DNA of 49,558 bases from Deltaproteobacteria bacterium (GTDB lineage: Bacteria; Bdellovibrionota_B; Oligoflexia; Oligoflexales; CAIYRB01), in the NCBI GenBank assembly GCA_016874735.1, contig VGTI01000030.1, positions 1 through 49,558 on the forward strand, read 5' to 3'. Positions 1 through 49,558 of this stretch are shown here, in pieces. Both the position numbers and the translations under genes were made by a program. Numbering within the stretch: position 1 is the stretch's first letter; each line of letters begins with the position of its first letter. The notes beneath the pieces are model-generated. The model worked only from the letters and a program-made list of their open reading frames with translations. It searched no databases and was not told where the DNA came from.

Positions 1-2
1 CG

Positions 3-158
3 GAGTTGTCGCAGAAGGGGGTACTCTTCTCCGGCACAGGACGTGGAGCCACAGTTAAGTCGCGAGCGGCCAAGGTCTCTCGCGCACATGGCAACGAAGC
101 GTCAAAAAAGACACGGCAGAGGCGTGTAGGCTTTGCCGTAGAAGCCTTACCCCTTTAG
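3..158 (+). CDS. Probable TnpB (IS200/IS605/IS1341-type) C-terminal tail, partial
   Basis: An open frame enters from the left edge and runs to TAG at 156-158. It encodes about 51 basic, Ser/Arg/Lys-rich residues, ending VEALPL. The stop codon sits in the loop of a CCCC-TTTA-GGGG hairpin (150-161). A basic unstructured tail followed by a hairpin at the stop is typical of TnpB genes of IS200/IS605 elements, where this region also encodes the guide RNA scaffold. The catalytic domain and zinc finger lie outside the window, so the family call rests on the tail and hairpin only. An unrelated basic protein remains possible. Confidence 0.4.
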   Translation, partial: ELSQKGVLFSGTGRGATVKSRAAKVSRAHGNEASKKTRQRRVGFAVEALPL

Positions 159-176
159 GGGGAGGTAGATCACCCT
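141..176 (+). mobile_element. Candidate right end / omega-RNA hairpin of an IS200/IS605-type element
   Basis: A hairpin with 4-bp GC arms (150-153 and 158-161) overlaps the stop codon of the preceding frame and is followed by GGAGGTAGATCAC. Right ends of IS200/IS605 elements carry such subterminal hairpins, and the RNA read from them is the TnpB guide scaffold. The exact element end cannot be fixed without other copies. Confidence 0.35.
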
Positions 177-207
177 GTGGCCCGAGCAGAACGTCCTTTG
201 GGTGGAA

Positions 208-237
208 ATTGGGATGACATATATTGGGATGACATAT
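208..237 (+). repeat. 15-bp perfect tandem duplication
   Basis: The unit ATTGGGATGACATAT occurs twice in direct succession (208-222 and 223-237), between the presumed insertion-sequence end and the ribosome binding site of the oxidoreductase gene. It could be a replication slippage product or a paired regulatory site. No family is recognised. Confidence 0.85.
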
Positions 238-287
238 CATAAGAGCCAGTGGATGCGGTCCCGAGATATACAGCTGGAGTGCAACGG

Positions 288-1562
288 ATGCAGATAGCAA
301 TCATCGGCAGTGGAATGGCAGGCCTCGTTGCAGGGTATTTGTGTCGTCAGGCCGGTCACGATGTCACCGTATTTGAATCCGCCGCCTCCCGTGGCATGGA
401 CGCTCATACTCTAGAGATCGCGCGTGAAGTCTCGAACGGCGCCGGTAGTGGCTGGGTCGATGTTCCTTTGCGTATCATGAGCTCCGAGGCCTGGCGCACG
501 GTCCTGACACTCTGCCGGCAACTCAAGGTCCCCACGTTTGATATCGACGTCGACCTTTCGTTTAGTTCGCTTGCAGGCGCCACCTGGCTGTCGACAGGGA
601 GATTCATGCGCGGTGATCGTGTGGTGCCGCTGGTTGGGTCGTGGCGTTATTTCAATCTCGATGCACTGACGGTATTTCGGAGCATGCTGCGCCTAAGGCG
701 GGATATCAAAGACAGCAATTTGCTCGCTAGTATCGGTGATATGTCGATCAATGAGTTTTTTACCTCGCGGCGTTATCCACCGCGGTTCTGGAAGGGCTGC
801 CTCCTGCCGGTGCTGGGTACCATCACAACTTGTAGCCGCGAGCATTTGGGGTCCTATCCCGCGCGCGATCTGCTGGCATCCGTCTGGCAGATGATGTACG
901 GCGATAAGCTGCGGCGGCTGTCAGCCGGGACGAGAGATCTGGCGCAGAAGCTCACTCCTGGCCTGCGTTTTATTTCAGGAGCAAAAGTAGTGTCAGTTGA
1001 GGCCGCAGGTCAAGGCTTGCGGATCCGCAATGCTGCTGGTGCAGAGCTGCTCGCTGATCACGTTGTAGTGGCAACGCAGGCGAATCAGATCGATTTCCTC
1101 CGCGGCGAGGTTGCAGATCTAGAGCACAATGTGCTGCAGGATCTCACTTTTGATGAGGGTGAGTTACTGGTGCACACGGATGAACGCTCGATGCCGCGGC
1201 GGCGCAGCGATTGGAAGGCGCTTAATTTTTTGATGGATGACGCGCTCGATCACGACATGTTTACAGTTTGGGTCAATCAGGTTGAGCCCTCGATTAAGCA
1301 CGAGCCCCCAATATTCCAAACTTGGAATCCGATCGTTCCCATCGATCCCATTAAGATCCTCAGTCGCGTGACCATGCAGCGCTCAGTCGTGACGCCCAAA
1401 AGTCGCCACGCCTGGCAGGCACTTGCCGACCTCAGTAAAAAGCCCGGACGGCGTGTTCACTACTGTGGTTCGTGGTCATTTCCCGGTGTGCCATTACTGG
1501 AATCGGCAGCAAGGTCAGCGATTAGGGCTGCGGGCGAAATCGGTGTGCAGTGGCAAACTTAA
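288..1562 (+). CDS. FAD/NAD-binding amine-oxidase-like oxidoreductase (COG2907-like)
   Basis: A 424-residue flavoprotein beginning MQIAIIGSGMAGLVAGYL, which is the GxGxxG dinucleotide fold with the adenosine-binding Glu at the end of strand 2 (VTVFES). The end of the protein (YCGSWSFPGVPLLESA) matches the C-terminal FAD-binding segment of amine-oxidase-like proteins. The pattern after the Rossmann fold (HTLEI, then VDVPLR, then SFS) resembles the predicted NAD/FAD-binding proteins of COG2907, often found near lipid-modifying methyltransferases. The ATG at 288 is preferred over the upstream start at 249 because GGAG lies 9 bases before it and the GxGxxG begins immediately. It overlaps the next gene by 13 bases. 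The substrate is unknown. Confidence 0.75.
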   Translation: MQIAIIGSGMAGLVAGYLCRQAGHDVTVFESAASRGMDAHTLEIAREVSNGAGSGWVDVPLRIMSSEAWRTVLTLCRQLKVPTFDIDVDLSFSSLAGATWLSTGRFMRGDRVVPLVGSWRYFNLDALTVFRSMLRLRRDIKDSNLLASIGDMSINEFFTSRRYPPRFWKGCLLPVLGTITTCSREHLGSYPARDLLASVWQMMYGDKLRRLSAGTRDLAQKLTPGLRFISGAKVVSVEAAGQGLRIRNAAGAELLADHVVVATQANQIDFLRGEVADLEHNVLQDLTFDEGELLVHTDERSMPRRRSDWKALNFLMDDALDHDMFTVWVNQVEPSIKHEPPIFQTWNPIVPIDPIKILSRVTMQRSVVTPKSRHAWQALADLSKKPGRRVHYCGSWSFPGVPLLESAARSAIRAAGEIGVQWQT

Positions 1563-2356
1563 AGGCCGATGCCTTTGATGTCGACACGACGTTGCTTGAC
1601 GGTTGCGGCCAGTGGGCCAATCTTGGTGATTGGCGTGATGCCGGCTCCTATGATGAGGCTTGCATCGCACTAGCGCGTCGCGTGGGTGAGGCCGCTGCCT
1701 TGGCACCGCCGATGTCGGTGCTTGATGTTGCCTGCGGCTACGGTGGAAGTGTGCGGCTTTGGGTTAATGCATTCGGTGTGAGTGTAGTGGACGCTGTTGA
1801 TCTCAGGCCCGCATGCATCACAGCGCTGCGTGAAGCATCACCGCCAGGCCTGCGTCATGTGTTTACTGCGCATGTTTCGGAGACATTGGAGCTACCAGCC
1901 ACGGTCCGCTACGACGCTGTCGTGTCGGTCGATGCCGCCTATCACTTTGCTAGTGCCCTCGATCTCGGGCGATTAGCAAGGCGATGCCTATGCCCAGGTG
2001 GACGTCTAGCCTATACTACTCTAATCTGGGGGAATCCTGATGCTGCGCGCCCCAATTGGTGGTGCAAATTATTTCTCCAAACGGCGCTTATACCGCAGGC
2101 AGCTGTGATGACACCCGGGGCATTGGGGGCTGCACTCGCGGATCTCGGATTTAGTGAAATGCAGATCTCCTACTTAGACGATGAAGTCTTGAGCGGATTT
2201 GCACGTTATGTGACCCAGCTCAGCTCTAAACTGAGTTTGGCTCACCGCCTCCGTCCAGCTTGGTGGAAGATTTGGCTCACCGCTCAGGCCTGTCGGCAGC
2301 TTCGAGCTTGGGGCCTGCGTTATGCATTAGTGCGGGGAGTGCTTGGAGCCCAGTGA
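1550..2356 (+). CDS. Class I SAM-dependent methyltransferase
   Basis: A 268-residue protein with SAM motif I VLDVACGYGGS near residue 57, an acidic residue at the end of strand 2 (AVDLR), and a motif IV-like segment YDAVVSVDAAYHF. The arrangement resembles UbiE/cyclopropane-synthase-like small-molecule methyltransferases. The start codon is GTG and lies inside the 3' end of the flavoprotein gene, so the two are probably translationally coupled and act on one substrate. A lipid or isoprenoid substrate is plausible because COG2907-type flavoproteins commonly neighbour fatty-acid methyltransferases, but nothing in the sequence fixes it. Confidence 0.75.
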   Translation: MANLKADAFDVDTTLLDGCGQWANLGDWRDAGSYDEACIALARRVGEAAALAPPMSVLDVACGYGGSVRLWVNAFGVSVVDAVDLRPACITALREASPPGLRHVFTAHVSETLELPATVRYDAVVSVDAAYHFASALDLGRLARRCLCPGGRLAYTTLIWGNPDAARPNWWCKLFLQTALIPQAAVMTPGALGAALADLGFSEMQISYLDDEVLSGFARYVTQLSSKLSLAHRLRPAWWKIWLTAQACRQLRAWGLRYALVRGVLGAQ

Positions 2357-2371
2357 TTTACAATTCTGTCA

Positions 2372-3169
2372 TTAGCTCACGATAGTCAATGGATCGGCGT
2401 CGCACTCGCTCAGCATAAACAACGTCTCCTTATGCAGATCCTTGAGCCTATTCATAAGTGGCGTGAGAGCCTGTCGCTCGCTACAGGAGTGCCGCGTCAC
2501 GATCACGGTAAGACCAGCAGCCGCGGCGGCAAGGGCGTCATGGTGACGCAGCTCACCGCAGACTAAGGCATCGGCGCCCACTCTAATGGCCAGGCGCAGG
2601 AGGTCGCTAGCGGCGCCGGCGGCGACAGCTACTTTTTTAATGACCACGCCCTCGGTAGGACCCGCGACGAGTACATGGCTGAGACCAAGCTGTGCCTTGA
2701 CGCGGGCGATCAACTCTTGTGCCGTGGTGGGTGCCACATGACCTACACGTCCCATGCCGACACCTAGAAAGTCACTTTTCGTCCCGGCAACTTCTTTAAA
2801 CGGCTTAATGGGGATCCGGTCCGTGAGTCCTACGGCGTCTGCTAGTACGTCATTTGTACCACCAATGGCAGCATCTAGGGCCGTGTGCGGTGAGTAGAAG
2901 GCGATCCCGTGCCTGAGAGCAACACCCACTGCCGCGCGCGCATCGATTCTCTTCAGTCCGTTGAATATCGGTGGATGATACGCAATGATGAGCCCGGAGC
3001 GATGCTGGATCGCTTCGTGGACCACCGGCAATGTCATGTCTATGGTAAGCAGCACCCGGTCGATATCGTCATCAGGATCACCCGCCAAAAGTCCCACATT
3101 GTCCCACTCCTCGGCAAACTTCAGAGGAGCGATGGTTTCAAGTGTGCGTACAATTTGGTGAACCTTCAT
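2372..3169 (-). CDS. Nif3-like dinuclear metal-centre protein (YbgI family)
   Basis: A 265-residue protein of the usual length for the short YbgI/Nif3 form. Family landmarks are the N-terminal EEWDNVGLLAGD, metal-binding AYHPPIFNG, YSPHTALDA, and the C-terminal HHDALAAAAAG and TRHSCSERQ segments, which supply the His and Glu ligands. Members form toroidal hexamers with a two-metal site; the physiological reaction is unsettled (names such as GTP cyclohydrolase 1 type 2 are annotation artefacts). The ATG at 3169 abuts a perfect 23-bp inverted repeat, and no convincing Shine-Dalgarno is seen upstream, so translation may depend on the upstream gene or on that repeat. Confidence 0.9.
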   Translation of the reverse strand: MKVHQIVRTLETIAPLKFAEEWDNVGLLAGDPDDDIDRVLLTIDMTLPVVHEAIQHRSGLIIAYHPPIFNGLKRIDARAAVGVALRHGIAFYSPHTALDAAIGGTNDVLADAVGLTDRIPIKPFKEVAGTKSDFLGVGMGRVGHVAPTTAQELIARVKAQLGLSHVLVAGPTEGVVIKKVAVAAGAASDLLRLAIRVGADALVCGELRHHDALAAAAAGLTVIVTRHSCSERQALTPLMNRLKDLHKETLFMLSECDADPLTIVS

Positions 3170-3319
3170 AACTGGTCTACTTAATTGTTGGTGGAGGCGC
3201 CGAACCTCCCAGTTTTACTGGTGAATTAGTCGATAAGCGCGGCAACTTCCGTCGCCGTTCTGTAACAGTCTAGGACAATTATTAAATTTGTCATCTACCA
3301 ACAATTAAGTAGACCAGTT
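3170..3319. repeat. 150-bp MITE-like spacer with perfect 23-bp terminal inverted repeats
   Basis: Positions 3170-3192 and 3297-3319 are exact reverse complements (arms start AACTGGTCTAC and end GTAGACCAGTT). They enclose 104 bases that also contain a smaller GGAGG/CCTCC stem near 3193-3210. The repeats fill the entire gap between the stop codon of the membrane-protein gene (TCA on the plus strand at 3320-3322) and the nif3 start codon (3167-3169). No protein is encoded. No clear target-site duplication is visible. It could be a miniature transposable element or a structured intercistronic RNA. Confidence 0.9.
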
Positions 3320-4306
3320 TCAGCGCATTTCATCCAAAGGCTCCCGCGTCAGCAACCAGACCCCCGTCAGCAGGCTGGCGACGAACACGAAGCCAAGATC
3401 CATGGTGATGCTGATTTGGCAGTCATTACTGGTAATGGCCCCGAGCATCCTGCGAAGTAGGTCCATGGCATTCTTGCTGGGATTAGTGCCGATCATTGAC
3501 GCTGTTTGAGCAGTGACTGTGACGAAAATGGCGACCGCCAGAATTTTCAGCCAAGTCCACAGTGTGATGCTACGTTTTGCAAGTACCTCTGGCGTGGGGA
3601 GCAGAGCTACGACCAGGAGTAGATGCACGGCGAGCAGGATGGCCGCGTATGCTACCGAATTGACATCAAACCAAGGCACAGCAGCGATTAGAACCACAGT
3701 CAGCGAAATGGCTGTGGCTGGTATGAGGCCCATCGTCAGGCGTTCTACACGCAGTAAGGGATTGATCCAGGGATTCTCCTCGTCGTCCTCGTCCTCGTCA
3801 AATGGCAGCTGCGTTTGACAAATCAGGTAAGCGATAAAAAAGGCGAGCGACACGCTGATGGCGCCCAGAAATCCCAGTAGTGCCCACCATAGAGCTTCAC
3901 GGCCAAAGGCGCTTCTGAGAATACTGACATAGCCGCAGGCGAAGAGCAGGAGCTGCGACGACCAAAACCACTGCTCCGGCGTTTGACTCACTAGGCGATA
4001 GGCCTGGACAAAAAGATCGGCGTTGGCCACCCACTCGTGCCAATTGCCGGCGGACTGAGTTGTGTAGGTCCAGACAAAGAACTTAACGACATAGAGCCAC
4101 GTGCCCACTCCCGCCACGGCGCCCGTCGCAATGAGCATGGTGGCGACGGCGAAGGCCACCTTTTCTGTCGGAAACGCTCCCGAGAGGCGCCTTAGCACGC
4201 GCAGATAGGGCGCCAAGGTACGGGATCCGACATGCCACAGGGCGTACCCAAGAGCGCCGAAGTAGACGAGCATGGATACATAGCCGATGAGAATACGCAG
4301 AGTCAT
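3320..4306 (-). CDS. Polytopic membrane protein, unknown function
   Basis: A 328-residue protein with about eight hydrophobic helices (for example near residues 2-24, 44-68, 115-135, 138-165, 195-215, 220-240, 250-270 and 300-320) and an acidic cytoplasmic or periplasmic loop, FDEDEDDEENPW. No family is recognised. The ATG at 4306 is preferred to the more upstream frame opening at 4372 because AGAGGAGG lies five bases before it and the following residues form a clean first membrane segment. It is upstream of nif3 on the same strand and ends exactly at the inverted-repeat spacer. Confidence 0.7.
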   Translation of the reverse strand: MTLRILIGYVSMLVYFGALGYALWHVGSRTLAPYLRVLRRLSGAFPTEKVAFAVATMLIATGAVAGVGTWLYVVKFFVWTYTTQSAGNWHEWVANADLFVQAYRLVSQTPEQWFWSSQLLLFACGYVSILRSAFGREALWWALLGFLGAISVSLAFFIAYLICQTQLPFDEDEDDEENPWINPLLRVERLTMGLIPATAISLTVVLIAAVPWFDVNSVAYAAILLAVHLLLVVALLPTPEVLAKRSITLWTWLKILAVAIFVTVTAQTASMIGTNPSKNAMDLLRRMLGAITSNDCQISITMDLGFVFVASLLTGVWLLTREPLDEMR

Positions 4307-4443
4307 AAACCTCCTCTGATGGCCAACGCAACCTTGAGGGTGGCCAGGAGTGGGGATGGTTTTGGCTTGCAAAACAACTAATTAGTAATAGTAGCAGATT
4401 AAATGAGAAGGCGTGAGCTCGTACGGCAAGAGATAAGACAAAC

Positions 4444-4476
4444 AAAAAACCCTACCGCGAAAGAGTCGAGTAGGGT
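4444..4476 (-). terminator. Rho-independent terminator, homologous to the one at tRNA-Asp
   Basis: Minus-strand arms ACCCTAC and GTAGGGT (4449-4455 and 4470-4476) are followed by a run of T. The layout (CCACTTTT, short spacer, AAGACCCT.CTCGA) matches the terminator after tRNA-Asp at 14980-15009, so both probably descend from one tRNA terminator, here displaced to the left side of the element. Confidence 0.75.
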
Positions 4477-4484
4477 CTTGTATA

Positions 4485-4497
4485 AAAAGTGGCGGGA
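4485..4497. repeat. Left att-like direct repeat
   Basis: AAAAGTGGCGGGA, identical to 15020-15032 at the tRNA-Asp 3' end. Similarity continues in broken form on both sides (terminator on one side, tRNA relic on the other), as expected for an att duplication. Confidence 0.7.
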
Positions 4498-4519
4498 GCG
4501 AATGGACGATTTTAGAACC
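4490..4519 (-). pseudogene. Relic of a tRNA-Asp 3' half
   Basis: Read on the minus strand, blocks GGTTC, CGTCCA and TCCCGCCA appear in the same order as in the T-arm and acceptor of the intact tRNA-Asp, with a 5-base insertion before TCCCGCCA and a changed T-loop. It cannot fold as a functional tRNA. This is the fragment expected when an element replaces the 3' end of a tRNA gene and the displaced copy decays. Confidence 0.6.
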
Positions 4520-4654
4520 TGGTGCCGCGAGGGTATTGGCGAGGTTTGAAATCTGGTTCAACTTGTGTCCATGCGCGTGACATAAAAAAGGTTCGCAAAT
4601 ACAGTATGTTGATTGCATTTGTAAAGTTAAATATAGAAAATTCCGATAATTAAA

Positions 4655-4687
4655 TTGACAATACGAAGGTAGGTGGCGTATCACGCC
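4655..4687 (+). promoter_or_regulatory. Promoter and palindromic operator of the XRE/ImmA gene
   Basis: A -35 TTGACA at 4655-4660 is followed 18 bases later by a weak -10 TATCAC (4679-4684). A palindrome GGCGT-ATC-ACGCC (4675-4687) overlaps the -10. An AGGAG lies at 4692-4696, eight bases before ATG 4704. The encoded XRE domain makes autorepression at this palindrome the simple reading. Confidence 0.5.
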
Positions 4688-4703
4688 GCTTAGGAGTCTC
4701 ACT

Positions 4704-5876
4704 ATGGCGCGCCCCACCATCTCTCTAAAAATTGATCCGAAGGCATTAAGAGCAGCTATAGACGCTCGGAAAATGTCCATGACTGATCTTGCTACCGCGC
4801 TTGGAGTCGAGCGTGCGACGCTACACGGGTGGGTAAGTAAGGGCTCGATTCCACCTAACCGACTCTCGTCTTTGGCCAGATCCTTGAGCCTTACCGGCGC
4901 CGAGGTTGAGTCATTCAAACCTCGCAAGCAAATTGATGTCCGATTCCGCACACTGCGAAACCTCGAAGTCGAGACCGGTATAGTGAATCAGGTCACCGAT
5001 CTGGCGCGCACCGTATTCCGGCTCGAGGAACATTTTGGCGCACCGCATATCGATAGTTACAAAAAGCTGCCTAAAGTCGGGTATGAGCACCCACGGAACG
5101 TCGCTGAATTCCTTCTGAAGCAGTTCCAGCTTCCCTCTTATCCCTTGTCACTTGAACAGCTAACTCGTGCCTTATTGGTTCGCGGTATTCCTGTCGTCTT
5201 CTTGCCTTTTTGGGAAGAGGTCCGTGCAGCCAAAGTTAAGGCATTCACAGCATATCAAGATAGGCTAGGCCTGATTTTCATCGACTCAAACTCTGCCTTT
5301 GAAGATGTGCCCTGGTTGATCATTCACGAGTTGACTCACATTGTTAAAAATGACGGTGGCCACGTCACCGCGGCAGAGGAAAAATTTTGTAACCAAGTAG
5401 CCATCGAAGTCTGCACTCCTTCTGAATTTTTCGATTCCCGGAAGGATGAATTACGCAATCTATTGACAGGGGTGAGCTTGCCTGCGGCTGTTAACATCGT
5501 GCGTGAAATCGCAGATCTACTGGGTGCGAGCTTCAGGGGGGTAGTGCTCAGGGCGAAGGATGCCGGGATTTTTGATTCAAAATCAGGGGTGTGTCGTTAC
5601 CTGATGACCGCAGCTAGAAACAGCGAATCTCGTCGTGTACTAATTTCTGATTTAATTTGTCCTAAAAACACAGATGATGCGTGTGACTGGGACGCCCTTC
5701 TCAAAGACCCCTCCAAGGGGTACCTTATGCATCTGCAAGCATTGGTTAGAGATGGGCTGTTCCAGGGCAAGATTTCTCAAGGTAAGGCCGCTGAGATGCT
5801 TGGCATCGATGAGTCCGTGATCGCTGCACTATACGAACGTTGGATGCCAGCAGAAGATGATTCAGCTCCTCTCTGA
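4704..5876 (+). CDS. XRE-family HTH fused to ImmA/IrrE zinc metallopeptidase
   Basis: A 390-residue protein. Residues 12-66 form an XRE-type helix-turn-helix (MTDLATALGVERATLHGWV). Residues about 130-290 are an ImmA/IrrE (DUF955) peptidase with the zinc motif HELTH at 208-212, followed by the downstream acidic helix (EEKFCNQVAIE) and the P-S-E-F of the usual LLMP segment. A C-terminal extension (about 350-385) contains a second small helical repeat. ImmA/IrrE proteases with XRE domains control phage, ICE and toxin modules by cleaving or binding repressors. It overlaps the PIN-like gene by 20 bases, which suggests a two-gene module with this protein as regulator or antitoxin. Confidence 0.85.
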   Translation: MARPTISLKIDPKALRAAIDARKMSMTDLATALGVERATLHGWVSKGSIPPNRLSSLARSLSLTGAEVESFKPRKQIDVRFRTLRNLEVETGIVNQVTDLARTVFRLEEHFGAPHIDSYKKLPKVGYEHPRNVAEFLLKQFQLPSYPLSLEQLTRALLVRGIPVVFLPFWEEVRAAKVKAFTAYQDRLGLIFIDSNSAFEDVPWLIIHELTHIVKNDGGHVTAAEEKFCNQVAIEVCTPSEFFDSRKDELRNLLTGVSLPAAVNIVREIADLLGASFRGVVLRAKDAGIFDSKSGVCRYLMTAARNSESRRVLISDLICPKNTDDACDWDALLKDPSKGYLMHLQALVRDGLFQGKISQGKAAEMLGIDESVIAALYERWMPAEDDSAPL

Positions 5877-6405
5877 TACCTGTTCCGTCATCAAGTTGCT
5901 CGCACCTGGTCTCGACTTGTTTAGGCCGGGTCTTCTCACTGTTGGAGATCTGGTCGTTCACCCTCTTTTGCATCAAGAGGTGAAAAAATGGTGCAAGGAG
6001 AAAAAGCAGCGATTGAAGGTCGAGATCGACAGGATCAAGGCGATGCGAGCGCCACCGGGTATCCGGCTGGATAAATTGGCCTTGGATGCGCAATGTGCCA
6101 TCATTCGATTGGTAGAAGTTCACCTCGATCTTGATATTGGCCACAAAGACCGCGAGTATCTAGCGACTGTCCTTTGTAACGATCAGATGGAGCTCGTCAC
6201 GAACGATGTCGCGTCGCTGGGTGCGGTAGCCAAAGAGCTAGATGTCAATATTCGATGCGCTGAGGAAATTCTTGTGATTGCTCACCGCGAGGGTGTGGTT
6301 AGTAAAAAGCTTATGAATGCTACTATCTCCCATTGGCTCGCTATCCGCGAAATACCTTCGCGGAAAGGTCGCGCGATACTGGCGATGGCTGGCTTTCGGA
6401 TCTAA
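5857..6405 (+). CDS. PIN-domain-like protein, probable toxin partner
   Basis: A 182-residue protein with the acidic spacing of a PIN nuclease: D7 (LLSDTCSVIKL), E41 (HQEVKKW), D98 (GHKDREYLATVL) and D117 (LVTNDVASL). PIN domains of VapC type cleave RNA with a metal held by these residues. The start codon lies inside the 3' end of the XRE-ImmA gene (20-base overlap), so the two are co-translated. The C-terminal third (about 135-182) is a helical extension not needed for the fold. The role as a toxin is inference from the pairing and the acidic residues. Confidence 0.65.
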   Translation: MIQLLSDTCSVIKLLAPGLDLFRPGLLTVGDLVVHPLLHQEVKKWCKEKKQRLKVEIDRIKAMRAPPGIRLDKLALDAQCAIIRLVEVHLDLDIGHKDREYLATVLCNDQMELVTNDVASLGAVAKELDVNIRCAEEILVIAHREGVVSKKLMNATISHWLAIREIPSRKGRAILAMAGFRI

Positions 6406-6880
6406 TTTGCCTTGCGAGATATTTAAAAATATTATTGTTAATTTAAGTGCAGTAGCGCAATAAATAATAAATAGATAGCGATATTGATTTTTTTGTCTTT
6501 GCCTCGACCATTATCCGGCTGGTGTCACGACCTAGCTCTTTAGTCACCTCCAGGGAAACGAGACTGTTAGTGTTCGACCACCACGCGATAAAATTTTGGT
6601 GACTTCTGCTTCCGAAATTGTTTGACGCATCTATCAAGTGCTGATCATTAAAGATTTTGCAGTCGGTTCAATGGTCAAATAAAATTTGATCATTGCGTCG
6701 GCAATATCACTCTTAATTCCCATATCAATTGTACTTTTTCGGCTCTGGCTTACAATAATGTAGTCCTCCGCGTTATTGGAAGTTACGCGTGAAAGCATTG
6801 GTTTTTCTCATTCCAAAAGCTTGTATTCATATGCGGGGGATTTAGATAACCGCGAGATTGGTACACAGTTGGTCGACCTG
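6406..6880. other. AT-rich intergenic stretch, possible small minus-strand frames
   Basis: 475 bases between the PIN-like gene and the convergent end of the methyltransferase gene. Two short minus-strand frames could be read: 6634-6798 (54 codons, ATG start, ends TGA) and 6443-6637 (64 codons, TTG start overlapping that TGA). Neither has a good ribosome binding site or a recognisable motif. They may be remnants of a decayed gene. No terminator is obvious. Confidence 0.4.
6634..6798 (-). CDS. Possible small ORF, unknown
   Basis: A 54-residue frame starting MLSRVTSNN and ending SLMIST. Composition is protein-like (mixed charged and hydrophobic residues) but there is only a weak AGAAA upstream. 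It lies downstream of the methyltransferase gene on the same strand, 82 bases after its stop. No family is recognised. Confidence 0.2.
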   Translation of the reverse strand: MLSRVTSNNAEDYIIVSQSRKSTIDMGIKSDIADAMIKFYLTIEPTAKSLMIST

Positions 6881-8566
6881 CTAGACTGAATAGAGGGACT
6901 CTACGATGCAGTTGATCTTAATTACGTCATTCCCATCGACAGCCTCCAGCTCCTGGTACATCGTCTGTGTGTCTGGGCCGACCTTGGGGATGCCGAAAAG
7001 ATACATGTCATTCTTGTTGAGCTGAGTGTTGGAGCTCACTATCTGAAAATACCTCTCAAAAAGATCGCTCCGCATGATGCGGTAAAAAACTTTTAAAGAC
7101 GGCGCCGTCGGCGATGGCTTCTTAGCGACGATGTAGTTCAATCCGTTTTCCAGAAAAAATCCGTTCGGGAGTTCTGATGAAAGGTAGATTCCAACGAATC
7201 TACGTTTGTCGCCTTTGTGGCTCCGCCTCCGGCAAATGATGATCTCTTTGAAGCGGTTGCAGTAGGTTTCAATGCTCGACTCAGTCGCGGCATAGCCCTT
7301 TTGGGTCCGTCTGCCGTCAAAGTTCTTCCGACCTTTCGTAGTGGCGTAAGGAAAGCGATCTTTTTTAACAGCGACCTCTTGCTGAAACGAGTACCTATCG
7401 CCTTCGTTTAAAATGTCATGGCCATAGATAATGCGATAACAGCCAGGCGCACTCTCAGCTTTGAGATAGTCCTTAACACGGTGGAGTACTAACTGACCCG
7501 TCGAGAAGGCTAATCCATGCTCCTCGAAATTTGGAAATGCTGAGATCTTCTTAATCCAGCCGAACTCTTGCTGATTCCTGGCTAGCAACATCATCAGGTC
7601 GTGGTGACTGAAGAGGTCGGTTTGTCGCACCTGAAACGCTGATCCATCGTGGAAGTCGTCGATGTCCACACATGGCAGGCACGACACGAGATGGTCTTCT
7701 GCGGGGGGCAATTTCTCCAGGGAAATGACAACGATCTCTTGGAGGACATCGCCACCGTAGAATTCCTGATTGCGGTTCGTGTAGTAGGAGATCTTCTGGA
7801 TGCTCGTTTCCTTGCTTAAAAGCTCTCGGAGCCTAAAAAAGTAACGTCCGCCGGTGAAGCTGCGAGGGACAATATACGAAAGTGCGCCCCCAGCTTTAAG
7901 AAAGTTAACGCCCTGGATGACGAATGCGCCGTACAAATTGGACACGGAGTAGATTTCTTGGACGGCTTCCTTTATCCGGTCAGGAAGCCTCTTTACTTCG
8001 ACCCATGGAGGATTGCCGATTACGTAATCGAACTTGCCGCCAAAAGCATCGGTGGCTTTCTCGTCTTCCAGATCGAGGGAGTCTATTTCGTGAAATACAG
8101 GAGGGCGGATCTTCCCGCCGAACTTCTGTTCGAAGTTGAGACAAGCAGCTCGGAGAAGTACAGGGTCAATTTCTGCACCTGCTAGATTCGGGATCACCTT
8201 CTCGTTGACAGAATTGATTGCTTCCTCCGGAGGGAGACCCTTTTCCTGGAAGAAGGCAATGGCCCTCTCGACAACGTGAATCAGAAAGTTCGCAGTCCCG
8301 CAGGACGGGTCAAGGAGCTTGGCGCCGCTAGCGATCCGTTCGATAAAGTTAATTGGAAGGCTGTCGAGAACGATGTCGACGATGTTCTCCTTGGTATGGA
8401 ACTGCCCAAGGGTCCCCTGCTTTACGTCGAGATCCTCAAGCAGACTAGGATACACAGCGAGGAAGTCATCTGCACATTTCAGTGAGGCTTCCGCCTTCGC
8501 GTTAAAGTCGAGGACTTTAGGCAGCACTAAAGCCTGGTCAAAAAAGTCCGAAAAACCAATCGCCAT
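6881..8566 (-). CDS. N6-adenine DNA methyltransferase of a type II R-M system (BsuBI/PstI-like)
   Basis: About 561 residues from ATG 8566 (GGGG eight bases upstream; a GTG at 8614 would add 16 residues but lacks a binding site). SAM motif I is LLDPSCGTANF (near residue 86) and catalytic motif IV is NPPW (near 185), the gamma-class order of adenine methyltransferases. An N-terminal helical part precedes motif I, and the C-terminal 250 residues should carry target recognition. It is divergent from, and 85 bases away from, the endonuclease gene, so it is the cognate protective enzyme. Expected activity is methylation of the adenine in the target site; CTGCAG is likely only if the endonuclease assignment holds. 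Confidence 0.85.
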   Translation of the reverse strand: MAIGFSDFFDQALVLPKVLDFNAKAEASLKCADDFLAVYPSLLEDLDVKQGTLGQFHTKENIVDIVLDSLPINFIERIASGAKLLDPSCGTANFLIHVVERAIAFFQEKGLPPEEAINSVNEKVIPNLAGAEIDPVLLRAACLNFEQKFGGKIRPPVFHEIDSLDLEDEKATDAFGGKFDYVIGNPPWVEVKRLPDRIKEAVQEIYSVSNLYGAFVIQGVNFLKAGGALSYIVPRSFTGGRYFFRLRELLSKETSIQKISYYTNRNQEFYGGDVLQEIVVISLEKLPPAEDHLVSCLPCVDIDDFHDGSAFQVRQTDLFSHHDLMMLLARNQQEFGWIKKISAFPNFEEHGLAFSTGQLVLHRVKDYLKAESAPGCYRIIYGHDILNEGDRYSFQQEVAVKKDRFPYATTKGRKNFDGRRTQKGYAATESSIETYCNRFKEIIICRRRSHKGDKRRFVGIYLSSELPNGFFLENGLNYIVAKKPSPTAPSLKVFYRIMRSDLFERYFQIVSSNTQLNKNDMYLFGIPKVGPDTQTMYQELEAVDGNDVIKINCIVESLYSV

Positions 8567-8651
8567 CTGTCGTATCCCCGGTTCTGGATGCGTATGAAGA
8601 TGGGATTCTAGCACAAACCGCTAGAAGGTTCAATAAAATCGGAGTCTTAAA

Positions 8652-9668
8652 ATGACGCGCGCAAGGACGCCATCCGAGCGAAAACACGAGCAATACTTCG
8701 AGCACCTCGTGGCTGAGGGAGAGCGGCCCCCTGCGCGACCGGGTGGGGTAGCGAAGGACACGATCGCTAAGGCCCTGGGCATCATCGCGTTTGACCAGCC
8801 AGATCTGATCGACGTGGTCGCCTGCCTGCTGGATACTTCGTTTCCTAGCCTCCTCGTGAAGGATTCCACTCTGGGTCTCACTCTTGCGGATGGGGCGACG
8901 ACAGCTCACATCGGTTGCTACGTTGGTATGTATATGCGCCATGGCAACAAACTCGATAGAGAAGGCCGTGACTACTGGATCAAGCCGCTTGTCCAAGTCG
9001 GAGTTATCCAGCTGGTTACATTTAGACCTGAGAGAGGTGTATTTGTCGATGGCCATCTTCACGCGAAGTCGCCTTACTCTGCGTACAGACTCGAGGCACG
9101 CTTCGTAGCGCTACTTTATAGAGCCGACTTCGTCGGCTTACGAAATTTCTTCATTGAGTCGGAAACAGCTAAGCGCCTGACTCTCCATGCTGAGTTGACT
9201 CGTCGGTCTATAGCTACCCACGGCTCCAGTCCTCACACCGAGCTAATTCGTCTGGCGTGCGAGAATTACGTTCCGCACTTTCTCCCTGGATACGAAATAG
9301 TCTTCGTCGATGATGCAGACGGCGAGCGAGTGTCAGACGAAGAAAAGGAAAAACTCGGGACGCATGGTCTCACCCTTACAATCGAACACTCTTTCCCCGA
9401 CGTATTACTAATCAATCCTAGCCAATCGGCTCTTTGGTTTATCGAGGCTGTAGTTTCCGATGGCGAAGTCGATGTTACAAAAGTCGAGCGTTTCGTTGTC
9501 TATTGCATTCGGCATGGCAAATTGTACGGAGGAGCGACGACCTGCTACCATTCGTGGAAGGCATGTGCAGCGCGCCAGGCAGCTCACAAGAACGCAGCGA
9601 TTGATTCCAACATCTGGATTGCTGACGACCCTTCTCGACAGATGATTGTGAAAAAAGGGGCGTCCTAG
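8652..9668 (+). CDS. Type II restriction endonuclease, BsuBI/PstI family
   Basis: A 338-residue protein. Residues about 1-180 form a helical N-terminal half that contains a BsuBI/PstI-like winged region. The C-terminal half holds the nuclease core, with D250 in SFPDVLLI and E265 in WFIEAVVSDGEV, the characteristic EAV.S.G signature of this family. ATG 8652 is preceded by GGAG at a seven-base spacing. It is transcribed away from the adjacent methyltransferase. Known members cut CTGCAG; whether this one does is inference. The pair lies inside the integrated element, a common way for R-M systems to spread. Confidence 0.75.
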   Translation: MTRARTPSERKHEQYFEHLVAEGERPPARPGGVAKDTIAKALGIIAFDQPDLIDVVACLLDTSFPSLLVKDSTLGLTLADGATTAHIGCYVGMYMRHGNKLDREGRDYWIKPLVQVGVIQLVTFRPERGVFVDGHLHAKSPYSAYRLEARFVALLYRADFVGLRNFFIESETAKRLTLHAELTRRSIATHGSSPHTELIRLACENYVPHFLPGYEIVFVDDADGERVSDEEKEKLGTHGLTLTIEHSFPDVLLINPSQSALWFIEAVVSDGEVDVTKVERFVVYCIRHGKLYGGATTCYHSWKACAARQAAHKNAAIDSNIWIADDPSRQMIVKKGAS

Positions 9669-9848
9669 GACTTAATGCGTGTCCAAGTTCTTCCACACAT
9701 TCTCTGTGGTGGATTTCACCGAAACTGACCAATTGTTATCTACTAAATTAAACTCATTTCACCGCCGCAAGCGAGCTAATTTAAGGGATTTACCTCATGA
9801 CGCATACGGGCTACTTTTTGACTGCTGAAGACGTCCGCGAACTGGAGG
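9669..9848. other. Short intergenic with a 23-codon frame
   Basis: Between the endonuclease stop and the end of the convergent membrane-protein gene there is a tiny plus-strand frame at 9797-9868 (starts MTHTGYFLTAEDVREL, ends RRNA). It reads like the start of a longer helical protein that is cut short, so it may be a truncated gene; nothing recognisable continues in other frames. Confidence 0.3.
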
Positions 9849-10391
9849 TCATTCGAAGAAATGCTTGAAGAGCCACTTAACCCATATTCTGATGACAACA
9901 AGCACGGCAATTGCTGCGATTAGCGCCGCCGCGAATTCGCCGATCGCTAAGGCCATGTTGGGTGGCGCAAAGTCCTTAATAGTCAGGCAGAGACCCTCGT
10001 CCGTCAGCAGGTACCCTTCCCCTGTTAGGCAGGTTTCCCAGTCATCGGGGTTGGATTCAGAAGGTCTAGGTGTCTTTTCGTTATTGGCGCTGTTTTGCCC
10101 GCCCTTCGTTTTAACGGCAGTAGCAACATTTGCTTGAGCCGTCGTTCCCGTAGCAACGCGTCCGCTACTGACGCCGACGGCGGCGAGCTCGTCCTTAGCC
10201 GGTGGCACTGATAGATTCTTTTGGCTTTCGCTGGCTGCTACAGCGTTGCTGTAACGCTGAGCTTGCCTCTTTTCTCTATGAATAGTCACGTCATAAGAGG
10301 CGACGGCGACAGTTACTAGGGCCACTACGGCGCCCGAAAAGTAGAGCTTGTCCAGTGTCACGAGGATCTTTCGGGTTGCCGGTTTCACCAT
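9849..10391 (-). CDS. Membrane-anchored protein, unknown function
   Basis: A 180-residue protein with one hydrophobic helix near residues 15-32 and a second near 144-168, ending in a short basic tail (KWLFKHFFE). The loop between them is about 110 residues, rich in Ala, Ser, Thr and Lys, with two cysteines in a short segment (ETCLTGEGYLLTDEGLCL) that could form a disulfide if the loop is periplasmic. No family is recognised. It is a single minus-strand gene within the integrated element. Confidence 0.55.
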   Translation of the reverse strand: MVKPATRKILVTLDKLYFSGAVVALVTVAVASYDVTIHREKRQAQRYSNAVAASESQKNLSVPPAKDELAAVGVSSGRVATGTTAQANVATAVKTKGGQNSANNEKTPRPSESNPDDWETCLTGEGYLLTDEGLCLTIKDFAPPNMALAIGEFAAALIAAIAVLVVIRIWVKWLFKHFFE

Positions 10392-10720
10392 GCTTATTGC
10401 CTAGTCTTTTTGCCTACAGGTCCGATCTACTTGGTGATCGGAAACTTATGTCTAATCTTTAGAGGGTTCATTTCAGTTCGAGCGTCCGGTGGGCCGACAT
10501 GGCAGATTTGAGCTACTTTTTAATGGGGGACCCGCAGTCCCCCCACCCCGCACACATGACAACGGCATCCTAAAGCACCTCCACCGCCAACGGGACTCGG
10601 TCAATTTCTAAAAAATTATAACTATTCGTATTTACAGGACATTATCAAATCAAATCCCATGCAACAATGCGAAAGATAGTGTAATTCTGCGGGGTAAACC
10701 CTTTTAGAGGTGCTAACCCA
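10392..10720. other. Intergenic region with a strong GC hairpin
   Basis: 329 bases without a credible gene. It contains the hairpin described at 10525-10543, a C-rich run after it, and an AT-rich stretch near 10600-10650 before the TTG start of the next gene. A replication or transfer origin would be expected somewhere in an element carrying a Rep protein, and this is one of two hairpin-bearing candidates. Confidence 0.45.
10525..10543. promoter_or_regulatory. GC-rich hairpin, candidate origin structure
   Basis: GGGGGAC (10525-10531), a five-base loop, then GTCCCCC (10537-10543), seven perfect pairs. No T-tract follows on either strand, so a terminator is unlikely. The C-rich run continues on the right. 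It could be an oriT or a single-strand origin; there is no direct evidence. Confidence 0.4.
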
Positions 10721-11803
10721 TTGAAGTCATTGAAGCCCCCATTGAGAGAGAACAAGCTGGCAGCACTTTTTATCCCAGGCCCAACCGATACGGATGCCCT
10801 GAAGTGGCGATTGTGGCTGATTAAGAAATGGCGTCCCGCGGATTGCGAGCAACTTATAAATTTACTCAAGGCAGGGAAAAAAGATTGGCAGCCTAAGCAT
10901 GCGCGGATGGCAGAGTCTCTTGCTGATTCGATAGTGATCGACGAAGTTGATCGCGTTGAAATGCTAGCTGGACATATGATCAAGGATGCTGAAAACCTAC
11001 CCACCAAATCCGTGCAGTATATGCATCGGAATTCGGGTTTATTCGTGAATCCCAAAGACCCCAATCCAGAACTGACCGTGAAGAACTTCCGTGCTAATTT
11101 GGTCGACCTACGGGATTCAATTTTCACAGAGTATCTCCCGCGTATTCGCGCAAAATTCGCTGTGCTTGAAGTATTGGCGATTTTGCCCATGAGGCCCACC
11201 ATCATCAGACTCATCCAGGAAGATCTGACCTATTTGGGCTCAGGTTTTGTTATCAATTGGATCAAAGCCAACCAATATCTTGTGCAGCACGGCAGCAAAT
11301 CCGAGCAAATTCGGGCTAAGTCAGCCCTTGATAGGCTTGCGAGCGTGATAACCGTTGACCAAAGGAGGCGTATCAAAGGGACAGTAAACCAATGGTTCGT
11401 CTATTTTCGGTTCCTTAGAATGTGTGAAGAACTAGATGCCTCTCGGCGCGGTTATCGTCAAACGCTTACGATTGCCCATCGTAGAGCCAAACTGCCAGCC
11501 TATGATCGAAAGTATTTTGACAAGTTTTGTGAGGTATTCCGGATCGGTAAAATGCACCAAAATCGGGTACTGAGCCGCCCACCGTCCCACGGAATCAAAG
11601 AAATTGTGATCGATTGCCTAATCGAGGACGGCTTGGTGGCCTCCCCCAAAGCTTTTCGTGTTCTTTACACTAAACTAGGTAAACTAGCGAAAAATCACGA
11701 CTGGATTGGTATCTCTGTCATCGAGAGTTTGCTTGATGCTCGGAGGGTTGCACCCAAAATCAAAATGGTGCCCACTGGAGAAGTGTTTAAATTCATCAAT
11801 TAA
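10721..11803 (+). CDS. Hypothetical basic protein of the integrated element
   Basis: A 360-residue, largely helical, Lys/Arg-rich soluble protein. It starts at TTG with AGAGG ten bases upstream. No catalytic motif or membrane segment is visible. Its position next to the Rep-like gene on the same strand, with an 89-base gap, suggests a role in the element's replication or transfer, but this is a guess. A defence or abortive-infection role cannot be excluded. Confidence 0.6.
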   Translation: MKSLKPPLRENKLAALFIPGPTDTDALKWRLWLIKKWRPADCEQLINLLKAGKKDWQPKHARMAESLADSIVIDEVDRVEMLAGHMIKDAENLPTKSVQYMHRNSGLFVNPKDPNPELTVKNFRANLVDLRDSIFTEYLPRIRAKFAVLEVLAILPMRPTIIRLIQEDLTYLGSGFVINWIKANQYLVQHGSKSEQIRAKSALDRLASVITVDQRRRIKGTVNQWFVYFRFLRMCEELDASRRGYRQTLTIAHRRAKLPAYDRKYFDKFCEVFRIGKMHQNRVLSRPPSHGIKEIVIDCLIEDGLVASPKAFRVLYTKLGKLAKNHDWIGISVIESLLDARRVAPKIKMVPTGEVFKFIN

Positions 11804-11873
11804 AACAGATAGTTGATGGATTCGCTTTTGCCTACCTAAATCGTCATTTAGCCCGGGAAGATTTTTGAGCCGC

Positions 11874-11893
11874 TGCAGGTTTCAATACCTGCA
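11874..11893. promoter_or_regulatory. Hairpin at the Rep start codon
   Basis: TGCAGGT (11874-11880), loop TTCAAT, ACCTGCA (11887-11893): a perfect seven-base stem whose last base is the A of the rep ATG. A CTGCAG hexamer, the PstI/BsuBI target, overlaps the left arm at 11873-11878. In mRNA the stem would occlude initiation; in DNA it could be a Rep-binding or nicking site. No Shine-Dalgarno is visible here. Confidence 0.5.
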
Positions 11894-12879
11894 TGATGAT
11901 TACTTACACTTGCACAATGTGTGGATTAAAAGGTCCTGGATGCGGATGCCTGGATGGCGTGACCGCATTTTTTGAGATCATGCTGAAGGCGAGTCAGGCC
12001 GTATCAAGTACGAAACTTGCGTCAAATCATGTCGGGCCAGATCGGGCTGAAGGTTGTTTAGATAAGCTGATACTGCTGTCGAAAGTAGCCGTGCCACGCG
12101 AGAACTTAGAGCGTCGTTTGGCCGAGTCGGGTGTCACGCCACGAGTCTGTACTCTCAAAGATCGCAAGTGGTATTTATTGGGCCGAGACGGAGTCCAGTT
12201 TTATCTCGGCCATCCTGAAAATACTCGGATCCACAAAATCATTACCCGTCCCAGCGCCTTCGTAAGCTGGGATGCGTATATTAAGCATCTGAAAGATCTT
12301 TGCGGCGACGCTGCCCTTAGCGCCAAGATCCAAAGAATCGATCTGACGGTCGACTACCATACCCCTTTCGCAAATATGCTGCGTTGCTTGGATGTTACCC
12401 ATAAGCGCATACGTACAGAATATCAGGAGCATTCCGGGATCAAGACGGGCCTTTTGATTGGAGCTGGCGCCAATAAAATCGTTGTTTACGACAAATCTAA
12501 AGAACGTGGTGAGCAGTTAGACAGGAGCCGAATCGAAATTCAATTATCAGGAAATGCCGCGCCCAAGGTAACTATCGACGATCTGCCTAGGGCTTTGATC
12601 GTGCCTGAATTCAGGCCGTTTAAGTCGCTAAGACTCAGCGATGTGCGGATCGATGTATCTGCAGCCACCCATCCCGAAGCGGTGGTTCACCGCATGGCGG
12701 AGTTTGAAACGTTATGGCGTCACAACGGTTTCTACGGTGCGCGCAAGGCGCTGAATGGGTCGCGCAACTTCCAGCGTGATGTGCAGCAACTGCTGACTTT
12801 GCAACGTTGGTCTATAGAACCGGATGACGTGTTACGTGAATCATTGAACCGATTTTTTAATCAGGGAGTAAGCCGATGA
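11893..12879 (+). CDS. Replication-initiation-factor-like protein (Rep_trans-type)
   Basis: A 328-residue protein. The N-terminus has a cysteine cluster (C7, C10, C17, C19). The core shows RIDLTVDYH near residue 147, then VVYDKSKERG near 198, then RSRIEIQL, the strand order and signature of the Rep_trans/phage replication initiation family (NicK of ICEBs1, pT181-type Rep), in which a tyrosine nicks the origin. The 3' end overlaps the next gene by four bases (ATGA). A relaxase or replication initiator for the excised circle fits the neighbouring recombinase. The exact catalytic tyrosine cannot be assigned from sequence alone. Confidence 0.55.
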   Translation: MMITYTCTMCGLKGPGCGCLDGVTAFFEIMLKASQAVSSTKLASNHVGPDRAEGCLDKLILLSKVAVPRENLERRLAESGVTPRVCTLKDRKWYLLGRDGVQFYLGHPENTRIHKIITRPSAFVSWDAYIKHLKDLCGDAALSAKIQRIDLTVDYHTPFANMLRCLDVTHKRIRTEYQEHSGIKTGLLIGAGANKIVVYDKSKERGEQLDRSRIEIQLSGNAAPKVTIDDLPRALIVPEFRPFKSLRLSDVRIDVSAATHPEAVVHRMAEFETLWRHNGFYGARKALNGSRNFQRDVQQLLTLQRWSIEPDDVLRESLNRFFNQGVSR

Positions 12880-13304
12880 AGGCGAAGGAGATGCCGAAGA
12901 TGTCACCGCAGCAAAAGCCCAAGCACAGTTATTTTGCAGGATTGAAAACGGAGTACGATGCGCTTGAATTAGAAGACGTGTACCAGGAGCTTGAGGGGGA
13001 GTTTAGCCCAGCGACATTCACGGGCAGAGTCCTACTTCAGCAACTCAGCCTTGATATAGTCCGACTCGGGAGGCTTCAGCGATATGAGGCTGAGGCTTTG
13101 CGAGAGGAGTTAAATCCGAGGCGGTATTTTGACGCCGCAGAGTTTGCCGCTGACTGCTCGCGGATTGTGATGGAGGAGGGAGTAAAGGCCCAAGTGTCCG
13201 AAAACTTTCTAAAAAAAGTGGACTTAATTTACACCCGCTATGAAACGAACGTTTTCAATCGGATTTTACGGCTCCTTGAAATCCTTAAAGCTCTTCAAAT
13301 TTGA
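12876..13304 (+). CDS. Hypothetical protein co-translated with Rep
   Basis: A 142-residue, helical, charged protein starting MKAKEMPKMSPQQKPK. It shows no cysteine motif or membrane segment. The ATGA overlap with the rep gene indicates translational coupling, so it probably serves replication or its control. No family is recognised. Confidence 0.6.
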   Translation: MKAKEMPKMSPQQKPKHSYFAGLKTEYDALELEDVYQELEGEFSPATFTGRVLLQQLSLDIVRLGRLQRYEAEALREELNPRRYFDAAEFAADCSRIVMEEGVKAQVSENFLKKVDLIYTRYETNVFNRILRLLEILKALQI

Positions 13305-13358
13305 CTGCTTTGACTAGGTCACAATCTGCAAAAGCATAACCATTACTGGGGTTTCAGT

Positions 13359-13563
13359 ATGTTGAATAATGTTGAGGCAAACCGTGCTAAAAACAGGTCC
13401 CTTGTCCAGATCAAGGAGGCCGCGAAGTGCCTGGGGATCCATCCCGATACTTTGCGACGCTGGGTAGCTACGGGCAAGTTGCCGTGCCGGCGACATCCCA
13501 TCAATGGTTATCGGCTTTTTGAATTAACTGAGATTTATAAATTGATCGGGCAAATATACGGAA

Positions 13564-13574
<11 letters not shown>
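13359..13574 (+). CDS. MerR-type helix-turn-helix protein, candidate excisionase
   Basis: A 71-residue protein that is one winged HTH: IKEAAKCLGIHPDTLRRW, then a wing with GYRLFELTEI. This is the MerR/IS607-OrfA/Xis-like fold. It overlaps the recombinase gene by 11 bases, the arrangement seen for recombinase-HTH pairs. It may be a recombination directionality factor or a regulator of the recombinase. Confidence 0.75.
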
Positions 13575-15101
<1,527 letters not shown>

Positions 15102-15145
15102 GCATTTGGTGGTCCGAATCACTTGTTATCGCGTCCGGTTGCAGG

Positions 15146-15174
15146 AAAGTAGCAACCTTCCCCCAAGGTGTCAA
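15146..15174 (-). promoter_or_regulatory. Sigma70-type promoter of tRNA-Asp
   Basis: On the minus strand: -35 TTGACA (15169-15174), 17-base spacer, -10 TACTTT (15146-15151), about 45 bases before the tRNA 5' end. Confidence 0.75.
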
Positions 15175-15285
15175 CGGTCAGTTGAAAAAAAATTAAGATC
15201 TCCTTTTCGCCCCGCCACGACAAATGCCGCTAGCATGCGTTAACCTAATGATATAAGTGGACTGCTTGCAAAGGGGAGTGGGTCT

Positions 15286-16608
15286 GTGAGTACACCGCGT
15301 ACTGTGTTTATCGTCGATGATCAGGAGTCCATACTGACGACCGTGGCATCGGTCCTTGGCGATGAGTCCTATCGGGTGGAAACCTTTGCCAGCGCCGAGG
15401 CTTTAGCCATCGGGCTGCGTGAGTCGGTGCCGGACCTGATCTTGCTTGATATCTGGCTACCGGGTATCGATGGCCTTGAGGCACTGGCATCGTTGCGCCA
15501 GAAACATCCGCGTCTTCCGGTCATTCTCATGAGCGGTCATGCTGGCGTTGATATCGCCGTCAAGGCGATGAAGATCGGCGCCAGCGATTTTCTCGAGAAG
15601 CCGCTCAATCTCGATCACCTACTCGACAAGATTGCGACGCATTTGCCGCCAGTTGAGGGGGGCAAGACGGCGCCGTCCAAGGCCGAGTCGGCGCCGACCT
15701 TAGGCACGGGATCCTTCGGTGCGGTGACTCTGAGTCCGTCGAAGCAGCCTCAGCGCACACTCAAAGGCAACGCGGTTCTTAATGGTGTGGGCCTACTCAG
15801 TGGGCGGCCTACAGGGATCATCATCACGCCAGCACCGCTTGATAGCGGTATCGTCTTCCGCACGCTCGATGGTGTGGTGATACCTGCTCATATCACGGCG
15901 CTAGAAAACTTCGAGGCGATGACGGGCGCAAGTGCGCGGCCGTTCACAGCCAATTCGACGACGCTCGCCAAGGGCGGGCGCCATATCCGTACAGTAGAGC
16001 ATCTGCTTGCCGCACTGCATATGATGGGAGTGACCAACGCCCTCATTAAAGTCGAGGAAGAAATCCCCAACGTCGACGGCTCGGCGATGGATTACTGCCG
16101 CATTATTGCCGCCGCCGGGATCGAGGATCAAAAACGCCCACGCATCGATATCGTTGTTAATAAAAAGATTGGCGTCGGTGCCGAGAGTGTCGGCGAAAAG
16201 CACGTATACGTCGAGCCTTTTGATGGGTTCGAGGTCGTGCTAAGAGTCGACTATCCAGCTCCCATTGGCGAGCAGCGCTTCCACTTTAACGCTGCAAAAC
16301 AAAGTTTTGTTGACGAGATAGCCCCAGCGCGGTCCTTCAATACCTTTGAAAATATCGACATGGCCCAACAAAAGGGTATGGTCGGGTCGGGATATCTGAA
16401 CTCCCACATCATCATTCATGAAGGCAAAGTCATAAACACTAAGCTTAACTATCCCGATGAATTCGTTCGTCACAAGATGCTGGACCTATTGGGGGACCTC
16501 TTCCTGCTCGGTCACAATCTCCGGGGCAGGGTAGTCGGTAACATGACCTCTCACGGTCTCAATCAATCGCTCGCGCTGAAAATCCATCAGGAGCTATCCC
16601 AGCGCTGA
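15286..16608 (+). CDS. lpxC: Response-regulator receiver fused to LpxC
   Basis: 440 residues. Residues 5-120 are a complete receiver domain: D11/D12, phosphoacceptor D55 (ILLDIWLPGIDG), S83 and K105 (GASDFLEKP, NtrC-like). A flexible linker of about 35 residues (Pro/Ala/Lys/Ser) follows. From about 157 it is LpxC, the zinc deacetylase that commits UDP-3-O-acyl-GlcNAc to lipid A. Landmarks are TVEHLLAAL (Glu and His ligand near 238), RHKMLDLLGD (His and Asp ligands near 397 and 401) and SHGLNQSL (catalytic His near 424). The usual GLHSG reads GLLSG and ARTFG reads ARSFN. The start is GTG with GGGGAG upstream. The full active site suggests a working enzyme, possibly controlled by phosphorylation. 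Confidence 0.95.
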   Translation: MSTPRTVFIVDDQESILTTVASVLGDESYRVETFASAEALAIGLRESVPDLILLDIWLPGIDGLEALASLRQKHPRLPVILMSGHAGVDIAVKAMKIGASDFLEKPLNLDHLLDKIATHLPPVEGGKTAPSKAESAPTLGTGSFGAVTLSPSKQPQRTLKGNAVLNGVGLLSGRPTGIIITPAPLDSGIVFRTLDGVVIPAHITALENFEAMTGASARPFTANSTTLAKGGRHIRTVEHLLAALHMMGVTNALIKVEEEIPNVDGSAMDYCRIIAAAGIEDQKRPRIDIVVNKKIGVGAESVGEKHVYVEPFDGFEVVLRVDYPAPIGEQRFHFNAAKQSFVDEIAPARSFNTFENIDMAQQKGMVGSGYLNSHIIIHEGKVINTKLNYPDEFVRHKMLDLLGDLFLLGHNLRGRVVGNMTSHGLNQSLALKIHQELSQR

Positions 16609-16621
16609 TGGACGGTACGGT

Positions 16622-17404
16622 ATGCTTTTAGTTCAGAGTCTGGTGTTTACGGCGATTGGCGTGCTTGGTGCGGGAGTGCCGCTTTTTCTGGGGCGTCAGC
16701 GCGGTATTCCGCTGTGGCTTCTGCCTTTGGCGACGGGACTTATGGTGGGTTTGGCGTCGTTTGGTCTTTTGCCCGAGGTGATCCACGAGGGCGGTAAACT
16801 CAGTGCCACCGTGGTCCTGACGGTGGCGGTCGTTTACTCGATCTTTCACCTGCTGCATGTCAGTCAGCATGCGCACCTGACCCACGATCATTCGTCGGGG
16901 CATTGTGATCACCATCATGACGGTGACGATGAAATTGCCTCGGGTGATAATCGTAAGCCGCTACTTCTCTTCTTTTCGTCCATCGTGCTGCACTCGCTAT
17001 TTGACGGTGCTCTTCTCGTCATCTCGAACAATCTGGTACAGGCAGCATTCGTCACCGTCATGGTGTCGCTGGCTATTCATAAGCTCTTTGAAGCCATGTC
17101 GGTGTCGTCCATTCTGCTTGGACGACAGGGCAGCGTGCAGAGGGCGATACCGTTGGTGGCGCTTTATCTGGTGAGTTTTCCGACGGGAGTGGTGGTTGCT
17201 AGTGTGCTTAGGACCTTTGTGCGCGATGAGCTACTCCACCCTTTTGCCTTATTAGTCATGGCAGCAGCCATAGGAAATCTGGTGAGCTGTCTACTCTATG
17301 ACTTTGTCTTGCCAAGTTTGCGGCGGTTTAAACACGCTAAAGAGGAGCTGGCTTGGCTAGCTCTCGGCGTTGTCGTCGCAGCAGTAGTCTTAATTTGGCT
17401 CTAG
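16622..17404 (+). CDS. ZIP-family metal transporter
   Basis: A 260-residue polytopic protein with about eight helices. A His-rich loop (HAHLTHDHSSGHCDHHHD) sits after the third helix. Helices IV and V carry the transport-site motifs HSLFDGALL and IHKLFEAMSV, matching the ZIP pattern of paired His and acidic residues for Zn or another divalent metal. It begins 13 bases after the lpxC fusion stop on the same strand and is probably co-transcribed. Uptake direction is inferred from family knowledge. Confidence 0.8.
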   Translation: MLLVQSLVFTAIGVLGAGVPLFLGRQRGIPLWLLPLATGLMVGLASFGLLPEVIHEGGKLSATVVLTVAVVYSIFHLLHVSQHAHLTHDHSSGHCDHHHDGDDEIASGDNRKPLLLFFSSIVLHSLFDGALLVISNNLVQAAFVTVMVSLAIHKLFEAMSVSSILLGRQGSVQRAIPLVALYLVSFPTGVVVASVLRTFVRDELLHPFALLVMAAAIGNLVSCLLYDFVLPSLRRFKHAKEELAWLALGVVVAAVVLIWL

Positions 17405-17420
17405 CTTATCAATGAAATCA

Positions 17421-17445
17421 GCCCCAACCACGCTGTGGTCGGGGC
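17421..17445. terminator. Bidirectional hairpin between convergent genes
   Basis: GCCCC-A-ACCAC, loop GCT, GTGGT-C-GGGGC: ten pairs with one mismatch. It lies between the ZIP gene and the convergent lipoprotein gene. There is no long T-tract, so termination strength is uncertain. Confidence 0.5.
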
Positions 17446-17522
17446 CTTGAGAACCATATGTCTTTGTCAGGAGCTTTACCTGGCCCCGCCGAGGCAGGAC
17501 CAAATCCAGTTTGTTTACTAAC

Positions 17523-18665
17523 TCACTTGGCAATCAGCGGCATAGTTTGGCGTAGACCTTGGGCGAAGATCGCTTGTGCCTGCTGATTAGCTTGCTGCTG
17601 GGTCAGGCCGGTGATTTGTTGGATCACGGTAACTTCGAGTAGGCTGCTGTTGCGATATGGGTTGTTGACCGCGTCACAATCAGCTACACCCCAGCCGGTA
17701 TTGAAGCAGGCGATATTCGGGAGAGCTGCAGCACTGACGTAGAATGTCGTGACGTAGGCATTAACCCAAGAGGATCCAGCTTGTGTTAGGCCGCCGATCA
17801 CTACTTGCGCCTGGCAGCTCAGCATAATCGTGTGCACGATACCACCCCAGAAGCTGGGCATGATCGGGATCACCGGAGTTGCTTGCACGAGCTGACCGCC
17901 GCAGAGGAAGTCGAATTTGCTCATCCCCTTCTTGCCGTCGTGCTCGTATGGCAAGACGTTATCGAACAAGTTCAGTTCCAGGCTCATAAACGGATTGGCT
18001 GGATTGGTGGCCGTCAGTAGGTGATTTAAACCCTGGTAGTTCGACTTAACCCAATCGATAGGTTGCACGAAGTTGGTGGGTGGTGTCGTGTAGCAGTATT
18101 GGTACTGCTCACTCACGGCGTTAGGTATGATCGCTGCGAGGTCAAAAGGACCAGCGCAGAAGTAGTTGCCGATGTAGGTTGGATCGTTGCGCACCATGTA
18201 GAATTGTTGCGCACCCTGGGTATTCCAATTAGTAGCGTATTCTTGCATGTGCATGTTGGCTGGCAAGGTAAACGCGTAGTATTTACCGACGCCAAAGGTC
18301 TGCGGCACGACGGGCGGTGGTGTGGCTGGCTTGGCCTCAACCGGGGGCACCGCTGCGCCGCCGCCAGCTACGATGGCTCCACCAGTTGCAACTTTTTCCG
18401 TTGCGACTACAGTCTTCTCGATGGCGACGGTGGTGTTTGCCTGATTGAAACCAACAGGTGGTACAGGTTGTTGAAACGGCACGCCAGGACCGACCGGTGC
18501 TGGTGCCTTGGCTTGACCAACGGCGTCACCGTCAGTCTGTTTCAGTGGTGCAGCCAGGGGCGCCGTTGCTGGAGCCGGGCTACTGCTCTTGCTACCGCAG
18601 CCGATGGCTAGGGCGGTAAATCCGACGAATACGGAGACGCGAGAAATAGTCGAGGAGAGACTCAT
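17523..18665 (-). CDS. Lipoprotein, unknown function
   Basis: 380 residues from ATG 18665, which has AAGGAG at a good spacing; the frame opens further upstream but that part is AT-rich non-coding sequence. The signal peptide ends in the lipobox LAIGC, so the mature protein is a lipoprotein on Cys. A low-complexity Ala/Pro/Val-rich linker of about 90 residues precedes a globular domain starting near TFGVGKYYAFTLP with several cysteines (FLCGGQL, MLSCQAQ). No family is recognised. It is probably anchored in the outer membrane or periplasm. Confidence 0.7.
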   Translation of the reverse strand: MSLSSTISRVSVFVGFTALAIGCGSKSSSPAPATAPLAAPLKQTDGDAVGQAKAPAPVGPGVPFQQPVPPVGFNQANTTVAIEKTVVATEKVATGGAIVAGGGAAVPPVEAKPATPPPVVPQTFGVGKYYAFTLPANMHMQEYATNWNTQGAQQFYMVRNDPTYIGNYFCAGPFDLAAIIPNAVSEQYQYCYTTPPTNFVQPIDWVKSNYQGLNHLLTATNPANPFMSLELNLFDNVLPYEHDGKKGMSKFDFLCGGQLVQATPVIPIMPSFWGGIVHTIMLSCQAQVVIGGLTQAGSSWVNAYVTTFYVSAAALPNIACFNTGWGVADCDAVNNPYRNSSLLEVTVIQQITGLTQQQANQQAQAIFAQGLRQTMPLIAK

Positions 18666-18845
18666 GATAGGCTCCTTTAGTTTGGAAACTAAGACATGGT
18701 TCTGAGCACGTATTTCATCAACGAAAGTGATATTAATATAGCTTTTTATTAAAAGCAATGTCTTTTTTATAAAAATTAAAAAATAATAAATAAAACAAAC
18801 CATTATATTAATAATGGCATGGATATTAGGTTGTTACGATAATGG

Positions 18846-20681
18846 TTAGGGTGCCTCGGAAGGCGTTTCCGCCAGGGTGGTCGCAGCTAACTGGCGGTAA
18901 AAACCACCAGCCGCGTAGAGTTGCGCATGGTTACCGCGCTCGACTATCTGGCCTTGGTTCATAACCAATATTTGATCACAGCGGCGCACCGTCGATAGAC
19001 GGTGGGCAATGACAATGACTGTGCGGTGAGCCAAGAGGCGCCCTGTGGCCTCCTGGATGATCGTCTCTGACTCAGGATCGATGGACGATGTGGCTTCATC
19101 GAGCACAATCACCGCGGGCGAGGTGACGAGCGCGCGGGCAAAGACGATCAGCTGCTTTTGCCCCTGCGACAGATTGCCACCTTGCTCGCGAATCTCGTAA
19201 TCATATCCACCTGGAAGGCGATCGATAAATGCCGCTGCACCGATCTCTTGCGCGGCCTTGATCATGTGTTGGCGCTCGACTCCAGGGCGTTCGAGTCCGA
19301 TATTAAAAGCTATCGTCCCGTCAAAGAGGGCGATGTCTTGTGGTACCACCGCCATGTGACTACGCAGCGACGTGGGCTCAAGATCCTTGAGATCCAGCGG
19401 GCCGATTTTGATAGCACCCGAGTAACCATCATATAGTTTAGTGAGAAGCTTGATGATCGTGGACTTACCGCTGCCAGTGGCTCCGACCAAGGCAAGCGAG
19501 TGCCCAGCTTTTAATGCAAAGCTAATGCCCCGCAGGACTGGCGCCTGGACCGCGTCCTTATGATAGCTGAAGCTCACATCGCTAAAGACGATGTCTCCAG
19601 AGATTTTGCTTACTGCTTGGTTGCCCTCGATGCGCTCGTCTCTACCGAGCACCCCGAACACCCGGTCGATTGAGGTGAAGGCGCCCTGCAGCATGGCCAT
19701 CTTGTTGCCGAGTTGTTTGAGGGGTTCGAACAGTTGCTGAATGTATTGAACAAAGGCAACCAGGACGCCAGCCGTAATCACTGATGCCGACGCACCACTA
19801 GCGCTATCCGCGATGAAGCCGCTGACGATTAGCCACAGAACCAAACCCAGCGTGATGGAAGCAATCCCGTCCAGAACGGCAAACATCGCAGCATCGAGTA
19901 TGACGCTCGACATCTGCGCGTCACGATATTCTGTGTTCAGCTTGTCATACGTTGCGGCGACGGTCTTCTCGGCGCCGAGCAGTTTCAGAGTGGTGTGGCC
20001 GTAAAAACACTCCTGCGTGTAGGCATTCAGAGTCGCAATCTTCACACGTGCTCTGGTCATGGCTGTTTTAAGTGCAGCCGAAAACCACTGCACGACCCAA
20101 GTCACGAGCGGCAGTATGGCCAAGGCCACGAGAGCCAGATGCCAGTTGAGGAGAAACATCCCGATCACGCAGCCAATCAGGACGGCGACGTCGACGATCG
20201 AGTTGAGCACACCTAGATTGAGAGATTCGCTGAGATTGTCAAAATCGCTGGTAGCGCGTGTCACCAGCGTGCCACTCAGCGTGCGGTCGTGATAGGAAGC
20301 TGGTAAATCAAGCACATGCCGCATGACTTTGTCGCGCATGATCTTGATCATGCGTAGCACCGCTAGGGACGAAGCTATCGTTTGGCCAGATCTTGCTAAG
20401 TATTCGGTCGCTACTGCCACCAGATAGAAGGCTGATCCGATCAGGAGCTTACCGCTGTCGCCCTTGATCACTCCCTGGTCGATCGTCTGCCGCAAAATCA
20501 GTGGCAACGCGGACTGCAGGGCAGAAATGATGGGAATCAGGGCGGCAGCCAGCCAAATGAGCCGACGATCCTGGCGCAGATAAGGCCAAAGACGACCTAG
20601 ACCGCGGAGGTCGCCCAGAAAGCCAGTTGACGTAGCATGGCTATCCCCGGCAGAGGCATGGCTTAAAGATCGTGTTCTCAT
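18846..20681 (-). CDS. Type I ABC exporter subunit (MdlB/MsbA-like), canonical NBD
   Basis: 611 residues: six membrane helices (about residues 40-330), then an ATPase domain with Walker A GATGSGKST, signature LSQGQKQ, Walker B VIVLDEATSSID with the catalytic Glu, and the H-loop IAHRLS. It is one half of a transporter. The half with a degenerate Asp after Walker B lies at 22825-24630 in the same operon orientation. Together they look like MdlA/MdlB or BmrC/BmrD heterodimers. Substrate is unknown; lipids or drugs are typical. The genes are separated by a phosphatase gene. Confidence 0.85.
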   Translation of the reverse strand: MRTRSLSHASAGDSHATSTGFLGDLRGLGRLWPYLRQDRRLIWLAAALIPIISALQSALPLILRQTIDQGVIKGDSGKLLIGSAFYLVAVATEYLARSGQTIASSLAVLRMIKIMRDKVMRHVLDLPASYHDRTLSGTLVTRATSDFDNLSESLNLGVLNSIVDVAVLIGCVIGMFLLNWHLALVALAILPLVTWVVQWFSAALKTAMTRARVKIATLNAYTQECFYGHTTLKLLGAEKTVAATYDKLNTEYRDAQMSSVILDAAMFAVLDGIASITLGLVLWLIVSGFIADSASGASASVITAGVLVAFVQYIQQLFEPLKQLGNKMAMLQGAFTSIDRVFGVLGRDERIEGNQAVSKISGDIVFSDVSFSYHKDAVQAPVLRGISFALKAGHSLALVGATGSGKSTIIKLLTKLYDGYSGAIKIGPLDLKDLEPTSLRSHMAVVPQDIALFDGTIAFNIGLERPGVERQHMIKAAQEIGAAAFIDRLPGGYDYEIREQGGNLSQGQKQLIVFARALVTSPAVIVLDEATSSIDPESETIIQEATGRLLAHRTVIVIAHRLSTVRRCDQILVMNQGQIVERGNHAQLYAAGGFYRQLAATTLAETPSEAP

Positions 20682-20743
20682 GACTCGTACGCTAGCAGAT
20701 CACGTGGCGTCGCGCCATGGTCCTATGCGCAGAAGATGCGCCA

Positions 20744-22702
20744 TCATGCGACCTCTTCTAGGCTGTCCGATTTACGTCCAATGACCATCAGGCAAATATC
20801 GTCCTCTGCTGGGACATCACTCGTGTGGCTACGGAACTGCGCAAGGATCTCGTCTCTGAGGGCCGTGGCCGAGCGCACGCTACTAATTTTGCCGAATTGC
20901 CGTTGGAACGGCCTGTAGAATCCGCGGCCATCTTTACTCCGGGCCTCGGTGAGACCGTCGGTGTAGAAGACGATGAGATCGCGTTTACCGATGTTATACG
21001 TGGCATTGACATAGCCTTGCCCCGTTTTATCCCAACGATCCTCACCGCCAAGCATGTTTTGCTGCAGCCTCGATAAGGGCTCGGCCTTGGTACTGCCAGC
21101 ATCAGACTGTCTGAGGAGCAATGGAAAGGTATGGCCGGCGTTACAGATGGCGAGTGTACCAACCTCGAAATTAACCTGCGCGGCGACGCAGGTCATTCGG
21201 AGTGTGCTCTTACCTAATAACTTACGCATGACCGTTGCTAGGTGCGTGATGATATCTGCGGGCGTCATAAATGTTGCCGCCTGCTGCCCCTTGATCAAGC
21301 CCTCGACGAGCGTCATGGCCCCGGCCATCGCCGTAGTGATGAGTCCCTGCGCTAAGCCGTGACCAGTGACGTCTCCCATAATGACGAAGACGTTGCGGCC
21401 GTCACTGGATTCAATCACACTAAACCAGTCACCACCGACACGTAAGACGGGCTCGTAGTGGTCCGCCACGACGACACTCTGGGGAGGATTCGATTTATAG
21501 TCGAAGACCATAGACTGTTGCATGGTCTCAGCAACCTGAAGTTCGGTGTCGATGAATGCTTTCTCGCGAATTTCTGAGAGGCGAATCAGGCCCATCGTGG
21601 CGAGCGACAGGAGGGATCGCAGCAGCTGCACGGTCATGACGTCGGCCATGGTGCCGAAAGCCACAGTGATCGTGCCGATCATGCGGTCACGGGACTTCAA
21701 GGGGAAAGCGAAAACTTTACGTTCATCGGCGACAAGTTCATGAGTTGCGAGAGAGGCGGCGTCAGCCTCGAATACTTGTCCGTGCATTCCGATATATGAG
21801 GTCAATCCGCGGTCGGAGAGTCCGTTGCCGTTAGCTGCATTAAAGGCGAAGGTGACCGTTTCGCAATTGGTGACTCGGAACGCCTGAACCATGGTTTGCC
21901 GGATGAGAGCGTCGGTTGTGGCGCAAGAAAATATATCAAGGATAGCGACATTGAGGGTCTCTAGCTTGGTTTGATTTTGCTGGAGCACCTCTTCCCGGCT
22001 CTGGATCTCTTTGGCCATGAGCTGTACTTTATCGGCGATCATGGCGATTTCGGCCTGGCGCGCTGGTAGCATCTTGTACTGATAATTGCCGGCTGCTATG
22101 TGGCTTAGTTCGGCAGAGAGAGCGTCTAGAGGTACGCGCAGAAACCGTTGCAGTATCCTGGTCGTGGCTCCGAAGAGGCTCACCGATATGGACGCAAACA
22201 CCAGCACCGAGTAGAGAATGGACTCGATCTGTTTGCGCCGGCTTTCGCGGTCGGCAAATCTAATCTGAATCCGTCCAATGAGCTGCGGGCCGTCTCGTTC
22301 GTCCTGCCGCACGATGTCTCGCGTCAGCGTTAGCGAGCTTGAGTGCGAGTTGCTTTGCCATGGCACACGGATGGTCTGGGATATTTCTTTATGCTGGGCT
22401 GTTTCCTGAATTTCTGTCAACTCAATGTCGCTGACAATTCCCGATTGGCGGTAGATCGCGATAATTTTTTCAAGTTCCTCGCGATTGATGTTCCACATTG
22501 GAGTTACTAAGACCGACGCCAAATTGTTGGCTGTCTCTTCCGCCTTTTCACGCAAAGCTAAGTTGTCGCGGTTAAGGGTGATGATGTAGTTCGTTGTCGC
22601 TGCCAAGACAAAAACTATGAGCAAAACCCGAACGAGTCGCACGGTAAGATCCCGAGCAATCGTTGGGCGTTTGTTTTCTGGTTCTTTACGATTCTGCAAC
22701 AT
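20744..22702 (-). CDS. Membrane PP2C-type (SpoIIE/RsbU-like) serine phosphatase with HAMP
   Basis: 652 residues. There is an N-terminal membrane helix (about 22-44), an extracytoplasmic sensor region to about 165, a second helix (about 166-188), a HAMP segment (PLDALSAELSHIAAGNYQY), a GAF-like region (about 255-385) and a C-terminal SpoIIE phosphatase with GGDWFSV, IMGDVTGHG and FYTDGLTEA metal-binding motifs. Such proteins dephosphorylate anti-sigma antagonists in response to an envelope signal. No anti-sigma or STAS partner is adjacent. It sits between two ABC exporter halves on the same strand, with 62 bases to the next start. Confidence 0.85.
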   Translation of the reverse strand: MLQNRKEPENKRPTIARDLTVRLVRVLLIVFVLAATTNYIITLNRDNLALREKAEETANNLASVLVTPMWNINREELEKIIAIYRQSGIVSDIELTEIQETAQHKEISQTIRVPWQSNSHSSSLTLTRDIVRQDERDGPQLIGRIQIRFADRESRRKQIESILYSVLVFASISVSLFGATTRILQRFLRVPLDALSAELSHIAAGNYQYKMLPARQAEIAMIADKVQLMAKEIQSREEVLQQNQTKLETLNVAILDIFSCATTDALIRQTMVQAFRVTNCETVTFAFNAANGNGLSDRGLTSYIGMHGQVFEADAASLATHELVADERKVFAFPLKSRDRMIGTITVAFGTMADVMTVQLLRSLLSLATMGLIRLSEIREKAFIDTELQVAETMQQSMVFDYKSNPPQSVVVADHYEPVLRVGGDWFSVIESSDGRNVFVIMGDVTGHGLAQGLITTAMAGAMTLVEGLIKGQQAATFMTPADIITHLATVMRKLLGKSTLRMTCVAAQVNFEVGTLAICNAGHTFPLLLRQSDAGSTKAEPLSRLQQNMLGGEDRWDKTGQGYVNATYNIGKRDLIVFYTDGLTEARSKDGRGFYRPFQRQFGKISSVRSATALRDEILAQFRSHTSDVPAEDDICLMVIGRKSDSLEEVA

Positions 22703-22824
22703 CTAGTCCGCGCATGTTCGTCAATCAAAAACGGTCTAGGCGACCGGAGTCCCCTTAGGAGGGGATCGGCAGAATTGTGCACGGACTGAATGATCTTGCA
22801 GGAGCGGATTAAGTAGCAGCCTGA

Positions 22825-24630
22825 CTATTTGGTGGAAAGTAGCTCGGGATGAGTTTTTACCAAAGCGTCAAATGATCCCTGTGCGGTGATCCGACCGTCA
22901 TCCAGGATCAGGATTTGATCGCAGCGCATGAGGGCGCTGGTCCGGTGGGAGGCTATTAGCATCGTCGTACCCAGAGCGAAAATTTGGTCAATGAGCCGTC
23001 GCTCGGTGGCTTGATCTACTGCTGACAACACATCATCAAGTAGCATGACAGGCGGTTGGCGCAGGAGCATGCGCGCAAGCGCCAGTCTTTGCTTTTGACC
23101 GCCGGACAGGCGGATACCGCGTTCGCCGATTTCGGTGTCCCAACCCGCTGGCCATGCCTCGATTTCGCCTAGAATTTGCGCCGCCCTGGCTGCCGTGCGG
23201 AGCGCTTCGATGCCAGGTTCGGGGCTTAGACCCATGGTTAAATTGGCTTTGATCGTTGCTGAGAATAGATGAGCCTGCTGCAGTGCGTAGCCAATCTCAC
23301 GTCTGACAACTCCAGGTGCCAAATCTAAGATGTCGTGACCGCGGTAGTAGACCGTCCCAGGCGGTGGATCGTAGAGTCGTGTTAAAACCTGAAATAGAGT
23401 GGATTTCCCGCTGCCTATGCGGCCAAAAATGCCGAGCCGCTGCCCCTTTGCGACCTGAAAGCTAAGGTCCTTCAAGGCGACGCTCGCGCTGCCTGGATAG
23501 CTGAAGTTTAGTTGTCTCACCTCGATTTCGGGAGAGGGTAGTGGTCCAGGCAGGACAGAGATCTCGACCGTATCGCTTGGCTCTGCCTCGGGTGTGGCTT
23601 GATCGATAGCGCCGATCCGAGCCAGAGCAGTGCGCGCCCTTTGGAGTAGCGAGAGAATAATACCGAGCGCCGTAAGAGGGAAGGTCAGTAGGCCGATATA
23701 AACGTTAAATGCCAATATATCACCGACGGACAGGCGGCCGACCATGACCTCATGACCACCGTAGAGAAGCACCACAAGCTGCGAAACTCCAGCTAAGCAG
23801 GACATCAAGGGCCAGATGAAAGTACGTATGTAGACGAGTTGCATCGAGGTTTTAAACACGTCTTCGTTTTGCTGCGCAGCGCGCTGACAAAATGCCGCTT
23901 GCGCTGCGTTTGATTGAATCACGTGAACATTAACGAAGGCCTCGGTCACCCGATTAGTCAGGGATCCGACGGCGTCCTGATTAGCCCTGGAATAGGCGTG
24001 AATTTTGGGCATGGCATATCTCGTGATGACAAATGTCAGCACGAGTGGGATCAAAAGGAGCACGGTGAGCGTCAGGTGGATTGCGCTCATTTTGGCGAGG
24101 GTGAAGACGGTCAAAAAGAGGACGTTCAGGACCTGCAAAACGCCGAAGGCATAAAAGGCACGGAGTTGACTAACGTCGTTTGCCAGACGTGAGATCAGAT
24201 CCCCGATGCCATAATCGTTAAAGAATCGCTCCCCTAAGCGGACGGCCCGGGAGAATAAATAGGACTTGGTCCGCATCTCGACCTGGCGACCCGGCCAAAA
24301 GATAAGAATACGCGATAGCGTGCGGATGAGTATGGTGACAAAGCCGAGTCCGACTATAGTGAGAGCCACGCGACTTTGGTCGGTCAGTGCGTCGTTACTG
24401 ACCAGCTTGTTAATGATCTCTTTAGCCAGCTGCGGGATTTCAAGATTTATGATGTTGATGGCTGCTAGCAGTACTGTGCCGCTAAGGTACCAAGGCCACA
24501 GCGGCAAGACGAAGCGTCGCGTAAAGGCGCCAAATCCCATGGATCCCGCAGATCCGCCAGATCCCCCAGATCCCCCAGCTTTCATAGATGCGATCCCACT
24601 TGAGGTGGGACTTGCCGGCGCCGTCGTCAA
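22825..24630 (-). CDS. Type I ABC exporter subunit (MdlA-like), degenerate NBD
   Basis: 601 residues. An unusual N-terminus with GGS repeats (about 19-29) precedes six membrane helices and an ATPase domain: Walker A GRIGSGKST, signature LSGGQKQR, and Walker B VMLLDDVLSAVD with Asp where the catalytic Glu is expected. This is the mark of the inactive site in heterodimeric exporters. The TTG start (24630) has AAGGAG eight bases before it and overlaps the ATPase stop (TTGA). A later ATG (residue 31) is a possible alternative. The partner half is 18846-20681. Confidence 0.85.
   Translation of the reverse strand: MTTAPASPTSSGIASMKAGGSGGSGGSAGSMGFGAFTRRFVLPLWPWYLSGTVLLAAINIINLEIPQLAKEIINKLVSNDALTDQSRVALTIVGLGFVTILIRTLSRILIFWPGRQVEMRTKSYLFSRAVRLGERFFNDYGIGDLISRLANDVSQLRAFYAFGVLQVLNVLFLTVFTLAKMSAIHLTLTVLLLIPLVLTFVITRYAMPKIHAYSRANQDAVGSLTNRVTEAFVNVHVIQSNAAQAAFCQRAAQQNEDVFKTSMQLVYIRTFIWPLMSCLAGVSQLVVLLYGGHEVMVGRLSVGDILAFNVYIGLLTFPLTALGIILSLLQRARTALARIGAIDQATPEAEPSDTVEISVLPGPLPSPEIEVRQLNFSYPGSASVALKDLSFQVAKGQRLGIFGRIGSGKSTLFQVLTRLYDPPPGTVYYRGHDILDLAPGVVRREIGYALQQAHLFSATIKANLTMGLSPEPGIEALRTAARAAQILGEIEAWPAGWDTEIGERGIRLSGGQKQRLALARMLLRQPPVMLLDDVLSAVDQATERRLIDQIFALGTTMLIASHRTSALMRCDQILILDDGRITAQGSFDALVKTHPELLSTK
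24541..24590 (-). repeat. 9-bp in-frame tandem repeats encoding Gly-Gly-Ser
   Basis: Three to four near-identical 9-base units (GGGGGATCT and variants) near the N-terminus of the ABC gene encode a GGSGGSGGS linker. Slippage would change linker length without frameshift. Confidence 0.75.
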
Positions 24631-25376
24631 CTTAGGTCTCCTTGGGCGAAAAAGCAGCGTTCAATGGCGGCCTCGCGTGCCGTGGCACCCAGTTCGTGCC
24701 ATGGTTCAACCACCGTCAATTGACCATTGCTGAGGACCTGCACTTGGTGACATAGCTTCGCACAAAAGCTGAGGACGTGGGTACTTAAAATGGTGCATAG
24801 TCCGGCCTCGGCCCGTGCCGCAATGGCCCGTTCTAGTGTCTTGATGTGCGAGAGATCAAGGCCTGAAAATGGCTCGTCCAGAATCAGCAGTGGTGGGCGG
24901 TTCAGTGTTGCCAAGGCTAGACCTACGCGCTTTTGCATCCCGTAGGACAGGGTTGCAAGCGGCTTGCTGCGGTAGCTGGCACAGTCCCAAAGCTCCTCTT
25001 GTTGCGCGACGGCAAGCTTGGGGTCACTGATACCGTAAAGCTCCGCTGCATAGGTCAGCACCTCATGACCAGTCGCCCAACTGGGTAGAGTTGGATCCTG
25101 TGGCAGATAACCAACCTGGCGCTTGAGTTCAGCGCTATCTGGGGTCATTTTGTGCCCGAGCAGCCTCACCTCGCCCGCACTAGGATCGCTATTACCGGTG
25201 AGCAGTTGAAAGGTCGTAGTCTTGCCGGCACCGTTTTTACCGACAAGCCCAATGGTCGCGCCTTTAGCCACTGTGAGATGCAAGGGGCCGAGCTTAAAGC
25301 CGCTCGCATAAGTTTTAGTCAGGCCCTCGGTCACTAAGGCGATCTCACTAGCATGATTTGCCGCTGTCTCAGTCAT
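24627..25376 (-). CDS. ABC transporter ATP-binding protein
   Basis: A 249-residue ATPase with Walker A GKNGAGKTT, signature LSYGMQKR and Walker B LLILDEPFSGLD. It is similar to ABC-2-type (drug or polysaccharide) exporters. The start overlaps the stop of the upstream permease gene by four bases (ATGA) and its own stop overlaps the next ABC gene, so three ABC genes are strictly coupled. It probably works with the permease encoded at 25373-26536. Confidence 0.9.
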   Translation of the reverse strand: MTETAANHASEIALVTEGLTKTYASGFKLGPLHLTVAKGATIGLVGKNGAGKTTTFQLLTGNSDPSAGEVRLLGHKMTPDSAELKRQVGYLPQDPTLPSWATGHEVLTYAAELYGISDPKLAVAQQEELWDCASYRSKPLATLSYGMQKRVGLALATLNRPPLLILDEPFSGLDLSHIKTLERAIAARAEAGLCTILSTHVLSFCAKLCHQVQVLSNGQLTVVEPWHELGATAREAAIERCFFAQGDLS

Positions 25377-26536
25377 GCGCGATAAAACCTCCCTGCTTGA
25401 CTACCCCGTGCAGTGCTGATGAGTAAAGGAACCAAAGCCAGACCCAGCCAGTGGGCGATGACGGCCGTACCCACGAATAAACAAACGATCAGACTCAAGG
25501 GTAGGGTGACGCTCAATCGTCTTCCATCCACTTGTAACAGTAGACTAGGTGTGATGAGGGCGGGAACCGCAGCAACGACGGCGACGCGTGAAGCAGCCAC
25601 CATGGTCAAAGACCAAGGCATGATTTGGCCGGAGCAATTTTGCCCGAGTAGATAGACGATCAAGGTGACACCCCCGATCATCGAGGCTATGTAAGTGGCG
25701 CTGCGTTGGTAAGCGCGCATGAAGTCATCGTGACTGACCCCGAGTCCCCGCTCGAGCCAGGCATGGCGTAAATCCGCAGCCATCTGCACATTCATGGTGG
25801 CTGCCAGTAGATAACCAGAGGCTAAGGCCGAGACACAGGCGACAAATAACGGGGCCGCGTTGACGGCGCTCAACATCACGAGGCCAGTAAACGGGACCGA
25901 TAACACCATCAGCAGACGGCAGAGGCGACTGCGAAAAACAATCTGCGTTAAGCGCCACCGGGTCAGTATGTCGCGCGGCGTGAGAGATCCCAGGCTTAAT
26001 GCGCGTAGGCTGTTTGCTATCTGATTGTGCTCACCCCGACTTCGACCTTTGCGCTGTTGCGCGAAAGCCAAAATGATGACGCTGCTTACTAGGAGCAGCG
26101 CCAACTCCACCGCGGCCGCGCGGGCCAACGACCACCTGGCGAGATAGGTACCCGATAACCACCACGCGGCTCCGTGCCAGAAGATGATGATGGTGGTGGC
26201 CCGCAGCCAATGATAGGTGGCTAGGATGCGAGGATCTTCGCCCAGGTATGCCGCCATGGTGGCGACGCTTTTGGGGTCATGACGTAGGATCCAATAGACG
26301 GTGACACCGCCCGCCAATACGAGACTGGCTATGGTCAGAGTTTGCGCGAAGGCGGCACGCATCGCCACGGCGATGCTGGCAATTTGCACATTGAGAAAAT
26401 CGTTGAAGACATAGAGGAACGTGCCAAACATCACTCCGCTGGCGGCGACCACGGTGAGCTCACGCCCCAGATCGTGCCGCAGACGATGGTACCACGCCAG
26501 CAACCAGATTCCATATAATGAGAGTCCACGCCTCAT
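25373..26536 (-). CDS. Multi-spanning membrane protein, probable ABC permease
   Basis: About 387 residues with ten or so hydrophobic segments and a basic loop (AQQRKGRSRGEHNQ). ATG 26536 has GGCGGGA nine bases upstream; a TTG at 26557 would extend it by seven residues. The four-base overlap with the ATPase gene makes it the likely partner permease. The sequence is too divergent for a family name by eye. The reading frame starts beside an inverted repeat shared with the yejA promoter region. Confidence 0.6.
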   Translation of the reverse strand: MRRGLSLYGIWLLAWYHRLRHDLGRELTVVAASGVMFGTFLYVFNDFLNVQIASIAVAMRAAFAQTLTIASLVLAGGVTVYWILRHDPKSVATMAAYLGEDPRILATYHWLRATTIIIFWHGAAWWLSGTYLARWSLARAAAVELALLLVSSVIILAFAQQRKGRSRGEHNQIANSLRALSLGSLTPRDILTRWRLTQIVFRSRLCRLLMVLSVPFTGLVMLSAVNAAPLFVACVSALASGYLLAATMNVQMAADLRHAWLERGLGVSHDDFMRAYQRSATYIASMIGGVTLIVYLLGQNCSGQIMPWSLTMVAASRVAVVAAVPALITPSLLLQVDGRRLSVTLPLSLIVCLFVGTAVIAHWLGLALVPLLISTARGSQAGRFYRA

Positions 26537-26549
26537 GGCATAAGTCCCG

Positions 26550-26580
26550 CCTGACAATTAGGTCAGGGTTAATCTACAAT
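26550..26580 (+). promoter_or_regulatory. Promoter of yejA with overlapping inverted repeat
   Basis: CTGACA (26551-26556), an 18-base spacer and TACAAT (26575-26580) make a fair promoter for yejA. A palindrome CCTGAC-N6-GTCAGG (26550-26567) overlaps the -35 and lies just outside the divergent permease start, so one regulator could act on both directions. Confidence 0.45.
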
Positions 26581-26627
26581 CGTATGCACAACTTCCCTAG
26601 TCTTAGTTCACAGTCGGAGGCTCGATC

Positions 26628-28442
26628 ATGCTTAAGGCCCTAGCTGCCGCACTCATCGCTACGTTGGCACATGGCAGTGTCGCCACGGCTGAGGCCGGCA
26701 TCGCCATGCGCGCGGAGCCCAAATACAAGCCGGGATTTAAGGCCTTCGACTACGCTAATCCTGAGGCGCCTAAGGGTGGCACCCTCATTATTGGTATGGA
26801 GGGGGGCGTCGATACGCTTAACCCTTACGCCCTAAAAGGTGATATCGCCCCCGAGGTGGCTACCCTGGTGTTCCAGGAGCTCGGTGATAACGCGCTCGAC
26901 GAGCCCTTCAGTCGGTATCCTAGTGTGGCACAGAGTTTTCAGCTCGCAGCTGACCAGTTGTCGCTCACGGTTACGTTACGACCCGAGGCTAAATTCTCCG
27001 ACGGGAAACCGGTGACCGCGGCCGATGTCGCGTTCAGTTTCGACACCTTTCAATCAAATAAGGTGGCCCCTTTTTACAAATCCTATTGGGCCGATATTAA
27101 GTCGGTGAGTGTGATCGACGCCAAGACCGTCAAGTTTGTCTTCAAAAGGGAGAATCCGGAATTAGCCCTCATCACTACGGAGATGGCCATATTCCCCAAA
27201 CACGTTTACGCCAGCGGTGATTTTGCCTCCCGCGCTGTTGGCTCTGGACCATACACCGTCGCAGACCTGCGTCCTGGGGTATCAATCACTTTCAAGCGTA
27301 ATCCCAACTGGTGGGCTAAGGATCTCCCTGTCTACCGCGGCCGTTTCAACTTCGACACCATCGTCATCAAATACTACAAAGACCCTACGGCGATGGTAGA
27401 GGCGTTCAAACGCGGTGATTTTGACCTCTACGACGTCCGCATGGCTAAGATTTGGTCCAAGGAGATGAATGGCCCCAAGTTTGATGACCTCCACTACATC
27501 AAGAAAGAACTTCTGACCACGCGTAATGCGCAGGGGGGACAGGGTTTTGTCTTTAACTTGAGATTGCCCATCTTCCAGGATCTACGCGTGCGCCAAGCGC
27601 TGGCCTTGGCCTTTGATTTTGACTGGTCCAATAGGAACCTCTTCTACGGTCAATATGCCGTCAACGAGAGTTTCTTTCAAAATACAACGCTCGCGGCTAC
27701 CGGCATGCCGACGCCCGAAGAGCTGGCAGTGCTGACGCCACTAAAGGCTGATTTGCCTGACGAGGTGTTTTCAAAGCCGATGGGTTGGCTCGGTAAAGGT
27801 CAGCCGATCCAAGACCGCTTGAGAGCGGCGATGCAGCTCCTGAAGTCTGCAGGTTACCAGATCAAGGACGGCGTCGCGACGGGTCCAGGGGGGCAACTTG
27901 CCTTTAAGTTTTTACTGGAGCCAGGTGGCCTGCAGCGCGTCGTCGAGCCTTACTTGCAAAATTTACGTAAACTCGGCGTCAACGTGACGATGGAGGAAAA
28001 GGAGCAGAGCGTCTACATCCGCCGCGTAGATCAGCGTGATTTCGAAATGACCAGTCTGATCTACGGCCAGTCGCAGTCTCCTGGTAATGAACAAAAAGCC
28101 TACTGGACCTCGGCCGCCGCCGACGAGTCGTACTCCCAAAATTACAGTGGCCTTAAAAATAAGGCCGTCGACGTACTCGTATCAAAGGTCATTTACGCAC
28201 AAAGTCGCAGTGAACTGGAGCTGATGACGCGCTGTCTGGACCGTGCCCTCTATCATACGCACCTCATGGTGCATAACTGGCATTCCCCTAACTACCGGCT
28301 CGCATACTGGGATAAATTTAGCCATCCCAACACTTTACCCACCTATTACACCACGCGTCAGTTTTACGAGCTCATGTGGTTTGACGCCGCTAAAGCACAG
28401 CGCCTCACGGACGCTCAAGCCAAGGGAGTACCGCTACTGTAA
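26628..28442 (+). CDS. yejA: Peptide ABC transporter substrate-binding protein (YejA-like)
   Basis: 604 residues. The signal peptide (LKALAAALIATLAHG, cleaved after AEA) is followed by a family 5 extracellular binding domain with AFDYANPEAPKGGTL, the N-terminal hallmark of YejA-type proteins. Known YejA binds oligopeptides, and the transporter can admit microcin C. GGAGG precedes the ATG at good spacing. The stop overlaps the next start by one base. Acts in the periplasm and feeds YejB/YejE. Confidence 0.9.
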   Translation: MLKALAAALIATLAHGSVATAEAGIAMRAEPKYKPGFKAFDYANPEAPKGGTLIIGMEGGVDTLNPYALKGDIAPEVATLVFQELGDNALDEPFSRYPSVAQSFQLAADQLSLTVTLRPEAKFSDGKPVTAADVAFSFDTFQSNKVAPFYKSYWADIKSVSVIDAKTVKFVFKRENPELALITTEMAIFPKHVYASGDFASRAVGSGPYTVADLRPGVSITFKRNPNWWAKDLPVYRGRFNFDTIVIKYYKDPTAMVEAFKRGDFDLYDVRMAKIWSKEMNGPKFDDLHYIKKELLTTRNAQGGQGFVFNLRLPIFQDLRVRQALALAFDFDWSNRNLFYGQYAVNESFFQNTTLAATGMPTPEELAVLTPLKADLPDEVFSKPMGWLGKGQPIQDRLRAAMQLLKSAGYQIKDGVATGPGGQLAFKFLLEPGGLQRVVEPYLQNLRKLGVNVTMEEKEQSVYIRRVDQRDFEMTSLIYGQSQSPGNEQKAYWTSAAADESYSQNYSGLKNKAVDVLVSKVIYAQSRSELELMTRCLDRALYHTHLMVHNWHSPNYRLAYWDKFSHPNTLPTYYTTRQFYELMWFDAAKAQRLTDAQAKGVPLL

Positions 28443-29488
28443 TGCAGAGCTATATCTTCAAACGTCTGCTCCTCATGCTGCCGACGCTGCTTGGTGTAGT
28501 ACTGATCAATTTTGCCATCATTCAATTTGTTCCCGGTGGTCCGATTGAGCAGTTTATCGCAAAATCAAGGCACCAAATGGGGGGGGAGGTTGCCTCGGGT
28601 GATATGAGCCGCGCCATGCGCAAGGGGCTCGACGAGGAACAAATCAATGAGCTGAAAAAACTCTACGAGTTTGATCAACCCTGGCCGGTACGTCTTGGGC
28701 GTTGGACCTATAAGCTCTTCACCTTCCAATTTGGCGAGTCCTACTTTCACCACAAATCGGTCATGGAACTAGTGCGTGACAAGATGCCCGTATCCCTGTG
28801 GTTGGGAATCACGTCGTTCTTCTTAACCTACGCGCTGTGCATTCCCTTGGGAGTAGCGAAAGCGGTACGGCAGGGTACGCCTTTTGATGTGACCACCAGT
28901 GTCTTAGTCCTCGTCGGCTACAGCATGCCTGGATTTGTGCTCGGGGTGCTTTTGATCTGGTTACTTGGGGGGGGAAGTTTCTGGGATGTATTCCCTATAG
29001 CTGGACTCCATAGCGACGACTATTTAACGCGTGATCTTTGGGGCAGGATCAAAGATACCTTGCATCATCTCGCACTGCCACTCATCTGCCTCAATATTGG
29101 CAGCTTTGCCGTTATGACGAGTTTAACCAAAAATACGGTCGTCGATAATATGGGCCAGCAGTACGTCCTTACGGCTCGGGCCAAGGGTGTCAAGGAAACT
29201 TGGGTGATCTGGCGCCATGTGTTTCGTAATTCGATGATTCCTCTGGTGACGGGCTTTGCAGGGAGCTTCCTGACCATGTTTTTCACCGGGAGTTTGCTGA
29301 TTGAAACCCTGTTCAGTCTGGATGGCCTAGGGCTACTTTCCTACAGATCGGTCATGGCCCGCGACTACCCAGTGGTGATGGCAACGCAGTTCTTTTTCTC
29401 CATCCTATTTGTCGTCGGTAACCTTCTGAGTGATATGATGTACGTGATGGTCGATCCACGTATTAGTTTTGAGCAGGTAGCGGAGTGA
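28442..29488 (+). CDS. yejB: Peptide ABC permease YejB-like
   Basis: 348 residues with six helices. It starts QSYIFKRLLLMLPTLLGVV, the conserved DppB/OppB-type start, with the EAA-like segment (VLTARAKGVKETWVIWRHV) and the C-terminal YVMVDPRISF. The N-terminal extracytoplasmic segment holds a FDQPWPVRLGRW insertion typical of YejB. It is directly downstream of yejA, overlapping by one base. Confidence 0.9.
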   Translation: MQSYIFKRLLLMLPTLLGVVLINFAIIQFVPGGPIEQFIAKSRHQMGGEVASGDMSRAMRKGLDEEQINELKKLYEFDQPWPVRLGRWTYKLFTFQFGESYFHHKSVMELVRDKMPVSLWLGITSFFLTYALCIPLGVAKAVRQGTPFDVTTSVLVLVGYSMPGFVLGVLLIWLLGGGSFWDVFPIAGLHSDDYLTRDLWGRIKDTLHHLALPLICLNIGSFAVMTSLTKNTVVDNMGQQYVLTARAKGVKETWVIWRHVFRNSMIPLVTGFAGSFLTMFFTGSLLIETLFSLDGLGLLSYRSVMARDYPVVMATQFFFSILFVVGNLLSDMMYVMVDPRISFEQVAE

Positions 29489-29492
29489 CAGG

Positions 29493-30518
29493 ATGGCTTT
29501 AAGTCCCCGCGTAAAACGCCGGCTACAAATTTTTCGCGGTCTGCGCCGTGGCTACTTTAGCCTGCTTGCCCTGACAGTTCTGATCGCTGTGTCGCTCGCG
29601 GCCGAATTACTTTGCAATCAGCGTCCCTTGGTCGTGCGCTACGAGGGGCATTGGTATTGGCCGGTATTTGTGAGTTATCCGGAGACCGCCTTTGGTGGTG
29701 TTTTCGATTCCGAGGCGGATTATCACGAGCCTACGGTGGCCGATGCCCTAAAACGAGACGGGAATTGGGCTATGTTTCCGCCCGTTCAGTATGACTACCA
29801 GTATATCGATACGCGGCTGAGTCAGCCCGCGCCATCGCCTCCCGACGGAAGCCATTGGCTCGGGACCGATGATCGTGGGCGCGATATTGTGGCGCGTCTC
29901 GTTTATGGTTTCCGCTTGTCAGTGGTGTTTGGCCTAACATTGGCGGTCTTTGGCTCACTGATGGGCATCGTGCTCGGGGCGCTTCAGGGTTATATCGGCG
30001 GTGTCTTTGACCTGATCAGTCAGCGCGTCATCGAAGTGTGGTCGGCGCAGAATGAACTCTACTTGCTGATCATTTTGAGCTCCATATTTGAGCCTTCTCT
30101 GACGCTGATATTTGTACTTTTGTCGCTCTTTGGCTGGATGGGGCTTGCCGCCTATGTGAGGGCTGAGTTTCTGCGGGCGCGGCAGGCGGAATACGTGCAG
30201 TCAGCGATCGCTTTGGGAGGGCAAAGATGGCGCATCATCCTGAAGCACGTCCTGCCAAACGCACTGACGCCGGTCATTACCTTTTTTCCCTTTCGCATTG
30301 CCGACGGTGTTATGGGGCTGACGGCACTAGATTTCTTGTCACTTGGTGTACCACCACCCACGCCCAGTTTAGGCGAGCTACTTAGTCAGGGTAAAGCCAA
30401 CCTGACAAGTTGGTGGATTATCGTCTCCGTCTTTGTTGTGATCAGCGCGCTCATCCTCATGCTCAACTTCGTCGGTGAAGCCGTGCAGAAGGCTATGGAT
30501 CCACGCTCGGTGGCTTAG
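29493..30518 (+). CDS. yejE: Peptide ABC permease YejE-like
   Basis: 341 residues. An N-terminal helix is followed by a large periplasmic part (VRYEGHWYWPVFVSY, HWLGTDDRGRD) and five more helices with the OppC-type EAA loop (SAIALGGQRWRIILKHVLP). It lies four bases after yejB with GGAG upstream. The 3' end overlaps the convergent lipoprotein gene by 26 bases. The expected ATPase gene yejF is not downstream, so the nucleotide-binding subunit must be encoded elsewhere or be lost. Confidence 0.9.
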   Translation: MALSPRVKRRLQIFRGLRRGYFSLLALTVLIAVSLAAELLCNQRPLVVRYEGHWYWPVFVSYPETAFGGVFDSEADYHEPTVADALKRDGNWAMFPPVQYDYQYIDTRLSQPAPSPPDGSHWLGTDDRGRDIVARLVYGFRLSVVFGLTLAVFGSLMGIVLGALQGYIGGVFDLISQRVIEVWSAQNELYLLIILSSIFEPSLTLIFVLLSLFGWMGLAAYVRAEFLRARQAEYVQSAIALGGQRWRIILKHVLPNALTPVITFFPFRIADGVMGLTALDFLSLGVPPPTPSLGELLSQGKANLTSWWIIVSVFVVISALILMLNFVGEAVQKAMDPRSVA

Positions 30519-31701
30519 TGGCGGTGTTTGTGGACGTCGATGGCTTGGTCGCTGTCACAGGCGTCGGTCCAGGCGGCGGTGTGACTTTAGTGGGACGTGC
30601 AGCCTCGCAATTTTGCTCGGCGTCTACCGGGATCACGGCATTTATGATGGCAGTTATAGGTGAGCCTGCTTGGGCTCCAGTGGGTTGAGAGCACTGTGGC
30701 TCGTCTGCGGCAGCGCGTCGATTCTCGAGAGCTTTCGCTTGTCTTTGTTGGAGTTTGCGCTTCTCTTCCGGTGTGAGATCGTCGCGGTTACTTGGTTGGT
30801 CGCTGGTCTTGGAAGTGGGCGACTGGGAATTAGAACTGCCGGAGACAGCCCCGCCGCCACCACTGACGCCGTAGCCGCTGCTGCCGAGGACAATGCCGCC
30901 AGCGCTAACCTGCTTAGTGTTTAGTCCTGGGACAAATTCGTGTTGGGCCTTTAGGCCAATCAAACGGCCACCGTTAAAGTTTTGATTTTCTGCGCGCGCA
31001 ATGTCGTCGCCGACGGGGCCGCCAATATCGCGGGCGATCTGCTGCATCAGAGGGGAGTTAGGCGCTCGCGTACTCAGCCCCTGGGGCGTGCTGGATGAAG
31101 CATCGTCGGCATAGGCCATTTGCTGCTCCTGCATATCAGCTTCGATGTCGAAACCCTCCTGCGCATTTGACTGGGTAATGGTGGGTATCGACTTAGCGAA
31201 CAGAGCCCGACGGCCACCTTGGTCACTGAGGCGCCACTGCACCTGACAGGGTAACTCCGATGTTAGGATGGCGAATTGATTTTGTAAGGTTTTGGTACTA
31301 GCTGCTTTGGTAGAGACCGATCGTACGGTTTTGCGGCCGCGGCAACTCACGGCCGTCTTACTCTGCAGACCAGTAATATTGGCGAGTTCTGGTTTTTTCT
31401 GCTGTTTGGTCGCGCCGCGTTTGTAGAGACCACAGCCGATTTCGATATTCTCGCCGTTGCGGCCTTTGGCCGCCACGTTTTCTGCTGCATCAATAAAGGC
31501 ACAGGTCAAATAAGCCCCCACGATCTGCTGGGGTGGGTCGGCGGTTTGCGATTCGGGTTGGTCGTTGCTACGTCCCTGGCCGAGATCGAAACTGAAGCCC
31601 GGCAACTGGAGTGGGCCACTGCTGCTAGCGTCGCATGCTGCTAACATGCTGATCCCTAAGGATAGTACTGCGAGATGCGCGGAGATCTTGGAGGCATGCA
31701 T
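30493..31701 (-). CDS. Lipoprotein, unknown function
   Basis: 402 residues with a signal peptide ending in lipobox LAAC. The mature part has a Cys-containing region near residues 60-140, a low-complexity Gly/Ser stretch (GVSGGGGAVSGSSNSQ), a Lys/Arg/Gln-rich segment and a Pro/Thr-rich tail. Its 3' end runs into the yejE stop on the opposite strand. No family is recognised. Confidence 0.65.
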   Translation of the reverse strand: MHASKISAHLAVLSLGISMLAACDASSSGPLQLPGFSFDLGQGRSNDQPESQTADPPQQIVGAYLTCAFIDAAENVAAKGRNGENIEIGCGLYKRGATKQQKKPELANITGLQSKTAVSCRGRKTVRSVSTKAASTKTLQNQFAILTSELPCQVQWRLSDQGGRRALFAKSIPTITQSNAQEGFDIEADMQEQQMAYADDASSSTPQGLSTRAPNSPLMQQIARDIGGPVGDDIARAENQNFNGGRLIGLKAQHEFVPGLNTKQVSAGGIVLGSSGYGVSGGGGAVSGSSNSQSPTSKTSDQPSNRDDLTPEEKRKLQQRQAKALENRRAAADEPQCSQPTGAQAGSPITAIINAVIPVDAEQNCEAARPTKVTPPPGPTPVTATKPSTSTNTATKPPSVDP

Positions 31702-31910
31702 GAGGACGCCTTAAATTGAGACCGGGGCCAATTTTTGTCTGGTTTCAACTACTAAATCTAATCTCTTATCGGTCTGATCTTCTTAAAACTTGAGTGATTT
31801 CAAATTTAAGACAGTAATCGCAGGCTTATCTTCCGATTTAGGTGCCACTCGATTTGCAATTCCTGGCTGGGTTCGCTATAGACTGGGCTTCGGCGCATCC
31901 CGGGGGAGCC

Positions 31911-32690
31911 ATGATTGACGTCCAAGCCAGCAGTGGGGCATCTAAGTTTGCTATTGAGTCGGTAGGTATCACCAGTCTGACCTATCCGATCATTGCGCGC
32001 GATGCTGCTACGGGCGAGCACCAAACTACCGTGGCGAGCTGGCAGCTGGGGGTTGATCTCGATGCTTCCCGGCGGGGCACCCACATGTCGCGGTTCATCA
32101 CCGCGCTTGATGAGATTGCGGCAACCCCCCTCGACCTTGACGGTCTGTACCGCTTTGCCTGCGACATCGCAACTCTACTACATGCCAACTCTTCACAGCT
32201 GTCGGCGTCTTTTCGATGGTTTAGGCGCGTGGCTGCGCCGGTCAGTGGACGCTCTGCGCTCCTAGAGAGCGACGTCACGTTTAAGGCCGTCAGCGGGGAC
32301 CAGGCGCGGAAAAGTTTGACCATCAAGGTTGCGGCTAAATCGCTATGTCCATGCTCCAAAGCGGTGGCAGAGCGTGGGGCTCACAACCAAAGATCCGAGC
32401 TCAAGCTGACGGTGCATTTGCATCCAGAGAGCAAGACACCGAGCATCAACGAGCTACTAGGTCTACTTGAACGCAGCGCCAGCTCGCCGGTATATCCCGT
32501 GCTGAAGCGCGAGGACGAGAAGTTTGTCACCGAGGCGGCCTACGATCAGCCCGTCTTTGTCGAGGACATCGTGCGCGCCGCTGCGGAGCAGGCATCGAGC
32601 CTGGGTCAGCTCGCCGGGTTTGAGGTCGAGGCGGTCAATCGGGAGTCCATTCACGCCCATGACTGCTATGCCCGGATCAGTTTTCCCTAA
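31911..32690 (+). CDS. folE2: GTP cyclohydrolase IB (FolE2)
   Basis: 259 residues. FolE2 makes dihydroneopterin triphosphate, the first step to folate and related pterins, and is metal-flexible compared with FolE. Signatures are RGTHMSRF, the active-site Cys motif LCPCSKAVAERGAHNQRS, and FVEDIVR near the C-terminus. The ATG at 31911 gives the standard MIDVQ start and has GGGGGAG just upstream; a GTG at 31842 would add a non-homologous 23-residue extension. folK lies about 10 kb away. Confidence 0.9.
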   Translation: MIDVQASSGASKFAIESVGITSLTYPIIARDAATGEHQTTVASWQLGVDLDASRRGTHMSRFITALDEIAATPLDLDGLYRFACDIATLLHANSSQLSASFRWFRRVAAPVSGRSALLESDVTFKAVSGDQARKSLTIKVAAKSLCPCSKAVAERGAHNQRSELKLTVHLHPESKTPSINELLGLLERSASSPVYPVLKREDEKFVTEAAYDQPVFVEDIVRAAAEQASSLGQLAGFEVEAVNRESIHAHDCYARISFP

Positions 32691-32743
32691 GCGGACGATG
32701 CGACCAAGTGCTTAGGATAAAAACTAGGATTAAAAATTAGGAC

Positions 32744-32779
32744 AAAAAAACCGGCTGCCACGAGCTCTCTGGCAGCCGG
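32744..32779 (-). terminator. Strong rho-independent terminator of the lysine-rich protein gene
   Basis: Perfect ten-base stem (32751-32760 with 32770-32779) and nine-base loop; on the minus strand it is followed by seven T (32750-32744). It serves the minus-strand gene and, with a weak T-tract, may also stop folE2. Confidence 0.85.
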
Positions 32780-32825
32780 CTTAATTCGTTGGTTAGCAAA
32801 CCAAGAATTAGCGAACTAGGAAAAA

Positions 32826-33017
32826 TTACTTCTTCTTTTTCGCTTTTTTCGCGCCGGTCTTCTTCTTGCGGCGAGCTTTCTTCTTGACTACTGCGCCAGC
32901 GGTGCCAGCAGCTGCAGCCTTCTTCTTCTTCTTGCCCACTTTTTTCTTAGCGGTGCCAACTTTTTTTGCTTTTGCAGCGGTCTTCTTCTTAGCAGCTTTC
33001 TTTTTCTTCTTAACCAA
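32826..33017 (-). CDS. Lysine-rich histone-H1-like protein
   Basis: 63 residues, almost only Lys, Ala, Arg, Gly and Val, with KKKKKAAKKK blocks. Such proteins (Hc1, AlgP-tail, H1-like) bind DNA or RNA non-specifically. A TTG start with GGAGGAGA at good spacing, a candidate promoter upstream (33111-33138) and a strong terminator downstream support a real small gene, not a low-complexity accident. Confidence 0.7.
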   Translation of the reverse strand: MVKKKKKAAKKKTAAKAKKVGTAKKKVGKKKKKAAAAGTAGAVVKKKARRKKKTGAKKAKKKK

Positions 33018-33049
33018 GGCTTATCTCCTCCGACATACGTTAAAGTTTA

Positions 33050-33063
33050 CCCGAACATTCGGG
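33050..33063. promoter_or_regulatory. Palindrome in the leader of the lysine-rich gene
   Basis: CCCGAA and TTCGGG separated by two bases, about 20 bases upstream of the ribosome binding site and downstream of the -10. It could be an operator or a leader hairpin. Confidence 0.5.
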
Positions 33064-33110
33064 AACCCTATCCACACTCTCAGCAACACAAATGTCGCAT
33101 CGATTAGTAA

Positions 33111-33138
33111 AGTGTATCATGACCTGCGACAGTGTTAA
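33111..33138 (-). promoter_or_regulatory. Candidate promoter of the lysine-rich gene
   Basis: Minus strand: TTAACA (33133-33138), 16-base spacer, TACACT (33111-33116). Confidence 0.4.
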
Positions 33139-33329
33139 AAATTTTTTACCGAATCTTGCTTGCCTTTTCAAACAATTTCGCAATCCACTTGTGACTCTCA
33201 CTCCCCAACGCTGACATTTTTTGCGTCTCACTTAAATCTTTGTACGCATTGGCGCTCATGAGTTTAACGCACGGCGGTAATGCACGTAGTCGTTATCGGC
33301 AGCATGGCAAAAAAAAATTATAGTCAGCA

Positions 33330-34439
33330 TCAAAATTTCACACCCGAGCCTGCACCGACCATGAACAAACTGCTCGTTGCCTGACTAAAATTTTGACACG
33401 CAGCGATCTCGCAGCTTGCATCGGCATTGATCCGATACCACTGCCAAGTCATCGTCAGATCGGCTGTCCAATGCGCGGAAAGCTCCCACCGCAAAAAGGT
33501 GTCACCCATGGCGCTCAGGGCTTTCAGCTTGCTGTTAAAAGCTAGCGGTTGATAGCTGATCAGACCAAAGGCGTTCACTTTTTCAGACAGATTTTTTGCC
33601 GCTTCGATGGCAATCGCTGGTCCTGTGGTAGCCTCGAGTCGCAGTGATGCTGTGCCTAGATTTACGTCCGTGATTCCCATCACTGGTAGCTTTGTATAGA
33701 CCGGTCCCGCACCTATAGCGAACGAGGAATCATCGTCACCCATACCGCGACTCAGCTCGTAAAATAGGAAAGATTTGCCCGTTGCTCGTAAGAATTTAGC
33801 GGCGTTGTGATTGCCACTCGTGACGGTCGTTAGGTTGTGGGCTTCGCCTTGCGCATAGACTAGCCAGGTGGCGTTAGCTGGTTGCCAGCTAAGGGCAAGA
33901 CTGGTGCTACCTACATCCGAATTACCGCTGTAGGCATCCACACCTGCTTGGGCACTGAATGATTCACGCCCTGCTGCAAGTAGCAGGGACATCCGGAAAC
34001 GGCCTGGATGCAGCCTCAGTGTGTGCCCCGAAAAGGTAACGATGGAATCAGCCTCGTCCTCAGCAAGGGGATCGTACTCCTTACCCTGCGCAAGCTCGCT
34101 GACAAAACTATGATCGTCCGTACCATCAGACTGCATACTTTGCTTAGTCAGCGGAGCAGCCTTGACCGGCAGTTCACTAATGAGCTGACCTTGGTCGGAT
34201 ATCGCCTTGACCGTGATGTCTGAAACAGTCTTGAGCATCAGCCACGTGGACTTGGTCCGGAACGCGACATCGACTCCGCGAAATTTGTAGCGACCTCGGT
34301 AATAGGAGGCACCAGGAATAGGGTCCCAACGATAGACGGCGGTTTTCTCAGCCGCGCTGGCCGGCCCCTCAGAGCTCGACCACAAAGCGCCCACCAAGCA
34401 TAGTCCAAAAAAGTGGCTCTTCAACGATTTGCCCAACAT
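33330..34439 (-). CDS. Secreted or outer-membrane protein, probable beta-barrel
   Basis: 369 residues with a cleavable signal peptide (cut near PASA). The first 90 mature residues look like a fibronectin-type strand domain (YRWDPIPGASYYRG). The rest alternates hydrophobic and polar residues, as outer-membrane strands do, and ends in Phe (GSGVKF), the usual insertion signal of beta-barrels. No family is recognised. Confidence 0.6.
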   Translation of the reverse strand: MLGKSLKSHFFGLCLVGALWSSSEGPASAAEKTAVYRWDPIPGASYYRGRYKFRGVDVAFRTKSTWLMLKTVSDITVKAISDQGQLISELPVKAAPLTKQSMQSDGTDDHSFVSELAQGKEYDPLAEDEADSIVTFSGHTLRLHPGRFRMSLLLAAGRESFSAQAGVDAYSGNSDVGSTSLALSWQPANATWLVYAQGEAHNLTTVTSGNHNAAKFLRATGKSFLFYELSRGMGDDDSSFAIGAGPVYTKLPVMGITDVNLGTASLRLEATTGPAIAIEAAKNLSEKVNAFGLISYQPLAFNSKLKALSAMGDTFLRWELSAHWTADLTMTWQWYRINADASCEIAACQNFSQATSSLFMVGAGSGVKF

Positions 34440-34530
34440 AGCGCGTCACCACAGTGGAAGTGTTTTTGATGGCAAAACATGCTTCAATCATGTGGGAATC
34501 GGCAGTTGATAGCAAGTCAGTAACCTACGA

Positions 34531-34872
34531 TCATTTTAGGCAACCATACTTTTCAAACACCTGTTCTAGGTTGACTGCTGGATCCGTCACCGCGAGACCG
34601 TAACGGACGGAATCCTGCTTGCCGAAGTCCGGCGTGCTCCATGCCACAGTCAGAGCAATCTCACCGTCGGAGACGACCAAATGGAGTTCGAGACCCACAG
34701 GTAAAATCTTTTTCTCGCCGATGATCACGATCCCCAACCCATGCGCGGATACGTCGACCGGGCGACAGGATACGGCCCCCTTACCGTCCGTGCGGATCAA
34801 GCTGCCTGGAAGCACGCCCGACAGCTGGCGCCGTTCGGTAAAGCGTCGCTCCTTGAATAAGGCCAAGCCCAT
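34531..34872 (-). CDS. PilZ-domain protein
   Basis: 113 residues from ATG 34872, which has GGAGG upstream; the frame extends to 34902 without a better site. Motifs are the Arg-rich ERRFTERRQ start and DVSAHGLGI, the D-x-S-x-x-G of PilZ domains that bind cyclic di-GMP. It is a stand-alone domain, so it probably acts as an adaptor for an unidentified target. The transcript runs alone on the minus strand. Confidence 0.75.
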   Translation of the reverse strand: MGLALFKERRFTERRQLSGVLPGSLIRTDGKGAVSCRPVDVSAHGLGIVIIGEKKILPVGLELHLVVSDGEIALTVAWSTPDFGKQDSVRYGLAVTDPAVNLEQVFEKYGCLK

Positions 34873-34993
34873 AACACATCCTCCTGGAATCCATGCACAC
34901 ACATTAGCTTCTTGCCAATGCCTTCGGCATTTCCTGGAAAAACCTGAGGGTATTCCTGAATATGTTCTTAAATTAGGGGTTTAAGTATGATCA

Positions 34994-36130
34994 TTAAATT
35001 GCCCCCACAAGCTGCCAGAGTTCACTCCAGCGCTTGGCGACCTGCTCGTTGCTAAATTGACTGTGGGCTTTTTGATGACCGAGGTGGCGCAGTCGTTGGC
35101 GCAATTCTGTACTGTCAAAAGTTTTGACAATAGCATTGGCGAGGGCACGCGCGTCGCCCTCGGGAAACACGAGTCCTGCATCACCGATCACACGTGGGAT
35201 TTCGCCAGAGGACGAGCCAATCACGATGGCAGAAGCTGCCATCGCCTCGACAAGGACGCGGCCAAACTGTTCCTTCCAATTGGGTCGCGTCAGAGACGGG
35301 AGACACAAGATATCGGTGGCCTGCAGATACGTTGCGACCTCTGAGGAAGGCACCTGGGAGCGCCAGTCAATGCGATCAGCGACACCGAGAGATGTTGCCA
35401 TTGCTGCCAATTTAACCTGCTCCGGTCCCCCTCCCAGAATTAAGAGACGCAGTTGGGGTATTTGGTGGCTCAGCTGCGCCAGCGCAGCCACCATCATGTC
35501 CACGCCCTTCTCCTCAACAAGCCGTCCAACAAAGGCGACATAGTAAGCGTCAAGGTGCAAACCAAGACGCGATCGTCTACTTTGCCTGAGGACAAGGTCG
35601 TCGGGATCGGCAGCAAATGTTTCGAAGTGCACCCCCATTTGTGGGATTTCTGCGATCGGCCCGCGAAAACCTTTGGCCCGCAAAACCTGCGTTGCCTCGT
35701 CATTACCCGTAGCGGCAGCAGCGGCATCGCGCAAGACGCGTCGCTCCATCCACGAAAATGGTGGCGGGTAGGCTTTCAGGATATTTTGCCAGGTGTGAAA
35801 AATAAATTTGGCGCCGACATCCTGGGCAACACCGAGACACTGCCGTGTGACCAGCGAGTAGTGCTCCTCTTCGCAGTTGACGATGTCAGGGCGGAACTCC
35901 TTAACCGCTTTTGCTAACCCGATGTAAACATGAAAGTGATTACGTCCATTCGCCAAAATGGGAAGCTGTCGCAACCAGTACTGAGCGTCCGTAGCATCAG
36001 GCTCAAAACGCTGCGATCCCCAAGCCGGAGGGCAGATGAGACCGATGGTGTAGCCGGCATTGGCTAGCAGGCTCAGTTTTTGACGGTAAGCTGCTGCCAC
36101 ATATGGTTTTGAGATCGTTAAAACGCGCAA
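34994..36130 (-). CDS. Family 4-type (GT-B) glycosyltransferase
   Basis: 378 residues. N-terminal half: acceptor domain (VLTISKPYVAAAYRQKL). C-terminal half: nucleotide-sugar domain with FVGRLVEEKGVDMMV and the EX7E segment EQFGRVLVEAMAASA, then SSGEIPRVIG. This is typical of retaining GT4 enzymes that build surface glycans. The start is TTG (36130) with GGAG five bases away. It diverges from the next gene. Confidence 0.85.
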   Translation of the reverse strand: MRVLTISKPYVAAAYRQKLSLLANAGYTIGLICPPAWGSQRFEPDATDAQYWLRQLPILANGRNHFHVYIGLAKAVKEFRPDIVNCEEEHYSLVTRQCLGVAQDVGAKFIFHTWQNILKAYPPPFSWMERRVLRDAAAAATGNDEATQVLRAKGFRGPIAEIPQMGVHFETFAADPDDLVLRQSRRSRLGLHLDAYYVAFVGRLVEEKGVDMMVAALAQLSHQIPQLRLLILGGGPEQVKLAAMATSLGVADRIDWRSQVPSSEVATYLQATDILCLPSLTRPNWKEQFGRVLVEAMAASAIVIGSSSGEIPRVIGDAGLVFPEGDARALANAIVKTFDSTELRQRLRHLGHQKAHSQFSNEQVAKRWSELWQLVGAI

Positions 36131-36159
36131 CGCTGCTCCGCAAAAACTTCAAAATAGCG

Positions 36160-36165
36160 TATAAT
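36160..36165 (+). promoter_or_regulatory. Consensus -10 upstream of the ImmA-like gene
   Basis: TATAAT at 36160-36165, 73 bases before the chosen ATG 36238. No good -35 is visible at 16-18 bases. Confidence 0.35.
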
Positions 36166-36237
36166 AACTCCAAAGGCCACATGCTAGTCCGAATCCCCAG
36201 TCGGCGGGATGGTGGATGGGGCGGAGGGGGTTCGTTC

Positions 36238-37098
36238 ATGATTGCGATCTTTCCCGAAATCGTTGCTACTGCAGCCGCCGGTGATAGCGAACGACTAGCC
36301 ATACTGGTGCGCCAATATTTCGGTGCGGCCGAGTCAAGGGCTCCGAAGCTCGATGTTTCCAAGTTGGCTGAGTCGGCTGGCCTTGCTGTGCGTTCGCTTA
36401 AGATTGATGCCCGCGGCGCTTTGCTGGCAAAAGATGAGCGTGGCTCCTTCCAAATTGCCATTGTGCTCCATCCGCACCTCACGGCGGGCGCATCCCAGTT
36501 TATGCTGGCACATTTGCTAGGTCGTTATCTGCTTGAGGTGCAGCCCATGATTGCGCGGGGTGACTGGCAGGCAAGCGGCTTCCAGGAAAGAGATTGCGCC
36601 CTCACGCGCTATGCTCAGGGAGGTGCCGGGGGGCAGCAGGGATCGCAAACTCTACGTGCGGTGGCGGCAGCCGATGCCTTCGCTGCGGCACTGCTTTTAC
36701 CCGCGGCTATGCTCGAAAGGGCGCTCGAGAAACTGCAAGACCATGGGCGTGTCGCTAGTTTCTTCGGCGTGCACCCGTCCTTAGTGCGCCGTCGGCTAGA
36801 TGATCTCAGGGGCGCCAGCGGGGCACCAGTCAACTTTCTTGACGCCGAAACTCGGGCCGGGTTCACCCCGCCGGAACCGACCGTCGTCGAGCCGGAATCC
36901 GCTGCCAGTCAGATCATTCCACCCGAGCCGACGATGCCGCGCGCCTATGCGGCCTCTACTTATGGCAGCACGGAAAAGATGACGCGGCAAAAGAGTTTCA
37001 AGGATGAGACCCAGGCCACGCCTCAGGCAGCGGAGCGATCAGCCAGTGGCATGGAGAGGCTGCGCGCGATTGCCCGTAAGCTCGATAAAGGTGTGTGA
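36238..37098 (+). CDS. ImmA/IrrE-like protein with degenerate zinc site
   Basis: 286 residues from ATG 36238 (GGAGGGGG eight bases before). Residues 40-190 follow the ImmA/IrrE pattern: FMLAHLLGRYLLE at 88-100, where HExxH is expected, then FAAALLLPAAMLERAL and a final VASFFGVHPSLVRRRLDDL. The motif reads H92-L-L-G-R96, so the catalytic Glu and the second His are missing: a pseudo-protease. The last 80 residues are a Pro/Glu-rich flexible tail ending in a helical segment. It could act as a regulatory binding protein. Confidence 0.65.
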   Translation: MIAIFPEIVATAAAGDSERLAILVRQYFGAAESRAPKLDVSKLAESAGLAVRSLKIDARGALLAKDERGSFQIAIVLHPHLTAGASQFMLAHLLGRYLLEVQPMIARGDWQASGFQERDCALTRYAQGGAGGQQGSQTLRAVAAADAFAAALLLPAAMLERALEKLQDHGRVASFFGVHPSLVRRRLDDLRGASGAPVNFLDAETRAGFTPPEPTVVEPESAASQIIPPEPTMPRAYAASTYGSTEKMTRQKSFKDETQATPQAAERSASGMERLRAIARKLDKGV

Positions 37099-37158
37099 CT
37101 GGCGGTCGGTAAAAAAACTGTTTGCCCCGCGGCTGATTTAAGCTTAGATGCTCGGTGC

Positions 37159-39138
37159 ATGACCGCTTACGGCGACATTCTTTGGACCCCGAGTGCGCAG
37201 CGTTTGGCAAGTAGCCACATGAGCCGTTTTGCGGCCGCCATGAGCAAGCGCAGCGGCTTCCATTTGTCCGAATTTAGCGCCCTGCATCACTGGTCGGTGA
37301 CGGAGCCAGGTGCATTTTGGGGCGGCGTGGCTGATTACTGCGGCGTCAAATTTATGACACCGCCTAGATCAGTTTTCGTGGCGCCACCGGCGGGGCGTAT
37401 CCTCGGGGCACAATGGTTCGAGGGGGCGACGCTCAATTACGCGGAGCACCTTTTAGCCGGTGATCCCACGACTGAGATTATCATCGCCTATGCCGAGGGC
37501 GCCGCGACGCGCGTTTACACACGCGCAGCGCTGCGACGTGAGGTGGCGCGCTGTGCCGCTGCTTTAAAGGAGCACGGCGTGAGTGCTGGAGACCGCGTGG
37601 CGGGTGTGGTGGCTAATGTGCCTGAGGCGATTGTGGCGATGCTTGCCACGACTTCGCTAGGTGGCGTGTGGTCGTCGTGCTCGCCCGATTTCGGTGCCGC
37701 CGCCGTCACGGACAGATTGCGGCAGATCGCACCCAAAGTCGTCTTTTTCACCGAGCGTTACCAGTACGGTGGCAAGGCTTTTGACTGCGCAGCGCAGATA
37801 CAGGCCACACGCGAGGCGCTGCCGCATCTACGCGCGGCCGTGGGTATCGATCACTTAAGCGGCAGTGCGCATGCCAGGGCACCAGGTCTCATCGCTTGGG
37901 AGGAGTTTCTCTATGCAGAGGATGCGGTCCTTAGCTTTGTTCCACGCGCTTTTAATGACCCACTCTTCATACTGTTCTCGTCCGGTACCACGGGGGTGCC
38001 CAAGGCTATCGTGCATAGTGTCGGCGGCACGTTGGTACAGCACCTAAAAGAGCTGATGCTGCATGCGGATATCGGGCCCGGCTCACGATTGATGTTTTAT
38101 ACGACCTGTGGCTGGATGATGTGGAACTGGATGGTCTCCGCCCTGGCGACGGGAGCTTCGCTCGTACTTTTTGAGGGCTCCGTGGCGACGCCAGATTTAG
38201 GCGTATTCTGGCGCACGGCTAAAGAGGCCCGTGTGACTGCGCTGGGTACAAGCCCGAAGTTTGTCGCCACATCAATGGCCCAGTCATACGATGTGAGAGC
38301 CGTGCTTTTCGATTATGCTCCGCGTACGGTGCTGACGACGGGAGCACCACTCTTGCCTGAGCACTTTGCGTGGCTTTACCAAATGCTTGCCCCTGCCGAC
38401 GGCGATCTCCACGTGGCGTCGATTAGTGGCGGTACTGATATTGTTTCCTGCTTCATGCTTGGCACACCCACGTTGCCTGTTAGGGCGGGTGAGATTCAAT
38501 ATGCCGGACTTGGGATGGATATCGACGCCTGGGACGATGCCGGCAGATCATGTCGCGAGACTAAAGCGGAATTAGTTTGTAAGACGCCTTTCCCTTCCAT
38601 GCCCATCGGATTTTGGAACGATGAGGGCGGCAAGCGTTATCATAGTGCGTACTTTGAGCACTACGATCACTGCGAAGTGTGGCGCCACGGAGATTTCGTC
38701 GAAATAACGCGGCACGGCGGCATAGTTGTCTATGGGCGTTCCGATGCGACGCTCAATCCCGGTGGCGTGCGCATAGGCACGGCGGAGCTATACCGCCAGG
38801 TTGAGACTATTCCAGGCATTGTTGATGCGATTGCGGTCGCGCGTCGCCAAGATGGTGATGAGGCGATCGTCCTGTTCGTTAAGTTAGCTCCAGGTGTGGC
38901 CCTGGATGAGCAACTCCAGAGAGAGATCAAGCGCACCTTGCGCGAGCGTCTCACTCCCCGCCACGTGCCGCACAAGATCATGCAGGTAGGCGACATTCCC
39001 TACACACGCAGTGGCAAAAAGGTCGAGCTGGCAGTAACCCAAGCAATCCATGGTGAACCAGTGACAAACTTGGCGGCTCTGGCCAATCCGGAGGCAATGG
39101 CAGAGTTTCAGGCCTTGGCTTTGGCATGGCCAAAGTAA
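37159..39138 (+). CDS. Acetoacetyl-CoA synthetase
   Basis: 659 residues, the usual length for AacS/acetoacetate-CoA ligase. N-terminal ACAS-type domain (FHLSEFSALHHWSV, FWGGVADYCGV), adenylation motif SSGTTGVPKAIVHSVGG, and C-terminal YTRSGKKVELAV with the catalytic Lys. It activates acetoacetate, in ketone-body or polyhydroxybutyrate use, with ATP and CoA. The downstream ABC gene starts 34 bases later, perhaps by chance. Confidence 0.85.
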   Translation: MTAYGDILWTPSAQRLASSHMSRFAAAMSKRSGFHLSEFSALHHWSVTEPGAFWGGVADYCGVKFMTPPRSVFVAPPAGRILGAQWFEGATLNYAEHLLAGDPTTEIIIAYAEGAATRVYTRAALRREVARCAAALKEHGVSAGDRVAGVVANVPEAIVAMLATTSLGGVWSSCSPDFGAAAVTDRLRQIAPKVVFFTERYQYGGKAFDCAAQIQATREALPHLRAAVGIDHLSGSAHARAPGLIAWEEFLYAEDAVLSFVPRAFNDPLFILFSSGTTGVPKAIVHSVGGTLVQHLKELMLHADIGPGSRLMFYTTCGWMMWNWMVSALATGASLVLFEGSVATPDLGVFWRTAKEARVTALGTSPKFVATSMAQSYDVRAVLFDYAPRTVLTTGAPLLPEHFAWLYQMLAPADGDLHVASISGGTDIVSCFMLGTPTLPVRAGEIQYAGLGMDIDAWDDAGRSCRETKAELVCKTPFPSMPIGFWNDEGGKRYHSAYFEHYDHCEVWRHGDFVEITRHGGIVVYGRSDATLNPGGVRIGTAELYRQVETIPGIVDAIAVARRQDGDEAIVLFVKLAPGVALDEQLQREIKRTLRERLTPRHVPHKIMQVGDIPYTRSGKKVELAVTQAIHGEPVTNLAALANPEAMAEFQALALAWPK

Positions 39139-39172
39139 TGGTTAATAGCCAGCTCGCGCGGAGTTTACGCTC

Positions 39173-40909
39173 ATGGCGGTGACGGCAAAGAGTTTATATG
39201 TAGGCGCCCTTAAGACGCATTGGGTATCGTACCTATTTGGTACGGTGGCCCTTTTTTCGTGCAGCATCTCCGAGGTCCTGATACCCAAAGTAGTGCAATG
39301 GGCGCTCGATCTTATTGGACGCAAGGGATCTGGCCTGCCCCTCTGGTTAAGACGCGGGTCCCCTGAGAGTGAGTTGCACCTACTGATTCTCATACTACTT
39401 ATAGCCTTGATCGTCGGCTTATTCGGGCGTCTAGGTTGGCGTCAGCTCTTAGCAAGGCAAACACATGTAGCGGGCAGGGAACTCAAAGTTCGGCTATGGG
39501 GCGTCTTGCGCCATGTGCCTCTAGGTACCTTCCACGATTATTCTCTGGGCGATCTCATGAACCGGGCCACCGGCGACTGGAATGCCGTGCGCGCCATCCA
39601 TGGCTTTACATTGGTGCAGACGCTCGATCTTATATTCTTTTCGACGCTCAGTGTGGGCTGCATCTTGTGGATCCATCTGCCGCTTGGGTTGGCGTCGCTG
39701 GTGATTTTGCCGTTTTTACCGTTGCCGATTTTGCGGCTAGCGCGACGCGAGCATGATCTTCATGCCGTGGCTCAAGATCAACTTGGCAAACTTTCGGATG
39801 CCGTCACGCAATCACTTAGCACCATCCGTCTGCAGCGGGCGACAGCCAGTGAGGGACCGTGGGAAGAGCGCCTCAGTCACGAAGCGAAACTTTACTCAGA
39901 GCAACGATTTGCGGTCGTTAAGACCGGGTGGAAGATCTATCCCTTGGCTGCAATGCCATCGCTTTGCGCCTACGCAGTGATGCTCGTTTGGGGTGTAAGT
40001 CTAGTCCAGAGTGGCCAGTTAACAATCGGTCAGTTTGTGGCAATGCAGTCCTATGTCCTGATGTTGCAGGGACCTCTGGCCGACATGGGCGAATGTATTG
40101 CCGAGTGGCAACGCGGTTTTGCTAGTTTTGGACGGATCGTCGAGATTTTCAATCTGCAGGCCTTAGCCGAAAGGTGGCGCGGCAAAGATATGCGTCCTAC
40201 CAGTGACGATCCCACGATTCGCGTTGATCATCTGCATTTTGCTTATGCTCCCGGGGGACGTACGATCCTCAGTGATGTGTCGTTAGACATCGACCCAGGG
40301 CGCCATATTGGCATATTTGGACCAATTGGCAGTGGCAAGAGTACGCTCCTCTCACTGATAGCAGGGTTGACTGAGGCGCCCCGCGGTGCGGTCAGACTGG
40401 CTGGTGTCGATGTTGATGCGCTTGATCGCACGTGGCTAGCACAATATGTGACGATGGTGCCGCAGCGGGCTTTTCTCTTCGCCGGTACCATCCGCTATAA
40501 CTTGGAGCTAGACCAGAGTCTGGACGACGACGCTCTGTGGCGTGTCCTTGAACTTGTGCAGCTTGCCAGTGACGTGAGGCAGTTTAGTGACGGTCTCGAC
40601 AGCTGGGTGGGCGAATGGGGAATTAACCTATCGGGTGGACAAAAACAGCGGCTCGCCCTGGCACGCGCACTCCTCAGACGGCGCCAAATCATCCTTCTAG
40701 ATGATTGTTTAAGTGCTGTAGACGCGGTGACGGAAGAGTCTATTTTGCAGGGATTAAAGGCGCAGCTCTCCGGGGCAACTGTCATTTGGGTGGCACATCG
40801 GTTATCGACTCTGAGGCTTTGTGATCAAGTGTACAAGCTTGATCAAGGTAGACTGTCAGTGGTGAACGAAAGCACCTTGGCGCAGGAGTTGGAGGGACGT
40901 CATGAGTGA
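39173..40909 (+). CDS. Type I ABC exporter subunit, degenerate NBD
   Basis: 578 residues: six helices, then Walker A GPIGSGKST, signature LSGGQKQR, and Walker B IILLDDCLSAVD with Asp for the catalytic Glu. GGAG lies nine bases before the ATG. The overlap of eight bases with the next gene, which has the canonical Glu, shows a heterodimeric exporter. It resembles the 22825-24630 subunit, a probable paralogue. Confidence 0.9.
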   Translation: MAVTAKSLYVGALKTHWVSYLFGTVALFSCSISEVLIPKVVQWALDLIGRKGSGLPLWLRRGSPESELHLLILILLIALIVGLFGRLGWRQLLARQTHVAGRELKVRLWGVLRHVPLGTFHDYSLGDLMNRATGDWNAVRAIHGFTLVQTLDLIFFSTLSVGCILWIHLPLGLASLVILPFLPLPILRLARREHDLHAVAQDQLGKLSDAVTQSLSTIRLQRATASEGPWEERLSHEAKLYSEQRFAVVKTGWKIYPLAAMPSLCAYAVMLVWGVSLVQSGQLTIGQFVAMQSYVLMLQGPLADMGECIAEWQRGFASFGRIVEIFNLQALAERWRGKDMRPTSDDPTIRVDHLHFAYAPGGRTILSDVSLDIDPGRHIGIFGPIGSGKSTLLSLIAGLTEAPRGAVRLAGVDVDALDRTWLAQYVTMVPQRAFLFAGTIRYNLELDQSLDDDALWRVLELVQLASDVRQFSDGLDSWVGEWGINLSGGQKQRLALARALLRRRQIILLDDCLSAVDAVTEESILQGLKAQLSGATVIWVAHRLSTLRLCDQVYKLDQGRLSVVNESTLAQELEGRHE

Positions 40910-42755
40910 CGCAGCAGCTGCCTCGCGTCGCGAGACTCTCACTAAGGTGAATCCAGCCTTTGACACCGAGGACAAGATCCTGGCAGCAGCCAGTGATTTG
41001 ATCGGCATGGTACAGATCCTGCGCATGGGATCCCATGTTTACCTGCAACTCCTGAGTGCACTGGCTCTCGTGGTCATAGCATCGGTATCGGTCATGACCG
41101 CGGCGCGTACTCTGGGGTTGATCGTCGCTGCCTTAGTCCATGATGGATCGGGCGCCCAAATCACTGGGATGGCTGTTGGTTTTCTGGTGCTTGAGGCCAC
41201 GGCGGTTGGTTGTCAGTATGCGGGTCGGGTGCTTCTCGCTCATGCCACGATCGCCATCACTTATAAAGTGCGCAGCGAGCTTTTCGCTAAAATGAGGCGC
41301 CTGCCCATCAGTTACTTCGACACGCAGCCGCTTGGGCGCACGATTACGCGCCTCACGGCTGATATCGAGGGGATCGAAAACTTTTTTACCGGTACCTTGG
41401 CTCGTGTGCTTATAGCCGTCATTAACATCGTCGTCGTCTTAGTAGCGATGGTGGTGACTGATCCTGGGTTTGGCCTTGTGATTGTTGCCGTGTGTTTACC
41501 AGCACTAGCGTTCTCTGTCGCCTTGCGCCGGCCGGTGATTTTTTGGCTGCGCACCTATAAACGTCGCTCGGCTCACCTCAACGCCAAGTTGGCTGAGTAC
41601 CTGAGCGGTTTACCGGTGATCCGAATTTTTGGCCTGGAAATTTGGACCCAGCAGCAATTTGACGAGGCCGCTGGTGAGTTGCTGGACGCAGGTGTCGCTA
41701 CCCTTAATTGGAATAGTTTCATCAGGCCAGTCACCGTATTTCTGTGCTCACTCCCGACACTGCTTGTACTTTGGTACGGCGGGCATCGGGTCCTAGCAGG
41801 CGCCATGGATCTTGGTCTACTGGTGGCTTTTGTGCGCTACAGTGAGCGCTTTGTGTCGCCGATACGCGTGATATCTACTGAGATTCAAAATATCCAAGAG
41901 GCCGTCGTGTCGAGTGAGCGCGTGCGGCGGATGCTGACCGAGCCGGAAGAGGCTGACGTAATCGGCGTGTCGGGCGCACTAAGGCCAGTTGTACGCGGTC
42001 AGGTAAATTTTCGTGACGTGTGGATGAGCTATCGCCCAGGAAAGCCCGTGCTCAGAGGCCTCAATTTTATGGTCGCAGCCGGTCAGAAAGTTGGGCTCGT
42101 TGGTGCCACTGGTTCTGGCAAGAGTTCCACCATCAATTTGATTCCGCGCCTTTATCCCATGGATAGTGGCGACATCTTTATCGACGGTCATCCGATCGCC
42201 GCCATTGAGCCCAAATATCTGCGACGTCAGATAGGCTACGTCAGTCAGGACGTCATTGTTTTTGGTGGGACGATGCGCGCTAATCTACTGGCCGCGCATG
42301 GCGCGGGGCAGATTTCTGATGAGACGATCCTGGCGGCCTGTCGTCGTACGGGGCTATCCGACGTTATCAGCAATTGCGAGGGTGGGTTAGATTACGTCTT
42401 GGTTGATGGTGGCGAAAATTTAAGTGCCGGCGAGAGGCAGTTAGTGGCCTTCACGCGCATGCTGCTCAGGGATCCAGCGATCCTGATTCTTGACGAAGCG
42501 ACGGCCAATATCGATGAGCGGTGCGAGCGTCTGATCCAGAGCGCGACCTTCGAGCTGATGCAGGGGCGCACCTCATTTGTCATCGCTCATCGCCTCAGTA
42601 CTATTATCAGTTGCGACCGTATCTTTGTGTTTCAAGCAGGCCAAATCGTCGAGCAGGGCACGCACGACGCCCTGATGCAGCTCGGCGGTTATTATTCGCA
42701 GCTTGCCTCAAAACAGCTTGCTGCTGTCACTGCTGCTGGCAGTGGTGCCAAGTAA
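40902..42755 (+). CDS. Type I ABC exporter subunit, canonical NBD
   Basis: 617 residues: an N-terminal extension of about 45 residues, six helices, Walker A GATGSGKSS, signature LSAGERQL, Walker B ILILDEATANID and H-loop IAHRLS. GGAGGG lies upstream of its ATG inside the preceding gene. It forms the active half with 39173-40909. The 3' end overlaps folK on the opposite strand by 64 bases. Confidence 0.9.
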   Translation: MSDAAAASRRETLTKVNPAFDTEDKILAAASDLIGMVQILRMGSHVYLQLLSALALVVIASVSVMTAARTLGLIVAALVHDGSGAQITGMAVGFLVLEATAVGCQYAGRVLLAHATIAITYKVRSELFAKMRRLPISYFDTQPLGRTITRLTADIEGIENFFTGTLARVLIAVINIVVVLVAMVVTDPGFGLVIVAVCLPALAFSVALRRPVIFWLRTYKRRSAHLNAKLAEYLSGLPVIRIFGLEIWTQQQFDEAAGELLDAGVATLNWNSFIRPVTVFLCSLPTLLVLWYGGHRVLAGAMDLGLLVAFVRYSERFVSPIRVISTEIQNIQEAVVSSERVRRMLTEPEEADVIGVSGALRPVVRGQVNFRDVWMSYRPGKPVLRGLNFMVAAGQKVGLVGATGSGKSSTINLIPRLYPMDSGDIFIDGHPIAAIEPKYLRRQIGYVSQDVIVFGGTMRANLLAAHGAGQISDETILAACRRTGLSDVISNCEGGLDYVLVDGGENLSAGERQLVAFTRMLLRDPAILILDEATANIDERCERLIQSATFELMQGRTSFVIAHRLSTIISCDRIFVFQAGQIVEQGTHDALMQLGGYYSQLASKQLAAVTAAGSGAK

Positions 42756-43300
42756 AACGCGCTGTGCTCACAGCGCACTGCAAGTGACACCTCACTCCCA
42801 GGTAAGCACCAATCACCAGCGATGGCTGCTGCCGGTACCATGACAAAAGCGCGCCTTAGCATCTCGGGGTGGGGAATGGTTAGGGTGGGGGTACTGCGCG
42901 CGCGCGCTTGCCAGCGGCCCTGGTCGTCGCGCGCTTGCCACAGCAAGATGTCGAGATCGACGGTGCGATTACCCCACCGGACCTGACGGACGCGACCGAG
43001 CGTCCGCTCAATGCCCAGGAGTATATCTAGGGCGTCATCTGGCGGGATGTCACTGTGGACGACTATTGCCGTGTTAATGAACGGCTGATCAGCGGCACCG
43101 ATGGGAGCCGTCTCGAAAAATGGGGCCACAGTGATGACTGGCCCCAGCTCTTTGTTGACAGCATCTATGGCGCCGCGTAATTGGGCCATGCGATCACCGA
43201 GATTACTGCCGAGGGCGACCAGATAGCGGTTGCTCTCACGGCCATGCCACGGAGCGTCAGGGGAATCATGTCCAGGTCTAAACGTCATGCGGCGCACCAT
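42692..43300 (-). CDS. folK: HPPK, folate pyrophosphokinase
   Basis: About 202 residues. FolK transfers pyrophosphate from ATP to 6-hydroxymethyl-dihydropterin. Landmarks: YLVALGSNLGDR, PFFETAPIG, QPFINTAIVV, and the ATP/Mg loop RWGNRTVDLDILLW with the two Asp. The C-terminus is extended and rich in Ala and Cys because it runs under the ABC gene. The start is uncertain (43300 or 43288); either overlaps the divergent oxygenase start. folE2 is about 10 kb upstream. Confidence 0.9.
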   Translation of the reverse strand: MVRRMTFRPGHDSPDAPWHGRESNRYLVALGSNLGDRMAQLRGAIDAVNKELGPVITVAPFFETAPIGAADQPFINTAIVVHSDIPPDDALDILLGIERTLGRVRQVRWGNRTVDLDILLWQARDDQGRWQARARSTPTLTIPHPEMLRRAFVMVPAAAIAGDWCLPGSEVSLAVRCEHSAFYLAPLPAAVTAASCFEASCE

Positions 43301-44512
43301 AACCGTAGTCCAAGGGGCAAGTCAGCTCCAAAATTAACCTTACTCGGTGGCCTGACGGCGGCTGAGTTTTTGGCTGACTATTGGCAAAAGCGTCCGCTAC
43401 TCATCCGGGGTGCAATCCCTAACTTCCAGACATTACTGACACCAGATCAACTCGCAGGACTGGCCACAGAGGATGGGGTCGAAGCACGGCTCGTCATGGA
43501 AAAAGGTGGTGCGCGTCCTTGGCAGGTAGAGCGCGGGCCGTTTCCACGTGAGCGGCTTGAATCTTTGCCACGAGCCCATTGGAGCCTGCTCGTCTCTAAC
43601 CTGGAGCATTGGCTTGAGGATGCCGGTAGGCTCCTTGATGAATTCAACTTTGTCCCCCTCTGGCGTGCAGATGATCTCATGGTGAGTTTGGCGCCGCCGG
43701 GCGGCAGTGTGGGTGCCCATGTTGATTCTTACGATGTATTCCTCCTTCAAGGATTCGGCCGGCGCACATGGCAGATCGCCAGTGGTGGCGACCGGGCGCT
43801 GCGGCCCGGGATCGACCTGCGGATTCTCAAGAAGTTTGTTCCTGACGAGAGCTGGGACCTAGAGCCAGGCGATATGCTTTACCTGCCACCTGGGGTGGCC
43901 CATCACGGCGTGGCCGTGACGGCCTCTATGACTTATTCGATTGGGTTTCGCGCACCGTCACAGCGCGATATGCTCGCACATTTCTTCGGCTTACCTGAGG
44001 CGCTCACCGCGCTCGTCGCAACAGACGCGATGTACCAAGACCCTGGGCTCCCGCTGCAAGCAAATCCCGGAGCTATAAATCCGGATGCTGTGGATGCCGT
44101 CACCGCGATGCTGCGGGCCCCACTGGAACATAAGGATGTCGTCGGTCGGTGGTTTGGCCGCCATGTGACGCGGCTGCCCTCGGGGATGGAGGTTGCACCT
44201 TCAGGCCGCCGCCTACCGAGTGTCGCTACCGTGCAGCGTGCACTCACAACCGGGCGTCAACTCTGGCGCAGTGATCACGCGCGCTACGCGCATTACACCG
44301 CCACCGATGGCAGCCTGTACCTTTATATCGACGGTGAGGAATATCCCCTGGACCCGAAACTGAGCCCTTTGGTTGAGGCCCTGACGGCGCGGCGCAGTCA
44401 TCATGGTCGCGCGCTCAAGGCTCTGATGCCCCGCAGTGGGCGGGCCGCGGAGGCGGCACTGACCTTGATGCGGCAAATGTTGCGCGATGGCTATCTCTAC
44501 TTCGCCAAGTAA
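43268..44512 (+). CDS. roxA: JmjC/cupin oxygenase, RoxA (YcfD)-like ribosomal protein hydroxylase
   Basis: 414 residues from ATG 43268 (GGGG upstream; 43181 would extend through folK). The Fe(II)/2-oxoglutarate site is GAHVDSYDVFLLQ (His, Asp) with the distal His in GVAHHGVAV, in the YcfD pattern, and FGRRTWQI follows. RoxA hydroxylates an Arg in ribosomal protein L16 in other bacteria. The C-terminal half has the winged-helix dimer region. Substrate identity is inferred from family knowledge. Confidence 0.75.
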   Translation: MSRSKRHAAHHNRSPRGKSAPKLTLLGGLTAAEFLADYWQKRPLLIRGAIPNFQTLLTPDQLAGLATEDGVEARLVMEKGGARPWQVERGPFPRERLESLPRAHWSLLVSNLEHWLEDAGRLLDEFNFVPLWRADDLMVSLAPPGGSVGAHVDSYDVFLLQGFGRRTWQIASGGDRALRPGIDLRILKKFVPDESWDLEPGDMLYLPPGVAHHGVAVTASMTYSIGFRAPSQRDMLAHFFGLPEALTALVATDAMYQDPGLPLQANPGAINPDAVDAVTAMLRAPLEHKDVVGRWFGRHVTRLPSGMEVAPSGRRLPSVATVQRALTTGRQLWRSDHARYAHYTATDGSLYLYIDGEEYPLDPKLSPLVEALTARRSHHGRALKALMPRSGRAAEAALTLMRQMLRDGYLYFAK

Positions 44513-44547
44513 TTGGAGACGACACACACCTTTGGCGGCGCTTCCGC

Positions 44548-44553
44548 TATAAT
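44548..44553 (+). promoter_or_regulatory. Consensus -10 upstream of the membrane protein gene
   Basis: TATAAT at 44548-44553, 57 bases before ATG 44611. The -35 is poor. Confidence 0.35.
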
Positions 44554-44610
44554 AGCTAGGTCCAACCTTTTCATCACCTAGTCCTTAGCCGATCATTCGG
44601 GAGCGCCCAC

Positions 44611-45720
44611 ATGGAACAGGCTGTCGCCGCAATCCGTCCCCATGCGAGTTTCAAGGCATCGAAACCGCGCGATCTCCTATCGCCCGTGTTAGATGTGCTG
44701 CTGATTGGTGGGGCTTCGGTCGTCCTCTTTACGCTCGCCTACTTTGGCGTCGACAAGAACGCCGACACGACGCAAATCTCGTGGGCGGCGTTCTACCTGG
44801 CCTTCGCGGTCAATAACCCGCACTTTATGGCCTCGTATTTATTGCTGTATCGAGACAAAAGACGCGAACTTCTAACCACTCCACGGTTTTTCTGGGCAGG
44901 CGTGCTAGCGCCGACCTTGATTGCGGGATACATGGCCGGCTGTATTTTTCTGAAATCGCCAAAGTACCTGAGTTATGCCGTCAACTTCATGTACTTTACC
45001 GTCGGCTGGCACTACATCAAGCAGATCTATGGCACCGTGGTCGTCACGGCAGCGCGACGGGGCTATTACTTTACGGGCCTTGAGTCACGGCTACTTAAAG
45101 CCAATCTCTTTCCCGTTTGGTTTATGTCACTCATCAACGGCAACTTGGGTATCCGCGAGCTCATGCATTACGGAGTTGGTTACCATACTTTTGATCTGCC
45201 GCCCTGGCTCATGACGGTCAACTACGGTTTCCTGGTTATCAGTCTCGTGGTGGTGACAACCATCGTTTATCGCAAATGGCTGGCGACGGGTAAGCTACCT
45301 GGATGGCCGGCTTGCGCCTCGTTCGCAGCAATTTATGTGTGGTATTTGCCGTCATTTTATCACTCGGTATTTTGGTACTTGATCCCATTTTTTCACTCGC
45401 TACAGTATCTATTATTCGTGATGGCGCTGAAAAAAAACCAGTACACCGCCGAGGCCGAGGCGGCGACTGCTGACGCTGTCGGTCAGCGTGCGTTTTTTGC
45501 CAAGCACGTGCTTGGCTTTGCCGCGGCAGTATTAGTCCTCGGATTTTTGATGTTTGACGGCATCCCCTTTATGCTTGATCAGGTGATGCCTTATGACCGA
45601 ACACTGTTCGGACCCCAGCTCGCCATGTTTGTCTTCATCACTTTTATCAACATCCATCATTACTTTATCGATAACGTGATTTGGCGGCGCGACAACCCAG
45701 CGCTCAAGGCGTATTTGTAG
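44611..45720 (+). CDS. Polytopic His-rich membrane protein, unknown function
   Basis: 369 residues, about nine helices, with conserved-looking His motifs in or near helices: NNPHFMASYLL, GWHYIKQIYG, FFHSLQYLLF and NIHHYFIDNVIWR. His in several membrane segments suggests a metal- or haem-binding integral enzyme such as a membrane oxygenase, but no known family is matched by eye. GGGAG precedes the ATG. Confidence 0.65.
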   Translation: MEQAVAAIRPHASFKASKPRDLLSPVLDVLLIGGASVVLFTLAYFGVDKNADTTQISWAAFYLAFAVNNPHFMASYLLLYRDKRRELLTTPRFFWAGVLAPTLIAGYMAGCIFLKSPKYLSYAVNFMYFTVGWHYIKQIYGTVVVTAARRGYYFTGLESRLLKANLFPVWFMSLINGNLGIRELMHYGVGYHTFDLPPWLMTVNYGFLVISLVVVTTIVYRKWLATGKLPGWPACASFAAIYVWYLPSFYHSVFWYLIPFFHSLQYLLFVMALKKNQYTAEAEAATADAVGQRAFFAKHVLGFAAAVLVLGFLMFDGIPFMLDQVMPYDRTLFGPQLAMFVFITFINIHHYFIDNVIWRRDNPALKAYL

Positions 45721-45783
45721 CTTTGGCTTGTCGTCCCACCTGCGGCTAAGTTAAGCCTAAAGTCCAGCAGGTGGAGGACAGCG

Positions 45784-45807
45784 ATGACGGCGATGTTAGT
45801 ATGTTAG
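45784..45807 (+). other. Short leader frame created by an 8-bp duplication in front of pdxA
   Basis: ATG 45784, placed five bases after GGAGG, starts a frame of seven codons (MTAMLVC) ending in TAG 45805-45807. The pdxA ATG (45801) overlaps that stop. The unit ATGTTAGT is present twice (45793-45800 and 45801-45808); removing one copy joins the leader to the pdxA frame as [12 protein letters not shown]. Confidence 0.7.
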
Positions 45808-46847
45808 TGGTGACCCTCGGTGACCCCTATGGCGTCACGATTGAGCTATTGGCTGACGCGCTGCGTGCGGGAGGCCTCGCGGGTCCGTGGCCTGTGGTGC
45901 TCGTCGGTAGCAACTGGCATTGGCAGGATCAGCTGCGGCGTCTAGGACACTCCCTTGGGACTGAGATCGAGATCACGGTGCTTCGTGGTGCTCAAGCTGC
46001 TAGCGAGTTGCTTAGGGTGCGCGGCAGTGGTCTTTATTTTGTCGACGTCGGGTCCCAGGCGGGAGAGGCACCGGCGGAGACTTTAACGCCCGTGATTCGT
46101 GGTGAGCTCGCCGTCGGAGCCCTGCATTGGTTGCGGGAGCTTGAGGCTGCACGTCGTGCGACCAGCGTTACGACGCCTCTGGCCGTAGTAACAGGACCGA
46201 TCGACAAATATGCGGCGGGGGCAGCCGCCTTTGGCTATCCAGGTCAGACGGAATTTTTTGCCGCTTTGTGGCAGAGCCAAGCCATCATGATATTGGCTGG
46301 CCCTAAACTGCGCGTTGGTCTGGTGACTAATCATCTGGCGCTGCGTGACGTAGCAAAGACGCTAAGTAGCGATTTGATTTGTGCCAAAGCTATCTTGCTG
46401 GCGCGAAGTATCCGCAGCACTTACGGGATTGAGCGGCCGCGCCTTGCCATCACGGGTCTCAACCCCCATGCTAGTGACGGTGGACTATTTGGTGACGAGG
46501 AGCATCAAATCATCGCACCGGCCGTGCAGAGAGCCCAAACGCAACTGGGACTAGAGGCTACTCTGACCGGCCCGTTACCAGCGGATACGGCCTTTTACCG
46601 CGGTTACCGCGGTGATTTTGATGCCGTGCTCGCCATGTATCATGACCAAGGGCTGGGGCCCCTAAAGACCGTTCATTTTGATGACGCTGTGAATGTATCG
46701 GGAGGGCTTAAGCATTTTCGTGCCTCCCCAGATCATGGACCAGCAGCAGATATTTTCCTGCGCCGTCAGGCTTCCCCCGCTAGCATGACGGCTGCCATCA
46801 AGCTTGCTGCTGATTATTTGCATAAATTTGGGGAGAACACACGATGA
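45801..46847 (+). CDS. pdxA: 4-hydroxythreonine-4-phosphate dehydrogenase (PdxA-like)
   Basis: 348 residues from ATG 45801. PdxA makes the pyridoxal phosphate precursor. Metal-site His are kept: [27 protein letters not shown]. The end [18 protein letters not shown] matches the family. Odd: the usual GHTE reads GQTE, and the N-terminal GDPAGIGPE reads GDPYGVTIE. The good ribosome binding site serves the frame-shifted leader at 45784; a GTG at 45771 is an alternative start. The stop overlaps the uvrA-like start (ATGA). Confidence 0.75.
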
Positions 46848-49390
46848 CAGAACCCGCAGCAACCATCGAGGTCCGTGGCGCCGCCGCACATAACCTGAAG
46901 CAAGTCGATGTCACCATAGACCGTGGGACACTCACCGTGGTGACTGGCGTGAGTGGCTCCGGTAAGAGCTCGCTCGCTTTTGATACCGTACTGGCCGAGG
47001 CCCAACGGCGGTTTTTTTACACCCTGTCGCATTACTCGCGGCAGTTCTTAGATCTTTCGTCGCGACCTGCCGTGCGCTCGATCACGGGACTTTCGCCGGC
47101 GATCAGTGTGGCACAAAACGAGACGCCGCCATCCCGCCGGGCAACCGTGGGCACCATCACTGACCTGAGTGAACTCCTGGCGGTGCTGATGGCCCGCTTT
47201 GGCGCGCAACTCTGTCCGACGCATAATCTAGCGACGGCGGCTATGACGCCAGAGGCTATGGCCACGCATATCATGGAGGACAGCAGTGGTCAGACGATCG
47301 CTATCTGTGCTCCTGTGGTCACGGCTAAGAAAGGCGTATTCAAGGCACAACTCACGCAGTTTGCCGCACGCGGCTACACCAAGGCCAGCATCGATGGCGC
47401 GTTGGTGTCGCTCACCCCTGTTCCGCAGCTTAATAAAGAGCTCAAGCACACGATCAAAATCATCATCGATACGGTCAAGATCAAGCCTGAAGCGGCGAGT
47501 CGACTGAGGCGCAGCATTGAGACCGCTCTTGCCGAGGGGCAGGGCTTTGTCGATGTGGCCCCCTGTGACGCGCGGGGCAAACTCGACGAGAGCTCGCTAC
47601 AAACTTTTGCTGCCGCTGGGGGCTGTCCGCAGTGTGGTTTTAGCTGGCCACGACTTGATTCGCGCCATTTTTCAGCCAATTCCCTCGGTCAGTGTAAAGC
47701 CTGCCGCGGCCTTGGGTACGATACGACCGGACTCGGGAGCAGCGGGCTCAGTGATGAAGAGGCGGAGGCAGATAGCAGTGGGGATTTAAGTCTGCGCGCC
47801 AGACTTGGTCTCGATGCTCCGTGTCAGGCCTGCCGCGGGACTGGGCTCTCCCCTGAACTGAGCGCGATTAGGTTAGGGGAGGCATCGCCGTTAGATTTGC
47901 AGCAGTTGACGCTACTCAAGCTCGAAGATTGGCTGACCCAGCTCATCGCCCATCGTGGCAGCAACCCTGCTCTCGCTCGGGTGGCCGACGAGGCGTTGGC
48001 GACTGTGCGGCGTATTAACGGTATCGGTCTTGGCTACCTAACTTTAGCCAGGCGTCTACGCAGTCTGTCTGGCGGAGAATCGCAGCGTCTCAAACTCGCT
48101 GGTATCCTGGTCGAGGACTTGCGTGGGGTACTCTATGTGTTGGATGAGCCGAGCCAGGGTCTGCATGCTAGCGAGCTAGATCAACTCGTGATGTCGCTAA
48201 GACGGCTGACTGCTTCGGGCAACACCGTGCTGATGGTGGATCATGACGAGCGGTTGATGCGTGCGGCCGATTGGATTATCGATCTTGGACCCGGCGGTGG
48301 CATGCGGGGTGGGCGACTTATGGCCAAATTCAAGCCGACGGAGGCCGCCCGGTTTGCGCGCGAGTCGCTGACTGCCAAATATTTAGCGAGTGCTAATAGT
48401 CAGACGATAGATAAACAAAATAACATTACAAACAAGTCACCAGCGATCATCATCGAAGGTGCTCATTGTCACAATTTAGCGATCGATAGTGTAAGATTTC
48501 CGCTAGGTGGCTGGTGTGTTGTGACTGGGGTCTCGGGTGCTGGTAAGAGTTCTCTGGTACTACAGACGCTTTATCCAAACCTGGTCGCACTACTCTCCGG
48601 TAGCAAGAAGCCGCCAACTCACGCCAAGAAGTTTACTGGCGCTGACGCAGTGACGGCCGTGCACCTCGTCGACCGCCGTCCGATCGCCAAAAGTGGCGTG
48701 AGCATGCCCGTGACCTATTTGGACGTACTGGGCGAGCTGCGCGATATCTATGCTGCGCAGAGTGATGCCCAGGTGATGGGACTGACAGCTAGGTCGTTTT
48801 CGCTGTCGGTGGAGGGTGGGCGCTGCCCCGAATGTAAGGGGCGCGGTGAGCTGAGTTTGACGATGCGCTTTCTAGCGGATGCGCGCGTCCGGTGCCCGGT
48901 CTGTAAGGGGCAACGCTTCCAAACGAGTGTGCTGGGGGTTCGCTACTTAGGGTTATCGCTGGCGCAGGTTCTTGAACTCACGCTAGATGAGGCCTTAGAT
49001 CATTTTAAAAATCATCGTAAGATCGTGCAGCGCCTGAGTCCTGCCGTGGAACTAGGGCTTGGCTATCTGAAATTAGGACAACCCAGTGCCAGTCTTTCCG
49101 GTGGTGAGGCGCAGCGGCTGAAACTAGTGCCCTACCTCGGTCGTAGAATCGATGCCGGCACGTTGCTGATTCTGGACGAACCAACGACAGGATTGCATTT
49201 TGCCGACGTAGATTTACTGTTGGGTATCCTGCGACGCCTGGTCGCAGCTGGTGCCACGGTCGTCACTGTCGAGCATAACGAGTCGGTCATAGCGGCCGCA
49301 GACTGGGTGATAGAGCTCGGGCCAGGTGCGGCGCATGCGGGTGGCAAGCTCGTCAGGCAAGGCCAAACTGATCTACTTGAGTGTTGTTAA
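46844..49390 (+). CDS. uvrA: Short UvrA-type excinuclease ATPase
   Basis: 848 residues, against about 940 for standard UvrA. Two ABC domains: Walker [10 protein letters not shown] and GVSGAGKSS, signatures [11 protein letters not shown] and [11 protein letters not shown], Walker [14 protein letters not shown] and [12 protein letters not shown]. Both zinc modules are present (CPQCG, CKACRG; CPECKG, CPVCKG). The UvrB-binding-like stretch ([20 protein letters not shown]) is kept. It binds damaged DNA, or, if a paralogue, acts in resistance or another process. The four-base overlap with pdxA shows coupled translation. Confidence 0.85.
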
Positions 49391-49393
49391 GCA

Positions 49394-49558
49394 TTATGCC
49401 ATTTGCACCTCCCAATCGGCCCCATCTAGGTGCTGATTGTGGATCCAAGCATAGATGGATAGCAGGTATTTGAGCCTGTCGATACGCTTAGTAGTGGTCC
49501 AAGTACGGCGACTCATGCGCTTAATGTTGTCCCGAATCATGGCGCAAGTATGGTTCAA
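49394..49558 (-). CDS. Transposase-like C-terminal end, partial
   Basis: A 54-residue open frame entering from the right edge and ending with TAA at 49394. It reads LNHTCAMIRDN, RMSRRTWTTTKRIDRL and YLLSIYAWIHN, a basic helix plus a short helical tail, as in the C-termini of DDE transposases of IS1/IS-like elements. Only the tail is visible, so the family is uncertain. It abuts the uvrA stop by three bases. Confidence 0.5.
   Translation of the reverse strand: MNHTCAMIRDNIKRMSRRTWTTTKRIDRLKYLLSIYAWIHNQHLDGADWEVQMA

What the first reader, a model, noticed from the sequence alone, without database searches (positions are those of the whole stretch)
15286..16608. Receiver domain fused to LpxC with both active sites intact
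D11/D12/D55/S83/K105 of an NtrC-like receiver and the EH, HKMLD and SHG zinc/catalytic residues of LpxC lie in one frame, joined by a 35-residue linker. LpxC is normally a single domain whose level is set by proteolysis. A fusion implies phosphorylation control of lipid A commitment by a histidine kinase. Two deviations, GLLSG for GLHSG and ARSF for ARTF, may reflect altered substrate handling. I know of no characterised example.
Basis: partly seen in the sequence, partly recalled or inferred. Interest (0 to 1): 0.8.

Follow-up and report, generated by a model that had tools for sequence, protein, structure and literature searches.

The report
NtrX-type receiver fused to LpxC
In this uncultured Oligoflexus relative, the enzyme that commits the cell to making its outer-membrane lipid (LpxC) is fused to a phosphorylation switch of the NtrY-NtrX signalling type; it is the only LpxC found in its genome, and it belongs to a widespread protein family that I could not find described.

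Summary
In detail: one frame (15286-16608) encodes an intact receiver (7-116), a disordered linker and an LpxC domain (156-434). It is not a join error. It recurs at 69-94% identity in four sister species and four Oligoflexaceae genomes, with both domains under purifying selection. It is the only LpxC in all six genomes of its genus, and the ancestral lpxC spot is cleanly empty.

Tools change the picture in two ways. First, it is not a curiosity. All 48 receiver-fused LpxCs placed on a tree form one clade apart from stand-alone LpxC, and at least 59 of 395 sampled Desulfobacterota-phylum genomes carry one. Second, a kinase partner is indicated. The receiver is NtrX-like, and 12 of 27 'type B' fusions lie directly after ntrY, in the ntrX slot. 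In the window's genus ntrY survives intact, while ntrX is missing from its operon in six of six genomes.

Best reading: a response regulator with LpxC as its output, probably phosphorylated by NtrY. Phosphorylation, its effect and its direction are untested. I found no description in the held literature. The GLLSG/ARSF changes mark one clade (21/21) that is still the sole LpxC in at least ten genomes, so it is probably active.

The parts
15286..16608 (+). receiver-LpxC fusion gene, 440 aa, GTG start
   Evidence: orthologs
15270..15278 (+). probable ribosome-binding site AAAGGGGAG
   Evidence: sequence
15304..15633 (+). receiver domain, aa 7-116; D11, D12, D55 (15448-15450), S83, K105
   Evidence: Pfam E 3.8e-29; D11, D12, D55, K105 in 48 of 48 fusions, S/T83 in all
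15643..15747 (+). linker, aa 120-154; 126-142 predicted disordered; fastest-changing part
15751..16587 (+). LpxC deacetylase domain, aa 156-434
   Evidence: Pfam E 1.1e-71; TIGR00325 above cut-off; Foldseek to solved LpxC E 3.7e-31
15796..15798 (+). L171 in place of the otherwise near-invariant His of GLHSG
   Evidence: L/M in 21 of 21 type A, H in 26 of 27 type B and 103 of 103 stand-alone
15997..16002 (+). E238-H239, catalytic Glu and zinc His
   Evidence: invariant in 151 LpxC domains
16333..16335 (+). S350 in place of Thr of ARTF
   Evidence: Ser in 21 of 21 type A, Thr in all others
16471..16485 (+). H396-K-M-L-D400, zinc His and Asp with Lys
16552..16554 (+). H423, catalytic His
   Evidence: invariant
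16622..17404 (+). ZIP-family metal transporter starting 13 nt after the fusion, possible operon partner in part of the genus
   Evidence: Pfam Zip E 6.7e-13; same order in three sister genomes

Best explanation
It is a response regulator whose output domain is the LpxC deacetylase. The histidine kinase NtrY, encoded on another contig of this genome, probably phosphorylates D55 of the NtrX-like receiver. The switch in the receiver (or its pairing) then changes the activity of LpxC through the flexible linker, so an envelope signal sets lipid A commitment in one step without transcription. Shown: both domains intact and conserved; sole LpxC found in the genus; NtrX-like receiver; the ntrX slot next to ntrY in relatives; orphan ntrY in the window's genus. 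Inferred: phosphotransfer from NtrY, the effect on activity, and its direction. By analogy with CheB I lean slightly to the unphosphorylated receiver holding the enzyme back; the opposite sign is nearly as likely, since NtrYX lowers lpxC transcription in alphaproteobacteria (PMC12444477).
For: Sole LpxC in six of six genomes of the genus, although fabZ-lpxA-lpxB-msbA-lpxK are kept (LpxB by Pfam, the others by reading). The ancestral lpxC locus is syntenic but lpxC is missing in the four genomes inspected. ntrY is intact in the genus, with HAMP, PAS, HisKA and HATPase and a phosphoacceptor helix almost identical to that of sister genus G006, which keeps ntrX. In the ntrY operon ntrX is absent in six of six genomes of the genus, decayed in G027 and G033. 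NtrX-level receivers: 2 of 10 carriers against 38 of 46 others, Fisher p 3e-4, lineages not independent. ntrY lies 12-133 bases upstream of the fused receiver in 12 of 27 type B fusions. REC-AAA-LpxC proteins sit after ntrY in three of four loci. Phosphorylation residues are invariant in 48 fusions. Fusion receivers group with NtrX apart from other NtrC-family receivers, 82/79.
Against: No biochemical data. Type A fusions, including this one, are never next to an ntrY-like kinase gene in the DNA held (0 of 20 relatives, some with little upstream DNA). The NtrX grouping of receivers has modest support, and NCBIfam ranks FixJ slightly above NtrX for this receiver (98.7 against 96.2 bits). The linker is disordered, so no docking is visible in the model. 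Two carriers, G036 and G039, keep ntrX as well.
Confidence: 0.6

Rival explanations
1. The receiver is phosphorylated, but it controls stability or location of LpxC (for instance delivery to a protease or to a membrane complex) rather than catalysis.
For: Proteolysis is the known control of LpxC in E. coli (PMC12444477). The receiver and a disordered linker could expose or hide a recognition site. RssB shows that a receiver can act through proteolysis (general knowledge).
Against: No adaptor or degron was identified. The short C-terminus (ELSQR) lacks the E. coli type tail.
Confidence: 0.18
2. The kinase partner is not NtrY but another histidine kinase, or several.
For: Type A genes are not linked to an ntrY-like kinase gene. 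FixJ and NtrX models score alike.
Against: ntrY is kept intact with a conserved phosphoacceptor helix after loss of ntrX. Type B fusions occupy the ntrX slot.
Confidence: 0.2
3. The fused LpxC has drifted to another substrate (clade-wide His to Leu in GLLSG and Thr to Ser in ARSF) and does not serve the normal lipid A step.
For: L/M171 and S350 in 21 of 21 type A, against H and T in all 103 stand-alone domains. Some Nitrospirota keep a canonical LpxC beside it.
Against: It is the only LpxC found in five genomes of the genus (the sixth genome's copy has a deletion) and in five Nitrospirota genomes, with the lipid A genes kept in the window's genome. All zinc and other catalytic residues are kept.
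Confidence: 0.12
4. The receiver is a passive leftover with no regulatory role, or the gene is an assembly artefact.
For: The linker is loose and variable.
Against: Receiver residues are invariant in 48 fusions over three phyla. dN/dS of the receiver against close relatives is 0.03-0.10. Orthologs occur in independent assemblies.
Confidence: 0.03

Closest known systems
NtrY-NtrX two-component system
   Same: NtrX-like receiver; ntrY adjacency and the ntrX slot in type B; ntrY kept in the genus; NtrYX affects lpxC transcription and LPS in Rhodobacter sphaeroides (PMC7240162)
   Different: No DNA-binding domain, no AAA domain in this protein; output is an enzyme, so control would be direct and not transcriptional
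Canonical LpxC (Pseudomonas aeruginosa, E. coli, Aquifex aeolicus)
   Same: Fold (TM by target about 0.84-0.94 for the best matches), zinc ligands and catalytic residues
   Different: N-terminal receiver; own clade 100/98; GLLSG and ARSF
Bifunctional LpxC-FabZ of Bacteroidota
   Same: LpxC fused to another domain
   Different: FabZ is an enzyme and C-terminal; here a signalling domain is N-terminal; no FabZ domain
Response regulators with enzyme outputs (CheB, PleD)
   Same: Receiver plus catalytic domain
   Different: LpxC as output was not found in the papers searched
MurA-LpxC activation and LapB-LpxC inhibition
   Same: Direct control of LpxC activity by a protein contact (PMC12444477, PMC13333357)
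   Different: Here the controller would be covalently attached and phosphorylation-driven

Membership tests
LpxC (TIGR00325, PF03331) | score above curated cut-off | tested here: met
   196.5 against 187.25; Pfam 241.9 against 27
LpxC (TIGR00325, PF03331) | zinc ligands and catalytic residues (E78, H79, H238, D242, D246, H265 of A. aeolicus numbering, from memory) | tested here: met
   E238, H239, H396, D400, D404, H423
LpxC (TIGR00325, PF03331) | conserved but not family-defining His of GLHSG and Thr of ARTF | tested here: not met
   Leu and Ser, fixed in type A; the curated family model is still passed
LpxC (TIGR00325, PF03331) | deacetylation of UDP-3-O-acyl-GlcNAc | not testable with these tools
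   needs an assay
Response regulator receiver (PF00072) | two acidic residues, phospho-Asp, Ser/Thr, Lys | tested here: met
   D11, D12, D55, S83, K105; conserved in 48 fusions
NtrX (NF051870) | whole-protein score above cut-off, AAA and Fis domains | tested here: not met
   96.2 against 600, receiver only; so not NtrX, only NtrX-like in its receiver
NtrX-type receiver | receiver groups with ntrY-linked NtrX apart from other NtrC-family receivers | tested here: inconclusive
   yes in the tree but 82/79, few columns
NtrY partner | phosphotransfer from NtrY | not testable with these tools
   context only
LpxC-FabZ bifunctional enzyme (NF009667) | C-terminal FabZ domain | tested here: not met
   170.2 against 465, no FabZ hit

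The most novel reading that the evidence does not exclude
Probability: 0.55. Interest if true: 0.88.

Novelty: new variant of a known kind. Interest (0 to 1): 0.76.

Why it matters
How LpxC activity, as opposed to its level, is controlled is named as an open question in a 2026 review (PMC13333357). A natural, covalently built-in phosphorylation switch, with a probable kinase and with sibling forms (REC-AAA-LpxC, REC-LpxC, and lpxC-ntrY-ntrX operons), makes allosteric control of LpxC directly testable. It also offers a physical setting for the otherwise indirect tie between NtrYX and lipid A.

Tried and rejected
A stand-alone second lpxC in the genome: none. The idea that lpxC and ntrX are neighbours in Bdellovibrionota: rejected; they share an lpxC-ntrY-ntrX cluster only in Desulfobacterota and relatives. 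Two independent fusions: the LpxC tree favours one clade, although the receivers alone do not form one clade. Viral and plasmid collections: no relatives. Literature: seven searches, with the reviews PMC12444477 and PMC13333357 and the Desulfovibrio papers PMC3333781 and PMC4114195, mention no receiver-LpxC protein (26, 47, 48, 56, 57). Response-regulator census papers were listed but not read. Leptospirillum paper PMC12122527: only an ordinary LpxC mention.

Full report
OBSERVATION. The frame 15286-16608 on the + strand encodes 440 residues from a GTG start preceded by AAAGGGGAG. Pfam places a receiver at 7-116 (E 3.8e-29) and LpxC at 156-434 (E 1.1e-71); NCBIfam lpxC is above its cut-off. 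The AlphaFold2 model has mean pLDDT 87.5, two ordered domains and a disordered 126-142. Its LpxC part matches solved LpxC structures, E 3.7e-31.

NOT AN ARTEFACT. Full-length orthologs occur in four other species of the genus (about 70-94% identity) and in four Oligoflexaceae genomes (71-73%), some also found in named public assemblies from Lac Pavin sediment, Umea and elsewhere. dN/dS is well below 1 in the receiver and in LpxC, while the linker changes fastest. In a sixth genome of the genus, G001, the copy has an in-frame loss of 61 residues that includes the EH motif; no cause is known.

SOLE LPXC. LpxC occurs once in the window's genome, and in all six genomes of the genus that copy is the fusion. 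In sister genus G006 a stand-alone lpxC sits in a conserved neighbourhood. The same neighbourhood was read in four genomes of the window's genus, and lpxC alone is missing between the flanking genes. fabZ, lpxA, lpxB, msbA and lpxK lie together on another contig (LpxB by Pfam, the rest by reading), so the lipid A pathway appears to be kept. Three Oligoflexaceae genomes (G027, G036, G039) carry the fusion and the old stand-alone lpxC together, which looks like an intermediate stage of replacement.

A WIDESPREAD FAMILY. Fusions also occur in 17 genomes of the phylum of the Thermodesulfovibrionia locus L066, that is Nitrospirota, and in at least 59 of 395 sampled genomes of the phylum of L069, a Syntrophaceae genome (each has one match stretch over both domains). 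On an IQ-TREE of the LpxC domain, 48 fused domains form one clade (100/98) apart from 50 stand-alone ones. Type A (21 rows, 100/99) holds the window's protein; type B (27 rows, 98/92) holds the rest. The Oligoflexia proteins nest in type A, which suggests horizontal arrival. The invariant His of GLHSG is Leu or Met, and the Thr of ARTF is Ser, in all 21 type A and in none of 103 stand-alone domains. Type A is the only LpxC match in five Nitrospirota genomes and in the window's genus, so it probably does the ordinary reaction.

THE NTRYX LINK. The receiver scores highest with FixJ, NtrX and NtrC models. On a tree it groups with ntrY-linked NtrX receivers, with modest support. In 23 Desulfobacterota-type loci the order is lpxC, ntrY, ntrX (in one the last gene is cut by the contig end). 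In 12 of 27 type B cases ntrY ends just before the fused receiver. Four proteins of 727-745 aa are REC-AAA-LpxC, three of them directly after ntrY; their AAA part lacks the GAFTGA motif. Whether this form is ancestral or derived the tree does not settle. In the window's genus the ntrY operon is conserved, ntrY is intact, and ntrX is missing in six of six genomes. In G027 only traces remain, and in G033 an internal deletion. The phosphoacceptor helix of NtrY in the genus is almost identical to that of G006, which still has NtrX.

MECHANISM. The simplest reading is that NtrY phosphorylates D55 of the fusion and thereby changes LpxC activity. Steps shown: architecture, conservation, sole LpxC found, gene context. 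Steps inferred: phosphotransfer, effect, sign. Control of stability is the main rival.

NOVELTY. Response regulators with enzymatic outputs are a known kind; LpxC as output was not found in the papers searched, including two recent reviews of LpxC control. The library holds open-licence papers only, and domain databases may list the architecture. I therefore call it a new variant of a known kind.

Noticed in passing
window 13564-15101: Large serine recombinase gene whose last residues (RDGRDLNPRPPA) read into a tRNA-Asp gene (15025-15101, - strand) just upstream of the fusion, as in an element integrated at a tRNA; no clear flanking repeat was found in 8000-15400.
   Followed up: partly
window 16622-17404: ZIP-family metal transporter gene 13 nt after the fusion; the same order in three sister genomes, but not in G001, G003 or Oligoflexaceae. 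LpxC is a zinc enzyme.
   Followed up: partly
L040:3120-4253 (G001): Fusion copy with an in-frame 183-base deletion removing the EH motif, in a genome with no other LpxC found (93% complete): assembly error or a species without LpxC activity.
   Followed up: partly
L276 and L277 (both G910): Two different receiver-LpxC genes in one genome of the Desulfobacterota phylum sample.
   Followed up: no
L271, L272, L273, L274: REC-AAA-LpxC proteins of 727-745 aa with Walker A motif but no GAFTGA; further open frames of 700-820 aa with LpxC in the list were not inspected.
   Followed up: partly
L153:6217-7542: Gene directly after ntrY in the genus carries DUF4388, with an SpoU methylase gene behind it; this arrangement recurs in most of the Bdellovibrionota ntrYX loci read.
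   Followed up: no
L068 in the tree: The fusion of G003, a member of the window's genus, groups with Oligoflexaceae copies in the LpxC tree (97/89), not with its own genus, and sits in another gene neighbourhood, which hints at transfer between families.
   Followed up: no
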